Of a stretch of DNA of 64,000 nt, positions 1 through 64,000 are shown one piece after another (the first letter of the stretch is position 1; every line of letters begins with the position of its first letter). The stretch covers positions 1 through 64,000 of the forward strand of contig CAMJKD010000001.1 in assembly GCA_946406315.1 (NCBI GenBank), written 5' to 3'. The translations under genes were made by a program, and so were the position numbers. The notes beneath the pieces are model-generated. The model had not been told where the DNA came from and did no database searches. It saw only the letters and a program-made list of their open reading frames with translations. Origin of the DNA: an uncultured Candidatus Saccharibacteria bacterium (GTDB lineage: Bacteria > Patescibacteriota > Saccharimonadia > Saccharimonadales > Saccharimonadaceae).

Positions 1-3000
1 TCTACAACACTGCTTTTGCTGCCGAACGAGGACTAACTGCTACTTCCAATACTGTCCATGCCTTTATTGGTAATTCTAGCGCTACGCTGTATGGCGTTAC
101 TTACGCATATGAAGGAAGCATTCCAGCCGGTGCACCAACTACTCCAAGTGATGAATCTTACGCCCAAGATTCCACAGTACCAGTTAGCGCCAACCCAGTA
201 CTTGAAGGTTATACTTTCTCTGGTTGGACTACAACTGATGCTACCGTAACGGACGGAACTTTCCCAATGCCGAATCGTAATGTTCGTCTAGTAGGTCTTT
301 GGACGAAAAACCCAGAAAGTACTAAATATAACGTTACATATGTCATTAATGGCGAAAAACCAGCAGACTTTATGCCACCTGCTCAGAAGCAATATGAAGC
401 AGGCATTAGTGTGTCGCTAGATTCCACCGAAGCCAATACTAATATTGATGGCTATAGATTCTCTGGTTGGAGCACTACTGATGCTACATTATCTGAAACT
501 GGCTTCATTATGCCAAGCCATGACGTAACAATTGTTGGTAGCTTTGAAAGAATCTCCTATAAAGTCTGCTATGCCTTTGAAGGCGCTATTATCCCGGCAG
601 GCGCAAGTGTTCCGCCATGCGAAGATCATTACCCAGGTGACACAGTTACAACAGCCGCCGATCCAGTAGCAGCAGGTTACGACTTCTTAGGCTGGTATAA
701 GAATGCAACCTTCACTATGCCAGAAGAAAACGTTACTATCTATGGCGAATGGGCAGAAACTCTTGGCCACTTTGCTCCCGAAATTAGTAAGAGCATAATC
801 GATGCAAGAAACGAATACATCTATGGCGAAACCGTAAAGTTCAAGATTACTGTCCATAACCCAGAATCCTTTGCTATTAAAGATGTCTATTTACAAGAAG
901 AATTAGATGGCGCAGTCTTTACGGCGTCAAATGACAATTCCTATACGGTCAAGACTAATACAATTGCAGTAATTCCAAGCATCCCAGCTAATTCTAGCGT
1001 AGATGTCTATGCCGAATACAAAGTAACAGAAAATAGAGCTCAAACACTCACTAACATTGTAGAGCTAACTGGTGCTCTAGCAGATAACCATACCTTAGAT
1101 ACTAGCCAAGAATACAAAGCAACCATAGATTTCAATACTGTTCCGGAACCAGTACCACTTACGGGTATTATCTTTAATGCTTTACCATATATTGGTTTAA
1201 TTGTATTAGGTGTCAGTATTATCTTTATCGTAGCCATTTCATCACGTAAGTTTGATCTATTAGGAAAGCTAAGCCTAGTCTCAAGTAGTATTAATCCGCA
1301 TAAGATATTCAAATACTCGCTCCCATGCTTCGCCATTATTGGCATTCTAATTGGCGCCATGGCGGCCAAGAATGTCTTAGCGAGTCATTATACCGAAGTT
1401 ATTAAGTCTGTAGAATTAACATCGCAACACACTAACTATCCCAACAATGAGCCAGGTTCCTGGCACATTACCAAAAGTGCCAAATGGATCGAGTCAGGCA
1501 AAGCTAGGATAACATTTGATGTAGATACGGTAGCCAAGGTAGCCGAAGGTGCATATACAGACATTGTAATGGTACTAGATAACTCTGGTTCTATGAGTGG
1601 AGATAAAATAGCACAAGTTAAGCATGATGCAACTGAACTCATTGAAAGTGTCTTATCTGATGCTAATAACCGTATTGGTTTAGTGAGCTTTAACTCTGAT
1701 GCTACTAAACTCAGTAATCTCACTTCAGATAAGACTACACTCATAGATTTAGTAAACGGATTAGACACTCCAGGCTGTACTAACTATTATGATGGCTTCC
1801 TAAAAGCCGAAGAAATACTTGAAGGCTATCAAAAACAAGCCAACCGTGAGCTCATCATGTTATTCTTAACTGACGGTTATCCAAACGAACAAACCCCAAA
1901 TGAAATCCCTGAATACCAAGCCTTAAAAGCTAAGTATCCATATATGACCATTAATGGTATCCAATATGAAATGGGCGATGAAGTGCTAGACCCAATTAAG
2001 AGAATATCGGACAACCAGTTCATCGCTAATATGGACTCATTAAATAACGTATTATTTGAAGCCTCAATTGCGCCATATACCTATGAGAACTTTACCCTAA
2101 CCGATTACATTAATGATGAATACTGGGATGTAGATAGTGTAGATGAAATTAAAGCCTCCATCGGTGAAGCAAACCTCACTCATGATGGTGCTACGCCAGT
2201 TGTAACCTGGACTATGAATGAAGTATTAAAATCTGGTCGTTCAGCTAGGTTAACGATAGATGTTACATTAAAGAATGCAGGCGCAATTGAAGAGGTAACC
2301 TTCCTACCAACCAATAATCATGAAACTGTACAAAGTAACTTGCCTGATACCCTGGACGAGAACATCACAAGCGAACTTACCCCAGTTCTAGAATCTAGCT
2401 ACAAAGTTAGCTATGAGGAGAATTTACCGAGTGATTGTAGCTCATATGGAGGCACACTGCCAACGGCGCAGAATTATCTACCGCTCTCGATAGTAGGGGA
2501 GTCTAGTAGTACACTTACTTGTGACGGTTACAACTTTGTTGGCTGGGATATTGCCGAAGGCGATCCTAAACCAATTAACGACGATTACTTCAAGATAATT
2601 GACGAAGATGTAGTTTTACGTGCCATCTGGTCTAAAGTTTCCATCTCTAAGAGCATGGATGGGGAGGTAAAGGAAGAAGTAGTGGCGACCCTAAATACTG
2701 GACAGAACATAAACGTGGCACTTAAAAAGCTTTCTGGTCAAACCAGTGCAAACTATGATACTGATAACACTACTATTACAGCCGTGAAGTCTGCGCCTAT
2801 CATGACTCCTGCGCAACAAGCAAGTGCTTCCATAATCTCTTCATTTAATTCTCCCGTACCAATTTATGCCTGGTTTGATAATACCGATGGCACTATTTAT
2901 ATCTACTCCGAGGCAGATAAGATTAAGGCGGGCACTAACCTGGGCAGATTATTCTATAGGTTTAAGAGCTTGGACGATATCTCTGCGCTTTCTGGTTGGG

Positions 3001-4373
3001 ATACTTCTGGTGTTACTAGTATGGACTGGATGTTCAATAGCGCCTCTAGCTTGACGAACATTGATGCACTTAGTGACTGGGACACTTCGAGTGTTACTAC
3101 TATGCAGCTAATGTTCTACAGCACCTCCAGCCTCACAGACATTGATGGCGCTTCTGGTTGGGATACCTCGAGTGTTACTAATATGCAGCTAATGTTCTAC
3201 AGCGCAAAAGCTCTCATGAATATAGACGGCGCGTCTAGTTGGGATACTTCGAATGTTACTACCATGGCGTCTATGTTCAGTAGCGCAAAAGCACTAACCA
3301 ATATAGATGGTGCAACGAGTTGGAATACTTCGAGTGTTACTAATATGAGCTCTATGTTCTATGGCGCCTCTAGCCTTACAGACATAGATGGCGCGGCCGA
3401 TTGGGATATTTCGAGTGTTACTAATATGAGCTCTATGTTCGTTGGCGCCTCCAGCCTCACAAATATAGATGGCGCCTCTAACTGGGATACTTCTAATGTT
3501 ACTAATATGAGCTCTATGTTCTGGGGCGCCTCTAGTCTTGCCGATATAGATGGCGCATACGGCTGGGATACTTCAAAAGTAACTGATATGAACTCTATGT
3601 TCGTTAGCGCCTCCAGCCTCACGAACATAGACGGCGCATCCGATTGGGATACTTCAAGTGTTACTAATATGAGCAATATGTTCAATGGCGCCTCTAGTCT
3701 TACAAATATAGATGGTGCATCTGACTGGGATACTTCAAGTGTTACTACTATGCGGTCTATGCTCTATGGCGCCTCTAGTCTCACTGATATAGACGCTCTT
3801 ACCGATTGGAATACTTCGAATGTTACCAATACGAGCTATATGTTCTACGGCGCCTCCAGCCTCACAAACATTGATGGCGTAGCTGGTTGGGATACTTCAA
3901 AAGTAACTGATATGAACTCTATGTTCGTTAGCGCCTCCAGCCTCACAGATATAGACGCGCTTAGTGATTGGGATACTTCTAGTGTTACTACTTTGCTGCA
4001 AATGTTCTACGACGCCTCTAGCCTCACAAACATTGATGGTGCATCTAACTGGGATACTTCGAGTGTGACTAATATGTATAATATGTTCGGTAGCGCAAAA
4101 GCACTAACCAATATAGATGGCGCCTCTAACTGGGATACTTCAAGTGTTATTAATATGAGTCGAATGTTCTACGGCGCCTCCAGCCTTACGAACATCGATG
4201 GAGCATCCGACTGGGATACTTCGAAAGTTACTGATACATCTAATATGTTCAATGGCTGCAGTAGTATTACCTCATTAAATCCGATCTTTAATTGGGATAC
4301 GTCAAGCCTTACGAATAAAAGCGGTATGTTTAGCGGTATTCCAGCATCCGTAACGCGCCCAGGATGGTATTAG
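1..4373 (+). CDS. vWA / BspA-repeat surface protein, copy 1 (5' end outside window)
   Basis: The frame is open from base 3 without a start, so the gene begins before the window; about 1,456 residues are visible, ending at TAG 4371-4373. In order: InlB-like units (GYxFxGW motifs), a DUF11-like beta domain, a hydrophobic segment right after an LTG motif (about 1155-1235), a short basic loop, a second hydrophobic segment (about 1318-1380), a von Willebrand A domain with MIDAS residues (DNSGS, about 1575-1600; TDG about 1870), one more InlB-like unit (about 2400-2620), and 17 BspA-type units (about 2990-4330). The protein ends in RPGWY with no sorting signal. It closely matches copies at 15679 and 28051. 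A surface adhesin is inferred; ligand unknown. An ATG at 267 is internal. Confidence 0.9.
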   Translation, partial: YNTAFAAERGLTATSNTVHAFIGNSSATLYGVTYAYEGSIPAGAPTTPSDESYAQDSTVPVSANPVLEGYTFSGWTTTDATVTDGTFPMPNRNVRLVGLWTKNPESTKYNVTYVINGEKPADFMPPAQKQYEAGISVSLDSTEANTNIDGYRFSGWSTTDATLSETGFIMPSHDVTIVGSFERISYKVCYAFEGAIIPAGASVPPCEDHYPGDTVTTAADPVAAGYDFLGWYKNATFTMPEENVTIYGEWAETLGHFAPEISKSIIDARNEYIYGETVKFKITVHNPESFAIKDVYLQEELDGAVFTASNDNSYTVKTNTIAVIPSIPANSSVDVYAEYKVTENRAQTLTNIVELTGALADNHTLDTSQEYKATIDFNTVPEPVPLTGIIFNALPYIGLIVLGVSIIFIVAISSRKFDLLGKLSLVSSSINPHKIFKYSLPCFAIIGILIGAMAAKNVLASHYTEVIKSVELTSQHTNYPNNEPGSWHITKSAKWIESGKARITFDVDTVAKVAEGAYTDIVMVLDNSGSMSGDKIAQVKHDATELIESVLSDANNRIGLVSFNSDATKLSNLTSDKTTLIDLVNGLDTPGCTNYYDGFLKAEEILEGYQKQANRELIMLFLTDGYPNEQTPNEIPEYQALKAKYPYMTINGIQYEMGDEVLDPIKRISDNQFIANMDSLNNVLFEASIAPYTYENFTLTDYINDEYWDVDSVDEIKASIGEANLTHDGATPVVTWTMNEVLKSGRSARLTIDVTLKNAGAIEEVTFLPTNNHETVQSNLPDTLDENITSELTPVLESSYKVSYEENLPSDCSSYGGTLPTAQNYLPLSIVGESSSTLTCDGYNFVGWDIAEGDPKPINDDYFKIIDEDVVLRAIWSKVSISKSMDGEVKEEVVATLNTGQNINVALKKLSGQTSANYDTDNTTITAVKSAPIMTPAQQASASIISSFNSPVPIYAWFDNTDGTIYIYSEADKIKAGTNLGRLFYRFKSLDDISALSGWDTSGVTSMDWMFNSASSLTNIDALSDWDTSSVTTMQLMFYSTSSLTDIDGASGWDTSSVTNMQLMFYSAKALMNIDGASSWDTSNVTTMASMFSSAKALTNIDGATSWNTSSVTNMSSMFYGASSLTDIDGAADWDISSVTNMSSMFVGASSLTNIDGASNWDTSNVTNMSSMFWGASSLADIDGAYGWDTSKVTDMNSMFVSASSLTNIDGASDWDTSSVTNMSNMFNGASSLTNIDGASDWDTSSVTTMRSMLYGASSLTDIDALTDWNTSNVTNTSYMFYGASSLTNIDGVAGWDTSKVTDMNSMFVSASSLTDIDALSDWDTSSVTTLLQMFYDASSLTNIDGASNWDTSSVTNMYNMFGSAKALTNIDGASNWDTSSVINMSRMFYGASSLTNIDGASDWDTSKVTDTSNMFNGCSSITSLNPIFNWDTSSLTNKSGMFSGIPASVTRPGWY
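2990..4330 (+). repeat. 17 tandem BspA-type units, 27 residues (81 bp) each
   Basis: Each unit follows the pattern W-[DN]-T-S-x-V-T-x-M-x-x-M-F, then A-S-S-L-T-x-I-D-G-A-S. The spacing from Trp to Trp is 27 residues in most units, one more than the 26-residue unit described for Listeria/Mycoplasma surface proteins (TIGR02167/DUF285 type). The last unit is a divergent cap before RPGWY. Confidence 0.85.
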
Positions 4374-4681
4374 GAGATCGATTCCTTATCTCAAACGCCC
4401 CCTCCTTGCATTGACCTTAAGGACGTGTGCAATATGTTGGGGGGGGTAAACTATACTACGAATCACTGTCTCCTATCTTTTATTACTCCAATCGTGATAT
4501 GCTATTGATGTGCTTAGCGACTGGAATACTTCGCAAGTTGCCGATATGTCCCACATGTTCTTCAATTGCTCGCATATAACGTCTCTCCAACCGATTTTTG
4601 ATTGGGGGTGTCTCAAGCTTGAAGAATAAGGATAATATCTTTATATGGTATTCCGACGTTTGTTGAGCGTCCGGGGTGGTT
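4374..4681 (+). pseudogene. Decayed BspA-repeat tail after copy 1
   Basis: This stretch has no open frame but aligns along its length with 32935-33238 downstream of copy 3, starting directly after the stop codon of the parent gene. Translating pieces recovers the sequence around WNTSQVADM, then SLQPIFDW, then the RPGW cap (4520-4680), broken by small indels. It is the 3' end of a former BspA gene, more degraded than its relative. No function is expected. The remaining 4682-4830 shows only AT-rich sequence. Confidence 0.75.
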
Positions 4682-4830
4682 ATGAAAATAGTTAAATTTT
4701 CAAGGTGACATTTTAATAAAACGATCTACTATGACATTATTACGAAACAACAACAGCGTTTTCTCTGGTTAATGATATTTATTATGTGGAATTTGCGTTA
4801 GAAGAAAACCTGGGCTCTTTTTTGCAATTA

Positions 4831-4839
4831 TGTTATAAT
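4831..4839 (+). promoter_or_regulatory. Extended -10 promoter of tRNA-Thr
   Basis: TGTTATAAT lies 13 nt before the tRNA 5' end: TATAAT at 4834-4839 with an upstream TG at the extended -10 position. No good -35 is seen. Confidence 0.55.
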
Positions 4840-4852
4840 ACTAGATACGGAC

Positions 4853-4928
4853 GCCGTTGTAGCTCAGCTGGCAGAGCAGCTCATTCGTAACGAGCAGGTC
4901 GCTGGTTCGATCCCAGTCAACGGCTCCA
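4853..4928 (+). tRNA. tRNA-Thr (anticodon CGT), CCA encoded
   Basis: The 76-nt sequence folds as a cloverleaf: a 7-bp acceptor stem GCCGTTG/CAACGGC, a D arm containing AGCTGG, anticodon loop TTCGTAA with anticodon CGT (reads ACG, Thr), a T arm with TTCGATC, and encoded CCA. The anticodon stem has one A-C mismatch next to the loop. Confidence 0.95.
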
Positions 4929-4935
4929 TTTTTTG

Positions 4936-5751
4936 TTATTTTTGTATTACGTGATAGATTCGGCAGAGAATAAGAGCGATAAGATTAGCTATTACGATAG
5001 TGGCGCCCGTAGGCGTATTGAGTATATAGGAGAATGTTAGCCCCACGATAAAGCAAAAAACGGAAATGATGGTGGCAATAATAGTGTTTTGGCGGAAGTT
5101 TTTACTAAGATAGAGCGCAGATAGACACGGAAAGATGATGAGACTTGAAATTAGGAGAGCACCAAGCATACGCATACCTATAACGACAACGAGAGAACAA
5201 AGTATGGCGAGTATGGCATTATAGAGGTCGACTTTGACGCCAATGGCGCGAGCGAAGCTTTCATCGAAAGTAATAGCGAAGATTTGGCGGCGAAAGATAA
5301 GAAAAACAAAAATGATAATGATTCCCAAAACTAAACATAGAATCAAATCATGTTCATTGATAGCCAATATACTACCGAATAGATAAGAGTTGACATCGAT
5401 ATTTACGCCTTGATTGATAGAAATTAGAAAAGTCCCAATGGCGAGAGCGGAAGCGGATAAAACTGCAATAGCGGCGTCGCCGTTTATTTTGGAGTTTTGG
5501 CTGAGGTTGAGGATGATGATAGCAGCAATTATAACAATAGGGATGGAAAATTCGAGCGGCGCAAACCCGAGAACTGTAGCGATAGCAACTGAGCCAAAGG
5601 CAACATGGGAGAGACCGTCTCCAATCATCGATTGGCGACGTAGGACTAGACTGGAGCCAATAAGAGCAGCGCAGAGTGTGATGATAATGCCGGCAATAAA
5701 AGCACGTAGAATGAATCCATAATTGAGCATTTCAATAAGACTAGTGAGCAT
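4936..5751 (-). CDS. Zn/Mn-type ABC transporter permease (ABC-3 family, ZnuB-like)
   Basis: A hydrophobic protein of 271 residues with about eight membrane segments, matching the ABC-3 metal-transport permeases (PF00950). Recognisable parts are RAFIAGIIITLCAALIGSSL and the QSMIGDGLSHVAFGSVA stretch. It should form the membrane channel for zinc or manganese with the ATPase and binding protein encoded upstream. The frame is open to 5844, but the ATG at 5751 has GGAGGG just upstream and overlaps the ATPase stop by 11 nt, so I chose it. It is the last gene of a four-gene minus-strand operon. The exact metal cannot be read from sequence. Confidence 0.9.
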   Translation of the reverse strand: MLTSLIEMLNYGFILRAFIAGIIITLCAALIGSSLVLRRQSMIGDGLSHVAFGSVAIATVLGFAPLEFSIPIVIIAAIIILNLSQNSKINGDAAIAVLSASALAIGTFLISINQGVNIDVNSYLFGSILAINEHDLILCLVLGIIIIFVFLIFRRQIFAITFDESFARAIGVKVDLYNAILAILCSLVVVIGMRMLGALLISSLIIFPCLSALYLSKNFRQNTIIATIISVFCFIVGLTFSYILNTPTGATIVIANLIALILCRIYHVIQK

Positions 5752-6409
5752 GAACCCTCCGGACATATTCTGCAGTATTGCCAAAAAATGGAAAATTTGG
5801 GTCAAGAGAAAGAATCTTATTACCAATAAGATTACGGTGGTCAAGATCGTGGGTAACCATGACGATAGTGATGTTTTGATTAAGTTCTTTGAGAGTGTGA
5901 TAGAAGTATTCTTTGGAACTGTAATCTAAGTTATTTGATGGTTCGTCGAGAATGAGAAGATCTTCGCTAGCGACAAGTGCGCGCGCCAGAAGTGCGCGCT
6001 GACGTTGTCCGCCCGAAAGTGTACTAAAGCGCTTTTGGGAAAGATTCTCAATATGCAGTTTTTTAAGTGATTGCGTAATCTTTTTCTTAGGAAGTGGCAT
6101 AAAAAGTCGGGTTTGATTAAGTGCGCCAGATGAGACAACTTCATAAACTGAGGCTGGAAAATTGGGATTATAATTAGTATTTTGTGGAAGATAACCGATT
6201 CTTTCGTTTTGGGAATTAATCCCAATTTTTATGCTTCCAGAGGTGGGCTTAACTTCTCCGAGGATGCATTTTAGCAGTGTGGTTTTACCGGATCCGTTAG
6301 GACCAACGATACAGAGAAAATCCCCTTCGTCTAAAGCGAAAGAAAGGTTCTTAAAGACATAATGGCGACCGTATTTGAGAGTGAGATTATTTATTTGCAG
6401 GCTGATCAT
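5741..6409 (-). CDS. Zn/Mn-type ABC transporter ATP-binding protein (ZnuC-like)
   Basis: A 222-residue ABC ATPase with every core motif: Walker A GPNGSGKTT (about 37-45), Q-loop region, signature LSGGQRQR (about 132-139), Walker B LLILDEPSNN (about 151-160) and the H-loop THD (about 187). It powers metal import through the permease encoded next to it. Its start overlaps the end of the binding-protein gene by 23 nt and its stop overlaps the permease start, so the three are translationally linked. The family is certain; the metal specificity is inferred from the neighbours. Confidence 0.93.
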   Translation of the reverse strand: MISLQINNLTLKYGRHYVFKNLSFALDEGDFLCIVGPNGSGKTTLLKCILGEVKPTSGSIKIGINSQNERIGYLPQNTNYNPNFPASVYEVVSSGALNQTRLFMPLPKKKITQSLKKLHIENLSQKRFSTLSGGQRQRALLARALVASEDLLILDEPSNNLDYSSKEYFYHTLKELNQNITIVMVTHDLDHRNLIGNKILSLDPNFPFFGNTAEYVRRVHAH

Positions 6410-7358
6410 GAAGAGCCTCGCCTAGATTAGCTAAATTATCGCGCATAAAGTCTAAATATGTTTTACCGGAATCAAAATCTTGCTGCGAGACGTTATGTAC
6501 GGAATGCCACGTTAGGACCTTAGCGCCAGTGGATTTTGCGATAGTTTGAGTAATTTTAGTGTTCGATAATTCCAGATTAAATATGATTTTTTGTGGATTT
6601 TGTTCAACTTTTTTAATCAGTTCCGCTATTGTTTTTGTGGACGCTTCGGTTTGCTCTGAGCAGCCCGGAAAGGCAGAAACGTAGTCGAAGCCATATTCAT
6701 CAATGAAGTATTTGAATGGAAAGCGGTCGGCTACTATTATGGTGCCAGTTTTGTCTTTAGCAAGTTGGCGGAAGTTGCTATCTAGGGTATCTAAATTTGC
6801 TTTGTAGTTTTCTAGATTATGTTGAATGATAGAGGTGTTACTCGGCGTGTGGTTGATGAGGGCTTGCGCGATATTGTTTGCAATTAACTTGACGTTTTTA
6901 GGGCTGGTCCAGATATGTTCGTCGTAGTCTGGTTTCGCTTCGTCTTTTTTAGGTTCTTTTTCGATGATATTAGAATCGTCTTCTTCTTTTAAATCTACGG
7001 AGTCCATCATGCGTACGATGACGGTGTCGTCTTTATTGAGTTCATTCAGGATTTTATTGACCCATTCTTCTGATTTTCCGCCGTTATAGACGAAAATGTC
7101 TGCTTCTTTGATGCTGGCGATATCTTGAGGGGTTGGATCGTAACTATGAATGTCGGTGCCGGGTTTGATTAGTATTTTAATATCTGCGTTGGTGTCTGCA
7201 CTGAGTTCGCGCGTAAAATCGTAGGCGGGGAAAATAGTCGTTACTATTTTAGTTTTTTCAATAGCATCTGATTCTTGGGTACCAATAGGTATGAAGAATA
7301 GGGTAGAAAATAGACCGATGAGCGCCAAAATGAAAAAGATTTTAAGAGCGTTTTTCAT
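6387..7358 (-). CDS. Metal ABC transporter substrate-binding protein (ZnuA/TroA-like)
   Basis: A 323-residue cluster A-I binding protein (PF01297). The N-terminus has one hydrophobic segment (about 6-26) without a lipobox cysteine, so it is probably held by an uncleaved anchor. Likely metal ligands are H71 (IHSYDP), H148 (DEHIW) after an acidic stretch (about 121-146), and the region DRFPFKY (about 211-217), where many relatives have histidine. The PGCSEQTEAS segment (about 231-240) resembles a Firmicutes-type subgroup. It captures extracellular Zn or Mn for the permease. It starts immediately after the regulator's stop codon, with no gap. Confidence 0.88.
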   Translation of the reverse strand: MKNALKIFFILALIGLFSTLFFIPIGTQESDAIEKTKIVTTIFPAYDFTRELSADTNADIKILIKPGTDIHSYDPTPQDIASIKEADIFVYNGGKSEEWVNKILNELNKDDTVIVRMMDSVDLKEEDDSNIIEKEPKKDEAKPDYDEHIWTSPKNVKLIANNIAQALINHTPSNTSIIQHNLENYKANLDTLDSNFRQLAKDKTGTIIVADRFPFKYFIDEYGFDYVSAFPGCSEQTEASTKTIAELIKKVEQNPQKIIFNLELSNTKITQTIAKSTGAKVLTWHSVHNVSQQDFDSGKTYLDFMRDNLANLGEALHDQPANK

Positions 7359-7766
7359 CTATTGTTTCTCCTGACAGTCGGAGCAGATTCCGGGAATAAT
7401 TAAATTACTATTTGTGATGCTAAAGAAATGCTTTTTTGCGATATGTTTTGCGAAACTATGAAGGTGACGACAGTCGATATGGAACATGCGATGACATTGC
7501 TCGCATTCCAGATAGAGATGATTTTCATTCGAACATTGTTTTGGGCAGAAGTATTTGGCAGTGTTGTCTGGGCCGAGAGTTTTATGGAAGATGCCGTCGG
7601 AAGTGAATTCGTCGAGAAGACGGTAAATTGTACTAGTTCCCATGGGGTTTTCGTTTTCTTTAAGGCGATCCGCAATCTCTTTAGCGGTAAACGGTTTATG
7701 AAAAGATTGCGCAGTTTGCAGGAAATAGTTGCGATTGAGGGTGTTATATTTAATTTGATTAGCCAT
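7359..7766 (-). CDS. Fur-family metal-responsive repressor (Zur/Fur-like)
   Basis: A 135-residue Fur-family regulator: an N-terminal winged helix (KPFTAKEIADRL, then the TIYRLLDEF recognition helix) and a C-terminal dimerisation domain with two Cys pairs, CEQC and CSDC, that would hold a structural zinc. It leads the transporter operon, so autoregulation together with uptake genes is expected. The frame could start at a TTG at 7796, but the ATG at 7766 follows AAGGAG and gives the usual family N-terminus. Whether it senses zinc, iron or manganese is not shown by sequence; the partner genes favour zinc or manganese. Confidence 0.88.
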   Translation of the reverse strand: MANQIKYNTLNRNYFLQTAQSFHKPFTAKEIADRLKENENPMGTSTIYRLLDEFTSDGIFHKTLGPDNTAKYFCPKQCSNENHLYLECEQCHRMFHIDCRHLHSFAKHIAKKHFFSITNSNLIIPGICSDCQEKQ

Positions 7767-7799
7767 AAACTCCTTGAATTTGGGAATGATTTTCAAATT

Positions 7800-7828
7800 A
7801 GTATACGACTCGAGTAGTACTTTGTAAA
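7800..7828 (-). promoter_or_regulatory. Promoter of the fur-znu operon with dyad in the spacer
   Basis: On the minus strand TTTACA (7828-7823) and TATACT (7805-7800) are exactly 17 bp apart. The spacer contains the palindrome ACTCGAGT flanked by imperfectly paired AGTA arms, placed where a Fur-family repressor would block RNA polymerase. The promoter is well supported; the operator is inferred. Confidence 0.65.
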
Positions 7829-7901
7829 GGGCGAAAAAATGATTGTTTTTTAATAAGGCTTGTGTTTAAATAAAAAAAGGCAAAAGTGGAGAAAAAACTG
7901 C

Positions 7902-9422
7902 GTGATAAAAAACCATAAAATTGCTTATTTTGTTTTGATGTTTGCTTTTACTTCGTTGGGCGCCAATGCCGTTTATGCGGATGACGCTGACGAGTACAAT
8001 ATAAGAGCGAGCGAAAATGGTGGTAGTTTTCTGATGGTGGAAAATAACTTTGTAATAAGTGGCGGTGAAGTAATTATGTCTGGTAATTCGGGGGTGCCGA
8101 TTATTATAAGTGGTGATTCTAAATTAATATTAGACAGTGCGAACATTGAGTCGAAAAACGGTGCAGCAATTACGGTCGAGAGCGGCGTAAATGCTGAAAT
8201 AGTATTAAAAGGTCATAATATCGTAAGCGCAACTGGTAATGCGGCAGGCATTAACGTTAGTTATACGAGTAATACGAATATGGCGAGTTTGACTGTTTCT
8301 GGTGATGGAAGTTTGACGGTTAAGGGTGGTTCTTCGGGTGGGGCAGGCATTGGTGGAAATGGCACAAAAGACGCGAAAGCCTTTAATGGTAATATTACCG
8401 TTAAGAGTGGCACTATAAAAGCGATAGCTCTGGCTAGAAGTGCTGGTATTGGTGGTGGAACTGGTGCTAGTGAGATTAATCAGGACTATAAGTCGGGCAA
8501 AATTTTAATAGAGGGCGGAAATATTACAGCAACTGGCAATGAAGGTGGGGCTGGTATAGGCGGCGGTAAAAATACAGATGCAACAATTGAAATAACTGGT
8601 GGTACTTTTCTTGATGTTAGAGGTGGTCGCTATGCGGCTGGTATTGGTGGTGGCAATAATAATGACGTTGTAGATATAAAGATAAGCGGCGGCTCTTTTA
8701 AAGATATTCGTGGATACGATAGTAGCGAAGTGGAAAAGTTAGGCGGTGCGGCGATTGGAGCGGGGATTAATACTGAAGATATGTCGGATTTGGTTATGAA
8801 GATAGATATTACTGGAGGCGAGATAGAGAACGCAGTGGCGGGTTGGGGTGCGGCCGGTATTGGTAGGGGAGCGAATGGTGGTGCTAATGATAGTGTTCAT
8901 ATCGGTAGCGGTGCGCAGATTGAGCGTGTTTATACTGATGGTACGAAGATGCCGTTTGAGAATGGGGCAGTAGTGGACGGTAATGTGTTGCAGGTGGCTT
9001 TTTCGGATTTAATAAATACGAATGAAGAGAAGCAGTTTGAGGTGATGAATTATGATAATCCAGACGAAAAGTATTCGATCGAGATGCCGGATGGCTATCA
9101 TGCATTTGCGACGGTAAGCGATAAGGCGGCGACTTACTCGGTGCGTGGTTCGCGATACTATGCGCAAAAAAGTACGCCCGGTACGGATATTCCGAGTGAT
9201 GCTAGTAAAAATATCGAGCTAAAAGCACGTACGGGGGTGATTGTGGAGCACGATTATCTTTATCCAGTTGACACGAAGCCAGCTTTTAGTAACGTAAGCG
9301 CAATAACTCCAGAGACTTTGGACAAGACGGGAGTTTGGGGTTGTTTAGTTATTGTGGTAGTTTCCTTAATTTGTTACGGTGTGTCTTTAGGCGTACTTGC
9401 GAGAGCGGAGCTAAAGAACTAA
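7902..9422 (+). CDS. Secreted Gly-rich beta-repeat surface protein with C-terminal anchor
   Basis: About 506 residues from a GTG preceded by GGAG (the frame is open from 7860). It starts with a signal peptide (hydrophobic core about 6-22, AxA-type site before DDADEY). The middle is a series of short beta units with recurrent AGIGGG and ISGGSF/ITGGTF motifs spaced about 30-45 residues, as in right-handed beta-helix proteins of gut and oral bacteria. The C-terminus reads LDKTG, a hydrophobic stretch and a short charged tail, resembling a sorting signal with one substitution from LPxTG. An extracellular adhesin or carbohydrate-binding role is inferred. It is divergent from the fur operon. Confidence 0.75.
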   Translation: MIKNHKIAYFVLMFAFTSLGANAVYADDADEYNIRASENGGSFLMVENNFVISGGEVIMSGNSGVPIIISGDSKLILDSANIESKNGAAITVESGVNAEIVLKGHNIVSATGNAAGINVSYTSNTNMASLTVSGDGSLTVKGGSSGGAGIGGNGTKDAKAFNGNITVKSGTIKAIALARSAGIGGGTGASEINQDYKSGKILIEGGNITATGNEGGAGIGGGKNTDATIEITGGTFLDVRGGRYAAGIGGGNNNDVVDIKISGGSFKDIRGYDSSEVEKLGGAAIGAGINTEDMSDLVMKIDITGGEIENAVAGWGAAGIGRGANGGANDSVHIGSGAQIERVYTDGTKMPFENGAVVDGNVLQVAFSDLINTNEEKQFEVMNYDNPDEKYSIEMPDGYHAFATVSDKAATYSVRGSRYYAQKSTPGTDIPSDASKNIELKARTGVIVEHDYLYPVDTKPAFSNVSAITPETLDKTGVWGCLVIVVVSLICYGVSLGVLARAELKN

Positions 9423-9478
9423 AAACAGATAGAAAGGGGTGCGATATTTTGCCGTTTATGGTAGAATAAGTGAAAGCT

Positions 9479-9844
9479 ATGAAAGATTTAGCCGAAGATT
9501 ATAAGGCGATTTGGAAGAAGGATCGCGGTTTGCTAGGGTGGATGGCAGTGAACTTTCTGCTCAATTTGTGGTTGTTTTTAATGCCAATTGTTAATTTAAA
9601 TTCATCGCATCCAAAGGTATGGGCGCGTTATTCGGATGTAAGTACTGGTTATCAGCAAAGTGATTGGTGGTATTTGATTTCATTTTCGATAATTGCAGTA
9701 GTGCTCGGTGTTGGGCACATATTGATGAGTGCGAGACTGTTTACGAAACGCGGTAAAGACATAGCAAGGTTGTTTTTGGGCGTAAGTATGGCAATTACGA
9801 TAATTGCCTTACGTTTCCTGATGAGTATTCTCGGAGAAGGATAA
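9479..9844 (+). CDS. Small membrane protein before glycosyltransferase
   Basis: About 121 residues with three hydrophobic segments (roughly WMAVNFLLNLWLFLMPIV, WYLISFSIIAVVLGVGHI and the C-terminal LGVSMAITIIALRFL). I do not recognise the family. The stop codon abuts the ATG of the glycosyltransferase, so both are surely co-transcribed and probably work together in the membrane. A GTG at 9470 is an alternative start; I prefer ATG 9479 because a TAGAAT -10-like hexamer lies at 9462-9467. Confidence 0.7.
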   Translation: MKDLAEDYKAIWKKDRGLLGWMAVNFLLNLWLFLMPIVNLNSSHPKVWARYSDVSTGYQQSDWWYLISFSIIAVVLGVGHILMSARLFTKRGKDIARLFLGVSMAITIIALRFLMSILGEG

Positions 9845-11467
9845 ATGTCGAAAGTTATTGAGATACCGGTGGGTAAAAGAACTCCCCTGTATCGTTTTTT
9901 TGAGATATTGCCGGGATTAATGAGCTACGGGATGATTATATTATTATTTGTTCTTTCGGCAGTGAATCCGGTTTTGGGTTCGTGTTATATTTTATTGATT
10001 GTAATCGTAAATCTTGTGAAAGCGATTGGGATTGCCTTTCGAATGGTACAGGGTTACAAAAAAATTAAAAAATGTACTAGAGTTAATTGGCGTAAACGTT
10101 TAGATGAATTGGAAAATGCGCAGGAAAGCTACGATAGGCTGGCTGGAACAAAAAGAGATTCGTATGAGTATGATCAGCATTTAAGGAATCTTTGCATGGT
10201 GGCGGCGGCAGAGGATGGCTATTTTCCGAAGCCAAGTGAGATTTATCATGCTGTAATTGTAACGATATATAACGAATCGTTGGATGTATTGGTGCCGACG
10301 ATGGAATGTATATTAAGAACAACTTACCCAAAGAAGCAGATGATAGTAGTGATTGCCTATGAGGAGCGAGGTGGGCCAGAAGCAGAAAAAGTCGCCAAAA
10401 CTCTGGAAAAGAATTATAAAAAGAAATTCGGTGCGTTTATTTTGGCAAAACATCCAGATGGCGTAAAAAACGAAGTAGTCGGTAAAGGCGCCAATATTAC
10501 TAATGGCGGTCGCGTGCTGAAGGGGTATGTTGAGTCGAAAAAGATTCGTTTTAGTAATGTAATAGTTACAACTTTGGATTGCGATAATAAGCCAGAGAAA
10601 TGCTACTTTGACAACGTTGCATATGAATATATCGTACATGAAGATCGCAAGAGGATGAGTTTTCAGCCAGTTTCGTTGTTCACGAATAATATTTGGGATG
10701 CGCCAGCCGTATCGCGCGTTGTGGCGTCGACGAATTCATTCTGGAACGTTATTTGTACGATGCGTCCGCATGTTTTGCGTAACTTTGCGTCACATTCGCA
10801 GTCTTTAGATGCTTTAGTAGAGATGGATTTTTGGAGCGTGCGTACGATTGTGGAAGATGGTCATCAATATTGGCGCAGCTTATTGTATTTTGACGGCGAT
10901 TATGAAGTATTGCCAATTCGCACGCCGATATATCAGGATGCAGTGCTGTCGGATACGCTATTTAAGACTCTGAAGGCGCAATGGGTTCAATTAAGGCGTT
11001 GGGACTATGGAGCTAGTGATGTAGCCTATGTTGGAACATATTTATTCTCGAAAAAACGTACGATTAAATGGAGTGTTATTTTTCCGAAGTTTATACGATT
11101 GCTGGACGGTCATGTAACTTTGGCGGCAATGGCGCCAATTATTGCTTTTGGTGGTTGGATACCGTTAATTTTTCATTATAATACGCGCGATTTATTGTCG
11201 CATAATTTGCCGATGGTAGTTAGTTACATTCAAACAGTGGCAGCGATTGGTTTGTTTGTTTCGTTGATTCTGTCATTAAAAATGCTGCCAGAACGTCCGG
11301 CGCGATATAAGAAGAGTAAAAAAATATGGATGGCAGTGCAGTGGGTGATAGCTCCAGTAATAGCGATTGTGTATTCGTCATTTTGCGCGTTTTACTCGCA
11401 GACAAGGTTGTTATTTGCGAGGTATATGGAAAAGTTTGACGTTACAGAAAAAGTAGTAAAAAAATAA
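9845..11467 (+). CDS. Membrane-bound family 2 glycosyltransferase
   Basis: A 540-residue protein with two N-terminal membrane segments (about 20-75), a GT-A catalytic domain and about four C-terminal membrane segments (from about 415). Catalytic features visible are the DCD metal-binding motif in TTLDCDNKP (about 243-250), an ED pair in VEDGHQYWR, and a QxxRW motif in QWVQLRRWD typical of processive GT2 enzymes such as cellulose or hyaluronan synthase relatives. It probably polymerises or exports a surface polysaccharide from nucleotide sugars; the product cannot be deduced. The start codon directly follows the previous stop. Confidence 0.85.
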   Translation: MSKVIEIPVGKRTPLYRFFEILPGLMSYGMIILLFVLSAVNPVLGSCYILLIVIVNLVKAIGIAFRMVQGYKKIKKCTRVNWRKRLDELENAQESYDRLAGTKRDSYEYDQHLRNLCMVAAAEDGYFPKPSEIYHAVIVTIYNESLDVLVPTMECILRTTYPKKQMIVVIAYEERGGPEAEKVAKTLEKNYKKKFGAFILAKHPDGVKNEVVGKGANITNGGRVLKGYVESKKIRFSNVIVTTLDCDNKPEKCYFDNVAYEYIVHEDRKRMSFQPVSLFTNNIWDAPAVSRVVASTNSFWNVICTMRPHVLRNFASHSQSLDALVEMDFWSVRTIVEDGHQYWRSLLYFDGDYEVLPIRTPIYQDAVLSDTLFKTLKAQWVQLRRWDYGASDVAYVGTYLFSKKRTIKWSVIFPKFIRLLDGHVTLAAMAPIIAFGGWIPLIFHYNTRDLLSHNLPMVVSYIQTVAAIGLFVSLILSLKMLPERPARYKKSKKIWMAVQWVIAPVIAIVYSSFCAFYSQTRLLFARYMEKFDVTEKVVKK

Positions 11468-11505
11468 ATACGCTCATGCTTTTGGTGGGTGTATTTTTGT
11501 TTTAA
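11464..11505 (+). terminator. Weak terminator after glycosyltransferase gene
   Basis: AAATAC pairs with GTATTT, followed by a T-rich run. The stem is only about 6 bp. Confidence 0.4.
11469..11481 (+). repeat. 13-bp direct repeat TACGCTCATGCTT, left copy
   Basis: An identical 13-mer occurs at 15413-15425. The two lie just after the stop codons at 11467 and 15403 and bracket the pilin-sortase cluster and the FtsK-gamma/GIY-YIG operon. Chance matches of this length are expected in 64 kb, so only the placement is suggestive. Confidence 0.35.
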
Positions 11506-11537
11506 ATTTAAGTAGTAATTAATTTGGAGGTAAAAGG

Positions 11538-11579
11538 ATGAAATCTGGGCCGTGATTTTTTGTTGAAAATAAACAGTAA
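11538..11579 (+). pseudogene. Vestigial start of a pilin-like gene (duplicated SD/start region)
   Basis: AGTAATTAATTTGGAGG followed by an ATG (11538) is repeated almost exactly at 11575-11598 before the pilin gene. The first start is followed by only four codons and then an in-frame TGA (11553-11555) and, seven codons later, TAA. It looks like the remains of a tandem pilin gene deleted between the repeats. Confidence 0.45.
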
Positions 11580-11595
11580 TTAATTGGAGGCAAAG

Positions 11596-12657
11596 ATGAA
11601 AAGAATAATTAGATGTGGGATGTTATTGGGGTTTTTGGCGACAAGTTTTTTAGCAACTTCGGTTAGTGCGACGAGCGCAAAGATTGCGGATAATTCAGAT
11701 AGTGCACAATGAATAAGAATTACGAGGTCAGTACAAGGTTTGGCAAATAATATAGTTAATAATGACTATACCTACACGATTACGCCAGATCCGAATAATC
11801 CGGCCATAGTTAAGGAGATGCCGGAAGAAATTGATTTGACATTAGCAGGCGTGCCGGATGACGGTGTTATTAGTGCTTTGGCGGATATTAATATTAGCAA
11901 TGTAGAATTTCCGGCACTGGGTGATTATAAATTTATTATTCGAGAATCAGCTTCTTCGGATCAGATTAATTTTCCCGTTAATAACGAGCATGAATACTAT
12001 ATGTATGTAAGTGTGCGGAATAAGTTAGGCACAAACGGTAGACCAACAGGCGAATATATAGCGACTTTGTCGTCACAGGTGCGTGATCATGATACTGGCG
12101 ATAAGGTTGAGGCGACGTTTAATAATCATGCCCGACGTGGTCATATAACGATAAAAAATGAGGTGTCTGGTAATTTGGCGAATACCGAGGATTATTTTAA
12201 GTATAAGGTAGATATTATCGGTGCCATAAGTGGGGATGTATTTACGGTAGAGGGTCAAGATAGTTCGGTCAGTTATGGTGGCGAGACGATAACGCCAAAT
12301 TCGAAGATATTTGTCGGACAAGATAATTATATTTATTTGAAGCATGGACAGGAAGTCACGATTGGCAAGAACGGAAATGAGAATGAGTTACCATTTGGAA
12401 TAAAGTACGTCTTGACGGAGGTCGATGCGAACGGTTATGTGCAATATGTGGATGGAGTTGAAGGGAATGTCTCGCGAGAGAAAATAGTAATAGATGGCTC
12501 TACTGGTGAGGAAAATCGAGTTGAATTCTTGAATCATAAAGAGGGCAATATTTTAACTGGTGTTTTATTGACGATTTGGCCATACGCTTTGGCGCTAGGC
12601 ATCGTAGTTAGCCTAATAATCGCAAAGCTAATTAGCAAAAAGAAACAGAAAAACTAA
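11596..12657 (+). pseudogene. Pilin / isopeptide-domain surface protein, frame interrupted by one TGA
   Basis: From ATG 11596 (SD GGAGG) the frame encodes a clear signal peptide ending in SVSA, then meets one TGA at 11710-11712, and continues open to TAA 12657 (354 codons in all). The body has a Spy0128/FctA-type pilin domain (NNDYTYTITPDPNN, later YKFIIRES), then a second beta domain starting GHITIKNEVSGNL (DUF7601-like), and a C-terminal LTG motif with a hydrophobic stretch and KKKQKN tail. Such proteins are polymerised or anchored by class B sortases, one of which is encoded two genes on. No frameshift is present. Either a nonsense mutation or UGA read as an amino acid; the downstream 305 codons alone lack a secretion signal. 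Confidence 0.75.
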
Positions 12658-12658
12658 A

Positions 12659-12961
12659 ATGCTTAAAATCAAACAAAGAAGAGGGCGCGCTTGAGCGCGC
12701 CTATCCTTGAGGGTGTGTTTTGTGATGGCATATTTCTATCTTATGTTCGGTGTGTTGTTTGGGGTTAAAATAGGAAAAGGGAATAGTGATGGAAGTATAG
12801 TGATGTTTTGTAGAATATGCAGTAACTATGCTGCTGGTGACTTGTTAGTGATGCGAGACGGTGAATTAATGGAGTACGGTGATAATGATAATAACAAGAT
12901 GGTGGCGGGGAAAGTAATTGCGAGCTTAAGAATACGTGGTTTTTACTATGAGGATAATTAA
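12659..12961 (+). pseudogene. Signal peptidase I-like (SipW-type) remnant, frame interrupted by one TGA
   Basis: From ATG 12659, one base after the pilin stop, the frame reads a basic start, a TGA at 12692-12694, a membrane segment (YFYLMFGVLFGVKIG) and a short SipW-like tail with SDGSIVMF, AAGDLLVMR, GDNDNN and VAGKVIASL, ending at TAA 12961. In intact enzymes the catalytic Ser (SGSSMEP) and Lys/His parts lie between these motifs; both are missing here, so the gene also seems internally deleted. The order pilin, signal peptidase, sortase is typical for Gram-positive-type pilus clusters. It overlaps the sortase start by 14 nt. Confidence 0.6.
12683..12702 (+). other. Perfect GC hairpin within the signal peptidase-like frame
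   Basis: GGCGCGC-TTGA-GCGCGCC forms a 7-bp stem with a 4-nt loop whose loop contains the in-frame TGA. No T-run follows, so it is not a plain terminator. Confidence 0.5.
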
Positions 12962-13649
12962 TAAAATATTGGACATTTCATTAATGATGGGAATAATACC
13001 GTTTTTGTGAATTGGAACTTATGCGTTAGTAGATGCGGTATTGGTGTCGCGGAGTGCGATGGTTGATGAAAAGATAGTGCAGCTTGCTGAGACGCAGAGC
13101 GATGATTTGTTTGCCGAAATGGATAGTGAGTATGTTATAGCATGGATAACAATAAATGATACGAATATTAATTATCCCGTCGTGCAGGGTGGCGATAATG
13201 GTTGGTTTTTAAATCGAAACTATAAAGGTATTTTTGCGACGGCAGGAAGTATATTTTTAGATTTCCGAAATGTAAAAGATTTTAGCGACAAATTTTCAGT
13301 GATTTATGGTCATAGGATGGGGAATGGTGAAATGTTTTCAGATATTCAGAAGTTCAAAAATGAGGAGTTTTTTAATTTGCACCAAAACGGTATTTTGAGA
13401 TTAAGGGAGCGATTATTGAATTTGGAAGTTGCAGCTTATGCGGAGATAAACGATGACGAATGAACGGTATATAACGTTGAAAAGAGCGCAAACGAGAATG
13501 CTAGTCAAGCTATTGGAAGAGTTTTAAATGCGGCTATTTGGAAAAGAAGAGAGCTAAAAGAAAATGGGCGTTTTTTGTTATTATCGACCTGCGATGGGGA
13601 TGTGAAGAATAAAAGGGATGTCTTGCTAGTAGCCATTTTAGACGGCTAG
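12948..13649 (+). pseudogene. Class B sortase, frame interrupted by two TGA codons
   Basis: One frame runs from ATG 12948 to TAG 13649 (234 codons) with TGA at 13008-13010 and 13461-13463 as the only interruptions. It encodes an N-terminal membrane segment, the SrtB-type region INYPVVQGGDNGWFLNRNY, catalytic His in VIYGHRMG, and, beyond the second TGA, catalytic Cys in LLLSTCDGD and Arg in NKRDVLL. The full His-Cys-Arg triad therefore survives only if the TGA codons are read through. Class B sortases join or anchor pilins such as the one encoded upstream. Reading only 13041-13463 would give a fragment with no nucleophile. Confidence 0.8.
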
Positions 13650-13665
13650 CGCCGTTAAAAAATAA

Positions 13666-13685
13666 GGCTTAATAGCCATCTTTTT
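13666..13685 (+). terminator. Short terminator after the sortase frame
   Basis: GGCT-TAAT-AGCC followed by ATCTTTTT. A second hairpin ACGGC-TAGC-GCCGT (13642-13655) carries the sortase stop codon in its loop. Confidence 0.45.
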
Positions 13686-13689
13686 ATAC

Positions 13690-13899
13690 TTGGTGGACCT
13701 ATCGCAACTATATTCAAACGCATTTCTTAAAATAATCAAGTATAAGCACAGTCTTCCGATAGATTCATATGCCCCTGTAAAAACCAATATACCATCCGAT
13801 AGCGAGATAAAGCAAATCATTCAGGGCGCCGCATCCTCTGCCAGAACAACGTCTATATCCGCAAGAGTTGGGAATATCCGAAATGATAGAATGATATAA
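13690..13899 (+). pseudogene. Possible gene remnant, 69 codons
   Basis: The frame is open from 13666 to 13899 with codon usage like the following operon, but there is no ATG and no SD before the only possible start (TTG 13690). I recognise no domain. It may be the 3' piece of a lost gene, or chance. The promoter of the next gene lies inside its end. Confidence 0.2.
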
Positions 13900-13900
13900 T
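13895..13900 (+). promoter_or_regulatory. -10 hexamer of the FtsK-gamma operon
   Basis: TATAAT ends 6 nt before ATG 13907 and no SD is present, implying a leaderless transcript. Confidence 0.6.
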
Positions 13901-13906
13901 CTCATT

Positions 13907-14521
13907 ATGAGCACTTACGGCAAAAACTTATCACTCAAAGCATATATAGATGGGAAGAAAGCTTCCATAGAGATACCATACGAGTCGCTATTTGAATTGT
14001 TTGAATTCAGGAAACAATACGAAGAATACGTTAAAGACACTTCTTCCGAAAATGCCGGCCATAAAACTGACGACATGGTCCGAGAATCCGCCGAATTGTT
14101 TATAAAACACGGCGTCTGTTCAACCGAATTGCTCCAACGACACTTTCACATTGGATATGGTCGAGCGGCCTCTATTATCGACGAATTGTCAGGCATGGGC
14201 ATTGTTGGCAATTCGGCCGGTGGCAACAAGGGTCGCGAGCTACTAATCAACTCAATAGATGAGCTCGATGATTATACGAAAGCTTCTTCCAAATTTATCG
14301 ATCCTGAAACCGACGACATAGTCCGAGAATCCGCAAAATTATTTATTAAGCACGGCGTCTGTTCGACTGGGTTACTTCAGCGCCACTTTCATATCGGATA
14401 TGGTCGAGCGGCCTCTATTATTGATGAGCTTGAAAATCTCGGCGTTATAACTCCACCCATAGGAAATAAACGTTTCGTAAAGATTAAAACCGAAGAAGAT
14501 CTTGACGATATATTTAAATAA
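13907..14521 (+). CDS. Tandem FtsK-gamma-like winged-helix DNA-binding protein
   Basis: A 204-residue protein with two near-identical copies of the FtsK gamma winged helix (PF09397), about 55-105 and 130-185; each reads IKHGVCST-x-LLQRHFHIGYGRAASIIDEL. In FtsK this domain recognises short polar DNA motifs (KOPS), but here there is no translocase motor. The N-terminal 50 residues (SLKAYIDGKKASIEIPYESL) are unknown. It is the first gene of an operon with a GIY-YIG nuclease 15 nt downstream, so a role in guiding that nuclease to DNA is plausible but inferred. The internal repeat shows recent duplication within the gene. Confidence 0.8.
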   Translation: MSTYGKNLSLKAYIDGKKASIEIPYESLFELFEFRKQYEEYVKDTSSENAGHKTDDMVRESAELFIKHGVCSTELLQRHFHIGYGRAASIIDELSGMGIVGNSAGGNKGRELLINSIDELDDYTKASSKFIDPETDDIVRESAKLFIKHGVCSTGLLQRHFHIGYGRAASIIDELENLGVITPPIGNKRFVKIKTEEDLDDIFK

Positions 14522-14536
14522 TTAAGCGAGGCACAA

Positions 14537-15403
14537 ATGGCGAAAAACGAGACTATCAAATTAAACGATCTGCTCCAATTAACGAGGGAAGAAATCGACA
14601 AAACAAAAGTCCGTTTCATGGTGCCCAGTAGTGGTATTGATTTCAACCCGAACACCGACGCCGAAGATCCAGCCAAGCAAGACAAAATTAACCTTACCGA
14701 TCTTGTATATAACCGCGAAAAATTCATGTCGTTCACGGATGGCGTTATCGCAATAGGTTTCATCCGAATCCGCGACGATTATTGGCTCATGACCGGAATT
14801 GTTAAAGTTAAAAAGGATAATGGCTTGGCCAAGCCAGCGACGGCCGAATACTTAACTAAGAAATTTAACTTTAGATTAGTCATAAAATTCCATAAGAACT
14901 TCCAAAACGGTATCGTTCTAGCCCAAAATGTCATCGACGAACTTGAGGTCATTGAAATCTGGAATCCGGATAAGACTCTAAACGATAAAACTTTCCCAGG
15001 CTACAAGAATGTATCTGTAAGTTACTCCGAATTAGAGAAAAAACTTGAATCCTCAGAATGGCGCACGGCCTTAAGCTGTCGCAAAGGCGTTTACCTAATT
15101 ACAGACCAAACGACTGGAAAGCTCTACGTTGGCTCTGCCTATGGAACAAATGGTATTCTGGGCCGCTGGGAAACCTACATAAAGAGCGGCTACGATAAGA
15201 ACGAAGTTGAAAACGGCAAATACCCAAACAAAAAGCTACAAGAGCTAGTAAATGAAAAGGGGCTCTCGTATATTCAAGAGAATTTCCAATATTCTATCCT
15301 CGAAACTTTCACTGATGATGTTTCCGACGAGTATATAATAGGCAGAGAATCGTGGTGGAAAGAAGCACTACGGAGCAGACAATTCGGATATAATGCCAAC
15401 TAA
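14537..15403 (+). CDS. GIY-YIG nuclease family protein with N-terminal domain
   Basis: A 288-residue protein. The C-terminal third is a GIY-YIG domain: GVYLI (about 194-198), KLYVGSA (about 207-213), the catalytic Arg in GRWETYI (about 219), and a late Glu in IGRESWWKEAL (about 270). The N-terminal about 180 residues (with WLMTGIVKV and a FPGYKNVSVSYSELEKKL linker) match the general layout of GIY-YIG proteins of unknown role found next to mobile or defence genes. It would cut or nick DNA in a metal-dependent way. It follows the FtsK-gamma protein gene with SD GCGAGG. Confidence 0.8.
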   Translation: MAKNETIKLNDLLQLTREEIDKTKVRFMVPSSGIDFNPNTDAEDPAKQDKINLTDLVYNREKFMSFTDGVIAIGFIRIRDDYWLMTGIVKVKKDNGLAKPATAEYLTKKFNFRLVIKFHKNFQNGIVLAQNVIDELEVIEIWNPDKTLNDKTFPGYKNVSVSYSELEKKLESSEWRTALSCRKGVYLITDQTTGKLYVGSAYGTNGILGRWETYIKSGYDKNEVENGKYPNKKLQELVNEKGLSYIQENFQYSILETFTDDVSDEYIIGRESWWKEALRSRQFGYNAN

Positions 15404-15412
15404 AGCACTGTT

Positions 15413-15425
15413 TACGCTCATGCTT
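15413..15425 (+). repeat. 13-bp direct repeat TACGCTCATGCTT, right copy
   Basis: Identical to 11469-11481; see that entry. Confidence 0.35.
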
Positions 15426-15475
15426 ACAATATCTCCATTTTCTAGCTAAAAACTAGGCAAAAGGAGTTTTTTGTT

Positions 15476-15565
15476 ATGAAACATAAATCTGAAACTCAAA
15501 AGATTCTCGCCGTTAGGGATTACCCTACTACCACTTTTAAGAAAATATTACTTATGAGCGTTTAA
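15476..15565 (+). CDS. Possible 29-residue peptide
   Basis: ATG 15476 follows AAGGAG by about 9 nt and opens a 29-codon frame ending at TAA 15565 with a basic, partly hydrophobic product. No family is recognised. The rest of 15404-15600 shows no other gene. Confidence 0.3.
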   Translation: MKHKSETQKILAVRDYPTTTFKKILLMSV

Positions 15566-15600
15566 GTGAGCAGCGTTTCCAAACCATCCACCATCGCATT

Positions 15601-15675
15601 TTGCGCCACAAAAAGATTATGCTAAAATAGTATTAGTACCATTTGGGAGGTATTAATATGAGATATAGGAGTTAA
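15601..15675 (+). promoter_or_regulatory. Promoter and five-codon leader ORF of BspA copy 2
   Basis: TTGCGC (15601-15606) and TAAAAT (15623-15628) are 16 bp apart, with TGC before the -10. Downstream a strong SD (GGGAGG) precedes ATG 15658, which opens a 5-codon ORF ending at TAA 15675. Its codons contain TAGGAG, the SD for the GTG start at 15679, so translation of the leader and the surface protein should be coupled. Confidence 0.55.
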
Positions 15676-15678
15676 TTA

Positions 15679-18600
15679 GTGTCTGGTGGAATATTCTCCA
15701 GAAAACGCTTGACGCAGGTAGATAGGATTCGGAAAAATATTCGTATTTTTGCAGTGCTCATTTTGGGCGCTATTTTAAGTTGTATTGTTTTTAAGTCCTT
15801 TGCTGAAATTATCGATGATGTCCGTGTTGATGTCGATGCAGATCTTACCTATTACTTAAACGTCAAAGAAGACGGTATTGATGCTACTGGCATAGAATCT
15901 AGTGATGCCCAAATTGCCAATGTACTTGGTGGTAGGGTAAATGTGACAGACAAAATCCCAGAAGGTCTAGTATTCCAAGGTTTCGTTACTACTTCTGATG
16001 GTACAATCGGTGCCGTATCCCGTGCAGATAACTCTATCCAATGTCCAGGTAAAGTCATTGACGATACTAATGAAGAAACTGTAGATACTGGTACTTGGAA
16101 TAATGACCATACAGAATACTACTACCATGGTCTTCACTACAATGCTAATACTCGTACCGTTAGCTTTTCCGCTGAGAAGATTAAAGCTGGCTGCCAATTA
16201 ACAGTAGGCATTATTACTAAAACCCCAGCCACCATAGATGATCCAAATACTACTCCCATTGAAACTCGTCGAGACTTCTACAACACTGCTTTTGCTGCCG
16301 AACGAGGACTAACTGCTACTTCCAATACTGTTCATGCCTTTATTGGTGATTCTAGCGCTACGCTATATGACGTTACTTATGCATATGAAGGAGATATCCC
16401 AGCTGGTGCACCAACTACTCCTAGTGAAGAATCTTACGCCCAAGATTCCACAGTACCAGTTAATGCTAACCCAATACTTGAAGGCTATACTTTCTCTGGC
16501 TGGACTACGACTGATGCTACCGTAACGGACGGAACTTTCCCAATGCCAAATCGCAATGTCCGTCTAGTAGGTCTTTGGACGAAAAACCCAGAAGGTACTA
16601 AATATAACGTTACCTATGTCATTAATGGCGAAAAACCAGCAGACTTTATGCCACCAGTTGGGAAGCAATATGAAGCTGGCGTTAGTGTGCCATTAGATTC
16701 TACCGAAGCTAATGCTAATATAGATGGCTATAGATTCTCTGGTTGGAGCACTACTGATGCTACATTATCTGAAACTGGCTTTACGATGCCAAGTCAAGAC
16801 GTAACAATTGTTGGTAGCTTTGAAAGAATCTCATATAAAGTCTGCTATGCCTTTGAGGGCGCTATTATCCCAGCAGGTGCAAGCGTTCCACCATGCGAAG
16901 ATCATTATCCAGGTGATACGGTTACAACAGCCGCTAATCCAGTAGCAGCAGGTTATGACTTCCTAGGCTGGTATAAGAATGCAACCTTCACCATGCCAGA
17001 AGAAAACGTTACTATCTATGGTGAATGGGCAGAAACCCTTGGTACTTTCACGCCACAGATAAGCAAAAGTCTAGTTGATGCTCAGACAGAATACATCTAC
17101 GGCGAAACCGTAAAGTTCAAGATTACCGTCCGCAACCCAGAATCCTTTGCTATTAAAGATGTCTATCTACAAGAAGAATTAGACGGCGCGGTCTTTACGG
17201 CGCCAAATGACAATTCCTACACAGTCAAGACTAATACAATCGCAGTAATTCCAAGCATCCCAGCAGATAGCAGCGTCGATGTCTATGCCGAATACAAAGT
17301 AACAGAGAATAGAACTCAAACGCTTACCAATATCGTAGAGCTAACTGGCGCTCTAGCAGATAACCATACCTTAGATACTAGCCAAGAATACAAAGCAACC
17401 ATAGATTTCAATACTGTTCCGGAACCAGTACCACTTACGGGCATTATCTTTAATGCTTTACCATATATTGGTTTAATTGTATTAGGTGTCAGTATTATCT
17501 TTATCGTAGCCATTTCATCACGCAAGTTTGACCTATTAGGAAAGCTAACGGCAGTTTCGCGAAGAATTAATCCGCATAAAATCTTCAAATACTCGCTCCC
17601 ATGCTTCGCCGTTATTGGCATTCTAATTGGTGTTACATTGGTTAAGAATGTTGCAGCAGGGCATTATACCGAAGTTATTAAGTCTGTAGAATTAACATCG
17701 CAACACACTAACTATTCCAACAATGAACCAGGTTCTTGGAATGTAACGAAGAGTGCAAAATGGATTGAACAGGGCAAGGCAAGAATTACCTTTGATGTAG
17801 ATACAATAGCCAAAGTAGCAGAAGGCACGCATACGGACATTGTTATGGTACTAGATAACTCCGGCTCTATGAGTGGAGATAAAATAGCTCAAGTCAAGCA
17901 TGATGCAACCGAACTCATTGAAAGTGTCTTATCTGATTCTAATAACCGTATTGGTTTAGTGAGCTTTAACTCTGATGCAGCTAAACTCAGTAATCTCACT
18001 TCAGATAAAACTACGCTCATAGATTTAGTAAATGGATTAGACACCCCAGGCTGCACTAACTATTATGATGGCTTTCTGAAAGCCGAAGAAATACTTGAAG
18101 GATACACTAAACAGGAAGATCGTGAGTTGATTCTATTATTCCTCACTGACGGTTATCCAAATGAACAAACCCCAAATGAAATCCCTGAATACCAAGCCTT
18201 AAAAGCTAAGTATCCATATATGACCATTAATGGTATTCAGTATGAAATGGGCGATGAAGTTCTAGACCCTATTAAACAAATCTCAGATAACCAGTTTATT
18301 GCTAACATAAATTCCCTAGGCAATGTACTCTTTGAAGCCTCAATTTCACCATATACCTATGAGAACTTTACTCTGACCGATTACATTAATAACGAATATT
18401 GGGATGTAGATAGTGTAGATGAGATTGAGGCCTCCATTGGCGAAGCAAACCTCACCCATGAAGGCACAGTACCAGTTGTGACTTGGGTAATGAATGAAGT
18501 ATTAAGATCTGGTCGTTCAGCTAGGTTAACGATAGACGTTACATTAAAGAACGCAGGAGAAATAGAAGATGAAACATTACTGCCAACTAACGACCATGAA

Positions 18601-20883
18601 ATTATACAGAGTCAGTTGCCAGAGACTACGAACGAAAACATAAGTAGTGACCTTACGCCAGTATTGAAGTCTAGCTACAAGGTTAGCTATGAAGCGAATT
18701 TACCGAATGATTGTGGCTTGTATGGAGGCACACTGCCGGTAGAGCAGACCTATTCGCCGCTTTCAATAGTACAAAAGTCTAGCAATGTACTGACTTGCGA
18801 CGGCTATAACTTTGCTGGTTGGGTAGTAGCCGAAGGTGATCCAAAAAATATTAATGATGACTACTTTAAGATTCTAGAGGATGACGTAGTACTTCGCGCC
18901 ATTTGGTCTAAAGTTTCCATTTCCAAGAGCATGGATGGAGAAGTAAAGGAAGAAGTAACGGCGGTCCTAAATACTGGACGGAACATAAATGTGGCGCTGA
19001 AAAAACTTTCTGGTCAAACCAGTGCGAACTATTCGACTAATAACACCACCATTACAGCCGTAAAGCCTGCTTCTACTATGTCTTCCGTACAACAAGCGAA
19101 TGCTTCTACTATCTCTGCATCTAATTCTCCCGTACCAATCTATGCCTGGTTTGATGATACCGATGGCACTATCTATATTTATTTCGAGGCAGATAAGATT
19201 AAGGCGGGCGCTGACCTGCGTAGATTATTCTATGGCTTCAAGAGCCTGAACGATATCTCCGCGCTTTCTGCTTGGGATACTTCGAGTGTTACTAATATGA
19301 GCGAAATGTTCTACAACGCCTCCAGCCTTACAAATATAGACGCTCTTACCGATTGGGATACTTCAAAAGTAACTGATATGGGCGGTATGTTCAGTGGCAC
19401 TAAAATTACGAATATAGACGCGCTTTCTGGTTGGGATACTTCAAAAGTTACTACTATGCAGTCTATGTTCTCTAGTGCCTACAGCCTTGCAAATATAGAT
19501 GGCGCAACCGATTGGGATACTTCAAAAGTTACTACTATGCAGTCTATGTTCTCTAGTGCCTACAGCCTTGCAAATATAGATGGCGCAACCGGTTGGGATA
19601 CTTCAAAGGTTACTACTATGAGCTCTATGTTCAGTGGCACCTCTAGTCTCACAGATATAGACGCTCTTACCGATTGGAATACTTCGAGTGTGACTAATAT
19701 GAGCTCTATGTTCTATAACGCAAAAGCCCTGACTAATATAGACGCTCTTACCGATTGGAATACTTCGAGAGTGACTAATATGAGCTCTATGTTCAGTGGC
19801 ACCTCTAGTCTCACGAGTATTGACGGCGCCTCTAACTGGGATACTTCGAAAGTTACTACTATGAGCTATATGTTCGATGGCGCCTCTAGCCTTGCCAATA
19901 TAGACGGCGCTTCTAACTGGGATACTTCGAGTGTTACTAATATGGGCTCTATGTTCGGTGGCACTAAAATTAGCAATATAGATGCGCTTTCCGACTGGAA
20001 TACTTCGAAAGTTACTACTATGGAGTCTATGTTCTCTGGCGCCTCTAGTTTGACTAATATAGACGGCGCATCCGACTGGAATACTTCAAAAGTTACTACT
20101 ATGTATCAGATGTTCCAAAACGCATCTAGTCTTACGAACATCGATGGCGCGTCTAACTGGGATACTTCGAAAGTTACTACTATGAGCTATATGTTCCGCA
20201 GCGCCTCCAGCCTTACAGACATTGATGGTGCATCCGGTTGGGATACTTCAAAGGTTACTAGTATGTACTATATGTTCAATAGCGCAAAAACACTAACCAA
20301 TATAGACGGCGCATCTGACTGGGATACTTCGAGTGTTACTACTATGAACGCTATGTTCCGCAGCGCCTCCAGCCTTACAAATATAGATGGTGCATCCGGT
20401 TGGGATACTTCTGGCGTTACTAATATGAGCTATATGTTCTATGAAACTAAAATTGCCAATATAGATGGCGCATCCGACTGGGATACTTCAAGTGTTACTA
20501 ATATGAGCTATATGTTCTATGGTGCCTCTAGCCTTACAGATATTGATGGCGCATCTAACTGGAATACTTCGAAAGTTACTGATATGAGCTTTATGTTCTG
20601 GGTTGCCTCCAGCCTTACAAACATAGATGGCGCATCCGACTGGGATACTTCAAGTGTTACTAATATGAGCTACATGTTCCGTAACAACTCTAGCCTTACG
20701 AATATCGACGGCGCATCGGGTTGGGATACTTCTAAAGTTGCTAATACATCCAATATGTTCAATGGCTGCAGTAGTATTACCTCATTAAATCCGATCTTTA
20801 ATTGGGATACGTCAAGCCTTACGAATAAAAGCGGTATGTTTAGCGGTATTCCAGCATCCGTAACGCGCCCAGGATGGTATTAG
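15679..20883 (+). CDS. vWA / BspA-repeat surface protein, copy 2 (complete)
   Basis: A 1,734-residue protein from GTG 15679. Order of parts: signal-anchor helix (about 20-42), an ectodomain segment, three InlB-like units (about 230-460), a DUF11-like domain (about 465-575), LTG then a membrane helix (about 585-610), a basic loop, a second membrane helix (about 638-660), a von Willebrand A domain (MIDAS DNSGS about 725; CTNYYDG; FLTDG) to about 900, another InlB-like unit (about 998-1075) and 20 BspA-type units (from about 1193), ending in RPGWY. Two long ectodomains on one membrane hairpin is the likely topology. Adhesion to a host bacterium or tissue is inferred. The first 665 nt are nearly identical to copy 3. 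Confidence 0.9.
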   Translation: MSGGIFSRKRLTQVDRIRKNIRIFAVLILGAILSCIVFKSFAEIIDDVRVDVDADLTYYLNVKEDGIDATGIESSDAQIANVLGGRVNVTDKIPEGLVFQGFVTTSDGTIGAVSRADNSIQCPGKVIDDTNEETVDTGTWNNDHTEYYYHGLHYNANTRTVSFSAEKIKAGCQLTVGIITKTPATIDDPNTTPIETRRDFYNTAFAAERGLTATSNTVHAFIGDSSATLYDVTYAYEGDIPAGAPTTPSEESYAQDSTVPVNANPILEGYTFSGWTTTDATVTDGTFPMPNRNVRLVGLWTKNPEGTKYNVTYVINGEKPADFMPPVGKQYEAGVSVPLDSTEANANIDGYRFSGWSTTDATLSETGFTMPSQDVTIVGSFERISYKVCYAFEGAIIPAGASVPPCEDHYPGDTVTTAANPVAAGYDFLGWYKNATFTMPEENVTIYGEWAETLGTFTPQISKSLVDAQTEYIYGETVKFKITVRNPESFAIKDVYLQEELDGAVFTAPNDNSYTVKTNTIAVIPSIPADSSVDVYAEYKVTENRTQTLTNIVELTGALADNHTLDTSQEYKATIDFNTVPEPVPLTGIIFNALPYIGLIVLGVSIIFIVAISSRKFDLLGKLTAVSRRINPHKIFKYSLPCFAVIGILIGVTLVKNVAAGHYTEVIKSVELTSQHTNYSNNEPGSWNVTKSAKWIEQGKARITFDVDTIAKVAEGTHTDIVMVLDNSGSMSGDKIAQVKHDATELIESVLSDSNNRIGLVSFNSDAAKLSNLTSDKTTLIDLVNGLDTPGCTNYYDGFLKAEEILEGYTKQEDRELILLFLTDGYPNEQTPNEIPEYQALKAKYPYMTINGIQYEMGDEVLDPIKQISDNQFIANINSLGNVLFEASISPYTYENFTLTDYINNEYWDVDSVDEIEASIGEANLTHEGTVPVVTWVMNEVLRSGRSARLTIDVTLKNAGEIEDETLLPTNDHEIIQSQLPETTNENISSDLTPVLKSSYKVSYEANLPNDCGLYGGTLPVEQTYSPLSIVQKSSNVLTCDGYNFAGWVVAEGDPKNINDDYFKILEDDVVLRAIWSKVSISKSMDGEVKEEVTAVLNTGRNINVALKKLSGQTSANYSTNNTTITAVKPASTMSSVQQANASTISASNSPVPIYAWFDDTDGTIYIYFEADKIKAGADLRRLFYGFKSLNDISALSAWDTSSVTNMSEMFYNASSLTNIDALTDWDTSKVTDMGGMFSGTKITNIDALSGWDTSKVTTMQSMFSSAYSLANIDGATDWDTSKVTTMQSMFSSAYSLANIDGATGWDTSKVTTMSSMFSGTSSLTDIDALTDWNTSSVTNMSSMFYNAKALTNIDALTDWNTSRVTNMSSMFSGTSSLTSIDGASNWDTSKVTTMSYMFDGASSLANIDGASNWDTSSVTNMGSMFGGTKISNIDALSDWNTSKVTTMESMFSGASSLTNIDGASDWNTSKVTTMYQMFQNASSLTNIDGASNWDTSKVTTMSYMFRSASSLTDIDGASGWDTSKVTSMYYMFNSAKTLTNIDGASDWDTSSVTTMNAMFRSASSLTNIDGASGWDTSGVTNMSYMFYETKIANIDGASDWDTSSVTNMSYMFYGASSLTDIDGASNWNTSKVTDMSFMFWVASSLTNIDGASDWDTSSVTNMSYMFRNNSSLTNIDGASGWDTSKVANTSNMFNGCSSITSLNPIFNWDTSSLTNKSGMFSGIPASVTRPGWY
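19258..20840 (+). repeat. 20 tandem BspA-type units in copy 2
   Basis: Same 26-27-residue unit as in copy 1; a few units are 26 residues (TKITNIDALSG type). Adjacent units at about 19440-19590 are almost identical in DNA, showing recent expansion. Confidence 0.85.
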
Positions 20884-20888
20884 ACAAA

Positions 20889-20911
20889 AACCACCGGCTG
20901 AGCCAGTGGTT
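20889..20911 (-). terminator. Terminator of the 33-residue peptide gene
   Basis: AACCACTGG-CTCAG-CCGGTGGTT followed by TTTTTG on the minus strand. Read on the plus strand it could slow transcription out of copy 2 but has no T-run. Confidence 0.55.
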
Positions 20912-20929
20912 TCATACTACAACTAAGAG

Positions 20930-21031
20930 TCAATTCTTCAACGGACTCTTTTGCTTCATTCTTTTAAGCTTTCTATTTAGCTTAGTTCGCCCCCATTGAG
21001 GATGTATCCACCAACCTATTCTCTCGAACAT
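20930..21031 (-). CDS. Basic 33-residue peptide with own promoter
   Basis: ATG at 21031 on the minus strand follows AGGAGG with 6-nt spacing. The product is 33 residues, Trp-containing and strongly basic, from MFERIGWW to KSPLKN. Upstream TTGGTT and TATACT (21049-21054) are 18 bp apart, and a terminator follows the stop. The neat unit of promoter, SD, ORF and terminator argues for a real gene, but no family is recognised. The rest of 20912-21248 contains only this unit and a second hairpin. Confidence 0.5.
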   Translation of the reverse strand: MFERIGWWIHPQWGRTKLNRKLKRMKQKSPLKN

Positions 21032-21126
21032 ATCGATCCTCCTGTTTAAGTATACGGATTTAAGATAACTCGAACCAAAAGACTAAGAAAGCATTCGTCA
21101 AAACTCGAAAAAATCATTGACATAGC

Positions 21127-21164
21127 AAAAAGCCACATCCAAGAATTTCTTGAATGTGGCTTTT
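21127..21164. terminator. Bidirectional terminator
   Basis: AAAAGCCACAT-C-CAAG pairs with CTTG-A-ATGTGGCTTTT with one mismatch and has a run of A on the left and T on the right. Confidence 0.7.
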
Positions 21165-21248
21165 CTGGCATTGAAAATCCATCAAATATATCGACTTGCT
21201 CGAACGATTCAAAATTTTTTAAACAAAATAGTTCGAGTAAGGTACTTT

Positions 21249-21324
21249 TGGTGGAGTGTAGGAGATTCGAACTCCTGACCTACTGATTGCGAACCAGTCG
21301 CTCTACCAACTGAGCTAACACCCC
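21249..21324 (-). tRNA. tRNA-Ala (anticodon CGC), CCA encoded
   Basis: On the minus strand the cloverleaf has acceptor GGGGTGT/ACACTCC containing the G3-U70 wobble that marks alanine tRNAs, anticodon loop TTCGCAA (CGC, reads GCG) and T loop TTCGAAT. TATAAT lies 14 nt upstream. Confidence 0.95.
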
Positions 21325-21437
21325 AAGTGGATAGGGTTATTATAGCACTAATAAGTATAATAATGCTATTATGTTAGGTAGTCGTAATAGGTACGAAGTT
21401 CTTCATATGGTAAAAATGCGGAAAAGGGGGTGATAAA

Positions 21438-21926
21438 ATGACCGCATGGCTGACAGGTTTGAGTACGAGAGATTCGATTCTTCTTTTTTCTCATGTGATG
21501 GGTTTTATTACGAATAATGGTGATGATATTGAATATTTTCAACTCGGAGTTGCATTAGACTATTATGGCAAGACGAGTTGCTTTCGTGAGCTAAGACAAA
21601 CTGATATAGGATTGTCAACAATTGGTTATGAGATTGGTGATTATTATCGAATAATCTTTGAAACCTCATATGTGAAAAATGGTTCTGGTCTGTATCCGGA
21701 AGTTGATTTGAAGATATTAGTGGTCGACAAACGTGGATGCAAGAATTCGGATATGTCATTAGAGAATGCGTCTTCAGGGGCGGACGTAAAGTTTAAAGCG
21801 GGATGTAGGTATCGTTGCGATGCTTTAGGCGGTGTGACGCTATCTTCGGATCAGGTGTCGCATATCATTAGGACATTAAGCAAGCTGAAGGAGGAGTGCG
21901 ATAGACGGGATTATTTCTTAGAGTAG
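21438..21926 (+). CDS. Hypothetical protein, 162 residues
   Basis: ATG 21438 follows a purine-rich AAGGGGG. The product is soluble, acidic, with no signal peptide or membrane segment; it contains six Cys residues and a C-terminal helix (SSDQVSHIIRTLSKLKEEC). I recognise no family. It is a single-gene unit closed by the terminator at 21973. Confidence 0.6.
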   Translation: MTAWLTGLSTRDSILLFSHVMGFITNNGDDIEYFQLGVALDYYGKTSCFRELRQTDIGLSTIGYEIGDYYRIIFETSYVKNGSGLYPEVDLKILVVDKRGCKNSDMSLENASSGADVKFKAGCRYRCDALGGVTLSSDQVSHIIRTLSKLKEECDRRDYFLE

Positions 21927-21972
21927 TCGTATTAATTATGTCTTGAGTGTTTGGATTTGCAGTAAAAATGAG

Positions 21973-22001
21973 ATGCCGCGACGGTGGGTTGCGGCATTTT
22001 T
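21973..22001 (+). terminator. Rho-independent terminator
   Basis: ATGCCGC pairs with GCGGCAT across an 11-nt loop and is followed by TTTTT. Confidence 0.85.
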
Positions 22002-22020
22002 CTTGGTATAATTTTGATGT

Positions 22021-22824
22021 ATGAAAGAGAAAATATCGGCTGTAATAAAGGATATAGAATTGTATACCGGTAATAAATTGGAACAGACGGAGAAGTTGTT
22101 TTTTACGGATGGGGCGACTGATGCGGTAGTGTTTTGTTTGGATAATCGTTATTTAGTCAAGATCACGGATTTAAACACGGTAAAAACGCAGGTTGAGTTT
22201 TTGAATAGTAACGTAGATGGGGCATTTCAGAAATTAGTATGTTTTAGCGATGAATTGTGCTATTTATGTTTTGAATTTATTAATGGTGTGCGTTTTAATG
22301 AAGTCGTACTAGACTCGCGCGATGTGGTTGAACAGATAGCGCGAATCGTGGGGCGGTATCGTAAATATCCGCATGATGGTTATGGTTTTTTAAATGAAGA
22401 GCACATTTCGTGGCGAGCGTTTTTGCTAGATGAGATTGAATATGCGAGACGGAATATTAAAGAAATATCGACGGAAAAAGTTATGACTGCGTTAGAAATA
22501 GCGGGGCGCGATAATCCTGAGCAATACTTATTGCACGGTGATTTTGGAACACATAATTTTCTAATTGAGGACGGAAAGATTCGCGTAATTGATCCAATGC
22601 CGGCAGTAGGCGACTATCTATACGATTTTTATTTCGCTTTACTCTCGAATGTGGATATTTTTTTGGAATTGGGCACAGATTATGTCTATAGTTTCTTTGC
22701 GAACCGAAATTTGGAGTATAAAAAGGCGCTCGCAATTGTAGTGCTATATGTGCGCATGAGTAGAGCGACCTTGTACGACAAGGATAAACTGCAATCTTAT
22801 GTACAGCTATATGAGCAAATTTAG
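22021..22824 (+). CDS. APH-like phosphotransferase (aminoglycoside/choline kinase fold)
   Basis: A 267-residue kinase-fold protein. The catalytic loop HGDFGTHNFL (about 176-185) matches the HGDxxxxN motif and IDPMPAVGDYLYDF (about 193-206) matches the metal-binding D and following helix of PF01636. An N-lobe lysine lies in RYLVKITD. The substrate is unknown; such genes phosphorylate antibiotics, sugars or choline-like alcohols. TATAAT is 8 nt before the ATG with no SD, so the transcript is probably leaderless. Its 3' end overlaps a small gene on the other strand by 3 nt. Confidence 0.8.
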   Translation: MKEKISAVIKDIELYTGNKLEQTEKLFFTDGATDAVVFCLDNRYLVKITDLNTVKTQVEFLNSNVDGAFQKLVCFSDELCYLCFEFINGVRFNEVVLDSRDVVEQIARIVGRYRKYPHDGYGFLNEEHISWRAFLLDEIEYARRNIKEISTEKVMTALEIAGRDNPEQYLLHGDFGTHNFLIEDGKIRVIDPMPAVGDYLYDFYFALLSNVDIFLELGTDYVYSFFANRNLEYKKALAIVVLYVRMSRATLYDKDKLQSYVQLYEQI

Positions 22825-22985
22825 CTGTTTTGCAAACTTGTACTAGCGGCAGCTTCAACGCTTAATTGTTGATGCTGGATAAGAATTGCGACCGCAACGA
22901 GCAGAACGATTGCGGCAATAATTCCGATCATGCCCACTAGCCAAAGTTTTGATTCTTTTTCGTGTTTGTTTTGAACTTGGCTCAT
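22821..22985 (-). CDS. Small single-pass membrane protein, 54 residues
   Basis: On the minus strand ATG 22985 opens a 54-codon frame ending at TAA 22821-22823. It has a charged N-terminus (MSQVQNKHEKESK), one long hydrophobic helix (WLVGMIGIIAAIVLLVAVAI, about 15-34) and a short Ser/Ala tail. TACAAT (22997-22992) is exactly 6 nt before the start, the same leaderless arrangement as other first genes here. Function unknown. Confidence 0.65.
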   Translation of the reverse strand: MSQVQNKHEKESKLWLVGMIGIIAAIVLLVAVAILIQHQQLSVEAAASTSLQNS

Positions 22986-23050
22986 GGTTTGATTGTACTA
23001 CAAATATATTATTAGGGTAGTAGTTTTTTGCGGAAAATATTGTAATAATC

Positions 23051-23079
23051 TTGCGTGGGTGGGGCATTCTTGCTATACT
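23051..23079 (+). promoter_or_regulatory. Promoter of the large adhesin gene
   Basis: TTGCGT and TATACT are separated by 17 bp, with TGC before the -10. The leader to the start is about 60 nt and holds the SD GGAGGG. Confidence 0.7.
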
Positions 23080-23144
23080 AACCGTAAGTGGAATGTGCGA
23101 GTTGATTAATTGTTAACTTTTGATGCCTTGGGAGGGGCATAAAA

Positions 23145-26100
23145 TTGATGAGAACAATTCGCAGAAACATGTTGAAACGTCAGAGGCGCGTGTTTTTGGC
23201 AGTCTTTTCGTTAATCTTAGTTGCCACACTTAGTTATATTGTGGTCATTAATCCGCTTTTTTCCTATGCGGAGTCGCAATACATGACTGCTGCTATAGTT
23301 GACGATGATGGGACTGTAGACTTCTCCCCAGGGATTGATGGTGCCGTGGCGGATATGAGTTTTTCTAATGATGGCGATTGGTCTGTAAAGACAAATGTTT
23401 ACGATTTGAAAATTACATTAAATAATTTACCAATAGGTGAGAAGAAACTTGAGACTATCGTTTCGGCGGGTATGGTGTGGATTGATGATGGGGCTAGCGA
23501 TGAGAATCTTCGCGCTCAGCTTGATTCTGAAAAATACGAAAATGGTATTCAAAAAACCGAGCTTGCGCATGAGCCCATACTAAACTATACTTTTCCAAAT
23601 TCTGGCTCTAGAACGTACTATCTAGCTGAGGGTGTTACGGCCGTTACTTTTAATCTAAAAATTGGTGTTGATACGCTAATTGACCTAGACAGTGTGACTG
23701 ATGCATTTTTGGCGAATTTATACATTAATGACGTTAAGGGCGAATCGGCGCATCTATCCGTTAGTGCTCCTCAGGGCAGAAATCCTGGCGGTCGCTTTAA
23801 TAAGACATCGCAGCATATTTATGTTAAGAGCGGGGAAACTCATCAATCATATGAGAACTATTATCGACTCATTTATTATACGTTAATAAAAGGAAGGAGG
23901 GGTGTTAAACGCTTAGTTAAAGAAAGCAAAATCACCATGACGGTGGATGATCCTGCGATGAAAATTGTTCTTACTACAAATAGCAGCAATACTGTATATA
24001 GTATAGATAACAGTAGGGCGGATGAGGGGGTTTACGTTATCACGAGAACGCCGTCGGTTGCTACCGAGGATGGTGCAGCTTTGCCATATGCGGTAGTGAT
24101 TCCGGAAGATGCGGAGCCTGGTAAGATTTATACCGTTACTAGTACTGGGGACACGGTATCGTATCAGGTTGAAGGTGTTTCGGATAGAGTTCCGTTTGCT
24201 AATCGGCAGGTTGTGCAGTATGAAGTTTTACCTAACGAAGAAGATGTGACAATCGGATGGGGTAGCAAGGATCCATCTAATGTAGGATCGGCTCATGATA
24301 CCAGATATAATAGCACCGTATATGCGGATGGATATTCTCAGGGGATGTTAGGTGTGGGGTATATAAATAATAGAGGTAGCGAGGATAGTGCACCTAAGAG
24401 GATGCGTATGGAGTTTGATACTTCCGTTTTGGGCGTTATGGGTGTAGGGTTGGCCTGTGAACCGCGGAAAAATGTTTCTACTGTTCATGTGGAAACGAAA
24501 AGCGGTGTTAGCAAGGATGTAGAATTGAATAAAAGGTGTAATAATACGGGTTATTTAGCTAATATTACGTATAGCGACTTTGGTCTCGAGCGATATGACT
24601 ATATATCTAAGATAGAATATAATGTTGGAGTTGTACCAGCCGGTACACAATTAACGTACGATTCCTCGAGTATGATAGGTTTTGCATATGTGGGTAAACT
24701 ATTGCGCGATGATGTTTCTGGCGAGGCGAAAATTGAGGTTTTCAACCAGGATAATGCGGAAGTAACTACTGGTATCGCTACTATAACTACCGCTAAGACT
24801 AAGGTCGGCTCGATAGATATCGCGAATATACCTAGCACGCAAGTTGTCAATGCGGGTGATTCTTTGAATTTTGCTGCAACTATTAAACCGTGGGCGGCTG
24901 GTCCGATTTATAATACGACGGTTAGAAATCCAATTATTTACATTCGCCAAGAAGTCAAGGATGCGATGGGTAATTTTCTGCCAATTTCTAGTCTTAAAAT
25001 TACCACTGGGAGTGGACGTGGGGGTGAGGATATTACGCATCTTTTTGGTCAAATTACGTATGAAGATACCGAAACTGCAAGAGTGTACAAAATTGATGGC
25101 CGAAATGTTACGAATGGGAAAGCTGGACTATTTGCAGTTTATATTGGCGAAGACGGGAAGTGGCACGGAAGTGTAGGCTTCAATATTTCATGGTCAATAA
25201 ACACTAATATAACTACACCTGACCAGCAGTACAATATTGCGAATTTGATATTTGCACAAGACCCCGACACGACTAGCAACATGAACTCCCATAGCCATAG
25301 AGGTGACCCCTTTAATCTTAGTGGTTCGTCGAAAAATACCGTTTATCCCTCTACTGCTGACTATTACCAAATACGTGGCTGGACTTCTATTGGCGTAGAG
25401 AATGCCGGTAAGCACACTAGCTCTGACGGTTGGCTGACTTGGAGTGAAGGTTCTAATCCGATTACTATCGGCTCTTCTGAAGGTTCTCTCGCAGATATGA
25501 AGGCTACCATGATTAATAATTCTGGCGTAGAAGTTGCAGGTCCAACCACCATTTATTTCCCAATTCCAAAGAAAGATCAGAACTGGAGTAGCCTTAGCTA
25601 TGAGAATAAGGCCTTTGAGTTTTCGACTGCCCTTACTGGTGCTATCTCGAATTCGGATAATGAACACTTTGAGATTGCCTATGGTAAAAATGTTACGCCA
25701 ACGGATAGTGGTACTGATCTCGACAATGAAGCTTCTAAATTTACTACCGATACTACTGGTTGGACTAATGCGGATTGGGAAGCCGTTAACTGTATTAAGA
25801 TTACTGCGTCTAATATTCCAGCCAACCAGCCAGGTACAGTAGATAGCTATGATTTCATTTACAAACTGAAGGTTACTGATGCCGCCAATGCCTCTGATGG
25901 GGCTCTAGACACTTGGCGTCCCATCTACTTCCAGCAACTCACTAACTCTGCTGGTGATGTTTTTGCTGGTTGGTATAAAGGTAGCTACGTATCCATCAAG
26001 CTAGCCGATGGTAAAATTTCTGGTCAGCTCTTTGTAGACGCTAATGAAAATGGTAAAAAAGATGCTGACGAGCAAGAACTTAAAGAGGCTGGTTGGCAAC

Positions 26101-27863
26101 TTGACCTTTACGATAAAACCTCTAATAAGCTTGTTCGCTCTACTGCGACTGATACTGATGGCAAATATAGCTTCGCCGAGCTCTCGCTCGATGCTGATTC
26201 GTACTACGTTACTGTTACCAATAAGTATCCGATTAATAGTACTAATGTATCTTATCTCTTCACTACAAAGGGCGCTACGTCAAGTACCGGTGCATATAAT
26301 ACAGACAACCAAGCCGAAGGTAGCAAGACTACTACCCCTGTTCATACTACTGCATACATTGGTCCTATTTCGCCGAGCCAAACCACAGGAGAGGCTACTT
26401 ACAATATTGGTCTAGTAGAATACGTTGCAAATGAGACGTATACTGGTAAGGTTAGCTTTGATGATCAAGATAATGCCTATACTACTCGCCCTAGCACCGT
26501 AACTATCACGGCTACCGCCACGGACGGTGCGACCCAAAATATTGCCGTGAATATCTTAGGTAATGATACTACCTGGTCTAAAGATCTCCCCAAATACAAC
26601 AGCAGGGGCGAGAAGCAGACGTGGTCTTTTACTATACCGGATCAAACTGGTTACATTAAGACCGACGAAACCAAAGATGATGGCTACACCTACAATACTA
26701 CCTATAAGTTAAAGGAGGTTACCCTAACTACTCATCACTACAAAGAAGGGACTACGGATAAGTTAGCTGATGACGTAATTACTACTCTTTACTGGAATCA
26801 AGATTATACTGCTGCTAAAGCTGTTCTTGCTGATTACGATTACGTTTCGAGTACTGGTGATGCTATTTCTGATAAAGTTGCCAAAGATAGTCTTACTGTT
26901 AATCATTATTACAGACTGCGTACTAGTAGCATTACTACCCATTACTATATTAAGGACACTACTACTAAGATTGCCGACGATGTCGTAGAAACCAAGAACT
27001 ATACCGAGAATTACGAAACTCATCCATTAGCTACTATCCCAGCTGCTTACCAGAACTACGAATTAGTTTCTGATCAGCCAGAGGGCTATAAGGGCATTGT
27101 TTCCAGGCCAAGTATTGAAGTTATCTATTACTACCAAAAGAAAGATGCAAAGCTTAGCTCGGAGATTAAATTTACTGCTCCAGAAACCATCGATAACAAG
27201 AAGGCTAATGTAGATTACGAACTAGGCTATACTGCAAATATTAAAGACTACATTGGTCCAACTAAAGTAACTATTACTCTTAAACTTCCATATGCTCTAG
27301 ACGAAGAAAACTCCGAGTTAGACGGTGCAACCTACGATGCTGAGACCAAGACTCTTACTTGGGTAGCCACTAAAAACCATAACAGTTACATAGATGGGGA
27401 AGAGCTGGTCATTGCCCATCAAGTGTCCCTCATTTATGACGGTGCGAGTGCTAATGATTTACTCCTTGCTACTGCTGAAGTTACCGTTGAATTGGATGGC
27501 AAAGACAATGATGCTGCAGATAGTGCTGAAACCCAAATTAAGACTCCAGCCAGAATTGTCTATCGCTTTGTAGACGAAAATGGTCAGGAAGTGAGAGAGG
27601 GGAAAGAGGAAGATGGCTTCGTGGGAGATAAGAGTACCTTTACTCCACCGGAAATCCCAGATTATAAGCTTGTTGAGGCTGCTACTTCAGTCCCAGAGTT
27701 TAGCGAAGAAGTCCAAGTTATTACTTACCGTTACGAAAAACTTCCGAATCCAATAAACCCTAAGACTTTCGATAACAATCTAGCAATATACTTTATTCTA
27801 AGTGGGGCATTAGTTGCGATGCTCGGATGCGTTGGATATGGAATGAATAAGCGTAAAGTTTAG
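23145..27863 (+). CDS. Large cell-wall-type adhesin with SdrD-B, Cna-B and MucBP domains and NPKTFDN signal
   Basis: A 1,572-residue surface protein starting TTG 23145 or ATG 23148 after SD GGAGGG. It has a signal helix (about 16-40), a long unrecognised ectodomain (40-950), an SdrD B-like domain (GQLFVDANENGKKDADE, about 958-1060), a Cna-B domain (about 1095-1170), MucBP-like units (THHYKEGTTDKLADDV and THYYIKDTTTKIADDV, about 1190-1330), another beta domain and a final MucBP unit (about 1468-1540). The C-terminus is NPKTFDN, a hydrophobic helix and NKRKV, the NPxTxDN form used by class B-like sortases. It probably mediates attachment to host surfaces. G/C strand skew flips at about 25190, suggesting a mosaic gene. 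Confidence 0.88.
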   Translation: MMRTIRRNMLKRQRRVFLAVFSLILVATLSYIVVINPLFSYAESQYMTAAIVDDDGTVDFSPGIDGAVADMSFSNDGDWSVKTNVYDLKITLNNLPIGEKKLETIVSAGMVWIDDGASDENLRAQLDSEKYENGIQKTELAHEPILNYTFPNSGSRTYYLAEGVTAVTFNLKIGVDTLIDLDSVTDAFLANLYINDVKGESAHLSVSAPQGRNPGGRFNKTSQHIYVKSGETHQSYENYYRLIYYTLIKGRRGVKRLVKESKITMTVDDPAMKIVLTTNSSNTVYSIDNSRADEGVYVITRTPSVATEDGAALPYAVVIPEDAEPGKIYTVTSTGDTVSYQVEGVSDRVPFANRQVVQYEVLPNEEDVTIGWGSKDPSNVGSAHDTRYNSTVYADGYSQGMLGVGYINNRGSEDSAPKRMRMEFDTSVLGVMGVGLACEPRKNVSTVHVETKSGVSKDVELNKRCNNTGYLANITYSDFGLERYDYISKIEYNVGVVPAGTQLTYDSSSMIGFAYVGKLLRDDVSGEAKIEVFNQDNAEVTTGIATITTAKTKVGSIDIANIPSTQVVNAGDSLNFAATIKPWAAGPIYNTTVRNPIIYIRQEVKDAMGNFLPISSLKITTGSGRGGEDITHLFGQITYEDTETARVYKIDGRNVTNGKAGLFAVYIGEDGKWHGSVGFNISWSINTNITTPDQQYNIANLIFAQDPDTTSNMNSHSHRGDPFNLSGSSKNTVYPSTADYYQIRGWTSIGVENAGKHTSSDGWLTWSEGSNPITIGSSEGSLADMKATMINNSGVEVAGPTTIYFPIPKKDQNWSSLSYENKAFEFSTALTGAISNSDNEHFEIAYGKNVTPTDSGTDLDNEASKFTTDTTGWTNADWEAVNCIKITASNIPANQPGTVDSYDFIYKLKVTDAANASDGALDTWRPIYFQQLTNSAGDVFAGWYKGSYVSIKLADGKISGQLFVDANENGKKDADEQELKEAGWQLDLYDKTSNKLVRSTATDTDGKYSFAELSLDADSYYVTVTNKYPINSTNVSYLFTTKGATSSTGAYNTDNQAEGSKTTTPVHTTAYIGPISPSQTTGEATYNIGLVEYVANETYTGKVSFDDQDNAYTTRPSTVTITATATDGATQNIAVNILGNDTTWSKDLPKYNSRGEKQTWSFTIPDQTGYIKTDETKDDGYTYNTTYKLKEVTLTTHHYKEGTTDKLADDVITTLYWNQDYTAAKAVLADYDYVSSTGDAISDKVAKDSLTVNHYYRLRTSSITTHYYIKDTTTKIADDVVETKNYTENYETHPLATIPAAYQNYELVSDQPEGYKGIVSRPSIEVIYYYQKKDAKLSSEIKFTAPETIDNKKANVDYELGYTANIKDYIGPTKVTITLKLPYALDEENSELDGATYDAETKTLTWVATKNHNSYIDGEELVIAHQVSLIYDGASANDLLLATAEVTVELDGKDNDAADSAETQIKTPARIVYRFVDENGQEVREGKEEDGFVGDKSTFTPPEIPDYKLVEAATSVPEFSEEVQVITYRYEKLPNPINPKTFDNNLAIYFILSGALVAMLGCVGYGMNKRKV

Positions 27864-27877
27864 TACTAACTGAAAGA

Positions 27878-27905
27878 AATAGCCCCCCATTAGCGGGGCT
27901 ATTTT
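27878..27905 (+). terminator. Rho-independent terminator after adhesin
   Basis: AATAGCCCC pairs perfectly with GGGGCTATT, followed by TTT. Confidence 0.85.
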
Positions 27906-27916
27906 CGTGCGAATAT

Positions 27917-27944
27917 GGTATGAAGCTTGTGGTATGAAGCTTGT
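27917..27944 (+). repeat. Tandem duplication of 14 bp
   Basis: GGTATGAAGCTTGT occurs twice head to tail. Likely replication slippage; it lies upstream of copy 3. Confidence 0.7.
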
Positions 27945-28050
27945 GCTTTTTACGCATATGCATTATTGTAGTATTAGTACCATTTGATGGGGTACTTAGT
28001 GTGTGTAGTTATTTACTTTATTTATTACTGCGAGAGATTGGAGTTAATTA

Positions 28051-31000
28051 GTGTCTGGTGGAATATTTTCCAGAAAACGCTTAACGCAGGTAGATAGGAT
28101 TCGGAAAAATATTCGTATTTTTGCAGTGCTCATTTTGGGCGCTATTTTAAGTTGTATTGTTTTTAAGTCCTTTGCTGAAATTATCGATGATGTCCGTGTT
28201 GATGTCGATGCAGATCTTACCTATTACTTAAACGTCAAAGAAGACGGTATTGATGCTACTGGCATAGAATCTAGTGATGCCCAAATTGCCAATGTACTTG
28301 GTGGTAGGGTAAATGTGACAGACAAAATCCCAGAAGGTCTAGTATTCCAAGGTTTCGTTACTACTTCTGATGGTACAATCGGTGCCGTATCCCGTGCAGA
28401 TAACTCTATCCAATGTCCAGGTAAAGTCATTGACGATACTAATGAAGAAACTGTAGATACTGGTACTTGGAATAATGACCATACAGAATACTACTACCAT
28501 GGTCTTCACTACAATGCTAATACTCGTACCGTTAGCTTTTCCGCTGAGAAGATTAAAGCTGGCTGCCAATTAACAGTAGGCATTATTACTAAAACCCCAG
28601 CCACCATAGATGATCCAAATACTACTCCCATTGAAACTCGTCGAGACTTCTACAACACTGCTTTTGCTGCCGAACGAGGACTAACTGCTACTTCCAATAC
28701 TGTTCATGCCTTTATTGGTAATTCTAGCGCTACGCTATATGACGTTACTTATGCATATGAAGGAAACATTCCAGCTGGTGCGCCAACTACTCCTAGTGAA
28801 GAATCTTACGCCCAAGATTCCACGGTGCCAGTAAATGCTAATCCAGTACTCGAGGGCTATACTTTCTCCGGCTGGACTACGACTGATGCTACCGTAACGG
28901 ACGGAACTTTCCCAATGCCAAATCGCAATGTCCGTCTAGTAGGTCTTTGGACGAAGAATCCAGAAGGTACTAAATATAACGTTACCTATGTCGTTAATGG
29001 CGAAAAGCCAACAGACTTCATGCCGCCAGTTCAGAAACAATATGAAGCAGGCGTTAGTGTGCCATTAGATTCTACGGAAAAAGATGCTAATATAGATGGC
29101 TATAGATTCTCTGGTTGGAGCACATCTGATGCTACATTATCTGAAACTGGCTTCATTATGCCAAGTCAAGACGTAACTATTGTTGGTAGCTTTGAAAGAA
29201 TCTCATATAAAGTCTGCTATGCCTTTGAGGGCGCTATTATCCCAGCAGGTGCAAGCGTTCCACCATGCGAAGATCATTATCCAGGTGATACGGTTACAAC
29301 AGCCGCTAATCCAGTAGCAGCAGGTTATGACTTCCTAGGCTGGTATAAGAATGCAACCTTCACCATGCCAGAAGAAAACGTTGCTATCTATGGTGAATGG
29401 GCAGAAACTCTTGGTACTTTCACGCCACAGATAAGCAAAAGTCTAGTTGATGCCCAGACAGAATACATCTACGGCGAAACCGTAAAGTTCAAGATTACCG
29501 TTCATAATCCAGAGTCCTTTGCTATTTCGGATGTTTACCTACAAGAAGAATTAGACGGTGTAGTCTTTGTAGCTCCTGCCGATGATTCCTATACAGTTAA
29601 GACTAATACGATCGCGGTAATTCCAAGCATCCCAGCTAATTCTAGCGTAGATGTCTATGCCGAATACAAGGTAACAGAAAACCGAACTCAAACACTCACT
29701 AACATTGTAGAGCTAACTGGTGCTCTAGCAGATAACCATACTTTAGATACTAGCCAAGAATACAAAGCAACCATAGATTTCAACACCGTTCCCGAACCAG
29801 TACCGCTTACAGGTATTATCTTTAATGCTTTACCGTATATTGGTTTAATTGTATTAGGAATTAGCATTATCTTCATACTCATCATATCTTCTTGTAAAAC
29901 ACATATACTTAGCAGAGCATTTGAACGCGTTAATAGAATTAATCCACGTGTTGTATTTAAGTGTACGCTCCCATGCTTTGCTGTTATTGGCATTCTAATT
30001 GGCGCTACAGTAGTTAAGAATGTTGCAGCAGGGCATTATACCGAAGTTATTAAGTCTATAGAACTTACTTCACAGCATACTAGCTACACGAACAATGAAC
30101 CAGGCTCCTGGAATGTAACGAAGAGTGCAAAATGGATTAGGCAAGGCAAGGCAAGAATTACCTTTGATGTAGATACAGTAGCCAAAGTAGCCGCATATAC
30201 AGATATTGTAATGGTACTAGATAACTCTGGCTCTATGAGTGGAGATAAAATAGCCCAAGTTAAGCATGATGCAACTGAACTTATCGAAAGTGTCCTCTCT
30301 GATTCTAATAACCGTATTGGTTTAGTGAGCTTTAATACTACCGCGACTAAACTCAGTAATCTCACTTCAGATAAAACTACACTTATAGATTTAGTAAATG
30401 GATTAGACACGCCAGGTAATACCAACTACTACAGCGGTTTCCTTAAAGCCGAAGAAATACTTGAAGGTTACCAAAAACAAAACGACAGAGAACTAATCTT
30501 ACTATTTCTCACTGACGGTTATCCAAATAAACAAACCCCAAATGAAATCTCTGAATACCAAGCCTTAAAAGCTAAGTATCCATATATGACCATTAATGGT
30601 ATTCAGTATGAAATGGGCGATGAAGTACTAGACCCTATTAAACAAATCTCAGATAAGCAATTCATTGCAAATATGGACTCATTAAATAACGTATTATTTG
30701 AAGCTTCAATTTCACCATATACCTATGAGAATTTTACCCTGACCGATTACATCGATGACGAATACTGGGATGTAGATAGTGTAGATGAAATTGAAGCCTC
30801 CATTGGCGAAGCAAACCTCACCCATGAAGGCGCAGTGCCAGTTGTGACTTGGGTAATGAATGAGACATTGTTATCTGGTCGCTCGGCTAGGTTAACCATA
30901 GACGTTGCATTAAAGAATGCGGATGCAATTGAAGAGAATACATATTTATCGACCAACAATCACGAAACAGTCCAAAGCCAATTGTTGGAAACGCCAGACG

Positions 31001-32934
31001 AAAATATCACAAGTGAACTCACCCCAGTCCTAAAGTCCAGCTACGAAGTAACATATGAACCGAACTTGCCGAGCGGCTGCAGTTCATACGAAGACACTCT
31101 ACTAGCAGCGCAGAACTATCTACCAATGGCTATAGTGCAAAAGTCTAGTAGTATGCTTACTTGCGATGGCTACAACTTTGTGGGGTGGGATATTGCCGAA
31201 GGCGATCCTAAACCAATTAACGATGATTACTTCAAGATAATTGACGAAGATGTAGTTTTGTGCGCCATCTGGTCTAAAGTCTCCATCTCCAAGAGCATGG
31301 ATGGGGAAGTAAAGGAAGAGATAGCGGCGGTTCTAAATACTGGACGGAACATAAACGTGGCACTTAAAAAGCTTTCTGGCCAAACCAGTGCAAACTATAA
31401 TACTGATAACACCACTATTACAGCCGTAAAGCCTGCTTCTACTATGTCTTCTGCGCAACAAGCAAGCGCTTCCGTGATTTCTGTAGCCGATTCGCCAGTA
31501 CCAATTTATGCCTGGTTTGATAATACCGATGGCATCATCTATATCTATTCTGAGGCAGATAAGATTAAGGCAGGCACTGACCTGAGTGATTCATTCTATA
31601 ACTTTAAGAACCTGAACGATATCTCTGCGCTTTCTAGCTGGGATACTTCGAGTGTTACTACTATGAGCTCTATGTTCTCTGGCGCCTCCAGCCTCACAAA
31701 TATAGACGCGCTTTCTGGTTGGGATACTTCGAGTGTTACTAGTATGAAACAGATGTTCTTCGTCGCCTCTAGCCTCACAAACATCGATGGTGCGGCTGGT
31801 TGGGATACTTCAAGTGTTACTACTATGAGCTCTATGTTCTCCTACGCCTCCAGCCTCACGAATATAGACGCGCTTTCTGGTTGGGATACTTCGAGTGTTA
31901 CTACTATGAGCTCTATGTTCTACTACGCCTCTAGCCTTGCAAATATAGACGCTCTTACCGATTGGGACACTTCGAGTGTTATTGATATGCAGCAAATGTT
32001 CTACTACGCCACCAGCCTTACGGACATCGACGGAGCATCTGGTTGGGATACTTCGAAAGTAACCTATATGAGGTCTATGTTCCAAGGCGCCTCCAGCCTT
32101 ACAAATATAGACGGCGCGTCTAATTGGGATACTTCGAGTGTTACTGACATGAGATCTATGTTCTATGGCGCCTCCAGTTTGACTAATATAGATGGCGCTT
32201 CTAATTGGGATACTTCGAGTGTTACTGCTATGGACTCTATGTTTAGTAGAGCCTACAGCCTCATGGACATTGATGCGCTTAGCGATTGGAATACTTCAAA
32301 AGTGACCTACATGAGCTCTATGTTCTCTGTCGCCTCTAGTCTGACAAATATAGATGGCGCATCCGACTGGGATACTTCAAGCGTTACTAATATGGGCTAT
32401 ATGTTTAGTGAAGCCTCTAATCTTACAGATATAGATGGTGCAGCTGGTTGGGATACTTCGAGTGTTACCACTATGCGGTTTATGTTCTACGGTGCCACTA
32501 GTCTTGCAAATATAGATGGCGCATCCGGTTGGGATACTTCGAAAGTTACTTATATGCAGGGTATGTTCAGTGGCGCCTCTAGTCTTGCTAATATAGATGG
32601 TGCAGCCGATTGGAATACTTCGAGTGCTACTACTATGGTGTCTATGTTCAATGGTGCTTCCAGCCTCACGAACATAGATGGCGCTTCTGGTTGGGATACT
32701 TCAAGTGTTACCGCTATGAGCTCTATGTTCAGCGACGCCTCTAGCCTCACGAACATAGATGGCGCATCTGGTTGGAATACGTCTAAAGTATCCAATATGT
32801 CTAATATGTTCAATGGCTGCAGTGGTATTACCTCATTAAATCCAATCTTTAATTGGGACACATCAAGCCTTAAGTATAAAAGCGGTACGTTTGATAATAT
32901 TCCAGCATCCGTAACGCGTCCAGGGTGGTATTAG
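28051..32934 (+). CDS. vWA / BspA-repeat surface protein, copy 3 (complete)
   Basis: A 1,627-residue paralogue of copy 2 with the same architecture: signal anchor, InlB-like units, DUF11-like domain, LTG plus membrane helix, basic loop, second membrane helix, vWA domain (DNSGS, here with a two-residue deletion just before it and a NTNYYSG variant), InlB-like unit and 16 BspA-type units (about 31635-32900). The first 665 nt differ from copy 2 by only two silent changes; the loop between the helices (SCKTHILSRAFERVNR) and the repeats differ more. GTG start with SD TTGGAG as in copy 2. The upstream region shares only a short TAGTATTAGTACCATTTG block with copy 2. Confidence 0.9.
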   Translation: MSGGIFSRKRLTQVDRIRKNIRIFAVLILGAILSCIVFKSFAEIIDDVRVDVDADLTYYLNVKEDGIDATGIESSDAQIANVLGGRVNVTDKIPEGLVFQGFVTTSDGTIGAVSRADNSIQCPGKVIDDTNEETVDTGTWNNDHTEYYYHGLHYNANTRTVSFSAEKIKAGCQLTVGIITKTPATIDDPNTTPIETRRDFYNTAFAAERGLTATSNTVHAFIGNSSATLYDVTYAYEGNIPAGAPTTPSEESYAQDSTVPVNANPVLEGYTFSGWTTTDATVTDGTFPMPNRNVRLVGLWTKNPEGTKYNVTYVVNGEKPTDFMPPVQKQYEAGVSVPLDSTEKDANIDGYRFSGWSTSDATLSETGFIMPSQDVTIVGSFERISYKVCYAFEGAIIPAGASVPPCEDHYPGDTVTTAANPVAAGYDFLGWYKNATFTMPEENVAIYGEWAETLGTFTPQISKSLVDAQTEYIYGETVKFKITVHNPESFAISDVYLQEELDGVVFVAPADDSYTVKTNTIAVIPSIPANSSVDVYAEYKVTENRTQTLTNIVELTGALADNHTLDTSQEYKATIDFNTVPEPVPLTGIIFNALPYIGLIVLGISIIFILIISSCKTHILSRAFERVNRINPRVVFKCTLPCFAVIGILIGATVVKNVAAGHYTEVIKSIELTSQHTSYTNNEPGSWNVTKSAKWIRQGKARITFDVDTVAKVAAYTDIVMVLDNSGSMSGDKIAQVKHDATELIESVLSDSNNRIGLVSFNTTATKLSNLTSDKTTLIDLVNGLDTPGNTNYYSGFLKAEEILEGYQKQNDRELILLFLTDGYPNKQTPNEISEYQALKAKYPYMTINGIQYEMGDEVLDPIKQISDKQFIANMDSLNNVLFEASISPYTYENFTLTDYIDDEYWDVDSVDEIEASIGEANLTHEGAVPVVTWVMNETLLSGRSARLTIDVALKNADAIEENTYLSTNNHETVQSQLLETPDENITSELTPVLKSSYEVTYEPNLPSGCSSYEDTLLAAQNYLPMAIVQKSSSMLTCDGYNFVGWDIAEGDPKPINDDYFKIIDEDVVLCAIWSKVSISKSMDGEVKEEIAAVLNTGRNINVALKKLSGQTSANYNTDNTTITAVKPASTMSSAQQASASVISVADSPVPIYAWFDNTDGIIYIYSEADKIKAGTDLSDSFYNFKNLNDISALSSWDTSSVTTMSSMFSGASSLTNIDALSGWDTSSVTSMKQMFFVASSLTNIDGAAGWDTSSVTTMSSMFSYASSLTNIDALSGWDTSSVTTMSSMFYYASSLANIDALTDWDTSSVIDMQQMFYYATSLTDIDGASGWDTSKVTYMRSMFQGASSLTNIDGASNWDTSSVTDMRSMFYGASSLTNIDGASNWDTSSVTAMDSMFSRAYSLMDIDALSDWNTSKVTYMSSMFSVASSLTNIDGASDWDTSSVTNMGYMFSEASNLTDIDGAAGWDTSSVTTMRFMFYGATSLANIDGASGWDTSKVTYMQGMFSGASSLANIDGAADWNTSSATTMVSMFNGASSLTNIDGASGWDTSSVTAMSSMFSDASSLTNIDGASGWNTSKVSNMSNMFNGCSGITSLNPIFNWDTSSLKYKSGTFDNIPASVTRPGWY
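31635..32900 (+). repeat. 16 tandem BspA-type units in copy 3
   Basis: Units of 27 residues (81 bp) as in the other copies, ending in a cap with SLNPIFNWDTSSL. Confidence 0.85.
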
Positions 32935-33238
32935 GAGATCGATTCCTTATCTCAAACGTTCCCCCTTGCATTAACCTTAAGGATGCGTGCAATATGTTGG
33001 GGGGGTGACTATACTACCAACCACTGTCTCCTATCTTTTATTACTCCAATCGTTATACGCTATTGATGTGCTTAGCAACTGGAATACTTCGCAAGTTGCC
33101 GATATGTTCTTCATGTTCTTCAATTGCTCTTATATAACGTCTCTCCAACCGATTTTTGATTGGGATGTCTCAAGCTTAACGAGTAAGGATAATATCTTTA
33201 ATAGTATTCCGACGTCTGTTGAGCGTCCAGGGTGGTGA
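32935..33238 (+). pseudogene. BspA-repeat tail remnant after copy 3
   Basis: Aligns with 4374-4681 behind copy 1 but is better preserved: 33059-33238 is one open frame encoding a repeat unit (LSNWNTSQVADMFFMF), SLQPIFDWDVSSL and the RPGW cap before TGA. No start codon or SD belongs to it. Copies 1 and 3 thus share a duplicated 3' flank that copy 2 lacks. Confidence 0.75.
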
Positions 33239-33257
33239 TTCTAATTACTGCGCCCGC

Positions 33258-33287
33258 TTGTCAAACAGGGGTGAGGTGTGTTATAAT
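33258..33287 (+). promoter_or_regulatory. Promoter of the rpsF operon
   Basis: TTGTCA and TATAAT are 18 bp apart with an extended TG. The leader (33295-33359) contains AGCAAGAG pairing perfectly with CTCTTGCT, a possible r-protein control hairpin, and then SD AAAGGAG. Confidence 0.65.
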
Positions 33288-33359
33288 ATGGCTAATATTA
33301 GCTCAGCAAGAGGCTAGTTAAGAAATAATGCGCTCTTGCTTTAACCAAAGGAGTGTTCT

Positions 33360-33710
33360 ATGCGAGAATACGAATTAACCGTGCTCGTTCATCCGGATTT
33401 GGAGATGAATCTTGAGCCGGCGACCGACAAAGTCAAGGCTTTGATTGAGGGCAATGGTGGTAAAATCACCAAAGAAGCCAATGAAGGCAAGAAGAAGCTT
33501 GCTTATCAGATTAAAGGTCAAGATTTTGCGGTATATTACTATTACGAATTGGAACTTCCGGCAGCTGCTCCAGCGAAGATTTCATCGGTGCTTAATATTA
33601 CCGACGAAGTTATCCGCTATCTGCTAGTAGCCAAGGATCCACGTCGTGAGAAGATGTTGGCAAAACGCCAAGAACGCAAAGTTCAAGAAGAATCAAAAGA
33701 GGAGGAATAG
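33360..33710 (+). CDS. rpsF: 30S ribosomal protein S6 (bS6)
   Basis: A 116-residue bS6: it opens with MREYELTVLVHPD, carries NGGKITKEANEGKKKLAYQIKG and the YYYYELELP strand, and ends with a charged tail. S6 binds S18 on the 30S platform, and rpsR lies two genes downstream with ssb between them, the standard bacterial order. SD AAAGGAG supports the start. The gene begins the run rpsF-ssb-rpsR-efp-miaA. Confidence 0.97.
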   Translation: MREYELTVLVHPDLEMNLEPATDKVKALIEGNGGKITKEANEGKKKLAYQIKGQDFAVYYYYELELPAAAPAKISSVLNITDEVIRYLLVAKDPRREKMLAKRQERKVQEESKEEE

Positions 33711-33713
33711 GAT

Positions 33714-34166
33714 ATGGCGCGGGGATTTAGCAAAGCAATTATTGTAGGTAATATGACGCGTGACCCAGAATTACGCACGACACCGAGTGGTGCGCAAGTC
33801 TGTGGTTTTACGGTGGCAGTGAATCGTAATTACAGAGACGGTTCAGGCGATAATAAAGAACAAGTTTCGTTTATAGATTGCTCGGCTTGGGGGAGATCTG
33901 GTGAAATTATCGCGCAATATGCTAAGAAAGGTAGCGGAATTTTGGTTTCTGGACGCATCGAACAGCGTAGCTGGGAAGATAAGGAAGGTCAAAAACGCTC
34001 CCGGGTCGAGATTGTTGTGGAAGATTTTAACTTTATTGGTGGTGGTAATAGTGATGGTGGCAACTATTCTGGTGGCAATAAGAATAACGCCAGCAGTGAC
34101 ACTCAAGATGTTGCGCCGGATGATATTTCCGATGAACCAATCGATCTCAGCGAGATTCCATTTTAA
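33714..34166 (+). CDS. ssb: Single-stranded DNA-binding protein
   Basis: A 150-residue SSB with the OB fold (MARGFSKAIIVGNMTRDPELR; FIDCSAWGRSGEIIAQYAKKG; LVSGRIEQRSW), a Gly/Asn/Ser-rich linker (about 107-130) and the acidic C-terminal tip ending DLSEIPF that recruits partner proteins. It coats single-stranded DNA in replication and repair. It lies 3 nt after rpsF, before rpsR. Confidence 0.97.
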   Translation: MARGFSKAIIVGNMTRDPELRTTPSGAQVCGFTVAVNRNYRDGSGDNKEQVSFIDCSAWGRSGEIIAQYAKKGSGILVSGRIEQRSWEDKEGQKRSRVEIVVEDFNFIGGGNSDGGNYSGGNKNNASSDTQDVAPDDISDEPIDLSEIPF

Positions 34167-34184
34167 TAGATAAGAAAGGATAAG

Positions 34185-34382
34185 ATGAAGAGATATAAGA
34201 ATGATCCAAATATGTACTTCGATTACCGCGATGTGAAGACTTTGCAACGCTATGTCGATGCATATGGTCGCATTGAACCAATCGCTAAGACTGGTTTGTC
34301 TGCAAAGCAACAGCGTCAGCTCGCCGTAGCTGTAAAGCGTGCGCGCCATTTAGCATTAATGCCATTTGTTGCTAGTGCGTAA
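34185..34382 (+). CDS. rpsR: 30S ribosomal protein S18 (bS18)
   Basis: A 65-residue bS18, short but complete, with [43 protein letters not shown]-type core and LMPF near the end. It forms a heterodimer with S6 in the 30S subunit. SD AAAGGA lies just before the ATG. Confidence 0.96.
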
Positions 34383-34400
34383 TTCTGGAGGTTCCTAGGT

Positions 34401-34961
34401 ATGTATGGACCAACGGATTTGAAGAAAAACACCTTGATTACTCTTGATGGCCAGCCATATAAAGTAGTTGAATATGGGCAAAAAGTTATGGGTCGCGGTG
34501 GTAGCATTGTAAACGTAAAGGTAAAAAACCTTGTTACGGGTGCAACTTTGCCGAAGACTTTTAAGGGGCAGGAAAAGATTGAACCAGCAGAAGTAACGAA
34601 CCAAACCGTCCAATATCTCTATAATGACGGTGAAAAATTTTATTTCATGAATCCGGAGACTTTTAATCAGTATGAGTTAGCAGCCGATATGGTTGGTGAC
34701 TCGAAAGATTTCATGAAAGAGGGAGAAAACTTCGATATTCAGTTTTATAACGATAACCCGATTAACTTAGTATTGCCAAAGAACGTATGGCTTGAGGTTA
34801 CTTATACGGAAAGCGTAGTGAAGGGTGACACGACTTCTTCTGTACAGAAGGATGCGAAGCTTGAGACAGGCGTCGAGGTTAAAGTGCCGGCTTTTATTAA
34901 AACTGGTGATGTGATTTCTGTTGATACGGAGACTTACGCTTACCGTGAGCGTCAAAAATAA
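34401..34961 (+). CDS. efp: Elongation factor P
   Basis: A 186-residue, three-domain EF-P. It relieves ribosome stalling at consecutive prolines. Domain I has the loop KVMGRGGS, so the tip residue that is lysine in E. coli (PGKG) is Arg32 here; arginine at this position is the type rhamnosylated by EarP in some proteobacteria, but no modifying enzyme is in the window. The C-terminal domain ends with the usual TGDVISVDTETYAYRERQ. SD TGGAGG precedes the ATG. The gene end overlaps the proposed miaA start. Confidence 0.95.
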   Translation: MYGPTDLKKNTLITLDGQPYKVVEYGQKVMGRGGSIVNVKVKNLVTGATLPKTFKGQEKIEPAEVTNQTVQYLYNDGEKFYFMNPETFNQYELAADMVGDSKDFMKEGENFDIQFYNDNPINLVLPKNVWLEVTYTESVVKGDTTSSVQKDAKLETGVEVKVPAFIKTGDVISVDTETYAYRERQK

Positions 34962-35763
34962 AATAAAATCGAAAAACAGTAGAGTGGGGGAGGGCTCTGC
35001 TGTTTTTGATGCCCTTAAATGGCCAGTATTAGTAATCGTGGGGCCAACCGCGAGTGGAAAGACGAATTTGGCGATTGATGTGGCTTTAGCGCTGTCTGAG
35101 CGTGGCGTTTGTGAATGTGAGATTATTTCAGCTGATTCGCGGGCGATATATAAAGGTATGGATATTGGCACAGCGAAACCGATGCGAAGGGAGATGCAAG
35201 GTGTACCGCACTGGGGGATTGATCTAGTAGAGCCAAATGATCGTTTTACGGTGGTTGATTTTTGTGATTATGCGCGCAAAAAGATAAAAGAAATACGTAA
35301 AAGAGGGCATTTGCCGATAATTGCTGGGGGTACGGGATTATATGTAGATGCTTTGGTTTACGACTATCAATTCAGTGATGTTGTGAAAAATAATTGTTCG
35401 GACAGACAAGAGATGAGTTCGGATTTTGTAGTATTTGGAATCGATTGGTCACGCGAAAAGTTGAGGGAACGCCTATTGCTGAGGTCGAATAAATTATTTG
35501 TACAGCCAATCGAAGATGAAACATTGCGGATGGTGAAACGATATGGTTGGGATAGCCAAGCGATGAAGTCGGATATTTATCCAATTTGTTGGGATTTGAT
35601 GCGGGGAAAGATTGAGTTAGATGAGGCGATAAGATTAAATGCTTTGGACGACTGGCATTTAGCAAAGCGACAATTAACCTGGTTTAAACGAAATAAAAAT
35701 ATTATCTGGGTTCCGTTAGAGAGTGCAAAAGAGCGCATAATTAATTTTTACTTGACTAGATAA
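34945..35763 (+). CDS. miaA: tRNA dimethylallyltransferase
   Basis: MiaA adds an isoprenyl group to A37 of tRNAs reading UNN codons. The P-loop GPTASGKTN, ISADSRAIYKGMDIGTAKP, DRFTVVDF, IIAGGTGLYVDAL and the RQLTWF motif near the C-terminus are all present. Length from the chosen GTG is 272 residues, slightly short for the family. The frame is open from 34921; GTG 34945 overlaps efp by 17 nt and GTG 34984 is another possibility, so the start is uncertain. Confidence 0.93.
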   Translation: MSVKNKIKSKNSRVGEGSAVFDALKWPVLVIVGPTASGKTNLAIDVALALSERGVCECEIISADSRAIYKGMDIGTAKPMRREMQGVPHWGIDLVEPNDRFTVVDFCDYARKKIKEIRKRGHLPIIAGGTGLYVDALVYDYQFSDVVKNNCSDRQEMSSDFVVFGIDWSREKLRERLLLRSNKLFVQPIEDETLRMVKRYGWDSQAMKSDIYPICWDLMRGKIELDEAIRLNALDDWHLAKRQLTWFKRNKNIIWVPLESAKERIINFYLTR

Positions 35764-35794
35764 TTTTACTGTCTTTTGTTATTATAGTCATAAG

Positions 35795-36394
35795 ATGAGC
35801 AAAGAAAATGCAATGCCACTAGAAAAATTATTTGGTTCGAAGACCAGGGCAAAGCTGCTGGGTTTATTCTTCGAAAATCCAGATAAATCTTATTATGTAC
35901 GCGAGATAACACGAGTAATTGAGGAGCAGATTAACTCTGTACGACGAGAGCTAACGAATCTTAATGCGCTCGGACTTGTTAAAATTGAGAACTATGAGAA
36001 TAAAGTTTATTACTCAGCGAATATGAAACATCCGTTTGCGCGTCCGATGACTGAGATTTTCTCGCGCAAAATTGATACAGCTCAGGAAGTAGAAGTGCGC
36101 AGACCAACTTGGGCGGATTATGTTAGGCCGGTTGAGAACTTACTGAGCGCTTTGGTAGTTACTAATCGGTTACCGGGTCAGGAAGGTTTGGATTTATTGA
36201 TTATTGGCGATGACTATCAGAGAAAGCTAACTCGATGGGCCGAGGTGGTTGAAAAACGTCAAGGCAAGCCACTTAATTATGCAATTATGAGTCGTGAAGA
36301 TTATCTTTACCGTAAGAGTGTACGCGATCGGTTTATTGCAGATGTTTGGTCGATGAAGATTAGTGATACATACGATCCGGGTAATATTCTATAA
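35795..36394 (+). CDS. Winged-helix regulator with degenerate nucleotidyltransferase-like C-terminal domain
   Basis: A 199-residue protein. The N-terminal half is a winged helix (LFGSKTRAKLLGLFF, YYVREITRVIEEQINSVRREL, LGLVKIENYENKVYY). The C-terminal half (LDLLIIGDDYQRKLTRW, AIMSREDYLYRKSVRDRF) resembles the MNT-like fold seen fused to winged helices in many CPR genomes but lacks an obvious GSxxxxxD-x-D catalytic motif. Transcription regulator of unknown target. A -10 (TATTAT) sits 9 nt before the ATG. Confidence 0.7.
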   Translation: MSKENAMPLEKLFGSKTRAKLLGLFFENPDKSYYVREITRVIEEQINSVRRELTNLNALGLVKIENYENKVYYSANMKHPFARPMTEIFSRKIDTAQEVEVRRPTWADYVRPVENLLSALVVTNRLPGQEGLDLLIIGDDYQRKLTRWAEVVEKRQGKPLNYAIMSREDYLYRKSVRDRFIADVWSMKISDTYDPGNIL

Positions 36395-36416
36395 ATAGCA
36401 GAAGAGGAGTGATGAA

Positions 36417-36866
36417 ATGTTTGAGATTGAATTGAAAAATTCTGATGAAATGACGATAAAAGCTAAGGAAAGAGTTGTTAATATTAATGTCGCACAATCG
36501 ACGGTTGACTCAGACTTGAAGGTTGGTCGCATTGGCGGTTCGGGCGAATTTGAAATTGGTGACATTACGATTGTCGGTACAAGTCTAAAAGAGGGCGGTA
36601 TCATGTATCGCGTTGATGTTGACGGAATAAAGATTGGCATTGTTGGCAACACAGCGAAGACGGAGGATTTAGATAATCTTGGTCCAGTTGATATTCTTGG
36701 TACGAGTAATCCGAAGACGGTGCCGATTGTAGAGCCGAAGATTGTGATTCCGATGGGGAATATGGATTTTGCCGAGATTAAGGCTTCCGTAAAGGTGGAG
36801 AAGAAGTTGAAAATTAAGAGTACTAGTTCGTTGCCGACGGTAATGGAAGTCTGGAAACTAGACTAA
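36417..36866 (+). CDS. MBL-fold-like protein without metal-binding motif
   Basis: A 149-residue protein with GGSGEFEIGDITIVGT, a MYRVDVDGIKIGIVGN strand and VDILGTSNP, the layout of small UlaG-like metallo-beta-lactamase-fold proteins (Lactamase_B_3 type) common in CPR. The HxHxDH metal motif is absent, so enzymatic activity is doubtful. SD AGAGGAG precedes the ATG, 22 nt after the regulator gene, so the two are co-transcribed. Confidence 0.6.
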   Translation: MFEIELKNSDEMTIKAKERVVNINVAQSTVDSDLKVGRIGGSGEFEIGDITIVGTSLKEGGIMYRVDVDGIKIGIVGNTAKTEDLDNLGPVDILGTSNPKTVPIVEPKIVIPMGNMDFAEIKASVKVEKKLKIKSTSSLPTVMEVWKLD

Positions 36867-36898
36867 AGTGCTTTACCTCTTGCAGAAAAGGTGATTAT

Positions 36899-36906
36899 AA
36901 GATATA
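36899..36906 (+). promoter_or_regulatory. -10 region before rpmB
   Basis: AGATATAATAG lies about 40 nt before the rpmB ATG; the TATAAT is clear but no convincing -35 is seen. Confidence 0.5.
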
Positions 36907-36944
36907 ATAGAGCAAGTTTTTAATATTAATAAGAGATAATAAAT

Positions 36945-37136
36945 ATGGCAGTATGTGAAATCACTGGTAAGGGCAAGATGTATGGTCACAATGTGAGCTT
37001 TTCGCAGCATAAGACTCGCAAGGTTTTTAAACCTAACATTCAGAAGCGCACCTTTGTTGTTGATGGTCGTAAGGTTAAATTGAATGTTTCTGCTTCGGCA
37101 TTACGTACACTTCGCAAGAAGGGTTTGATAAAATAA
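36945..37136 (+). CDS. rpmB: 50S ribosomal protein L28 (bL28)
   Basis: A 63-residue bL28: CEITGKGKMYGHNVSFSQHKTRKVFKPNIQ followed by a basic C-terminus with ASALRTLRKKGLI. Two Cys of zinc-type variants are not complete, so it is the zinc-free form. It stands alone with its own -10 and terminator. Confidence 0.95.
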   Translation: MAVCEITGKGKMYGHNVSFSQHKTRKVFKPNIQKRTFVVDGRKVKLNVSASALRTLRKKGLIK

Positions 37137-37156
37137 TTTGTCCTAGGTATAAAGAG

Positions 37157-37181
37157 ATGAGCTCGGTGGGGCTCATTTTTT
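37157..37181 (+). terminator. Rho-independent terminator after rpmB
   Basis: ATGAGC-TCGGTGGG-GCTCAT followed by six T. Confidence 0.85.
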
Positions 37182-37207
37182 ATAGGTACTCATGATATAA
37201 TGAAAAT

Positions 37208-37888
37208 ATGAGCGGTGACTTAACGAATACTTTAGGTTATGTCTTTTCTGTTTTTGTAATCACTCTTTTTTCGATGATTATTCACGAGTTAATGCACGGT
37301 TTAGTCGCCTTGAAGCTTGGAGACGATACGGCGAAGTATAGTGGTAGATTAACGCTTAACCCCTTGAAACATATCGATCCAGTAATGACAATTATTGTGC
37401 CGATTGTCCTCGCCTTGGCGGGCGGGCCTATTTTTGGCGGGGCGAAACCGGTTCCGATTGATTCGCGCAAGTTGAAATATGGCGAATGGGGCTTTGCGCT
37501 TGTAGCGATAGCGGGTCCGCTTGCTAATTTCGTACTATCTTTGTTATTTTTCTTGGTTGGTTACTGGTCAGGCTTGCTTTCCGTAGCGAATGGGGGAGTG
37601 ATGTATGATTTGAGTAATTTCTGGAGTGTTTTTATGATGTTAGGGGTGAGTGTTAATATTGGTTTCATGCTGTTTAATATTATTCCGATTCCACCCCTAG
37701 ATGGTTCGCGGGTGCTTTATGCAATTGCGCCAGAAGGTGGAGTTCGTCGGATGATGGAGCAGATTGAGCGTTATGGTCTATTGGTGATTTATTTCTGTCT
37801 GTTATTCTTTGGCACTGCTTTGAGTTTCTGGATGAGCGGAGCGATGAATGCCATCCTTCACCTCTTTACGATGCTCGTTGGTGCGTGA
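37208..37888 (+). CDS. Site-2 protease-like membrane metalloprotease (M50 family)
   Basis: A 226-residue integral membrane protein with zinc motif HELMH (about 27-31) in the first helix and the partner motif NIIPIPPLDGSR (about 157-168), as in M50 rhomboid-like/SpoIVFB-type proteases without PDZ domain. It would cleave substrates within the membrane. TATAAT lies 6 nt before the ATG and there is no SD. The stop is a TGA followed directly by TAA, and these bases form part of the -10 of the next RNA. Confidence 0.88.
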   Translation: MSGDLTNTLGYVFSVFVITLFSMIIHELMHGLVALKLGDDTAKYSGRLTLNPLKHIDPVMTIIVPIVLALAGGPIFGGAKPVPIDSRKLKYGEWGFALVAIAGPLANFVLSLLFFLVGYWSGLLSVANGGVMYDLSNFWSVFMMLGVSVNIGFMLFNIIPIPPLDGSRVLYAIAPEGGVRRMMEQIERYGLLVIYFCLLFFGTALSFWMSGAMNAILHLFTMLVGA

Positions 37889-37894
37889 TAAAAT
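37889..37894 (+). promoter_or_regulatory. -10 hexamer of the 134-nt RNA
   Basis: TAAAAT overlaps the tandem stop region TGATAAAAT of the protease gene and places a start at about 37901. Confidence 0.55.
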
Positions 37895-37900
37895 AGAAGT

Positions 37901-38034
37901 ATCCCAAGCTACGCATGATTTTCCTGAATAATCATGTTTTAGGGAATCTGACGTATTAAGCCCGTGGGCTTAGTATGAGAGGGTTTACCCACCGTGTTCT
38001 TATCACGGGAAAACGATGTGGCTTGGGATTTTTT
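37901..38034 (+). ncRNA. Structured RNA of about 134 nt, family unknown
   Basis: The proposed transcript begins with ATCCCAAGC, which pairs perfectly over 9 bp with GCTTGGGAT (38021-38029) directly before a T-run, so the closing stem is also the terminator. Inside are CATGATT/AATCATG, AAGCC-CGTG-GGCTT, GGGT/ACCC and CCGTG/CACGG hairpins. No protein frame is present. It lacks the SRP GGAA/AGCA loop; a diverged 6S RNA is possible but it is shorter than usual. Confidence 0.6.
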
Positions 38035-38077
38035 GTTGATTACGTTCTTAATAGGGCTTATGCTAAAATAATAATAT

Positions 38078-38965
38078 ATGAAGCAGCGTATTCGGGTGAC
38101 GGCGATATGTAAGAAAGACGATGAGGTCTTACTTTTGAAACGTGCTGGGGGTAGAGTAGAGGGCGGTATGCCGAATTTTGAGTTGCCACAAGGAAAAATT
38201 ATCTTTGGTGAGCAGCCAGAAGAGGCAATGACGAGGGTGATTTATGAGAATATTGGTGCCCAGGCGACAAGTGTGCAGTTGGTAGATGCAGTTACTTTTA
38301 CGAACTTAGAAGGCGCGTCGGAGTTGGGTAATCTCTACATTGTTTATGAGGTTAAGATAGCGGACGACAATATAAAGATTACAAATGAGCGTTACTCGGC
38401 TTATAAGTGGATAAAGATGTCAGAGGCGGGCGTTTTGCCGCTAGAGGGAGCATCGGAAATGGTGCTGCAAATTATAGCGACCAAGGCAGGTACGCCGTCA
38501 ACGCGTATTCTGCAGGTGGGTGAAGGGGCTCAGGTGCTCCCGGCTAGTGATTTTGCAACGATTTATACCGATGGCGGTTCGCGCGGTAATCCGGGGCCGA
38601 GCGGTCTTGGCTACTATATTATTGGTCCGGATGGCAAAGAATTAAAGAGGGGCGGGGAGTTTTTGGGCTTTTCGAGCTCGCGCTTGGCGGAGTATTACGG
38701 CCTAAAAGAGGGGCTAGAGCAGGCAATCGAGCTAGGCTTGAAGAAAGTGCATTTTAAGAGCGATAGTTTAATGATGGTAAATCAGATGAACGGGGTGTAT
38801 AAGGTTAAGAACCAGGATTTGATGCAGGTGCACGCAGATGTTTTGAAATTGTTAGAGAATTTAGAGGCGTACAGTTTCTCGCACGTACCGCGTGGGCAGA
38901 ATGTAGAGGCAGACACGGAAGTGAATAAAGTAATTGATGCTAATACGCAGCGCGGCTCATATTAG
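38078..38965 (+). CDS. Nudix-like domain fused to ribonuclease HI
   Basis: A 295-residue two-domain protein. Residues 1-135 are a Nudix fold, but the Nudix box (PQGKIIFGEQPEEAMTRVIY then ENIG) has lost the REx2EE glutamates except one, so hydrolysis is doubtful. Residues 160-290 are RNase HI with the four acidic residues in YTDGGSRGNPG, AEYYGLKEGL, FKSDSLMMVNQ and VEADTEVN. It should cut RNA in RNA-DNA hybrids. TAAAAT is 8 nt before the ATG. The fusion is of the plant/archaeal/actinobacterial RNase HI style. Confidence 0.85.
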   Translation: MKQRIRVTAICKKDDEVLLLKRAGGRVEGGMPNFELPQGKIIFGEQPEEAMTRVIYENIGAQATSVQLVDAVTFTNLEGASELGNLYIVYEVKIADDNIKITNERYSAYKWIKMSEAGVLPLEGASEMVLQIIATKAGTPSTRILQVGEGAQVLPASDFATIYTDGGSRGNPGPSGLGYYIIGPDGKELKRGGEFLGFSSSRLAEYYGLKEGLEQAIELGLKKVHFKSDSLMMVNQMNGVYKVKNQDLMQVHADVLKLLENLEAYSFSHVPRGQNVEADTEVNKVIDANTQRGSY

Positions 38966-39010
38966 TACGTAATATTTGCTATTTTTGTCAAGGTCTGTTA
39001 CAATTAAAGA

Positions 39011-39362
39011 CAAGCTCGTTGATGCAGTCGCTGGCCTTTTGGGCGAGAGGAAAGTCCGGGCAGCATAGGATACGGTAGTTGCTAACGGCAACCGCGTGTA
39101 AGCGTAGGAAAAGTGCCACAGAAACAATACCGCTCCGGTTTAAAACGGGGTAAGGGTGAAAAGAGTGGGGTAAGAGCCCACAGATCTTAATGGTGACATT
39201 AGGGTGAGGTAAACTCTACTGGCTGCAAGGAGGTCTATATACCGTGATCCGCGGATGACCGCTCACCGCTAGACTGCGCAAGTAATTGTGCAGCTAGATA
39301 GATGACTGCAGGCTTATGACCTTTGTTATGAGTCACAGAACCCGGCTTACAAGACGGGCTTG
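39011..39362 (+). ncRNA. rnpB: RNase P RNA (class A)
   Basis: Conserved blocks are in order: GAGGAAAGTCCGGGC, ACAGAAACA, GGTAAACTCTACTGGCTGCA and ACAGAACCCGGCTTA. The P1 helix pairs CAAGCTCGT (39011-39019) with ACGGGCTTG (39354-39362). It is the catalytic RNA that matures tRNA 5' ends. An extended -10 (TGTTACAAT, 38996-39004) fits the start. Confidence 0.96.
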
Positions 39363-39364
39363 AT

Positions 39365-39402
39365 AAATATTCCAGAATTGTACGATTCTGGAATATTTTT
39401 TA
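39365..39402 (+). terminator. Terminator of rnpB
   Basis: A 14-bp perfect stem, AAATATTCCAGAAT with ATTCTGGAATATTT, followed by T. Confidence 0.9.
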
Positions 39403-39548
39403 TTGAGGTGGCGTACGGGAAAAATGGTGACTTTTTGTGAAATTTTAATACTTTGGGAATGATTCCCATTTTGTTTTACGGAGGTGACGATTGGTTTTGT
39501 TTTTGAGATATAATTGTTTATTTTTAGTAATCGCATATGTTAGGGTAT

Positions 39549-39580
39549 CAAAAAATATCCTACTAAGTGCAGGATATTTC
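39549..39580 (-). terminator. Terminator of the infC-rpmI-rplT operon
   Basis: On the minus strand AAATATCC pairs with GGATATTT and a run of T follows. 39403-39548 holds no gene I can support. Confidence 0.75.
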
Positions 39581-39594
39581 TTGGGTAATTATTA

Positions 39595-39936
39595 TTATTT
39601 TACGCTTTCGCAAATAGCAGTGAAGGCTTTTGGATCTTTGACGGCGAGTTCGGCGAGAACTTTACGGTCAAGTTCGATGCCCTTAGTCTTCATGCCGTTG
39701 ATTAGCTTGCTATAGCTGATACCGTTCTCGCGGGCAGCGTTATTGATGCGAGTAATCCAGAGGGCGCGCAAATCGCGTTTGCGATTGCGGCGATCGCGGT
39801 AGGAATAGCGTAATGACTTGATGACACCTTGCTTCGCTAGGCGGAAGCTACGGGTGCGATAGTGCTGCATACCTTTAGCAGCTTTAAGAATCTTTTTGTG
39901 CTTTGCGCGTGCAGCGACTCCACGTTTAACTCTCAT
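39595..39936 (-). CDS. rplT: 50S ribosomal protein L20 (bL20)
   Basis: A 113-residue bL20: [44 protein letters not shown] and [10 protein letters not shown] are diagnostic. It is needed early in 50S assembly and often represses its own operon. It is the last gene of the standard infC-rpmI-rplT operon, 2 nt after rpmI. Confidence 0.97.
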
Positions 39937-39938
39937 GA

Positions 39939-40133
39939 CTAAGCTCCTAATGCAGTTTTAACGTTTTTCTTGATTTTGCCACGAATAACGGCAGCAGTTT
40001 TCATGTTGCGTTTGCGGGCTTTGGATTTCTTGGCAAGGATATGATTGCCGAAAGCGCGTTCACGAACGACTTTACCGGTCTTGGTAAGGCGGACGCGTTT
40101 AGCAGTACCCTTGTGGGTTTTCATTTTTGGCAT
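39939..40133 (-). CDS. rpmI: 50S ribosomal protein L35 (bL35)
   Basis: A 64-residue bL35: [22 protein letters not shown] and the [11 protein letters not shown] segment. Middle gene of the infC operon, immediately before rplT. Confidence 0.96.
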
Positions 40134-40210
40134 TTGATTACCTTTTCCTGCTTTAGTTAATATATTAAACGCTTTGAGGTGTAGGGAACCGGTGGGCGTT
40201 GTGGGGCAAT

Positions 40211-40726
40211 CTATTTATGGCGAACCATAAAGGTGAGATTGCGGCCGCTCATCTGCGATTTGCCGTCTACGACGACTTTGTCGCCGAGTTTCTCGATAAT
40301 GCGATTCATAAGTTCGGTACCGATTTCTTTGTGGGCCATTTCGCGGCCGCGAAAGATAATCATTACCTTAACACGATCGCCATCGTCGAGTAATTCGAGG
40401 ATTTTGCGGCATTTAATATTGAGGTCATTCTCCCCAATTTTCAAACCGAGCCTAATTTGTTTAAGTTCGGAGCTCTTCGCTTTTTTCTTGGCACGAGATT
40501 GTTCTTTCATCTTTTGATACTGGTATTTACCCCAGTCGATGATTTTGACAACTGGCGGATTAGCGTTAGGGGATATCTCCACCAAATCTAAGCCGGCATC
40601 ACGTGCCATGAGCTGAGCATCGCGACTAGACATGATACCTAACTGTGCGCCGTCGGCGCTGATAACGCGCACCTCCGGATAACGAATTTCTCCATTAATG
40701 CGTGTTTTCGAATTGTTGGTACCTAT
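40211..40726 (-). CDS. infC: Translation initiation factor IF-3, probable ATA start
   Basis: IF-3 of 171 residues with the N-domain (RINGEIRYPEVRVI, LVEISPNANPPVVKIIDWGKY) and C-domain (RLGLKIGENDL, VKVMIIFRGREM). On the minus strand the SD GAGGAG is followed after 7 nt by ATA at 40726-40724; the only standard start upstream is a TTG at 40741 that overlaps the SD itself, and the next is a GTG inside the conserved domain. E. coli infC starts with the rare AUU so that IF-3 can limit its own synthesis; an AUA start here would serve the same control. This start is an inference. Confidence 0.93.
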   Translation of the reverse strand: MGTNNSKTRINGEIRYPEVRVISADGAQLGIMSSRDAQLMARDAGLDLVEISPNANPPVVKIIDWGKYQYQKMKEQSRAKKKAKSSELKQIRLGLKIGENDLNIKCRKILELLDDGDRVKVMIIFRGREMAHKEIGTELMNRIIEKLGDKVVVDGKSQMSGRNLTFMVRHK

Positions 40727-40767
40727 GGTAGTGCTCCTCAAAAAAATTAGACTTTGTTATGGCAAAG

Positions 40768-40796
40768 ATTATAGCAAAAAGCTTTTGAAAATACAA
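40768..40796 (-). promoter_or_regulatory. Promoter of infC operon
   Basis: On the minus strand TTGTAT and TATAAT are 17 bp apart with TGC before the -10; the leader to the proposed ATA start is about 35 nt. Confidence 0.7.
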
Positions 40797-40813
40797 GGGG
40801 TAGCACCCCTAGA
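40797..40813 (-). terminator. Short terminator after comM
   Basis: GGGGT-GCT-ACCCC on the minus strand followed by TTGTATTTT. It overlaps the infC -35 region. Confidence 0.5.
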
Positions 40814-40816
40814 GTA

Positions 40817-42340
40817 TTAGTTGAATATTTGCGGGCGGTATAAGAGAGCTTCGGCGATATGGCTATCGGTAATTTTAGGTGCCGCTTCGAGGTCGGCGAT
40901 GGTTTGCGCAACTTTGATAGTTTTGAAATAGGCACGAGCTGATAGTCGGTAGTGCATAGCGGCTTCGGCGAGCAGCTTTTGGGCTGTCTGATTGAGTTGG
41001 CAATATTTGGTAGTTTCATAGGAGGTGAGGCGAGAATTAAACTTTGTATTGTCGCGAAAACGGTAGAGTTGGCGATCTATTGCTGTGCGGATGAGTTGTT
41101 GTGCGTTTTCGTGTTCATAAAATGGCTCCTGAGTGCTTTTAGCGTAAAAGATGGATTTTGGGTCGCGCTGAAGTTCGAAAACGATATCTATGCGGTCCAG
41201 AAGCGGTCCGGATAGTTTTTGGCGATATCGCTCGATTGCGCCGATGCTGCAAGTGCAGGTGCGCTCTTTGTCGCGATAATAGCCGCATGGACAAGGGTTC
41301 ATAGTGGCAATAAGTATAAAATCGGCAGGATAGCGGACGTGATGACCGAGGCGACTTAGTTCGATGCTATGATTTTCGAGCGGCTGTCGTAGGGCTTCGA
41401 GGCGGTCGCGGGGAAATTCTGGTAGCTCGTCAAGGTGAAGGATGCCAAGATGGGCAAGGGATATCTCGCCGGGGCTAAGATTGACGCCTCCGCCGATAAA
41501 GGTGCGCAAACTGGTGCTGTGATGTGGGGCGCGATAGGGGCGCTCATGAATAATGTTAGTACAAAGAGTGTTGAGCGAGTGAAGCTTAGTGATAGCAATT
41601 TGTTCAGCGGAAGTAGGCGGCGGAAGAAGTGTGGGACTGATTTTGGCGAGCATAGTTTTGCCGGTACCGGGTGGTCCAGAGAGCAGTAGATTATGTCGAC
41701 CAGCAATGGCAATAATAAGTGCACGTTTGGCGGCGGTTTGGCCAAAAATGTCGTCTAAATAATAGCTCTTGCGCTTATCTGTTTGCGTATTTTTGACAGA
41801 AACAGGAGTAGGCTTGATAATGATTTTGCCTTTGAGAAAAAGCCAGAGTTCGCGTAAATTACGAACTGGAATAAGCTCGATGCCACGCGCGATTAAGATG
41901 GCTTGTTGTGCGTTGGCGGCTGGAATGAACAATTGTTTGATGCGATGAATTTTGGCGGTTTCGACAATATTAAGAATGCCTTTAATGGGCTTTATATCGC
42001 CATTTAACGATAATTCGCCAACAAACATACGATTTGCCAGGTCTATGGGTAAAAGTTGCTGAGAAAGGCTGAGAATGGCTAGTGCAATAGGTAAATCGAG
42101 GTGGGTACCATCTTTGCGTAATTCGGCTGGCGCCAGATTGATTATCACTTTATGTTTGGGGAAATCGAAAAGAGAATTACGGATAGCAGAACGGATACGG
42201 TCACGACTTTCGTCGATAATCTTGCTTGCCATACCGACGATATTAAAACAGGGGAGACCTTGAGTACTATCGCCTTCGACCGTTACAAGGCGACCATTGT
42301 AGCCGTATGGAATAGCAGAATAGACTTTTGATATTTTCAT
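40817..42340 (-). CDS. comM: YifB/ComM-family AAA+ ATPase
   Basis: A 507-residue Mg-chelatase-like ATPase. The N-terminal Lon-protease-like domain (VEGDSTQGLPCFNIVGMA, INLAPAELRKDGTHLDLPIAL) is followed by the AAA+ core with Walker A GPPGTGKTM (about 221-229), HLDELPEF as Walker B and NPCPCGYYRD with the Cys cluster, then a C-terminal Mg-chelatase domain. ComM is a hexameric helicase that drives branch migration of incoming DNA during natural transformation. Its presence suggests DNA uptake ability, common in CPR. Confidence 0.93.
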   Translation of the reverse strand: MKISKVYSAIPYGYNGRLVTVEGDSTQGLPCFNIVGMASKIIDESRDRIRSAIRNSLFDFPKHKVIINLAPAELRKDGTHLDLPIALAILSLSQQLLPIDLANRMFVGELSLNGDIKPIKGILNIVETAKIHRIKQLFIPAANAQQAILIARGIELIPVRNLRELWLFLKGKIIIKPTPVSVKNTQTDKRKSYYLDDIFGQTAAKRALIIAIAGRHNLLLSGPPGTGKTMLAKISPTLLPPPTSAEQIAITKLHSLNTLCTNIIHERPYRAPHHSTSLRTFIGGGVNLSPGEISLAHLGILHLDELPEFPRDRLEALRQPLENHSIELSRLGHHVRYPADFILIATMNPCPCGYYRDKERTCTCSIGAIERYRQKLSGPLLDRIDIVFELQRDPKSIFYAKSTQEPFYEHENAQQLIRTAIDRQLYRFRDNTKFNSRLTSYETTKYCQLNQTAQKLLAEAAMHYRLSARAYFKTIKVAQTIADLEAAPKITDSHIAEALLYRPQIFN

Positions 42341-42388
42341 AGACGAAGTATACGGGGGTAGATACTTGATTTTAAAGCGTGAGTGCGA

Positions 42389-42394
42389 TAAAAT
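42389..42394 (+). promoter_or_regulatory. -10 hexamer of ssrA
   Basis: TAAAAT 11 nt before the mature 5' end. Confidence 0.5.
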
Positions 42395-42405
42395 ATTAAC
42401 TAGTC

Positions 42406-42772
42406 GGGGCTGACAAAGCTTAGACGGATTATTAACAGTATGTATGCGGATCGATTAACACCGTAAGTGTTTTCATAAATGCAGACAAAACTGCTAGTAA
42501 GCATGTAGCTTATATGCCTGCTTACGCTATGGCCTAAGATATAACTAGGTCTGTTATCCTTGGTGAGATACCATAACTTCGGATAATATCATACACATGG
42601 TAATAAGGTTGACCTTCTGACAGAGATCAGCACGAAAAATCAGTCATGACATTGCTTGAGTTTTGTTTATTCCAGCTCTAGTAAGTTTGTCGAGATGAAA
42701 GAATGAACTATGTCCGTAGATTACATACCAGAGGTAGTTCGGACCCGGAGGCAGTATCCGGCAGCTCCACCA
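42406..42772 (+). ncRNA. ssrA: Transfer-messenger RNA
   Basis: The 5' end GGGGCTGA and 3' end CAGCTCCACCA form the alanyl acceptor stem, and the T arm has GTTCGGACCC. The tag frame from 42481 reads ADKTASKHVAYMPAYAMA then TAA (42535-42537). It rescues stalled ribosomes and marks their products for proteolysis. The tag ends in AMA rather than the common ALAA. Confidence 0.95.
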
Positions 42773-42787
42773 TGCTTCTTTATGTCA

Positions 42788-42814
42788 AAAAACGCCCATC
42801 TGGGCGTATTTTTA
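42788..42814 (+). terminator. Terminator after ssrA
   Basis: ACGCCCA pairs with TGGGCGT, followed by ATTTTTATT. Confidence 0.8.
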
Positions 42815-43474
42815 TTGTTGTGATTTCTACAACAAAGATGAAGATCCGGTAACTGCGAGGAAAACCGGATCTTCTGTGTGGAGTGTGGAGTTATATTTTG
42901 GAATCGATGTTTGTTTTTGGCTTTTGGACAATAATTTTATTCAAAAGCTACCTCTATAATAAGGCTTTAAAAAGCTAATGTCAATACAAATAATGTTGTA
43001 ATATTTACAATGTTTAGGCAATATTTTTGTGGAAAAAATTGTGATCAAATGGACTGAAGGGTAGTTATTTGGTGAGTATCATTTGACATGAGTGACTGTA
43101 GCGGGGGGTATGGGTGGTCGCAGTGTAAAGGTTTGTTGGGGTGGTTTTTGTAGCGTACGATGTGGGTGGAGAGGAGTGGAGTGGAGTGGCGTAATAGGGG
43201 TCAAGGTGTTCATGTATTTTTAACATAGACAGATTGACCCCTGTTGTGAGTATGTTTTTGGTAAAAATGGTATAAAAGCACGTCAGGTATTTTTAATAAT
43301 TGTGCGTAGACTTTGTGGTTGTGCGCCGTAGTTGTATTGAATGCTTTGGGTATATATTGGATGATCTATTTACTTGTTTGTTGTAAAAAATGCTACAGCA
43401 TTTATAATGCGTTTTGTATCTGTAAAGTAGTAGTATGTTGTAAATAATACAACGGTATTCGAGTACGAAAATTA
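42815..43474. other. Gene-free region with several hairpins
   Basis: No supportable protein gene. Visible are a hairpin with AAGATCCGGT/ACCGGATCTT (about 42840-42875), GGAGT-type short tandem repeats (about 43168-43190), an inverted repeat AGGGGTCAA/TTGACCCCT around an inner hairpin (about 43195-43244) and GTTGTA/TACAAC (about 43437-43453). Confidence 0.5.
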
Positions 43475-43503
43475 TTGACAATTGCGGCGAGGTTTGCTAT
43501 AGT
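43475..43503 (+). promoter_or_regulatory. Consensus-like promoter of the 0.4-kb RNA
   Basis: TTGACA and TATAGT exactly 17 bp apart with TGC before the -10. Confidence 0.8.
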
Positions 43504-43509
43504 CAGAGT

Positions 43510-43925
43510 GTGCTTGAACAAACATAAACAGCACAAAAACAAAACGAAAAGGTGTGTAAATAATTTGGCGTAGTAATAGCTTATTTCTAGCCATAAATTA
43601 CAACCTAGGAGTAAGCTAAGCTCCGCCAAAGACTTGCCAAAAGGCAAGGGCGTAGAGCGCGTAAATCGACGATACGACTAGCACATTAGATACCCGAAAC
43701 AGAGAAGTACGTAGATTTGCAAGGACATGCCTCTCTATACGAGAGGCGGTCAATAAGCCAGGGTAGAGATTAGGTTTGCGGCTATAAGTAATATATATAT
43801 TTGCCGGATAAACCCCTCTACCTTTGGCCCATGTCTTGTTGGGGAAGAAAGTATTTCTGAGATAGCGTAGGCTAAGGATAACTTGTTTTTCGCGCGGTAA
43901 GCGAAGGGCAGAAGGGTAATGATAT
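43510..43925 (+). ncRNA. Structured RNA of about 0.4 kb, family unknown
   Basis: No credible frame lies in this stretch, but nested helices are clear: TTGGCG...CGCCAA enclosing AGCTTA/TAAGCT (43564-43630), CTTGCC-AAAA-GGCAAG (about 43632-43648), CCTCTC/GAGAGG (about 43730-43746), and a long helix GCCA-GGTAGAG with CTCTACC-TTGGC (about 43758-43829) holding an inner GGTTT/AAACC stem. The 3' end is not defined by a strong terminator; the next -10 is at 43939. Confidence 0.6.
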
Positions 43926-43950
43926 GTTACTTTTGTGCTATAATTCGCTT

Positions 43951-44316
43951 ATGGATAAGTTATTGCTAATCGCTTGTATTACTGCATTTTTCTTTCTTGC
44001 GGCAATGATGTTTTTGACTAACCCGAGTGGCGTGGGGGCTATCGGTGTTTTAGTCTTATTCATATTAGTATATGTACTATGTTTAGGGCTTGCAGTTTTT
44101 GGCTGCAGGCTGTTTTTTATCTTGAAGGCGAAACTAAATAAGGCTACGGCAGGAAACGCAAAAAAGAAAAGTTATTATTATGGTACAGTAATTGCTTTAG
44201 CGCCGTTGTTTTTATTGATTGGTCAATCGTTTGGTGGGCTTTTAATCTATGAAGTTGTTGCGATTTTTGCGTTGGAAGTTTTACTTTGTTTCTTAGTTTC
44301 GCGCAATATCCTGTGA
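43951..44316 (+). CDS. Membrane protein with about four helices
   Basis: A 121-residue hydrophobic protein starting MDKLLLIACITAFFFL. Three to four membrane segments surround a basic loop (KAKLNKATAGNAKKKS). No family recognised. TATAAT at 43939-43944 is 6 nt before ATG 43951, so I prefer this start to the in-frame ATG at 43924, which precedes the -10. The stop TGA touches the -10 of the next gene. Confidence 0.65.
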   Translation: MDKLLLIACITAFFFLAAMMFLTNPSGVGAIGVLVLFILVYVLCLGLAVFGCRLFFILKAKLNKATAGNAKKKSYYYGTVIALAPLFLLIGQSFGGLLIYEVVAIFALEVLLCFLVSRNIL

Positions 44317-44329
44317 TATAATAATGCTT

Positions 44330-44812
44330 ATGGATAATAAGGGCGTTTCAGGAGGTGCTCCAGATAAAAGTAGTGCATTTTTGGGCGTCAAAGAAAAAAT
44401 TACGAACGAGAAGCGAGACGAGTTTGCTGAGTTTGCTGATTCGCGAGAGGATTTGAAGCCAAAGATTGAGATGCCGGCTGAGCTGATAGATAACGATAAT
44501 TCTGTTGAGGTGGATGGCGAGATGCAGGCGCAAGGGCAACCAACTGTGGCGCCGCCGCCAGTGCAGATTGATTCGGTTAATGAAGATGAACGCAAAGATC
44601 AAGAAGTAAAAGCGCAGCTTGAACAAATAAAAGTAACACGTGATGCAGAATCTTTGCCGAAGGATTACGAAAAGGCCGTGAAGGATATTATTAGCCGCAA
44701 TCGAAAGGATCCGTTTCGTTTAGTAAAAGAGATGGATATTGCTCGTTGGGATTTGCTAAATAAGGCGTTTGATCGTAAGTTAGGCGATGGTTTGAATGGG
44801 AGGGGCGCCTAA
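44330..44812 (+). CDS. Hypothetical acidic protein encoded before the VirD4-like ATPase
   Basis: About 160 residues, acidic and low in complexity, with a disordered N-terminal two thirds (Pro/Gln-rich GQPTVAPPPVQ) and a helical, more conserved-looking end (LPKDYEKAVKDIISRNRKDPFRLVKEMDIARWDLL). No family is recognised. TATAAT at 44317-44322 is 7 nt before ATG 44330; an ATG at 44324 is less likely. The stop overlaps the ATPase start (TAATG), so the two products are probably partners. Confidence 0.65.
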   Translation: MDNKGVSGGAPDKSSAFLGVKEKITNEKRDEFAEFADSREDLKPKIEMPAELIDNDNSVEVDGEMQAQGQPTVAPPPVQIDSVNEDERKDQEVKAQLEQIKVTRDAESLPKDYEKAVKDIISRNRKDPFRLVKEMDIARWDLLNKAFDRKLGDGLNGRGA

Positions 44813-47800
44813 TGGATGTAGCGCTGGTAATTTGCATTATTGTTTTTGTTATCGCTGGTTTAGCGGTTCTCTGGAAAGTATGGGCGAGTGGTAAGCGTGA
44901 TCGCAAGAATGTGGCGCGCGCCTTAAAGATGGTGCCAATGATGATTCATTTACCGCCTAGTACGGACGATATTGAAGTAGGTGGGCGCGATGAGCGTGAC
45001 GTGATTAACGAGCAACTTTCGGAAGCGCAGGTGATGTATAGTATTATCGCCTCAACGCTTAAGAAGGGTTTGAAGTCGAAATTATATGGTCAGAAACACA
45101 TTAGTTTCGAGATTGTGGCGCATGATGGTCTTATTAAATACTATGCGGTCGTGCCGGCAGTATTAACGGAGACGATTAAGCAGGCAATTACGGCAGCTTA
45201 TCCGACGGCGCGTCTGGAGGAAGTAGCCGATCCGAACTTCTTTAGTATAGAGGGTAAGATGGGGGCGGTTGCGGGCGGTGAATTGCGTCTGAAAGAGGAG
45301 TACTGGTATCCGATTGCGACTTATGAAGACTCGAAGCGTGATGTAGCCTTAGGTTTAATTAATGCAATGTCGGTAGCAAAAAAAGGTGATGGTATTGGCT
45401 TGCAAATAATGTTTCGTCCAACGGATGGCTCCTGGGTAAATAAATCGTTGGAACGAGTACAAAATATAAAGGACGGTAAGAAATGGAAGAATAGCACGGG
45501 TAATTTAATTAACCGTGCTGCATACAATGCTGGCAATTTAGTGGGCGACGTGGCGCGTGCTTTGTGGGAGCCGCCGAGTGAACACGAAAAATATCAAGAC
45601 GAAAATAAGGTCTTAACTAATTTACAGCAAGAAGAAATTCAGAAGATTGAGGACAAGACTAAGTATCCGGGTTTTGAGGTGCTAATTAGGATTATAGCAA
45701 GCTCGAATAATAAGGTGCGTTCGGAAACCTTACTAGGAAGTGTGGTTTCGATTTTTTCGCAGTTTGATTTGCCACAATACAATGGTTTTCGCTATGACAT
45801 ACAGAACCGGACTGAAGATTTAGTAAAAGATTATATATTGCGTATTTTCCCAGCTACGTCGCGTAGTATGGTTCTGAATAGCGTAGAAATGGCAAGTTTG
45901 TTTCATTTACCAGCGCAGAATGCGATTCCGACTTCTCAAGTAGAGCGTCAGGCGGTCAAGCAGGTAGATGGTCCGGCAAAGTTAGCGGAAGATGGTATTA
46001 TTCTGGGCGTAAATGAGTTCCGCGGCGAGAAGAAGGTGATTCGTTTGCGTGAAAAGGACCGTCGCCGTCATACTTACGCAATTGGTGCTACGGGTTCTGG
46101 TAAATCCGTACTCTTGGAGAACTTGGCTTATCAGGATATGTGCGATGGTCGTGGTTTTTGTTTTATTGATCCGCATGGTGATGCGGTTGAGTGGTTGTTG
46201 AGTCGCGTACCGCAAGAGCGGATGGATGACGTAATTCTATTCGAGCCGGGCAATATGGATAGTCCGGTTGGGATGAATATGTTTGAATTTGAGAGTGAAG
46301 ACCAAAAGGACTTTATCGTGCAGGAAGGTATCAATATGCTTACCTCACTGTACGATCCGGGCAATCAGGGTATTTTTGGTCCACGCGCGCAGCATATGTT
46401 CCGTAATGCGGCGCTATTATTGATGAGCGACCCAGCGGGTGGCACGTTTATTGATATTCCGCGTTGTTTTATTGATCCAGAGTTTGTGAAGTCGAAGTTG
46501 AAGTATGTAACAGATAAAACGGTTTATGATTATTGGACGAAAGAGTTTCCGGCTTCGCAAAAGTCGAGTGATGCTGGTGAGGTAACGAGCTGGTTTGTGT
46601 CGAAGTGGGGTCCATTCCTTTCGAACAAAATGATGCGTAATATTTTGGGGCAGACGCGGTCTGGCTTTAATATTCGTGAAATTATGGATAATCGCAAGAT
46701 TCTTTTAGTGAATCTTTCGAAGGGTAAAACAGGTGAGTTGAATGCGAAACTCTTGGGTATGATTTTCGTGATGAAATTCCAGGCAGCGGCGATGAGTCGT
46801 CAGGATACGCCGGAGGATGAACGTGTCGATTTCTGTTTATTCGTAGACGAGTTCCAAAACTTCGCAACAGAGAGCTTTGAGTCGATTCTATCTGAGGCTC
46901 GTAAATATCGTTTGAATTTGATTTTGGCAAACCAGTTTATGACGCAGTTGACGGATAAAATTCGTGAGGCTTTGCTGGGTAACGTTGGTACTTTGATGTC
47001 GGGTCGTATCGGCGTGACAGATGCGGAGCTAATGGAGAAAGCCTTTTCGCCAGTATTTAATGCGGAAGATCTTCATAAACAGCCGAACTTTAACTGGATT
47101 GCGACAGTGATGATGTTTGATACTCCAACTAGTCCGTTTACTTTGAAATCTTTACCGCCGATGGGCGAGGATAATGATGAGCTGATGCAGAAGATGAAGA
47201 CCTACGCCTTGTCGAAGTATGGGCGTCCGCGCGCAGAGGTGGAAGCAGAGATTGATGCGCGCTTAGCGGCAACGGATGAGCGGAAGGATGATGAGGAGGC
47301 GATGACTATGGCGACTCCAGCTGCGATTCCTACAGCGGCAGGCGGTGTAGGAATGGCGGGCGGTGCGGTGGCGGCAGGTATTCCGAAACCAGCAGCAAAA
47401 CCGAAGAAGAATTTCTTGGATTCGTGGCTGGAGAAGAAGGCGAAATTGGAGAAAAAGAGTCGTGAAGAGGCAGTAGAAGCGATGAATGAGAATAAGGCAG
47501 TCGCATCGAAGGGGCTATTTAAGAAGAAGAAAGCCTCTGCGCCAACGCCAGTTTCAGCGCCCGAATCAGCGCCTGAGTCTGTGCCTGCGCCAATTTCGAC
47601 TCCTGCGCCAATTTCGACTCCTGCGCCAGTTCCGTCTTCCGTGTCGGTGTCTGAATCGGTGCCAATGCCCGAATCGGTCCCCGCATCTGCGCTGGCTCCA
47701 GCGCCAACACCCGAATTGATCCCCGCGTCTGCGCCGGCTCCAGCGCCAACATCCGAATCGGTCCCCGCGTCTGCGCCGGCTCCAGCGCCAACATCCGGAT

Positions 47801-48186
47801 TGGCACCAACGCCTGAGCCAGTGCCGGCTTCGACTCCAGCGCCGGATTCGGCTTCAATTAAGATTCAGCATGATCCAAATGCGCGTAAATTGGAGGCTGC
47901 GGAAGAGTTAAATGAGATGTCGACTGGTTCAGTATGGACTTCGGTGGCGACGGAGAATGCGGCAGGTACGACCGTAGAAGAGAATAAGAAAGCAACTGAT
48001 GACTTTATGAAGGCAGATGCGAAGATTAAGATTCAGCATGAGCCGCGCCAAGTATTGAACGTGAGTCAACAAGCAGTAGCAACTCCAGTTGATGCGCAGC
48101 AAGTAGCTCCAGCGAAGCAAGCGAATATGAGCGATTCTAAGGCTAGTCAAGACGACGAGGATGGTACTGTATTGCGTTGGCGCTGA
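44812..48186 (+). CDS. VirD4/TraD-like type IV secretion ATPase with Pro/Ala-rich tail
   Basis: A 1,124-residue protein with an N-terminal membrane helix (about 1-22), a substrate-side domain, and a P-loop ATPase: Walker A GATGSGKSVLLE (about 423-434), DPHGDAVEWLL, Walker B CLFVDEFQNFAT (about 673-684) and the LILANQFMTQL arginine-finger region, as in DUF87/TraD-VirD4 coupling proteins. Residues about 905-1010 are a Pro/Ala/Ser low-complexity linker made of near-repeats (SAPAPAPTSESVPA). In CPR such genes accompany type IV pilus or DNA-transfer machinery. It probably moves DNA or protein across the membrane; the exact substrate is unknown. Confidence 0.83.
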   Translation: MDVALVICIIVFVIAGLAVLWKVWASGKRDRKNVARALKMVPMMIHLPPSTDDIEVGGRDERDVINEQLSEAQVMYSIIASTLKKGLKSKLYGQKHISFEIVAHDGLIKYYAVVPAVLTETIKQAITAAYPTARLEEVADPNFFSIEGKMGAVAGGELRLKEEYWYPIATYEDSKRDVALGLINAMSVAKKGDGIGLQIMFRPTDGSWVNKSLERVQNIKDGKKWKNSTGNLINRAAYNAGNLVGDVARALWEPPSEHEKYQDENKVLTNLQQEEIQKIEDKTKYPGFEVLIRIIASSNNKVRSETLLGSVVSIFSQFDLPQYNGFRYDIQNRTEDLVKDYILRIFPATSRSMVLNSVEMASLFHLPAQNAIPTSQVERQAVKQVDGPAKLAEDGIILGVNEFRGEKKVIRLREKDRRRHTYAIGATGSGKSVLLENLAYQDMCDGRGFCFIDPHGDAVEWLLSRVPQERMDDVILFEPGNMDSPVGMNMFEFESEDQKDFIVQEGINMLTSLYDPGNQGIFGPRAQHMFRNAALLLMSDPAGGTFIDIPRCFIDPEFVKSKLKYVTDKTVYDYWTKEFPASQKSSDAGEVTSWFVSKWGPFLSNKMMRNILGQTRSGFNIREIMDNRKILLVNLSKGKTGELNAKLLGMIFVMKFQAAAMSRQDTPEDERVDFCLFVDEFQNFATESFESILSEARKYRLNLILANQFMTQLTDKIREALLGNVGTLMSGRIGVTDAELMEKAFSPVFNAEDLHKQPNFNWIATVMMFDTPTSPFTLKSLPPMGEDNDELMQKMKTYALSKYGRPRAEVEAEIDARLAATDERKDDEEAMTMATPAAIPTAAGGVGMAGGAVAAGIPKPAAKPKKNFLDSWLEKKAKLEKKSREEAVEAMNENKAVASKGLFKKKKASAPTPVSAPESAPESVPAPISTPAPISTPAPVPSSVSVSESVPMPESVPASALAPAPTPELIPASAPAPAPTSESVPASAPAPAPTSGLAPTPEPVPASTPAPDSASIKIQHDPNARKLEAAEELNEMSTGSVWTSVATENAAGTTVEENKKATDDFMKADAKIKIQHEPRQVLNVSQQAVATPVDAQQVAPAKQANMSDSKASQDDEDGTVLRWR
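47535..47850 (+). repeat. Low-complexity Pro/Ala/Ser coding repeat
   Basis: Short imperfect DNA repeats (for example GCGTCTGCGCCGGCTCCAGC at about 47729 and 47768) encode SAPAPAPT units inside the VirD4-like gene. Length may vary between strains. Confidence 0.7.
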
Positions 48187-48289
48187 AAAAGCCCTTAGAC
48201 GCGAAAATAAAGCCCTTAGACTTGATTTTATGGGGAATATGGCATATTATTGTATATGTATTAAATATCAAAGTTGAGGTAAGTATTCT

Positions 48290-50287
48290 ATGGCTGCAGC
48301 TAAGAAGTCCGGTGGGGCTGATGAGTATAATGCTGAAGAAATTCAGGTCCTTGAGGGTCTTGAGCCTGTTCGCAAGCGTCCTGGTATGTATATCGGTTCA
48401 ACTGGGTATGAAGGTTTACATCATTTAATCAAGGAAATCGCCGATAACGCAATTGATGAGGCAATCGCGGGTTATGCTACGCGTGTTGAGGTCACATTGT
48501 TGGCGGATGGCGGTTGCCGAGTAGATGATGATGGTCGTGGTATTCCGGTTGATATTCATCCTAAAACAAAAATGTCTGCATTAGAGACAGTATTAACAAT
48601 CCTGCACGCAGGTGGTAAATTTGGTGGCGGCGGCTACAAGGTGTCGTCTGGTTTGCACGGTGTAGGTTCATCGGTAGTAAACGCGCTTTCTAAGCACATG
48701 ATAGCGGAAGTTTACAAGGATGGTAAGGTTCATCATATCGAGTTCGATACGGGTAAGACGGTAGTGCCGTTTGGCGTAACTGGTAAGACTGAGAAGCATG
48801 GTACGAGTATTACATTTTATCCAGACGAGACTATCTTTAAAGAGACGGTGGTCTTTGATTACGACTGGGTAGTGAATTATCTACGCCATCAGGCATATTT
48901 AACGAAGGGCATTTTAACCTGTGTTCATGATGAACGCACGGGTAAGAGCGATTCTTTCTATTTTGAAGGCGGTATTAAGAGTTATGTGCGTCGTTTGAAT
49001 GATGGTAAAGAGGTGCTATCTGATGATATCTTCTATGCTGAGAAAGAGATTTCTGACAGTATGGTTGAGGTAGCTGTTCAGTATAATGACAGTTTTTCGG
49101 AAACGATTCGCCCATTTGCCAATAACGTATTGACGCCAGATGGTGGTACGCACGTGGTTGGTTTCCGTACGGCTTTGAATCGTACGATTAATGATTATGC
49201 GCGCAAGAATGGTCTTCTCAAAGAGAAAGATGATAACTTAACTGGTGATGACATTAAGGAAGGTTTGACGGCGGTTATCTTGGTGAAGTTGCCAGATCCG
49301 CAGTTTGAGGGTCAGACCAAGAATAAGCTTGGTAACCCAGAAGTACGTGGTTATGTTGATAAGGTTACGAGTGAATACTTTGCATACTATCTAGAAGAAC
49401 ATCCAGATGTTGCAAAGAAGATTGTAAATAAGGCGACTTTAGCGGCGCGCGCCCGTAAGGCAGCTCGTGCTGCACGTGATAACGTAATTCGTAAAGGTGC
49501 GTTTGAGGGGCTCAATCTTCCTTCGAAGTTGGCCGACTGCTCGTCGCGCGATCGCACTGAGTGCGAACTCTTCATCGTAGAGGGTAACTCGGCGGCGGGT
49601 TCCGCAAAGGAAGGTCGCGATTCGAAGATTCAGGCAATTTTGCCACTGCGTGGTAAGGTATTAAATACCGAGCGTGCACGTCTTGATAAAATGTTTGCGA
49701 ATGCGGAGATTGTCTCCTTGATTAAGGCAATGGGTGTGGGTATTGGTGACTCATTTGACATCAACGGCTTACGTTATTACAAGATTGTTTTTATGACGGA
49801 TGCCGATGTCGATGGTGCGCACATTTCGACGCTCCTTTTGACATTCTTCTTCCGCTATATGCCAGAGGTGATTAAGGAGGGGCATGTCTACTTGGCGAAA
49901 CCGCCACTCTTTGGTTTGATTAAGGGTACGGGTTCGCAGCGCAAGATTGAGTATATCTATAATGAGGAAGCGCTAGAGCAGACTTTGGCGAAGCGAATTG
50001 AAGAACGCAAGGCGGCGGGTACGAAGATTAATCCAGATGATGAACGCTTTAAGCAGGCGGGTTATACTGCTCAGCAACGCTTTAAGGGTCTCGGTGAGAT
50101 GGATGCTGCCCAGCTATGGGAGACAACGATGAATCCAAAGAATCGTACCTTGATTCGGGTGAATATTGAGGATGCCGAGAAGGCGGACGCAATCTTTACG
50201 AAGCTGATGGGCTCAGAGGCAGAACTGCGCAAGAACTTCATCCAATCTCGCGCCGCGACGGTTAACTTGGACGATTTGGACTTCTAA
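48290..50287 (+). CDS. gyrB: DNA gyrase subunit B
   Basis: A 665-residue GyrB. The GHKL ATPase has DNAIDEAIAGY and DDGRGIPVD, then GGKFGGGGYKVSSGLHGVG and the QTKNKLGN loop; the Toprim domain has FIVEGNSAAGSAKEGRD, PLRGKVLN and DADVDGAHI. It hydrolyses ATP for gyrase supercoiling. gyrA follows 13 nt downstream. No long GyrB insertion is present. It starts at ATG after GAGGTAAGT. Confidence 0.96.
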   Translation: MAAAKKSGGADEYNAEEIQVLEGLEPVRKRPGMYIGSTGYEGLHHLIKEIADNAIDEAIAGYATRVEVTLLADGGCRVDDDGRGIPVDIHPKTKMSALETVLTILHAGGKFGGGGYKVSSGLHGVGSSVVNALSKHMIAEVYKDGKVHHIEFDTGKTVVPFGVTGKTEKHGTSITFYPDETIFKETVVFDYDWVVNYLRHQAYLTKGILTCVHDERTGKSDSFYFEGGIKSYVRRLNDGKEVLSDDIFYAEKEISDSMVEVAVQYNDSFSETIRPFANNVLTPDGGTHVVGFRTALNRTINDYARKNGLLKEKDDNLTGDDIKEGLTAVILVKLPDPQFEGQTKNKLGNPEVRGYVDKVTSEYFAYYLEEHPDVAKKIVNKATLAARARKAARAARDNVIRKGAFEGLNLPSKLADCSSRDRTECELFIVEGNSAAGSAKEGRDSKIQAILPLRGKVLNTERARLDKMFANAEIVSLIKAMGVGIGDSFDINGLRYYKIVFMTDADVDGAHISTLLLTFFFRYMPEVIKEGHVYLAKPPLFGLIKGTGSQRKIEYIYNEEALEQTLAKRIEERKAAGTKINPDDERFKQAGYTAQQRFKGLGEMDAAQLWETTMNPKNRTLIRVNIEDAEKADAIFTKLMGSEAELRKNFIQSRAATVNLDDLDF

Positions 50288-50300
50288 GGAGGAATGAAAG

Positions 50301-52931
50301 ATGGCAGATAAAGATGAAAAAGATACAAGTAAAGTTGGTGGCGTGCCTGATTCAAGTGACGACAAGGGTGTCGATGAAACTTTAGGTGATTATAAAACTG
50401 AATCCGAAGAGGAAGAAATCGTTAAAGTTGGTGGTCTCAAGGCACATATGGCTGAGGATGGCGTAGAAGAATTGACGGTTGAGAACGTGATGGAAGATAG
50501 CTTCTTGCGTTACTCGATGTCAGTCCTAATCGATCGCGCTTTACCGGATGTACGTGATGGTTTGAAACCGGTAAACCGCCGTATTCTTTATGCGATGAAC
50601 AAGAACGGTTGGAAGGCGCCACATGCGACCGTAAAGTCCGCTCGTATCGTTGGTGAAGTAATGGGTAAATATCATCCACACGGTGACTCTTCGATTTACG
50701 AATCAATGGTAAATCTTGCTCAGCCTTGGAAAATGCGTTATACGCTCGTAGAAGGCCAGGGTAACTTCGGTTCAATGGACGGCGATGAAGCAGCTGCTTC
50801 ACGTTACACTGAGGCTCGCATGGATAAGGTGGGCGCAGAGCTTCTATCGGATATTGAGAAAAATACGGTTGATTTCCGCGATAACTTCGATGGAACCGAA
50901 CAAGAGCCGGTGGTGCTACCGGCGGCAGTCCCGAACATTCTTTTGAATGGTCAGATGGGTATTGCGGTTGGTATGGCAACAAATATTCCACCGCACAACC
51001 TCGGCGAAGTAGTAGATGCGACGATTGCGCAGATTGATAACCCAGACATCACTCTGAAAGAGTTAATGAAGCACGTAAAGGGTCCAGATTTTCCAACTGG
51101 GGCTGAAGTTTACGGCGGTGCGCCGATGGTGCAGGCTTACGAAACTGGCCGTGGCTCTGTGACGATTCGTGCAGTAGCAAATATTGAAGAGCGCAAGAAT
51201 GGTCGCTTTAATATCGTAATTACAGAGGTGCCTTACGGTATGAGTAAAGAGGCCTTTGTCGATAAGGTACGCGAACTTGTACTCGCGAAGAAATTGGATC
51301 ATATCGCTGATGCACGTGACGAATCGGCTCGTGGTAAGATTCGTGTAGTAGTAGAGCTTAAGAAGGACGCATTCCCGAAGAAGATTTTGAACCAGCTTTA
51401 TAAATTAACTGGTTTGCAGACTTCGTTCCACTATAACGTCTTGGCGCTAGTTGATGGTATTCAACCAAAGGTGATGGGCCTCAAGGAGATTTTGGCGGAG
51501 TTTATTAAGCACCGCCAGAAGGTAGTACGTCGTCGTACAGAGTTTGACCTCAATAAGGCAAAAGAACGTGCACATATCTTAGAGGGTTTGAAGATTGCGC
51601 TTGATCATATTGATGAAGTTATCAAGACAATTCGTGAATCTTATGATGATGCTGATAAACGTTTGATGGAACGCTTTGGCTTGTCTGAAGTACAAGCGGC
51701 GGCTATCTTGGCAATGCAACTACGTCGTCTCCAAGGACTAGAGCGCGATAAGATTGAAAACGAATTGAAAGAACTTCATGACTTAATCAAGAAGCTCGAA
51801 GGTATCTTGGCATCTGAACAGGCAATTCTTGATGTAATTAAGGAAGAACTCCTTGTCATGAAAGAGAAGTACGGCGATAAGCGTCGCAGTAAAATCTTTA
51901 ATCATGAGCTTGGTAAGTTTGCGGAAGAAGATTTGATTCCAGATGAGGAAAGCGTTGTACTCTTAACAGCGCAAGGTTACGTCAAGCGTGTATTGCAGAA
52001 TGACTTCAAGAAGCAGAACAGAGGCGGTAAGGGTCGTCGCGGTATGACTACGAAGGAAGAGGACGTGATAGATACTATTATTACGGCGTCTTCGCATGAC
52101 TTCTTGCTATTCTTTACGAATCAGGGTCGTATCTTCCGCATCAAGGCCTATGAGATTCCGCAGTCGTCACTGGTAGCAAAGGGAACTGCTTCGGTGAACC
52201 TCTTGAATCTCCATCCAGAAGAGAAGATAACTGCTGTAATTAAGCAAGGTGATGAGGCGGGCGAAGATGGCTATCTCTTTATGACGACTACGAAGGGCAC
52301 GATTAAGAAGACTTCTTTGAAAGATTACGCCAATATCCGTACGAACGGTTTAATCACGATTAAACTCGATGATGGCGACGAGTTACGTTGGGTACGTGGC
52401 ACGACGGGTGAGAATGACATTATTATCTCAACTTCTGCTGGTCAGGCGGTACGCTTTAATGAGAAAGATGTGCGCCCGATGGGACGTTCGGCGCGTGGCG
52501 TACGTGGTGTACGCTTGCGTCCAAATGATACTGTTGTAGGTATGGATGTCGTGTCTGATCCGAAGAGTCAGAAGTTGATTGTAATTTCGACGAAAGGCTA
52601 CGGTAAGATGACGGCGGCAACAAACTTCCCGCCACATAAGAGAGGTGGTGTAGGTGTTAAGGTGGCAGCTGTAACGGCGAAGACTGGTCCAATTGCGGCG
52701 GTCCATACGCTCGATCCAGAGGCGAAAGAGATTATTATGATGTCAACTGGTGGTCAAGCGATTAGGGTAGCCGTAAAGGATATTCCAACGCTCGGTCGCG
52801 CTACGCAGGGCGTACGCGTGATGCGGCTTAATGATAGCGATACGGTGGCTTCTATTGGTATTATTCCGCACGAGGAAGAGGAAGCTGAGGGGGAGGGGGA
52901 TGAAGCAAAGCTAGTGGCGAAAGGGAAATAA
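50301..52931 (+). CDS. gyrA: DNA gyrase subunit A
   Basis: An 876-residue GyrA. It has an acidic N-terminal extension of about 55 residues, then the breakage-reunion domain ([18 protein letters not shown]; catalytic Tyr in [11 protein letters not shown]) and a C-terminal beta-pinwheel with the GyrA-box-like [10 protein letters not shown], which marks gyrase rather than topoisomerase IV. In the quinolone region [10 protein letters not shown], Ser is kept and the Asp87 position is Glu. The C-terminus is acidic. SD AAGGAGG precedes the ATG. Confidence 0.95.
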
Positions 52932-52938
52932 GCGCATA

Positions 52939-52966
52939 AAAAAGACGGTCATTGAGACCGTCTTTT
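52939..52966. terminator. Bidirectional terminator between gyrA and the toxin gene
   Basis: A 12-bp perfect stem AAAAAGACGGTC-ATTG-GACCGTCTTTTT serves both convergent units. Confidence 0.9.
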
Positions 52967-52972
52967 TGGTAT

Positions 52973-53377
52973 TTACTGAAGCTCTTTGGTAGTAGGTGAT
53001 TGAGTAGCGAGCTTGCGGTCAAAAGTCCAGAGTGGTTCGGCTTGATTAAGCGCCGCATAAGTAGCGAGACAACAATCGTTAAATGATAGTTGAGGATGCT
53101 CAGTATAGAATGGAAAGACATTCGAGAAGAGCGGTATGTTGTAGCTAATGGAGGGGTTGCTAAGAAAAATACTTAATATTTCGGTAATAATGGAACGGTC
53201 GAGATGATAGCATTTCTCTAGAACAAAGACGGTTTCTGTTATAGTCAAGTCGGAGATGTGGAAGATAGTGTTGGGGCGAGCGAGTAAGGTGCGAGCCTTT
53301 TGTGATTGTTTGGGGACGTCATTAAGGATGGCGCGTAGGACGATATTAGTATCGATGGACTCTGGATTAGCTGCCAT
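52973..53377 (-). CDS. PIN-domain toxin (VapC-like)
   Basis: A 134-residue PIN protein with the acidic metal-binding set: Asp in SIDTNIVLRAIL (about 9), Glu in TETVFVLEKCY, Asp in SFNDCCLATYA (about 100) and Asp in TFDRKLAT (about 119). PIN toxins cut RNA when freed from the antitoxin. The start overlaps the antitoxin gene's end by 11 nt, the usual toxin-antitoxin arrangement. Confidence 0.85.
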   Translation of the reverse strand: MAANPESIDTNIVLRAILNDVPKQSQKARTLLARPNTIFHISDLTITETVFVLEKCYHLDRSIITEILSIFLSNPSISYNIPLFSNVFPFYTEHPQLSFNDCCLATYAALNQAEPLWTFDRKLATQSPTTKELQ

Positions 53378-53675
53378 ATTTCTCCTTTAGTTCTTGTTTG
53401 GCGGCGGAAGTTTCTAACCATTCTTTATGTAGGGTAGAAGCGGTTTTTCCAGCATTTTTTTGGATTGATTGTTTGGCTCGATTAGGGAGCTGGCGATTTA
53501 TTTGGTCGAGTGTGGCAAATATTTCGGTAGCAGTTTTTTGTTTGTTGATGGAGATATTGTTATTGCTGTCGACGCAAAATACTATTTTGCTACCTGGGGT
53601 AGCGTTAATGATGCGGCGAATTTTACTGGGAAGAGTAATTTGCCCAGTTTTTCCAACGACGGTTGTATATTCCAT
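53367..53675 (-). CDS. AbrB/SpoVT-type antitoxin
   Basis: A 102-residue protein whose first 45 residues form a swapped-hairpin AbrB DNA-binding domain (VVGKTGQITLPSKIRRIINATPGSKIVF). The rest is a basic helical region expected to wrap the PIN toxin. First gene of the pair; it should repress its own promoter, which carries three 12-bp repeats. Confidence 0.82.
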   Translation of the reverse strand: MEYTTVVGKTGQITLPSKIRRIINATPGSKIVFCVDSNNNISINKQKTATEIFATLDQINRQLPNRAKQSIQKNAGKTASTLHKEWLETSAAKQELKEKYGS

Positions 53676-53688
53676 AGAGTATTCCTAA

Positions 53689-53738
53689 TATATGAATTTT
53701 TAATGTATATATGAATTTTACTATAGTATATGAATTTT
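53689..53738. promoter_or_regulatory. Three 12-bp iterons at 19-bp spacing upstream of the antitoxin gene
   Basis: TATATGAATTTT occurs exactly at 53689-53700, 53708-53719 and 53727-53738, each 19 bp from the last. They surround the likely -10 of the minus-strand operon (TATAGT/ACTATA at about 53720-53726), so they are probable antitoxin operators. Confidence 0.7.
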
Positions 53739-53869
53739 GGTCAATAGCTTGGCGTTTTTCTGAAGAAGGTGATATTTAAGCCGCGATGGGTGTGGGGTTT
53801 GTAAAAGTCACTTTTACATTTTTTGGGTCGTTTTTACCTCTGTTACGATTGGTGTTAGTTATGCAATAC

Positions 53870-53898
53870 TTTACAAAATCGAGCAATTTTGCTATAGT
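53870..53898 (+). promoter_or_regulatory. Promoter of the 1-kb structured RNA
   Basis: TTTACA and TATAGT are 17 bp apart with TTGC directly before the -10. Confidence 0.8.
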
Positions 53899-53904
53899 AT
53901 GGAC

Positions 53905-54947
53905 AGTTGCGCGGAGGTAAGCACAGACCAAGACCGTGCAATTGTGTATTTTAAAAGATTTTCTTCAATACTTACTAAATATCATAGCCGCCTCAGACGA
54001 GGCGCCGGCGGAATAATGCTGGGACATTATTCCATCGACGCATCGCCTGAGGGCGGTGGAGGATTCATGCTTTTGCCAAACCAGTTGTAGAGGTAGGATA
54101 CAACCCCTGCCTTGGCTGGATGCATAGTCGGCGTCTTCGGATGCCTAGACACAAGAAAGCTATCAAAGGTGGAATTGCCTCCGTGTAAGATAGTGAGTAT
54201 TGAGAGAGCTGCAGCAATGTAGCTCCATGCGTTTCAGAAATGGAACGTAAAAACTGTGTAGTATTGACACTTCAGAGCGAGCCGATCGTAAGGCGAGCGA
54301 ACATTGTACAGCACACAAGCCTAAGAGTGGGACACGGTGACGGCTTTTATGAATCAAGTGGTTCATAAAAGAGAGAAGGTAGTGATGCGATGGACAGCAA
54401 ATCCATCCGCTAAGCTGCATGGCGTCGCGATCTCTTGGCCTCGAAAACCAAGAGAATCCTCCCAAGACTCGACCTTGGCCGATAGTACAGAGGTGCTATT
54501 GGATGCCTCGAGGGTCCACCGTAGGGTGGAAGGTAAGTGGTACCGGGTGGCAGCAAGGAAGCCTTGCTAAAGAATATTAGGAATGTTCTGCATCTGCGAA
54601 CTTCTACCGGCCTTCGGGTCGGTCTGGCGGACTCCGCTGGTTGTATTCGCTCGGTTCGTGCGGGGGTTGCTTCTGCGAGGCTTCCCAACTGAACGCACGC
54701 AGGCGTGCAAATCTCGAGTCAGAGGAGTGTGAATAGACGGTCGGCCAACCGTTCGAAAGCATGAGACCTGATAAGAGATGTCTGTGGCTCAACAATGATG
54801 AAGTGTTTTCGTTACCAAACCGTAGGGATACGATAAGGAACGGAGGAAAACAATTGGAAGTATGGTCCCAAGCCAAAATCTTCCTGGCACTTTGCATGAG
54901 TTCTTTTGTAACTCGTCAACCGGCGACTCCGCGTGAGTCGCCTTTTT
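53905..54947 (+). ncRNA. Large structured RNA of about 1.04 kb, family unknown
   Basis: A promoter at its 5' end, a strong terminator at its 3' end and no credible reading frame mark this as one RNA. Many perfect hairpins are visible: GGAATAATG/CATTATTCC (about 54009-54033), CTTTTATGAA/TTCATAAAAG (about 54336-54363), TCTCTTGG/CCAAGAGA (about 54431-54455), AGCAAGG/CCTTGCT (about 54551-54569), GCACGC/GCGTGC (about 54694-54708), plus three stems with TTCG loops (GGCGTC-TTCG-GATGCC about 54129; ACCGGCC-TTCG-GGTCGGT about 54607; and one at about 53990-54060 with TGAG). It lacks rRNA, tmRNA, RNase P and group II domain V signatures. OLE, GOLLD or ROOL membership cannot be shown. Confidence 0.75.
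54922..54947 (+). terminator. Terminator of the 1-kb RNA
   Basis: GGCGACTC-CGCGT-GAGTCGCC followed by TTTTT. Confidence 0.9.
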
Positions 54948-54970
54948 CATGTTTTTGATATAATGGATAT

Positions 54971-55417
54971 ATGGAACTAGGAAGTTTAGGAGGTTTGATT
55001 GCGTTTGTATTGGGGTGGTTTTTTGCGCAATCAGGTAAGTTTATTGGTGATATGGTAATAAAAAAGCGAACTTTGAGCTTTTCGGAGGTCGTGGATTGTT
55101 TTACGCGCAGTGGCGGTATGCCAAGTGGACATACGGCTAGCTTTACGGGTCTAACGGTCTTTTTAGGGCTTCAGAATGGCTTTACGTCAGGTTTATTTGT
55201 ATTGGCACTTGCTATGACCATTATTGTGATCTACGACGCCGTAAACGTGCGTTTTGCGGTTGGAGAGCAGGGCAAGCTACTAAATATCATTGCAGAATCG
55301 GATAATAATAAGAAAACGCGCAAAATGAAAGTCGTAGAAGGGCATACAATTCCGCAAGTTTGCGTGGGCGCAGCGCTTGGCATTCTCCTTGGTTATCTCT
55401 GTTTTTTGTGGTTTTAG
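54971..55417 (+). CDS. Divergent PAP2 family membrane protein (DUF212)
   Basis: A 148-residue membrane protein of the DUF212 family (PF02681), distantly related to PAP2 acid phosphatases. Conserved parts are SGGMPSGHTASFTGL (about 47-61), IYDAVNVRFAVGEQGKLLN and VEGHTIPQVCVGAALG. It may act on lipid or undecaprenyl phosphates, but no activity is established for the family. TATAAT (54959-54964) is 6 nt before the ATG with no SD, so a leaderless mRNA begins right after the RNA terminator. Confidence 0.85.
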   Translation: MELGSLGGLIAFVLGWFFAQSGKFIGDMVIKKRTLSFSEVVDCFTRSGGMPSGHTASFTGLTVFLGLQNGFTSGLFVLALAMTIIVIYDAVNVRFAVGEQGKLLNIIAESDNNKKTRKMKVVEGHTIPQVCVGAALGILLGYLCFLWF

Positions 55418-55459
55418 CGCGAATTTGGTAGATTTTTGAAAAAAAGTCCAAAAAAGTTC

Positions 55460-55488
55460 TTGACAGTTTTATTGGGGTAATATAAGAT
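55460..55488 (+). promoter_or_regulatory. rRNA promoter
   Basis: TTGACA and TAAGAT are 17 bp apart, followed by a 245-nt leader to the 16S gene that holds the processing stem. Confidence 0.75.
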
Positions 55489-55563
55489 AAGAACAGTTCA
55501 ACTGCGAGAGGACGATTAATTTGACACTCTTGTTGGCTGAGCTTTTAAAATTTTACGTATTTT

Positions 55564-55584
55564 AACAATTTAGTTGTGCAATTA
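55564..55584 (+). other. 5' arm of the pre-16S processing stem
   Basis: This 21-nt arm pairs with 57375-57395 with one G-U pair, placing both ends of the 16S in one long helix of RNase III type. Confidence 0.8.
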
Positions 55585-55734
55585 ATTATCATCGTCAGTC
55601 TTTTATATTTGAGTTTTATCTTAGTTTCACTAAGATATAAATCTGCACATTCTCAGAAATAGCAAAACAAGTTTTTCTATTTCGTTCGAATGTTTGATTT
55701 ATCAAATTTTTCAAAAGTCTACCTTCAGGTAGCA

Positions 55735-57241
<1,507 letters not shown>

Positions 57242-57374
57242 AGGGAGAATGATGCGCACGAATCTGCAAAGATGCGTGTAGCTAGGTCGGTTGCAATAGT
57301 AGATATAAGCTTAATTTACTATTTTATCTGGTTTTCCAGATGCAACATAAGCTTCAGATACTGCGATGAAGAAG

Positions 57375-57395
57375 TAATTGCACAACTAAGTTGTT
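57375..57395 (+). other. 3' arm of the pre-16S processing stem
   Basis: Complement of 55564-55584; see that entry. Confidence 0.8.
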
Positions 57396-57404
57396 AAGAG
57401 CGAA

Positions 57405-57427
57405 AGGCGTCCGAAAGGGCGTTTTTT
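57405..57427 (+). terminator. Terminator of the 16S unit
   Basis: GGCGTCC-GAAA-GGGCGTT (with G-U pairs) followed by TTTTT. It shows that the 16S is transcribed without 23S. Confidence 0.7.
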
Positions 57428-58015
57428 GTTGCGATTAGATTAGCATCGGCGATTTCCGGTGATTCGATAAGCGTGGACATACGGGCAATTAGCGACATAA
57501 AAGCGGAATTGTTGCTACTTTGATACCGGTCGGTATTTGCTGGGGTATGTTATCTGTTTATGTATTTTTTACATAAACGGGGGTAGGAATTTTTGAGTGC
57601 TAAATGTATGCTGATGGGGATGATTGAATAAAAAAATTGTAATTTTAATACTATACGAACGAATAAAAAAGCGATTTTGTCGTCATGTGAACAGTTCGAC
57701 AAAAAACTCCGAATTCAGTTGTGCTGTGACCTTGAGAGAAATAATGTCACGCTCGAATCGGAGTTTTTTGGTTGTAAAATTTTTTTGTTTTTGGTAGATA
57801 TGTTTGTTTTTTGAAGAATAGTGCGGCTTTTGTAATCTGCGAATAATCACAAAAGCTATTTTTAGTATAAGCGGATTGCAAAAGAATGTCAATAGATTTT
57901 GTACAATTTTTTTATGCAAAATTTACAGGGGTGGAATGTGCAAAAATTACCACAACTCGCATTATTGTGCATTTTTACTACGCGTTGCGATTTGGCATTG
58001 GATTAGGAATACTGG
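57428..58015. other. Gene-free AT-rich region with two strong hairpins
   Basis: No protein gene or 23S start is seen. GTTTATGTA/TACATAAAC (about 57556-57579) and a long inverted repeat with arms AAAAAACTCCGA and TCGGAGTTTTTT (about 57703-57769, with an inner GTGAC/GTCAC stem) are present; the second could be a bidirectional terminator or a small RNA. A 78-codon minus-strand frame (57683-57919) lacks coding character. Confidence 0.5.
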
Positions 58016-58027
58016 TAAAATATAGTC

Positions 58028-59374
58028 ATGAAAAAACGTATTTTTGGAGAGACTGATGGGATTCGGGCGGAAGTGGGAAGGAGCCCGTTACGACCGAACA
58101 TGATGCATAATCTAGGTCGAGCAATTGCGAAGCATTTTGATGGCGGTGTAGCCTTGTTGGGGCGTGACACGCGCGAAAGTGGCGAGTGGATGCGTAAAGA
58201 TATAGAGCTTGGCTTAAAAGAATGTGGAGCTAGAGTTGAGGATTTGGAGATATTGCCAACGCCGGCTGTGCAGAAGATCGCGAGTATTCGCGATGATGTT
58301 TCGTGTGGCATTATGCTGACAGCTTCGCATAATCCAGCTACAGATAATGGCGTAAAGGTTTTTGCGGCTGACGGCGACAAGTTGCCTGATGAAGAAGAAT
58401 TGAAAGTTGAAGATGAATTCTTTAAAGATGAGCTTGGCGAAGATGTAGAGTTGCCCGAGGTTGAGTTTAATTTGGTGACACGTGAGGATGTAATTGACGT
58501 TTATATCGAACAGGCGGAAAAAATTTTGCAACTGGGTGACAGCTTAGCTGATACTAAGATTGTATTAGATACAGCATCGGGGGCGGGCTATGAGTTTAGT
58601 AAGGCGGTATTTGAGAGCTTCGGGCTAAAGGTGAGTCAGATTGATCCATTGCCAAATGGCAGGAATATTAATGACGGTTATGGCGCTTTATATCCAGAGA
58701 AAATGGCTGCCGAAGCAAAAACGAAGGGATATATGGGGGTAGCTTTAGATGGCGATGCGGATAGGATTATGGTTTCAGACGAAGAGGGGCGAATCTGGGA
58801 TGGCGATAGGATTAATATTCTATTAGCGACCTACTTGCGCGATCAGAGGCGTTTGCCCGCCAATACGGTGGTCGTTACAGAGTATAGTAACTATGCGACC
58901 GTAAAATATCTTGAAGCGCAGGGTATTAAGGTAGAAAAGGTTGTAAATGGCGATCGTTTCGTGGCGCAGAAGTTACAGGCTTTAGGGGCAGAACTGGGGA
59001 GTGAATATTCTGGTCATATGATTTATTCGCCTTGGCTAAAGGCGTCAGATGGTACTTTTACGGCCCTATTTATTCAGAAGATTATGCATGAAAAGAAGAT
59101 GCGTTTGGCGGATATGTGGGCGGATTTTGAATTTATGCCTTCTAAACAATGGGGGGTGAAGGTAAGCGAGAAACGTCCGTTGACGGAAGTGGCGGGCTTT
59201 GATGAAGCGGTACGAGGGGCGGAAGCGGAGTTTGCTGGTAAAGGGCGAGTATTTTGCCGCTATTCTGGTACGGAGAATAAGCTAAGAATCCTTGTAGAAG
59301 GAGAAGATAAGGATTTGATTGAGAAGCATGGAGAAATTTTAGCAAAAATAATAGAGAAGGAGATTGGAGCATGA
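58028..59374 (+). CDS. glmM: Phosphoglucosamine mutase-like enzyme (GlmM)
   Basis: A 448-residue alpha-D-phosphohexomutase. The N-terminal FGETDGIRAEVG, active-site serine loop GIMLTASHNPATDNG (about 93-108), metal loop DGDADR (about 235-240), sugar loop GSEYSGHM (about 324) and phosphate loop CRYSGTENKLRILVEG (about 408-423) are all present. The first loop and GSEYSGH favour GlmM, which makes glucosamine-1-phosphate for UDP-GlcNAc. TAAAAT is 6 nt before ATG. It overlaps the next gene by 4 nt (ATGA). Confidence 0.92.
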   Translation: MKKRIFGETDGIRAEVGRSPLRPNMMHNLGRAIAKHFDGGVALLGRDTRESGEWMRKDIELGLKECGARVEDLEILPTPAVQKIASIRDDVSCGIMLTASHNPATDNGVKVFAADGDKLPDEEELKVEDEFFKDELGEDVELPEVEFNLVTREDVIDVYIEQAEKILQLGDSLADTKIVLDTASGAGYEFSKAVFESFGLKVSQIDPLPNGRNINDGYGALYPEKMAAEAKTKGYMGVALDGDADRIMVSDEEGRIWDGDRINILLATYLRDQRRLPANTVVVTEYSNYATVKYLEAQGIKVEKVVNGDRFVAQKLQALGAELGSEYSGHMIYSPWLKASDGTFTALFIQKIMHEKKMRLADMWADFEFMPSKQWGVKVSEKRPLTEVAGFDEAVRGAEAEFAGKGRVFCRYSGTENKLRILVEGEDKDLIEKHGEILAKIIEKEIGA

Positions 59375-59814
59375 TAGATATTTCGCCTTTAACAGAGTAC
59401 GATGGCGACATCGCGGAGGCGATGGGTAGATTGCGTCAACAATTGAGCGCGCGCCACGATGGTTCGCCGATTGAGCGAGAGAAGATTGAGGAGTTAATCG
59501 AATCGCCGTATCACGATATTTTGTTAGCAATTGATGAGAACGGTAAGATTGTGGCGATGGCGATTATGTCAATCGTGATGGCGACCTTGGATCGTAATGC
59601 TTATCTGGAAGATTTAGTAGTAGATAGTGAATGTCGGGGGCGAGGTGTGGGCGGTCAGATGCTAGAGGCGATTAAAGATTGGGGGCGCCAGAAGGGCTGT
59701 CGTCGCCTAGAGTTTACGTCTTCGAATCGCGAAAAGAAAGAAGGTGCGGCAGGTTTCTACGAGAGTCATGGTGCAGAGTTGAGGGATACGCACTGTTTCA
59801 GAGTAGAACTATAA
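59371..59814 (+). CDS. GNAT family N-acetyltransferase
   Basis: A 147-residue GNAT protein with acetyl-CoA motif A DLVVDSECRGRGVGGQMLEA-type loop (about 76-97) and a GFYESHGAE end motif. Substrate unknown. Its coupling with glmM through an ATGA overlap suggests a role in amino-sugar acetylation (as glucosamine-phosphate acetyltransferase), but other amine substrates are equally possible. Confidence 0.83.
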   Translation: MIDISPLTEYDGDIAEAMGRLRQQLSARHDGSPIEREKIEELIESPYHDILLAIDENGKIVAMAIMSIVMATLDRNAYLEDLVVDSECRGRGVGGQMLEAIKDWGRQKGCRRLEFTSSNREKKEGAAGFYESHGAELRDTHCFRVEL

Positions 59815-59840
59815 AAAGACCGCCCGAGGGGGCGGTTTTT
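59815..59840. terminator. Bidirectional terminator
   Basis: ACCGCC pairs with GGCGGT, with A-run before and T-run after; shared by the converging genes. Confidence 0.8.
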
Positions 59841-59855
59841 AGATGATGCTGAATT

Positions 59856-60092
59856 TTAAAATCTGCTTGGCATAATAATGTGCATCAAGAGGCGGATGAG
59901 AAAAATATGGATGTTTGCAATGAAGATGATACCAAGCACGCAGGCGCCGAGACCGAATAGCTTAACCTTGTTATAACTGTTTATGCCGCCAGCTAAGTTG
60001 TCGGCAATTTTTTGGTGGAATATTACGATGAGAACGCCAGCTATAAGAAGAGCGATTCCGCCAAACAAAAAACCAACATTATATCCTTCCAT
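59856..60092 (-). CDS. Small membrane protein with two helices
   Basis: A 78-residue protein from ATG 60092 with helices FLFGGIALLIAGVLIVIF and VKLFGLGACVLGIIFIAN, joined by a short polar loop. On the minus strand TACAAT precedes the ATG by 7 nt in the context GATACAATAATGCTTATGG, almost the same as the start region of 44330. An ATG two codons upstream (60098) is less likely. No family recognised. Confidence 0.6.
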   Translation of the reverse strand: MEGYNVGFLFGGIALLIAGVLIVIFHQKIADNLAGGINSYNKVKLFGLGACVLGIIFIANIHIFLIRLLMHIIMPSRF

Positions 60093-60115
60093 AAGCATTA
60101 TTGTATCATACCGAC

Positions 60116-60144
60116 TTGTATTTTTAAAGATAATCTAGTAAAAT
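60116..60144 (+). promoter_or_regulatory. Promoter of tRNA-Ile
   Basis: TTGTAT and TAAAAT are 17 bp apart, 12 nt before the tRNA. Confidence 0.65.
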
Positions 60145-60156
60145 GATTTGTAGCCA

Positions 60157-60233
60157 GGGGATATAGCTCAGCTGGTTAGAGCGCGTCACTGATAATGACG
60201 AGGTCTGTGGTTCAAGTCCACATATCCCCACCA
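60157..60233 (+). tRNA. tRNA-Ile (anticodon GAT), CCA encoded
   Basis: A 77-nt cloverleaf with acceptor GGGGATA/TATCCCC, anticodon loop CTGATAA (GAT, reads ATC) and T loop TTCAAGT, followed by encoded CCA. Confidence 0.95.
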
Positions 60234-60246
60234 AAACGTATATAAC

Positions 60247-60268
60247 TCGGCATTTTGGCCGATTTTTT
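60247..60268 (+). terminator. Terminator of tRNA-Ile
   Basis: TCGGC-ATTTTG-GCCGA followed by TTTTTT. Confidence 0.8.
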
Positions 60269-60354
60269 GTTTTCGCTCGCCCGTTAAGATGCGCTTCGAA
60301 CAGAGAAATCGCCAATCTAACGAATTTTTCCTATGGTTTTAGTCGAGTGTATGA

Positions 60355-60414
60355 TATACTGTTAGATACATGGGGTATGATTAGGCTTCGGTCTAATCTA
60401 CTCCACCATTTTTT
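60355..60414 (+). ncRNA. Tiny hairpin RNA ending in CCA (tRNA-like minihelix or bare terminator)
   Basis: An extended -10 (TGATATACT, ending 60360) is followed by GGGGTA (60372-60377) pairing with TACTCC (60399-60404), enclosing GATTAGGC-TTCG-GTCTAATC, then ACCA and TTTTTT. The product is a coaxial minihelix like an acceptor plus T arm, with a 3' CCA. It has no T-loop consensus. Confidence 0.45.
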
Positions 60415-60468
60415 CGAGATACGCCTTGTTGGGCGATTTTTGTTGGAAGCGTTTTGTATAATAAAAAT

Positions 60469-60579
60469 ATGAGTAAGGAGAATAAAGATACGCTTGAGGC
60501 GTACGAAGAATATGCCGATAAATATTTTAGTCGAGAAATAATTGACGGAACTTGTTTTATAATTGAGGAAAAGGAGTGA
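60469..60579 (+). CDS. 36-residue peptide, possible truncated methyltransferase start
   Basis: ATG 60469 lies 6 nt after TATAAT (60457-60462). The 36-residue product contains TLEAYEEYADKYFSREI, which resembles the first helix of SAM methyltransferases, but the rest of such an enzyme is absent. Its end carries the AAGGAG that serves as SD for the next gene, 3 nt away. It may be a leader peptide or remnant. Confidence 0.4.
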   Translation: MSKENKDTLEAYEEYADKYFSREIIDGTCFIIEEKE

Positions 60580-60582
60580 TAA

Positions 60583-60843
60583 ATGGATAAAGATAAAATA
60601 ATTGCAGCAATCAAAGAAAAAGTCGATCTTCCGGACGACGTAATTGCGAAGGCTGGAGGATTGTTGGACGGGAAGTCGTTTGTGGGGTCTAAGAATAAAG
60701 ACGATATAATTAAGACTTTGGTTGAAAAACTAAAAATCGATGAGGGCGTGGCGAATAAAATCTATGAAGCTGTGGCTGGTGCCTTGGCGAGCGGCATAGT
60801 TGACAATGTGGCAAATAAAATAAAAGACGCATTCAAACAATAA
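60583..60843 (+). CDS. Small helical protein, 86 residues
   Basis: An amphipathic, helix-rich protein (IIAAIKEKVDLPDDVIAKAGGLL, DDIIKTLVEKLKIDEGVANKIYEAVAGALASGI). It resembles no family I can name; the pattern suggests a compact helical bundle. SD AAGGAG and translational coupling with the upstream peptide support the start. Confidence 0.6.
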   Translation: MDKDKIIAAIKEKVDLPDDVIAKAGGLLDGKSFVGSKNKDDIIKTLVEKLKIDEGVANKIYEAVAGALASGIVDNVANKIKDAFKQ

Positions 60844-60908
60844 CAGGGGTCAAAATAAGACGACCGCGTAAAACGCGTTTTAAGGCTGGTTTAGCGAAAA
60901 AGACGCAT

Positions 60909-60945
60909 AAAAATACCTCCTGAATTAAAATTCGGAGGTATTTTT
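60909..60945. terminator. Bidirectional terminator
   Basis: A perfect 12-bp stem AAAAATACCTCC/GGAGGTATTTTT with an inner GAATT/AATTC pair. The stretch 60946-61071 has nothing else visible. Confidence 0.9.
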
Positions 60946-61071
60946 AATTGAAGACCCTCGCAGTTTTGTTTGCTTCAATTACCTCTGATATTATAGCGCT
61001 TGTGATATATTGTCAAGACTTTTATTTTTGGAATGTTCGGATATTATGACATATTTCTAAGCAAAAACATA

Positions 61072-61100
61072 TTGACAAAACAGAAGCTTTATGCTAAAAT
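61072..61100 (+). promoter_or_regulatory. Promoter of the KGG protein gene
   Basis: TTGACA and TAAAAT are 17 bp apart, with ATGC directly before the -10; the leader is about 90 nt. Confidence 0.8.
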
Positions 61101-61193
61101 AAGCACAAGCACCTGGAAAGGCGCCTCTGTTTTGGGTCGTTTTTCATAAAAGGGTGGAAGTTAAAATATTTGGTGGGCAGAAGGAGCTATAGA

Positions 61194-61397
61194 ATGGCTG
61201 GAACTAAAGCTGGTGGCCAAAAAGCTGCTACTACGAACAAGAACAAATATGGTAAAGACTTTTACGCTGAGATTGGTCGTAAAGGTGGTCGCAATGGTCA
61301 CACTGGTGGCTTTGCCGCTAACCCGGAATTAGCTAAGATTGCTGGTGCCAAGGGCGGCCGTATTTCTAAGCGTGGTAAAGCTAAAAAGAACGCTTAA
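61194..61397 (+). CDS. KGG-repeat stress-type protein (Con-10/YciG-like)
   Basis: A 67-residue basic protein with two KGG motifs (IGRKGGRNGHTGGFAANPEL and IAGAKGGRISKRGK), matching the KGG domain (PF10685) of bacterial stress-induced proteins. The start ATG 61194 follows AGAAGGAG; the frame is open upstream to 61170. The near-consensus promoter suggests high expression. Possible role in DNA or desiccation protection is not shown by sequence. Confidence 0.85.
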   Translation: MAGTKAGGQKAATTNKNKYGKDFYAEIGRKGGRNGHTGGFAANPELAKIAGAKGGRISKRGKAKKNA

Positions 61398-61407
61398 TTA
61401 TACTAGT

Positions 61408-61444
61408 AAAAAAGATTTCAGGATTTATGCCTGGGATCTTTTTT
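61408..61444 (+). terminator. Terminator after KGG protein
   Basis: AAAAAAGAT...CAGG pairs with CCTG...ATCTTTTTT. Confidence 0.85.
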
Positions 61445-61641
61445 GTTGCGGAGTCTTGCGCCTGAAAGGGGATGAATGTAAGGTGTATTCCTTGATTTAT
61501 TTGGTTCTTATATTATAATGTAAAGGCTACTATTTAGTTTAGTATTTGTTCTTTAGGAGATTGTTTGGTTGGAGCTAAACGGAAACAAGAGAGAAGATGC
61601 GAATACTATTTTACTATCCTGTTCTGAAAGGGGGATATTCT

Positions 61642-62295
61642 ATGGGCATTAAAGTAAATGGTAAAATGATTGATTCTGAAACCGTCAAGACGTTGGATGT
61701 TATTGATGGCGAGATATACGTTAATGGCTGTCGTTATGATATTGATGGCCCGGATAATGATTCGGTTGATGATTTGAGTCATAGAGTGATAAAGATTGTC
61801 ATTGAAGGAGAAATTTTTGGTCCAGTTACGGTAGACTCTTGCGATAAAGTTGAAGTTAATGGTAGTGTTTGTGGCAATATCACTGCTGGGGGAAGTGTGG
61901 ACTGTTGCGATGTTGCTGGTTGCGTTGAGGCTGGCAAATCTGTCAGTTGTGGCAATGTTGGCGGCTATGTTGAGGCTAGGGAAAATGTGACTTGCGGAAA
62001 TGTCACTGGCTATGTCGATGCTAGTAAAACCGTTTATTGCGGCAGCGTCGGCGGAGATGTTTCTTCTGAAGAAGGGAATGTAGTCTGTAAGGGGGATGTT
62101 ACTGGCAATATTACTGCTGACGGATCCGTTGTTTGTTGTCGTGGTATTGATGGAAATATCTCTGCTAAAGGGAATGTAGTCTGTAAAGGGGATGTTTTTG
62201 GCGGTATTGACGCTGGCGAATCTGTTTGTTGCGGCAACGTTAGTGGAGATGGAGATATCTCTGCTGATGGAAATATAGTTTTAAACGATAATTAA
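61642..62295 (+). CDS. Cys-rich beta-helix protein (bactofilin/polymer-type repeats)
   Basis: 217 residues from ATG 61642 (SD AGGGGG; the frame is open from 61597). After about 60 residues the chain becomes short repeats of about 15-18 residues with G-x-V-x-C-G-N-V-x-G-x-V/I-x-A patterns, typical of a right-handed beta helix like bactofilins or FapA. About 15 cysteines sit at equivalent turns, so a cysteine ladder binding metal or forming disulfides is possible. No signal peptide, so cytoplasmic. Function unknown. Confidence 0.7.
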   Translation: MGIKVNGKMIDSETVKTLDVIDGEIYVNGCRYDIDGPDNDSVDDLSHRVIKIVIEGEIFGPVTVDSCDKVEVNGSVCGNITAGGSVDCCDVAGCVEAGKSVSCGNVGGYVEARENVTCGNVTGYVDASKTVYCGSVGGDVSSEEGNVVCKGDVTGNITADGSVVCCRGIDGNISAKGNVVCKGDVFGGIDAGESVCCGNVSGDGDISADGNIVLNDN

Positions 62296-62386
62296 CTTGC
62301 TTCGGCTAATAATCTTATAGTCCTAGTCTCATGTGAGGCTAGGACTTTTTGTAGTGTAAAAAACCATTGGCTAGGTTGGTGGATGT

Positions 62387-62821
62387 TTATTCTGGAATAA
62401 TGCGGGATTTCCAAGTTGCGCCACAGAGAGGGCAGTGATAGAGTTGGGTGGAATCTTGGTAGCCGGCGAGGTTGCAGTTTTTGCATAGAGAGACTAGGTG
62501 GAGCCAGTCGCGATAGCTATCAAGGCGGTCTTCGGCGAAATCTTCATCATACTGAATGTCGTAATTAGGGCAGATAGTGCGTGCCTTAGCCCAAGCTTGT
62601 GATTCAATTTCGACTAGTTCGATGTCTGAGGAATAATTGGATTTTTGGATGAGATAGTGGCCAAGTTCATGCAAGAGCAATAAATCTGAACGTTTTTCGG
62701 TGCTTTGGGGGTCGTAATAGAGAGTTGAAGGGGGAGAAAATTGGAAGCGTTCGCCTGGGGCGAGTTGTAGCTCCGGATAATCGGCGGATATTTTAGCGAT
62801 GAGTTTCTTTAAGTTTGGCAT
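62387..62821 (-). CDS. IrrE/ImmA-like zinc metallopeptidase with zinc ribbon
   Basis: A 144-residue protein with HELGH (about 51-55) and a downstream Glu (VEIESQAWAKA), as in short ImmA/IrrE-type peptidases. The C-terminus is a zinc ribbon with CKNC and CPLC. Such enzymes cleave repressors in phage or stress control, but nothing shows the target here. The start overlaps the ROK gene's end by 29 nt. Confidence 0.75.
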   Translation of the reverse strand: MPNLKKLIAKISADYPELQLAPGERFQFSPPSTLYYDPQSTEKRSDLLLLHELGHYLIQKSNYSSDIELVEIESQAWAKARTICPNYDIQYDEDFAEDRLDSYRDWLHLVSLCKNCNLAGYQDSTQLYHCPLCGATWKSRIIPE

Positions 62822-63596
62822 AGTAGTAGCATCCGTAAATTACAGAGAAGTTGCCATATTTGGCGAGTAGAAGACGTGGCATGGTAATGTTGTTGGGGAG
62901 TTTTCGCTGGAGAGCTCTGCGTAGAGGAATGCGATAGGTATTCAGCATAAGGCCAAGTGGGCCGCCAAAGATAATGCGGTCGGGCTTGATAGAGTTAGTG
63001 AGAGGGATGAGACCGAGTAGTATACGACGGATAATTTCGTGCCAATCTGCCGGGTCGGTGATTTCGCTGGTGAGTTTTTTGTATTTAGCACTAATGGCGC
63101 TGGCGGCGGCGAGATCCTCCCACTCTGTTTTTTTGCCGTCGTAGATGAACTCGATGTGGCCGGGCTCAAAGTCTAGGTAGCGCTTAACGAGGGCGCCATT
63201 TTCGATTACGCCGCCGCCAATACCAGTAGAAAAGGTGAAATACAGGGAACGACCTTGTGTATTACGAGCTTCGGCGAGGGCGGCGAGATTGGCATCATTT
63301 TCAACATAAACTGGGAGGTTAAATTCTGCTTTGAGCATCTTGGCGATATCGAAGTCGTGCCAAGGGAGATTGCCGAGCCAGATAGCACGGTTGCGCTTGA
63401 TGATGCCGGGCATAGCGACGGAGATGGTCTTAATGTCTGCGAGGACGAAATTGACTTTGATTTGTTGTAAAAGTGATTCGTAGAATTTGGTTTGATTTTC
63501 GTTAGTTAAGAATTTGACGGAATGGAGAAGTTTACCTCTGTTATCAACGAGGGCTATGAGAGTTTTGGTGCCTCCAACATCTATGCATAGATACAT
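62793..63596 (-). CDS. ROK family sugar kinase
   Basis: A 267-residue ROK-type kinase: phosphate-1 motif DVGGTKT (about 5-11), VENDANLAALAEA (about 98-110) with catalytic Asp, STGIGGGVI (about 122-131) and EPGHIEF. The usual ROK zinc-binding CxCGxxGCxE is absent after EPGHIEF, so it is a divergent or zinc-free form. It likely phosphorylates glucose or an amino sugar. Operon with the IrrE-like peptidase. Confidence 0.82.
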   Translation of the reverse strand: MYLCIDVGGTKTLIALVDNRGKLLHSVKFLTNENQTKFYESLLQQIKVNFVLADIKTISVAMPGIIKRNRAIWLGNLPWHDFDIAKMLKAEFNLPVYVENDANLAALAEARNTQGRSLYFTFSTGIGGGVIENGALVKRYLDFEPGHIEFIYDGKKTEWEDLAAASAISAKYKKLTSEITDPADWHEIIRRILLGLIPLTNSIKPDRIIFGGPLGLMLNTYRIPLRRALQRKLPNNITMPRLLLAKYGNFSVIYGCYYYAKLKETHR

Positions 63597-63639
63597 AAGG
63601 TTAGTATAGCATCATCTGACAAAAGTATGATGCTTATGC

Positions 63640-63668
63640 TTGTAAAGAGATGATTACAGTGGTATAGT
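63640..63668 (+). promoter_or_regulatory. Promoter of the last gene
   Basis: TTGTAA and TATAGT 17 bp apart, 25 nt before the ATG. Confidence 0.65.
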
Positions 63669-63692
63669 TAGGGCAATTTAGAGGAGTGAGAG

Positions 63693-64000
63693 ATGGATGT
63701 AAATGTAAAATACAAGCGTTGGGGATGGGGAGCAGTGATTGCTCTTATCGGCGTGATTTTGGTTGCCGGTTTGATCGTAGCCGTATCGATATCTTCGCCG
63801 AAACCAGAGTTGACGGCTTCGACTGATAATGGTCCGAGTGCGAGTAGTGCCACGAATGGCGAAAATGGCAATAATAGTGGTAGTAATAGCGGTAACGGGG
63901 CGTCTGATACAGAGAAACAGTCTGAGGCTGAGAAGAAAGCTGAAGAGGAAGCAAAGCAAAAGTCTGAAGCCGAGAAGAAAGCCAAGGAAGAGGCTGAGAA
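63693..64000 (+). CDS. Membrane-anchored protein with coiled-coil stalk (3' end outside window)
   Basis: ATG 63693 follows GAGGAG. About 102 residues are visible: a cytoplasmic start (MDVNVKYKRWGWG), one membrane helix (AVIALIGVILVAGLIVAVSI, about 14-33), a Ser/Asn/Gly-rich linker (NGNNSGSNSGNG) and then an Ala/Glu/Lys heptad region (SEAEKKAEEEAKQK) that continues past the end. It is probably an extracytoplasmic protein on a stalk; its functional domain is outside the window. Confidence 0.75.
   Translation, partial: MDVNVKYKRWGWGAVIALIGVILVAGLIVAVSISSPKPELTASTDNGPSASSATNGENGNNSGSNSGNGASDTEKQSEAEKKAEEEAKQKSEAEKKAKEEAE

Follow-up and report, generated by a model that had tools for sequence, protein, structure and literature searches.

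The window, by which we mean the whole stretch of 64,000 nucleotides that was analysed, stems from an assembly of 26 contigs (1.07 Mb, 99.5% complete) and carries on its forward strand a short operon for a pilin-like protein, a small membrane protein and a class B sortase. Directly upstream lies a glycosyltransferase-like gene (9845..11467, +), which was used as a control, followed by a leader (11526..11555, +) that consists of the Shine-Dalgarno sequence GGAGG, the micro-ORF ATG AAA TCT GGG CCG TGA (MKSGP-stop; 11538-11555, +, with the TGA at 11553-11555) and a T-run 3' of the micro-ORF. The pilin-like protein (11596..12657, +) has a signal peptide, a DUF7601 domain (Pfam, 3e-10) and a C-terminal membrane anchor, and its codon 39 is an in-frame TGA (11710..11712, +). 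The second gene (12659..12961, +) encodes a small membrane protein of ~100 aa, which is putatively SipW-like, yields no significant match to Pfam and has an in-frame TGA at codon 12 (12692..12694, +). The sortase gene (12948..13649, +; Pfam Sortase, 1.7e-10) reaches 150.3 bits against NCBIfam TIGR03064, slightly under the cut-off of 153.75, and contains two in-frame TGAs, at codon 21 within the membrane anchor (13008..13010, +) and at codon 172 (13461..13463, +). Thus, the five TGAs are located where the first-pass annotation had placed them (11553, 11710, 12692, 13008 and 13461), all in frame, and pilin, small protein and sortase are free of interior TAA, TAG and frameshifts. The same annotation had taken a missing SipW catalytic part as a sign of decay. 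However, the small protein has a length of ~100 aa in all seven of the seven nearest relatives, so that the short version represents the normal form of the family. Further downstream, the window encodes a stand-alone protein with two FtsK-gamma domains (13907-14521) and a GIY-YIG-like protein that scores under the cut-off (14537-15403).

Of the 45 genus genomes, 35 (counting the own genome) gave matches to the operon in a DNA search, and the order glycosyltransferase, pilin, small protein, sortase was found in stretches from the matched genomes. Relatives of the glycosyltransferase were found in 18 named records, all of them Candidatus Saccharibacteria MAGs from several studies, which, where a source is given, originate mostly from ruminant guts. 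In many species the operon occupies a single chromosomal site, between the glycosyltransferase gene and tRNA-Ala(CGC). For the comparison of the TGA positions, 40 pilin orthologues and 41 sortase loci from within the genus were aligned, whereby genome G019 contributes two sortase rows and locus L040 contains Ns. Pilin codon 39 is TGA in 7 of the 7 nearest orthologues, which share ~50% protein identity; overall, a TGA is present at 8 of the 40 loci, always in this one alignment column, which in farther species holds S, T, Q, N and others, mostly S or T. At the position of the small-protein TGA, Trp is found in six of seven relatives and Gly in one. The column of sortase codon 21 shows L/L/L/A/C/F/G in the seven nearest relatives, the column of codon 172 has TGA in six rows and Trp in three, and the invariant Trp of the sortase V-x-A-W motif appears as 36 W and 5 TGA among the 41 rows. 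Overall, 14 of the 41 sortase rows carry one to three TGAs each (three in G027), at differing sites. Among the matches listed, 19 interior TGAs were counted in sortases of 16 genomes, and in the sortase matches listed from 295 genomes of the family every interior stop is a TGA. Where they could be placed, all TGA-bearing sortase rows belong to copies of the window operon, and no TGA was detected among the matches listed for sortase paralogues elsewhere in the genomes. Likewise, an interior TGA was seen in none of 31 copies of the adjoining glycosyltransferase gene. With synonymous sites near saturation, pN was smaller than pS in each of the 28 pairs for either flank of the pilin TGA and in 27 of 28, 28 of 28 and 20 of 21 pairs for the sortase segments around the TGAs. 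These alignments point to stops that are conserved while the coding sequence on either side of them is under purifying selection, the combination by which programmed stop-codon readthrough is recognised. Across species of the genus, these genes show either identical TGAs or further ones at different Trp codons, a recurrence that goes beyond chance.

In order to find out which further genes contain interior TGAs, we surveyed stretches from four genomes (846 kb of the own genome, 400 kb of G017, 700 kb of G039 and 100 kb of G004). In the first genome-wide readthrough surveys, shadow frames of the antisense strand and neighbouring genes prevailed, and their results do not enter the counts. Later surveys, which took intact proteins as queries or applied stricter filters, were judged by eye. 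Most survey matches were shadows of opposite-strand genes or gene junctions, and the interior TGAs judged to be real were located in comM, comFC and comEC. At query Trp positions the codon was TGG in 8417 cases, TGA in 22, TAG in one and another in 859, shadow frames included. According to tallies summed by hand, comFC contains 46 TGAs, one to three per gene, in 35 of the 38 genus copies among the matches listed, in which only G006, G014 and G026 are without one; comEC contains 50 TGAs, one to five per gene, in 22 of 45 genus genomes; dprA has 24 in 20 of 41 genomes; and comM has one each in 16 of 37. The comM gene of the window, a YifB family Mg chelatase-like AAA ATPase gene (40817..42340, -; TIGR00368 with 494 bits at a cut-off of 362), is intact and has TGG (41843-41845) at a Trp position that is TGA in seven of the ten copies aligned. 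As regards the homology of ComEC, ComFC, ComM and DprA to competence proteins, TIGR00360 and TIGR00368 score above their cut-offs, TIGR00732 does so in 39 of 45 genomes, and TIGR00201 stays under its cut-off with 68.8 bits. TGAs in the competence genes are nearly absent from other genera: among the matches listed from outside the genus, comFC shows one row with a TGA and a TAG and one with a TAA, and comEC shows no TGA but some rows with TAA or TAG. Within the genus, no TAA or TAG occurs in the rows of sortase, comFC, comM and dprA among the matches listed. The comEC matches of the genus include seven; the five that were read, all except those of G029 and G018, lie in the last columns and constitute natural ends. 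As a control, prfB and prfA were searched in 45 genomes and no TGA was found, whereby four prfA-like rows had one TAG or TAA. The first-pass annotation had considered a UGA recoding that is limited to the pilin cluster. The part of this suggestion in which UGA is recoded while remaining a stop agrees with our data, but its restriction to the cluster does not, given the TGAs in comFC, comEC, comM and dprA. In addition, the signal peptide of a secreted protein of ~500 aa, lamin-tail-like by eye and without NCBIfam match, is interrupted by a TGA in the own genome (G000:C9:17532-19049), G039 (C1) and G017 (C1), and a helicase IV-like gene has a mid-gene TGA common to the own genome and G039. ORFs that we take, from signature motifs, to be RecA, RadA, TopA, FtsK and PilB/PilT-like are open, and the PilT-like ORFs terminate at TGA in three species. 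The dprA genes of the own genome (G000:C7:42151-42390 and 42383-42751) and of G031 (G031:C1:50628-50067) appear, judged from coordinates only, as two pieces in frames that differ by +1, with the change near the same profile position (92-96) in both.

To deduce which residue is read at TGA, we tallied 47 well-covered TGA columns with 113 TGA cells from comEC, comFC, comM, sortase and pilin; the alignments represent 30 of 45 comEC, 30 of 38 comFC (among the matches listed) and 10 of 37 comM sequences. Compared with the background, Trp is enriched 16.8-fold in these columns, and the values for Cys and Gly are 1.8-fold and 0.7-fold. Among the conserved columns of comEC, comFC, comM and sortase, TGA occurs in four of five Trp columns versus one of 537 others. 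Individual examples are the comFC column in DD-x-W-TTGSS with 24 W and 6 TGA, a comEC Trp column with 25 W, 1 F and 4 TGA, and a comM Trp column with 3 W and 7 TGA. Many TGA columns, the early ones especially, show little or no W in relatives. From these alignments it is very probable that UGA is decoded as Trp in comEC, comFC, comM, dprA and the pilin/small protein/sortase set. A reading as Gly (code 25) was rejected, with G at 0.7 of the background versus 16.8 for W. Thus, of the two residues that had been named for these sites, Trp is retained and Gly is dropped.

A second group of TGAs is situated close to the gene starts. In comFC, an early TGA lies at codon 41-68 in 27 of 30 sequences, and all 30 sequences read have a TGA somewhere. 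The early site is mostly codon 41, 42 or 50, depending on the lineage, whereby the codon-42 form is that of the window's clade, and in relatives the respective columns hold charged or variable residues, not Trp. When placed on a tree built from the RF2 of 30 genomes, 11 of which are without a comFC label, the labels for the TGA site need 12 changes compared to a mean of 16.6 after shuffling. The comFC of G019 groups with another clade, which might be due to contamination. For comEC, an early TGA is present in 26 of 30 sequences (figure summed by hand) at alignment columns 66-105, taken as codons 3 to ~42 with seven TGAs at codon 3, whereby the starts were set by alignment and no start with a Shine-Dalgarno sequence was found in 29 of 30. 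These early comEC TGAs, too, mostly occupy non-W columns and shift between lineages. The start region of comFC (G000:C8 18287 (-) and 29 relatives) shows hardly any variation (GTTGTGAAAAATAC), and a potential micro-ORF, [ATG/TTG/GTG]-TTG-TGA, overlaps with it.

The early TGAs bear on the explanation that competes best with a regulated decoding, namely an unregulated leakiness of UGA, in which basal readthrough by tRNA-Trp(CCA) would allow TGG-to-TGA drift in genes that the cell can dispense with and expresses weakly, com genes among them. That the TGAs are often at Trp codons, and that bacterial UGA stops are leaky according to the portion of PMC7918605 drawn on here, would both be in line with it. 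However, the early TGAs fall mostly into non-Trp columns, occur about once per comFC per genome and shift their sites by lineage; since they are hard to derive from drift at Trp codons, they are the main reason for proposing a gate. Moreover, with up to five TGAs per comEC a readthrough of a few percent at each would leave almost no product, and yet the frame is still open. Overall, we regard leakiness as the cause of the pattern as rather unlikely.

The TGA codon itself is in normal use as a stop, as the first-pass annotation had noted: 179 of 1132 ORFs of 150 or more codons end in TGA in the stretches from the own genome and G039. RF2 matches without frameshift were obtained in 45 of 45 genomes, in 42 of them above the family cut-off, and the SPF and GGQ motifs, which we take to be diagnostic of RF2, are present in six of six sequences read. 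The own genome has 44 tRNA genes with one tRNA-Trp (CCA). The anticodon CCA was confirmed in 30 of 30 tRNA-Trp loci tested; the anticodon stem, inspected by eye, has 5 bp, and the tRNA is identical or nearly identical in most genomes, TGA-bearing or not. Positions G24 and A9, at which mutations of tRNA-Trp have been linked with UGA readthrough in the passages of PMC13092985 drawn on here, look wild-type. A second tRNA-Trp copy of G039 (C21, 99%) lies outside the sequences read, and a tRNA-Trp match in G001 (G001:C4:17947-18036) comprises 90 bases instead of 76 at 84% identity, possibly due to an insertion. A genome-wide code 4 was discarded on account of the persisting use of UGA as stop, the CCA anticodon of tRNA-Trp and the retained RF2. 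RNAalifold analysis downstream of the TGAs gave z values from -1.7 to 0.9 in five sets and -3.15 in the comFC_41 set, where E was only -2.4, and a seventh set was without z; no convincing conserved RNA fold was detected in these sets. Since tRNA-Trp and RF2 look ordinary and a convincing RNA fold was not found, the decoding would more likely depend on a state that acts in trans and is probably conditional than on an element in cis.

A competing possibility is a dedicated suppressor encoded by the genus, be it a tRNA that has a UCA anticodon or is altered in another way, or a protein factor, that would read UGA as Trp. Several UGAs per gene would demand efficient decoding, which a suppressor could provide. 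However, a tRNA with anticodon UCA, for which the first-pass annotation had proposed to search, was not found among the 44 own tRNAs, and tRNA-Trp has the CCA anticodon throughout the 30 loci and, by eye, a 5-bp anticodon stem. This negative is not watertight, given that the own list lacks tRNA-Val(UAC) too, which may point to gaps in the assembly. Altogether, a suppressor appears improbable. The own genome further contains a tRNA-like gene (L105, G000:C6:73122-73193) that ARAGORN reports as unknown with the four-base anticodon ggaa and whose arm, by eye, has a 4-bp stem and an 8-nt loop. Separately, we tried the motif [AG]CTN[AG]TGCTT as a common upstream element specific to the TGA genes. 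It occurs 57 times in the own stretches (846 kb), 29 times intergenically, and is found also upstream of ftsK-like and radA-like genes, so that it was rejected as specific and is likely a general promoter element of the genus. It is often located upstream of leaderless-looking starts, and several large VWA/DUF285-type genes (C1:15416, C1:27939, C9:31303; in the window 15679-20883), which share the nearly identical N-terminus SGGIFSRKRLTQVDRI, sit behind such a promoter-like element.

The remaining explanations are far less probable. Very young pseudogenes, which had been offered as one option, would explain why adjacent genes of the window contain more than one stop, but this is contradicted by TGAs that are common to species with near-saturated synonymous sites and by pN below pS; nor do the relatives display the assorted stops and frameshifts that would mark decay, but only TGA in unshifted frames. 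We thus consider this very improbable. That the genes came from a donor that recodes UGA (code 4 or 25), or that the TGAs are base errors, is less probable still: other Patescibacteria do recode UGA to Gly, as stated in the part of PMC10746230 consulted, but the residue here is Trp rather than Gly, selected genes only are concerned, and the same TGAs are present in MAGs from several studies. The earlier proposal of such an import is unsupported, because the operon has a fixed chromosomal site next to tRNA-Ala across many species and the neighbouring genes use the standard code. Selenocysteine insertion, which an in-frame UGA would suggest, is the least probable of all, as the own matches to the tRNA-Sec model that were compared are long-armed tRNA-Ser(UGA) and tRNA-Leu genes, Cys reaches only 1.8-fold against 16.8-fold for Trp, and no convincing stem-loop follows the sites.

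In the leader of the pilin gene, a strong Shine-Dalgarno sequence with a micro-ORF that begins with ATG and spans one to six codons was identified at 29 of the 40 pilin loci, with the Shine-Dalgarno sequence 44-83 nt upstream of pilin, and the micro-ORF always ends in TGA. A stricter form of this pattern occurs once in the own genome. The last bases are [AG]TGA with one exception (CCCTGA), which could indicate a start-stop overlap. The frame downstream of the micro-ORF TGA is not conserved, and this TGA is excluded from the readthrough sites counted.

Taking the comparative data together, we consider it probable that UGA has a dual meaning in this genus, in that it serves as an ordinary stop and would yet be read as Trp, probably conditionally, in a DNA-uptake and pilus set, with the early UGA as a gate. 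The ordinary tRNA-Trp(CCA) would read UGA via near-cognate pairing, whereby this decoding would be strong only in some physiological state, such as low RF2 or a modified or abundant tRNA-Trp. The early UGA of nearly every comFC and most comEC would then constitute a translational gate, and full-length DNA-uptake proteins and the sortase pilus would appear only in the permissive state. Provided that UGA is read as Trp, conditional gating of competence and pilus seems reasonably likely. More tentatively, and with somewhat more doubt than trust, we propose that a conditional code switch governs natural competence, such that ComEC, ComFC, ComM, DprA and the sortase pilus would be produced in full length only then; as part of this, the early UGAs may be kept by selection and shift between lineages like regulatory sites. 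The UGA-ended micro-ORF upstream of pilin may belong to the same sensing. The TGA set is not universal: comEC is without TGA in G008, G035 and G016, the pilin TGA is limited to 8 of 40 loci and the own comM has TGG, so that the pathway is possible without a gate.

The assignment of the set to DNA uptake rests on homology, and the link of the pilin-sortase operon to competence is putative. Wang et al. (2023) describe ComEC, DprA and ComFC as the com core of Saccharibacteria and report that loss of comEC is viable but abolishes transformation and that type IV pili are essential (PMC10633639, in the part available to us). The TGA set contains exactly this core, and the PilB/PilT-like genes are open. 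If the proposal is true, what a stop codon means would decide on the expression of a cellular gene set, with the same codon as stop and as Trp, which offers a testable account of how epibionts possibly hold competence off until a signal arrives. In practical terms, comEC, comFC, dprA and the pilus genes of this genus are split or dropped by standard annotation, and competence would consequently be recorded as lost where it is retained. Among the open-access papers listed, we found no report of UGA readthrough in Saccharibacteria, in sortase or pilin genes or in competence/transformation genes.

The proposed dual use of UGA shares features with several known systems, which are compared here as far as the excerpts of the cited sources go. 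With code 4 and with tRNA-Trp carrying a 4-bp anticodon stem (PMC13092985) it has in common that UGA means Trp, but here the reading is not genome-wide, RF2 is kept and the anticodon stem has 5 bp. In alternatively coded phages, in-frame stops are likewise concentrated in a functional subset of genes, the phage late genes, and are thought to delay expression until the decoding changes (PMC10746230). In contrast, the genes here are chromosomal genes of a cellular genus in which UGA is still a working stop, and neither a suppressor tRNA nor an extra release factor was found. E. coli and B. subtilis also read UGA leakily as Trp, which is probably the same decoding event, and prfB mutations raise this readthrough to 19-54% in one reporter (PMC7918605); that leakiness is low-level, whereas here the codon is fixed and conserved throughout the genus within a coherent gene set. 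Finally, Belinky et al. (2021) found low dN/dS around prokaryotic in-frame stops, which they read as expression regulation, and most of these stops are short-lived (PMC7918605). The stops described here differ from them in that they persist between well-diverged species, consist exclusively of TGA and are gathered in a single pathway.

Follow-up and report, generated by a model that had tools for sequence, protein, structure and literature searches.

The window analysed here, a 64,000-nucleotide stretch of DNA from an uncultured Candidatus Saccharibacteria bacterium, contains a free-standing noncoding RNA gene of about 1.04 kb (~1,040 nt; 53902-54947, forward strand), whose start, stop and fold are conserved among its homologues. 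We consider it very likely that this gene represents a new class of large structured noncoding RNA; there are no transcript data, and transcription is inferred. Not many known classes of bacterial RNA reach about 1 kb or more with a conserved structure this elaborate. Two general criteria for a large structured noncoding RNA, compensatory structure and the lack of coding capacity, are fulfilled. The evidence is limited to seven distinct full-length sequences, several of which are close kin.

Homologues, transcription signals and coding capacity

Six further full-length homologues and one truncated remnant were found in two genera of Saccharibacteria and at three genomic sites, with identities of 62-98% among the seven full-length sequences. 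Searches by blastn in relatives yielded the homologues of G021 (89%) and of G037 and G005 (76%) as well as a 3' remnant in G027, and after these hits a homologue was recovered from G300 of the second genus. RGIG482 (L060) and RGIG5745 (L067) were added by a 20-letter pattern scan of a collection of 84,980 species genomes. The true pattern matches are titled uncultured Candidatus Saccharibacteria, and three titles name cattle or sheep gut. An alphaproteobacterial match (L065) covers 20 bases only and was discarded as a chance match.

The gene is bounded by a promoter and an intrinsic terminator (Table 1). The promoter matches the consensus at 10 of 12 positions, with a TG preceding the -10 element, and the terminator consists of a stem of 8 bp followed by TTTTT. 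One to two chance matches per scan type are expected in the region, and because each pattern is near this expectation, both are weak proof when taken alone. Their weight lies in their conservation, as promoter and terminator are present in 7/7 full-length homologues. A -10-like hexamer (TATAGT or TATACT) is found immediately 5' of the start motif GACAGTTGCG in all seven (the motif has one substitution in G021 and two in G005), and each unit ends in a hairpin and then a T-rich run.

Table 1. Positions of the RNA gene, its signals and its structural elements in the window, and of the gap stretches at the loci named.
Feature	Position	Strand	Evidence
Structured noncoding RNA gene, ~1.04 kb	53902..54947	+	Start inferred at conserved GACAGTTGCG
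Sigma-70-type promoter, TTTACA-17 bp-TATAGT	53870..53898	+	Pattern scan and conservation in homologues
Intrinsic terminator, hairpin and T-run	54922..54947	+	Scan, conservation, helix in model
Inverted repeat TGTAAAAGTCACTTTTACA, possible operator	53800..53818		Similar repeat upstream at all three genomic sites; strand not assigned
Conserved upstream box TTTTACCTCTGTTA	53832..53845	+	Core TACCTCTGTT in 6/7 homologues
5' hairpin	53903..53945	+	Local equivalents fold in genus 1 homologues; alignment between genera poor
Long imperfect hairpin	53988..54056	+	Many compensatory changes
Closing long-range helices 54063-54069/54895-54901 and 54074-54078/54885-54889, joining the RNA ends	54063..54901	+	Covariation model
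Central long-range helices 54266-54274/54799-54807 and 54302-54312/54787-54797	54266..54807	+	Covariation model
Domain, closing helix 54314-54322/54531-54539	54314..54539	+	Covariation model
Domain, closing helix 54542-54550/54647-54655	54542..54655	+	Covariation model
Most conserved stretch, with AAACCGNAGGGATNCGATAAGG	54802..54893	+	Homologue alignment
Hairpin loop pairing with 54639-54646	54098..54105	+	Covarying pseudoknot or intermolecular loop-linker contact
Linker partner of loop 54098-54105	54639..54646	+	Covariation, helix 7 of model
Palindromic GGCC, invariant, in hairpin loop; possible dimer kissing loop	54743..54746	+	Alignment
Variable linker, length and sequence differing among homologues	54569..54605	+	Alignment
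Gap stretch, L017	1004-1501		
Gap stretch, L027	887-1501		
Gap stretch, L030	920-1498		
Gap stretch, L038	1914-2492	-	
Gap stretch, L039	1293-1896	-	

All seven full-length copies, spread over three unrelated genomic sites, keep the upstream region along with promoter, start and terminator. Copies from unrelated loci have the inverted repeat and the box TTTACCTCTGTTA in common; the box of RGIG482 is degenerate, and the repeat there differs in its letters with its palindromy kept (TTGTCGA..TCGACAA). These conserved upstream elements suggest conserved and probably regulated expression, an inference made without RNA-seq data. With one mismatch allowed, the box TTTTACCTCTGTTA also occurs upstream of promoter-like sequences at G000:C1:82580, G000:C5:40930 and G000:C9:9527, the first of which additionally has the start-like motif GGACAGTTGG after the box; the box may possibly be a shared promoter element.

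A protein-coding role is rejected and the RNA very unlikely to code, as reading frames are not conserved and indels are mostly off-frame. The longest ATG frame per homologue measures 55-97 aa and varies in strand, frame and place, no conserved reading frame exists across the seven full-length sequences, and 437 of the 517 pairwise indels among homologues are not multiples of 3. Dinucleotide shuffles of the RNA strand (53903-54947) average -336 kcal/mol in minimum free energy (sd 8.4), and the strand itself reaches -400 kcal/mol (z = -7.7). The controls gave z-scores of -4.6 for the reverse strand and -0.6 for gyrA. A first-pass annotation, made from sequence alone, had proposed a promoter with 17-bp spacing and a T-tailed GC terminator framing about 1,040 nt without a credible reading frame, and these claims held.

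Global fold and loop contacts

Comparison of the homologues shows that the alignment supports a single global multi-domain fold and not a row of hairpins. RNAalifold placed 279 pairs on the seven sequences; for 109 of these pairs, one or more of the sequences differ on both sides. The full model, including a pseudoknot, comprises 284 pairs with 95.3% of cells paired and 115 pairs with double changes, compared with 64 +/- 5 in shuffled controls (0/500 shuffles as high). Likewise, its covariation score of 0.427 was reached by none of 500 shuffles (0.246 +/- 0.009), and when partners were slid by 1-3 columns, only about 40% of cells were paired and just 15-25 pairs had double changes. Deriving the model from these same sequences biases the counts in its favour, and relatedness is not preserved by the shuffles; even so, the distance from both controls is very large. 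We regard the RNA as one object because of its long-range helices, namely the outer closing helix, both central helices and the helix closing the 54542-54655 domain (Table 1). A pairing of 54175-54184 with 54840-54849 appeared attractive in the window, but was rejected since it is disrupted in G021 and G300 with no compensating change.

The first-pass annotation had named the absence of covariation among homologues as a result that would refute a large structured RNA. The test is strongly positive and that reading is supported overall, with transcription remaining an inference without transcript data. Of the "at least eight long perfect hairpins" that it described, most are not perfect, the largest (53991-54052) being 82% complementary, and its "several" TTCG tetraloops held in part, with two clear UUCG loops in the model (stems 54130-54145 and 54606-54623).

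A scan of unpaired columns returned 23 complementary candidates, and more than one compensated pair was found in only one of them, 54099-54103 with 54641-54645, which we extended by eye to 54098-54105 with 54639-54646. The partners of this loop-linker pseudoknot are 540 nt apart, and three pairs show double changes. The letters are UACAA/UUGUA in genus 1, the genus of the window (UGCAA in G021), and UAUGA/UCAUA in two copies of genus 2.

Distribution and genomic setting

The distribution of the RNA gene is patchy in the sampled genomes. By blastn it occurs in 5 of 45 genomes of genus 1, in one of them merely as a 3' fragment. A covariance model (R1) detected it in 6/295 genomes of the family, 7/393 of the class and 2/118 sampled from the second genus, and in a phylum sample of 287 it returned only the window's own copy. 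R1 was built on close sequences, so that diverged members may have been missed. Neither a profile HMM nor R1 and R2 with filters off revealed divergent copies at the corresponding site of other members of genus 1. In the DUF212 tree, the genus 1 carriers form a single clade (97/95) together with one non-carrier, G007.

The RNA is not essential, as close relatives lack it or hold a truncated copy. In G027 (L009 9083-9320) the 3' ~200 nt and the terminator are left, and the promoter and the 5' ~790 nt are gone. Because this copy is truncated despite a DUF212 protein identical to those of the carriers G005 and G037, the RNA is dispensable, at least in G027.

In the window, the gene lies between gyrA (50301-52931), followed by a MazE/PIN pair (52973-53675, reverse strand), and DUF212 (54971-55417), which starts 24 nt past the terminator and precedes the 16S gene (55735-57239); the nearest tRNA (60157) is 5.2 kb distant. 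All genus 1 carriers have the RNA between gyrA and DUF212, and the gyrB-gyrA-RNA-DUF212 locus is chromosomal and syntenic among them. In genus 2, two copies have a rare GNAT gene on one side and a TrmB-like gene on the other; the third lies 0.65 kb downstream of the 3' end of 16S, so that the downstream gene and its strand differ between the genera. Some 25 members of genus 1 retain gyrA-DUF212 without the RNA. The gyrA adjacency noted in the first-pass annotation is thus true in genus 1; the patchy distribution and the two other sites in the second genus mean that the RNA is not tied to gyrA. The neighbours identified by Pfam are DUF212, PIN, MazE, TrmB and GNAT, and no partner protein gene is common to all three sites. 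The TrmB-like regulator was rejected as a linked partner, as it has no match within the window.

No homologue was found in phages and plasmids by sensitive blastn, or in IMG/VR by pattern scans, where two matches were not homologues; phages that infect Saccharibacteria may be poorly represented in viral collections. These empty searches make a phage role unlikely and, together with the synteny, support the earlier view that the RNA is chromosomal and not phage-borne.

Several further observations concern the neighbourhood. The MazE/PIN toxin-antitoxin pair of the window also occurs at L006 5950-6652 in G021, on the opposite side of the RNA, and a PIN-like fragment is present in G020 (L015 673-822); with the differing side and the fragment, the gap around the RNA resembles an active site of insertion and loss. 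Among 80 genomes of the second genus, only 5 gave a match to the GNAT gene. The two copies within L067 3054-5569 and L059 9308-11763 resemble each other closely (71% identity), and both adjoin the RNA, each beside a TrmB-like regulator whose orientation differs between the loci. Near the RGIG482 copy, L060 3517-4827 encodes a 436-aa protein with a C-terminal Cas_csx3 domain.

In other species of genus 1 (G004, G026, G041/G018 and G029) the space between gyrA and DUF212 is occupied by different stretches, poor in ORFs and roughly 350-450 nt long (Table 1), with near-consensus promoters, terminator-like ends and folding z-scores of -2.6 to -4.4. None matches an Rfam family at gathering level, no relation to the 1-kb RNA could be detected, and they are mostly unrelated to each other, with even the near-neighbours in the tree, G041 and G029, differing. 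Their structures are not established, because in the sole related pair, L030 and L039, double changes affect just 2 of 99 predicted pairs. The gap is possibly a replacement slot for other structured RNA genes. In three other genomes it measures ~1.15 kb and is unrelated to the RNA: at L033 (348-1507) the opposite strand carries a reading frame of ~200 aa, and the gaps of L035 and L036 are 92-93% alike to L033 in DNA.

Interpretation and comparison with known large RNAs

The first-pass annotation had called for an Rfam search including GOLLD, ROOL and OLE, and had seen no hallmarks of rRNA, tmRNA, RNase P or group II introns, a view that held. A cmscan of 53902-54947 against Rfam 15 gave no match at the gathering threshold, and relaxing the cutoff to E = 10 added only chance matches (snoZ223, ST7-OT4_3). 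The models of GOLLD, ROOL and OLE failed at both levels, and those of group I and group II introns, RNase P, tmRNA and rRNA did not match at the locus. The same search does find the 16S (55735), RNase P RNA (39011), tmRNA (42406) and tRNAs of the window. The tmRNA (42406-42772; 75.5 bits, gathering 47) was missed by ARAGORN and is probably divergent. No earlier description of such an RNA in Saccharibacteria was found in the open-access literature searched; most subscription journals were outside coverage.

We posit that the RNA is transcribed from a dedicated promoter, which is probably regulated, and stops at a terminator that also belongs to the gene; comparison of the homologues shows it to fold as a multi-domain object in which long-range helices join the ends. 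A role in trans is favoured because the flanking genes differ between the genera, and the RNA may act as a stable accessory RNA scaffold; its action in trans, its stability and its function are inferred. Copies may contact each other by pairing of the loop with the linker, by the hairpin loop with the palindromic GGCC, or by both, and such contacts would yield a homo-oligomeric particle of the OLE, ROOL and GOLLD sort. We propose this because the GGCC loop, the variable linker and the covarying loop-linker contact resemble elements of those RNAs, which is an analogy and not proof. The covarying loop-linker contacts of GOLLD and ROOL and the GGCC loop of OLE are intermolecular bridges, and the cages of GOLLD and ROOL enclose variable linkers (PMC12286853). 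The GGCC loop of our RNA is invariant and gives no covariation signal, and the pseudoknot could equally be intramolecular. For the oligomer mechanism on its own, inferred by analogy, the balance tips slightly against; for the new large RNA and the oligomer taken jointly we hold a compromise view that leans slightly in favour. A bolder joint reading, in which the RNA would found an RNA-only homo-oligomer class in Saccharibacteria chromosomes and the gyrA-DUF212 gap would be an exchange slot for structured RNA genes, is unlikely.

Among the alternatives, a protein-binding scaffold remains possible, that is, an OLE-like RNP organized around at least one cellular protein and serving stress or envelope adaptation. 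It is favoured by the many conserved internal loops and junctions of a large ornate RNA, by the conserved upstream palindrome, which suggests regulated expression, by the precedent of OLE with its protein partners (PMC12286853), and by the two genus 2 copies adjoining the same rare GNAT and TrmB-like genes. However, no protein gene is linked at the three sites, the genus 1 copies lie by gyrA and DUF212, and the TrmB-like gene close to the copy of RGIG482 shares just 36% identity with the others; among the neighbouring genes at the loci, no partner protein was identified. A diverged or relic phage-type giant RNA (GOLLD or ROOL) stranded in the chromosome is very unlikely. Size class, patchiness, sites differing by genus and the origin of the ROOL name also from rumen sequences (PMC12286853) speak for it, but there is no Rfam match, and neither the phage or prophage and tRNA-island setting of GOLLD nor the phage, prophage or plasmid setting of ROOL was met, given the empty phage, plasmid and IMG/VR searches, the distant tRNA and the housekeeping neighbours in genus 1. 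Equally improbable is a large ribozyme or self-splicing intron relic, which the size, the multi-domain fold and highly conserved stretches such as AAACCGNAGGGAT might suggest, but the group I, group II and RNase P models do not match, the bounds are a promoter and a terminator and not exons, no gene is interrupted, and no internal reverse transcriptase or endonuclease ORF is present. A cis-regulatory leader or UTR, suggested by the start of DUF212 just past the terminator in the window, is all but excluded because the downstream gene varies by genus with a change of strand and the terminator intervenes, and gyrA-DUF212 persists without the RNA in the ~25 genus members.

Returning to the reading of a new large RNA, it implies that in uncultured phyla even RNAs of great length and strong conservation can escape family libraries. 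Three large RNAs solved recently, GOLLD, ROOL and OLE, are RNA-only multimers, and a chromosomal example from Saccharibacteria with 115 covarying pairs, outside known phages, would help to test the generality of giant RNA assemblies in bacteria. GOLLD forms a homo-14-mer nanocage and ROOL a homo-octameric cage. We do not file the RNA under these families because their covariance models fail, despite like size and style. It shares with raiA RNA a structured bacterial nature and an unclear function, but has no Rfam match, and raiA RNA was found to be a monomer in the same kind of study (PMC12286853). Unlike GOLLD, it lies away from tRNA islands and phage genes and was found here only in Saccharibacteria chromosomes; like GOLLD, it belongs to the size class above 800 nt and has an ornate fold, weaker conservation at the 5' end than in the 3' part, a variable linker and a covarying loop-linker contact. 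ROOL is shorter (~0.5-0.66 kb) and linked to phages or plasmids (PMC12286853; PMC5643018), but is likewise ornate, without a linked protein gene, patchy among relatives, dispensable and equipped with a variable linker. OLE, with 577 nt little over half as long, belongs to a different lineage and associates with OapA and other proteins, and its partner genes were not seen at the loci of our RNA; the two are alike in being large RNAs with a palindromic GGCC hairpin loop and a possible homodimer contact.
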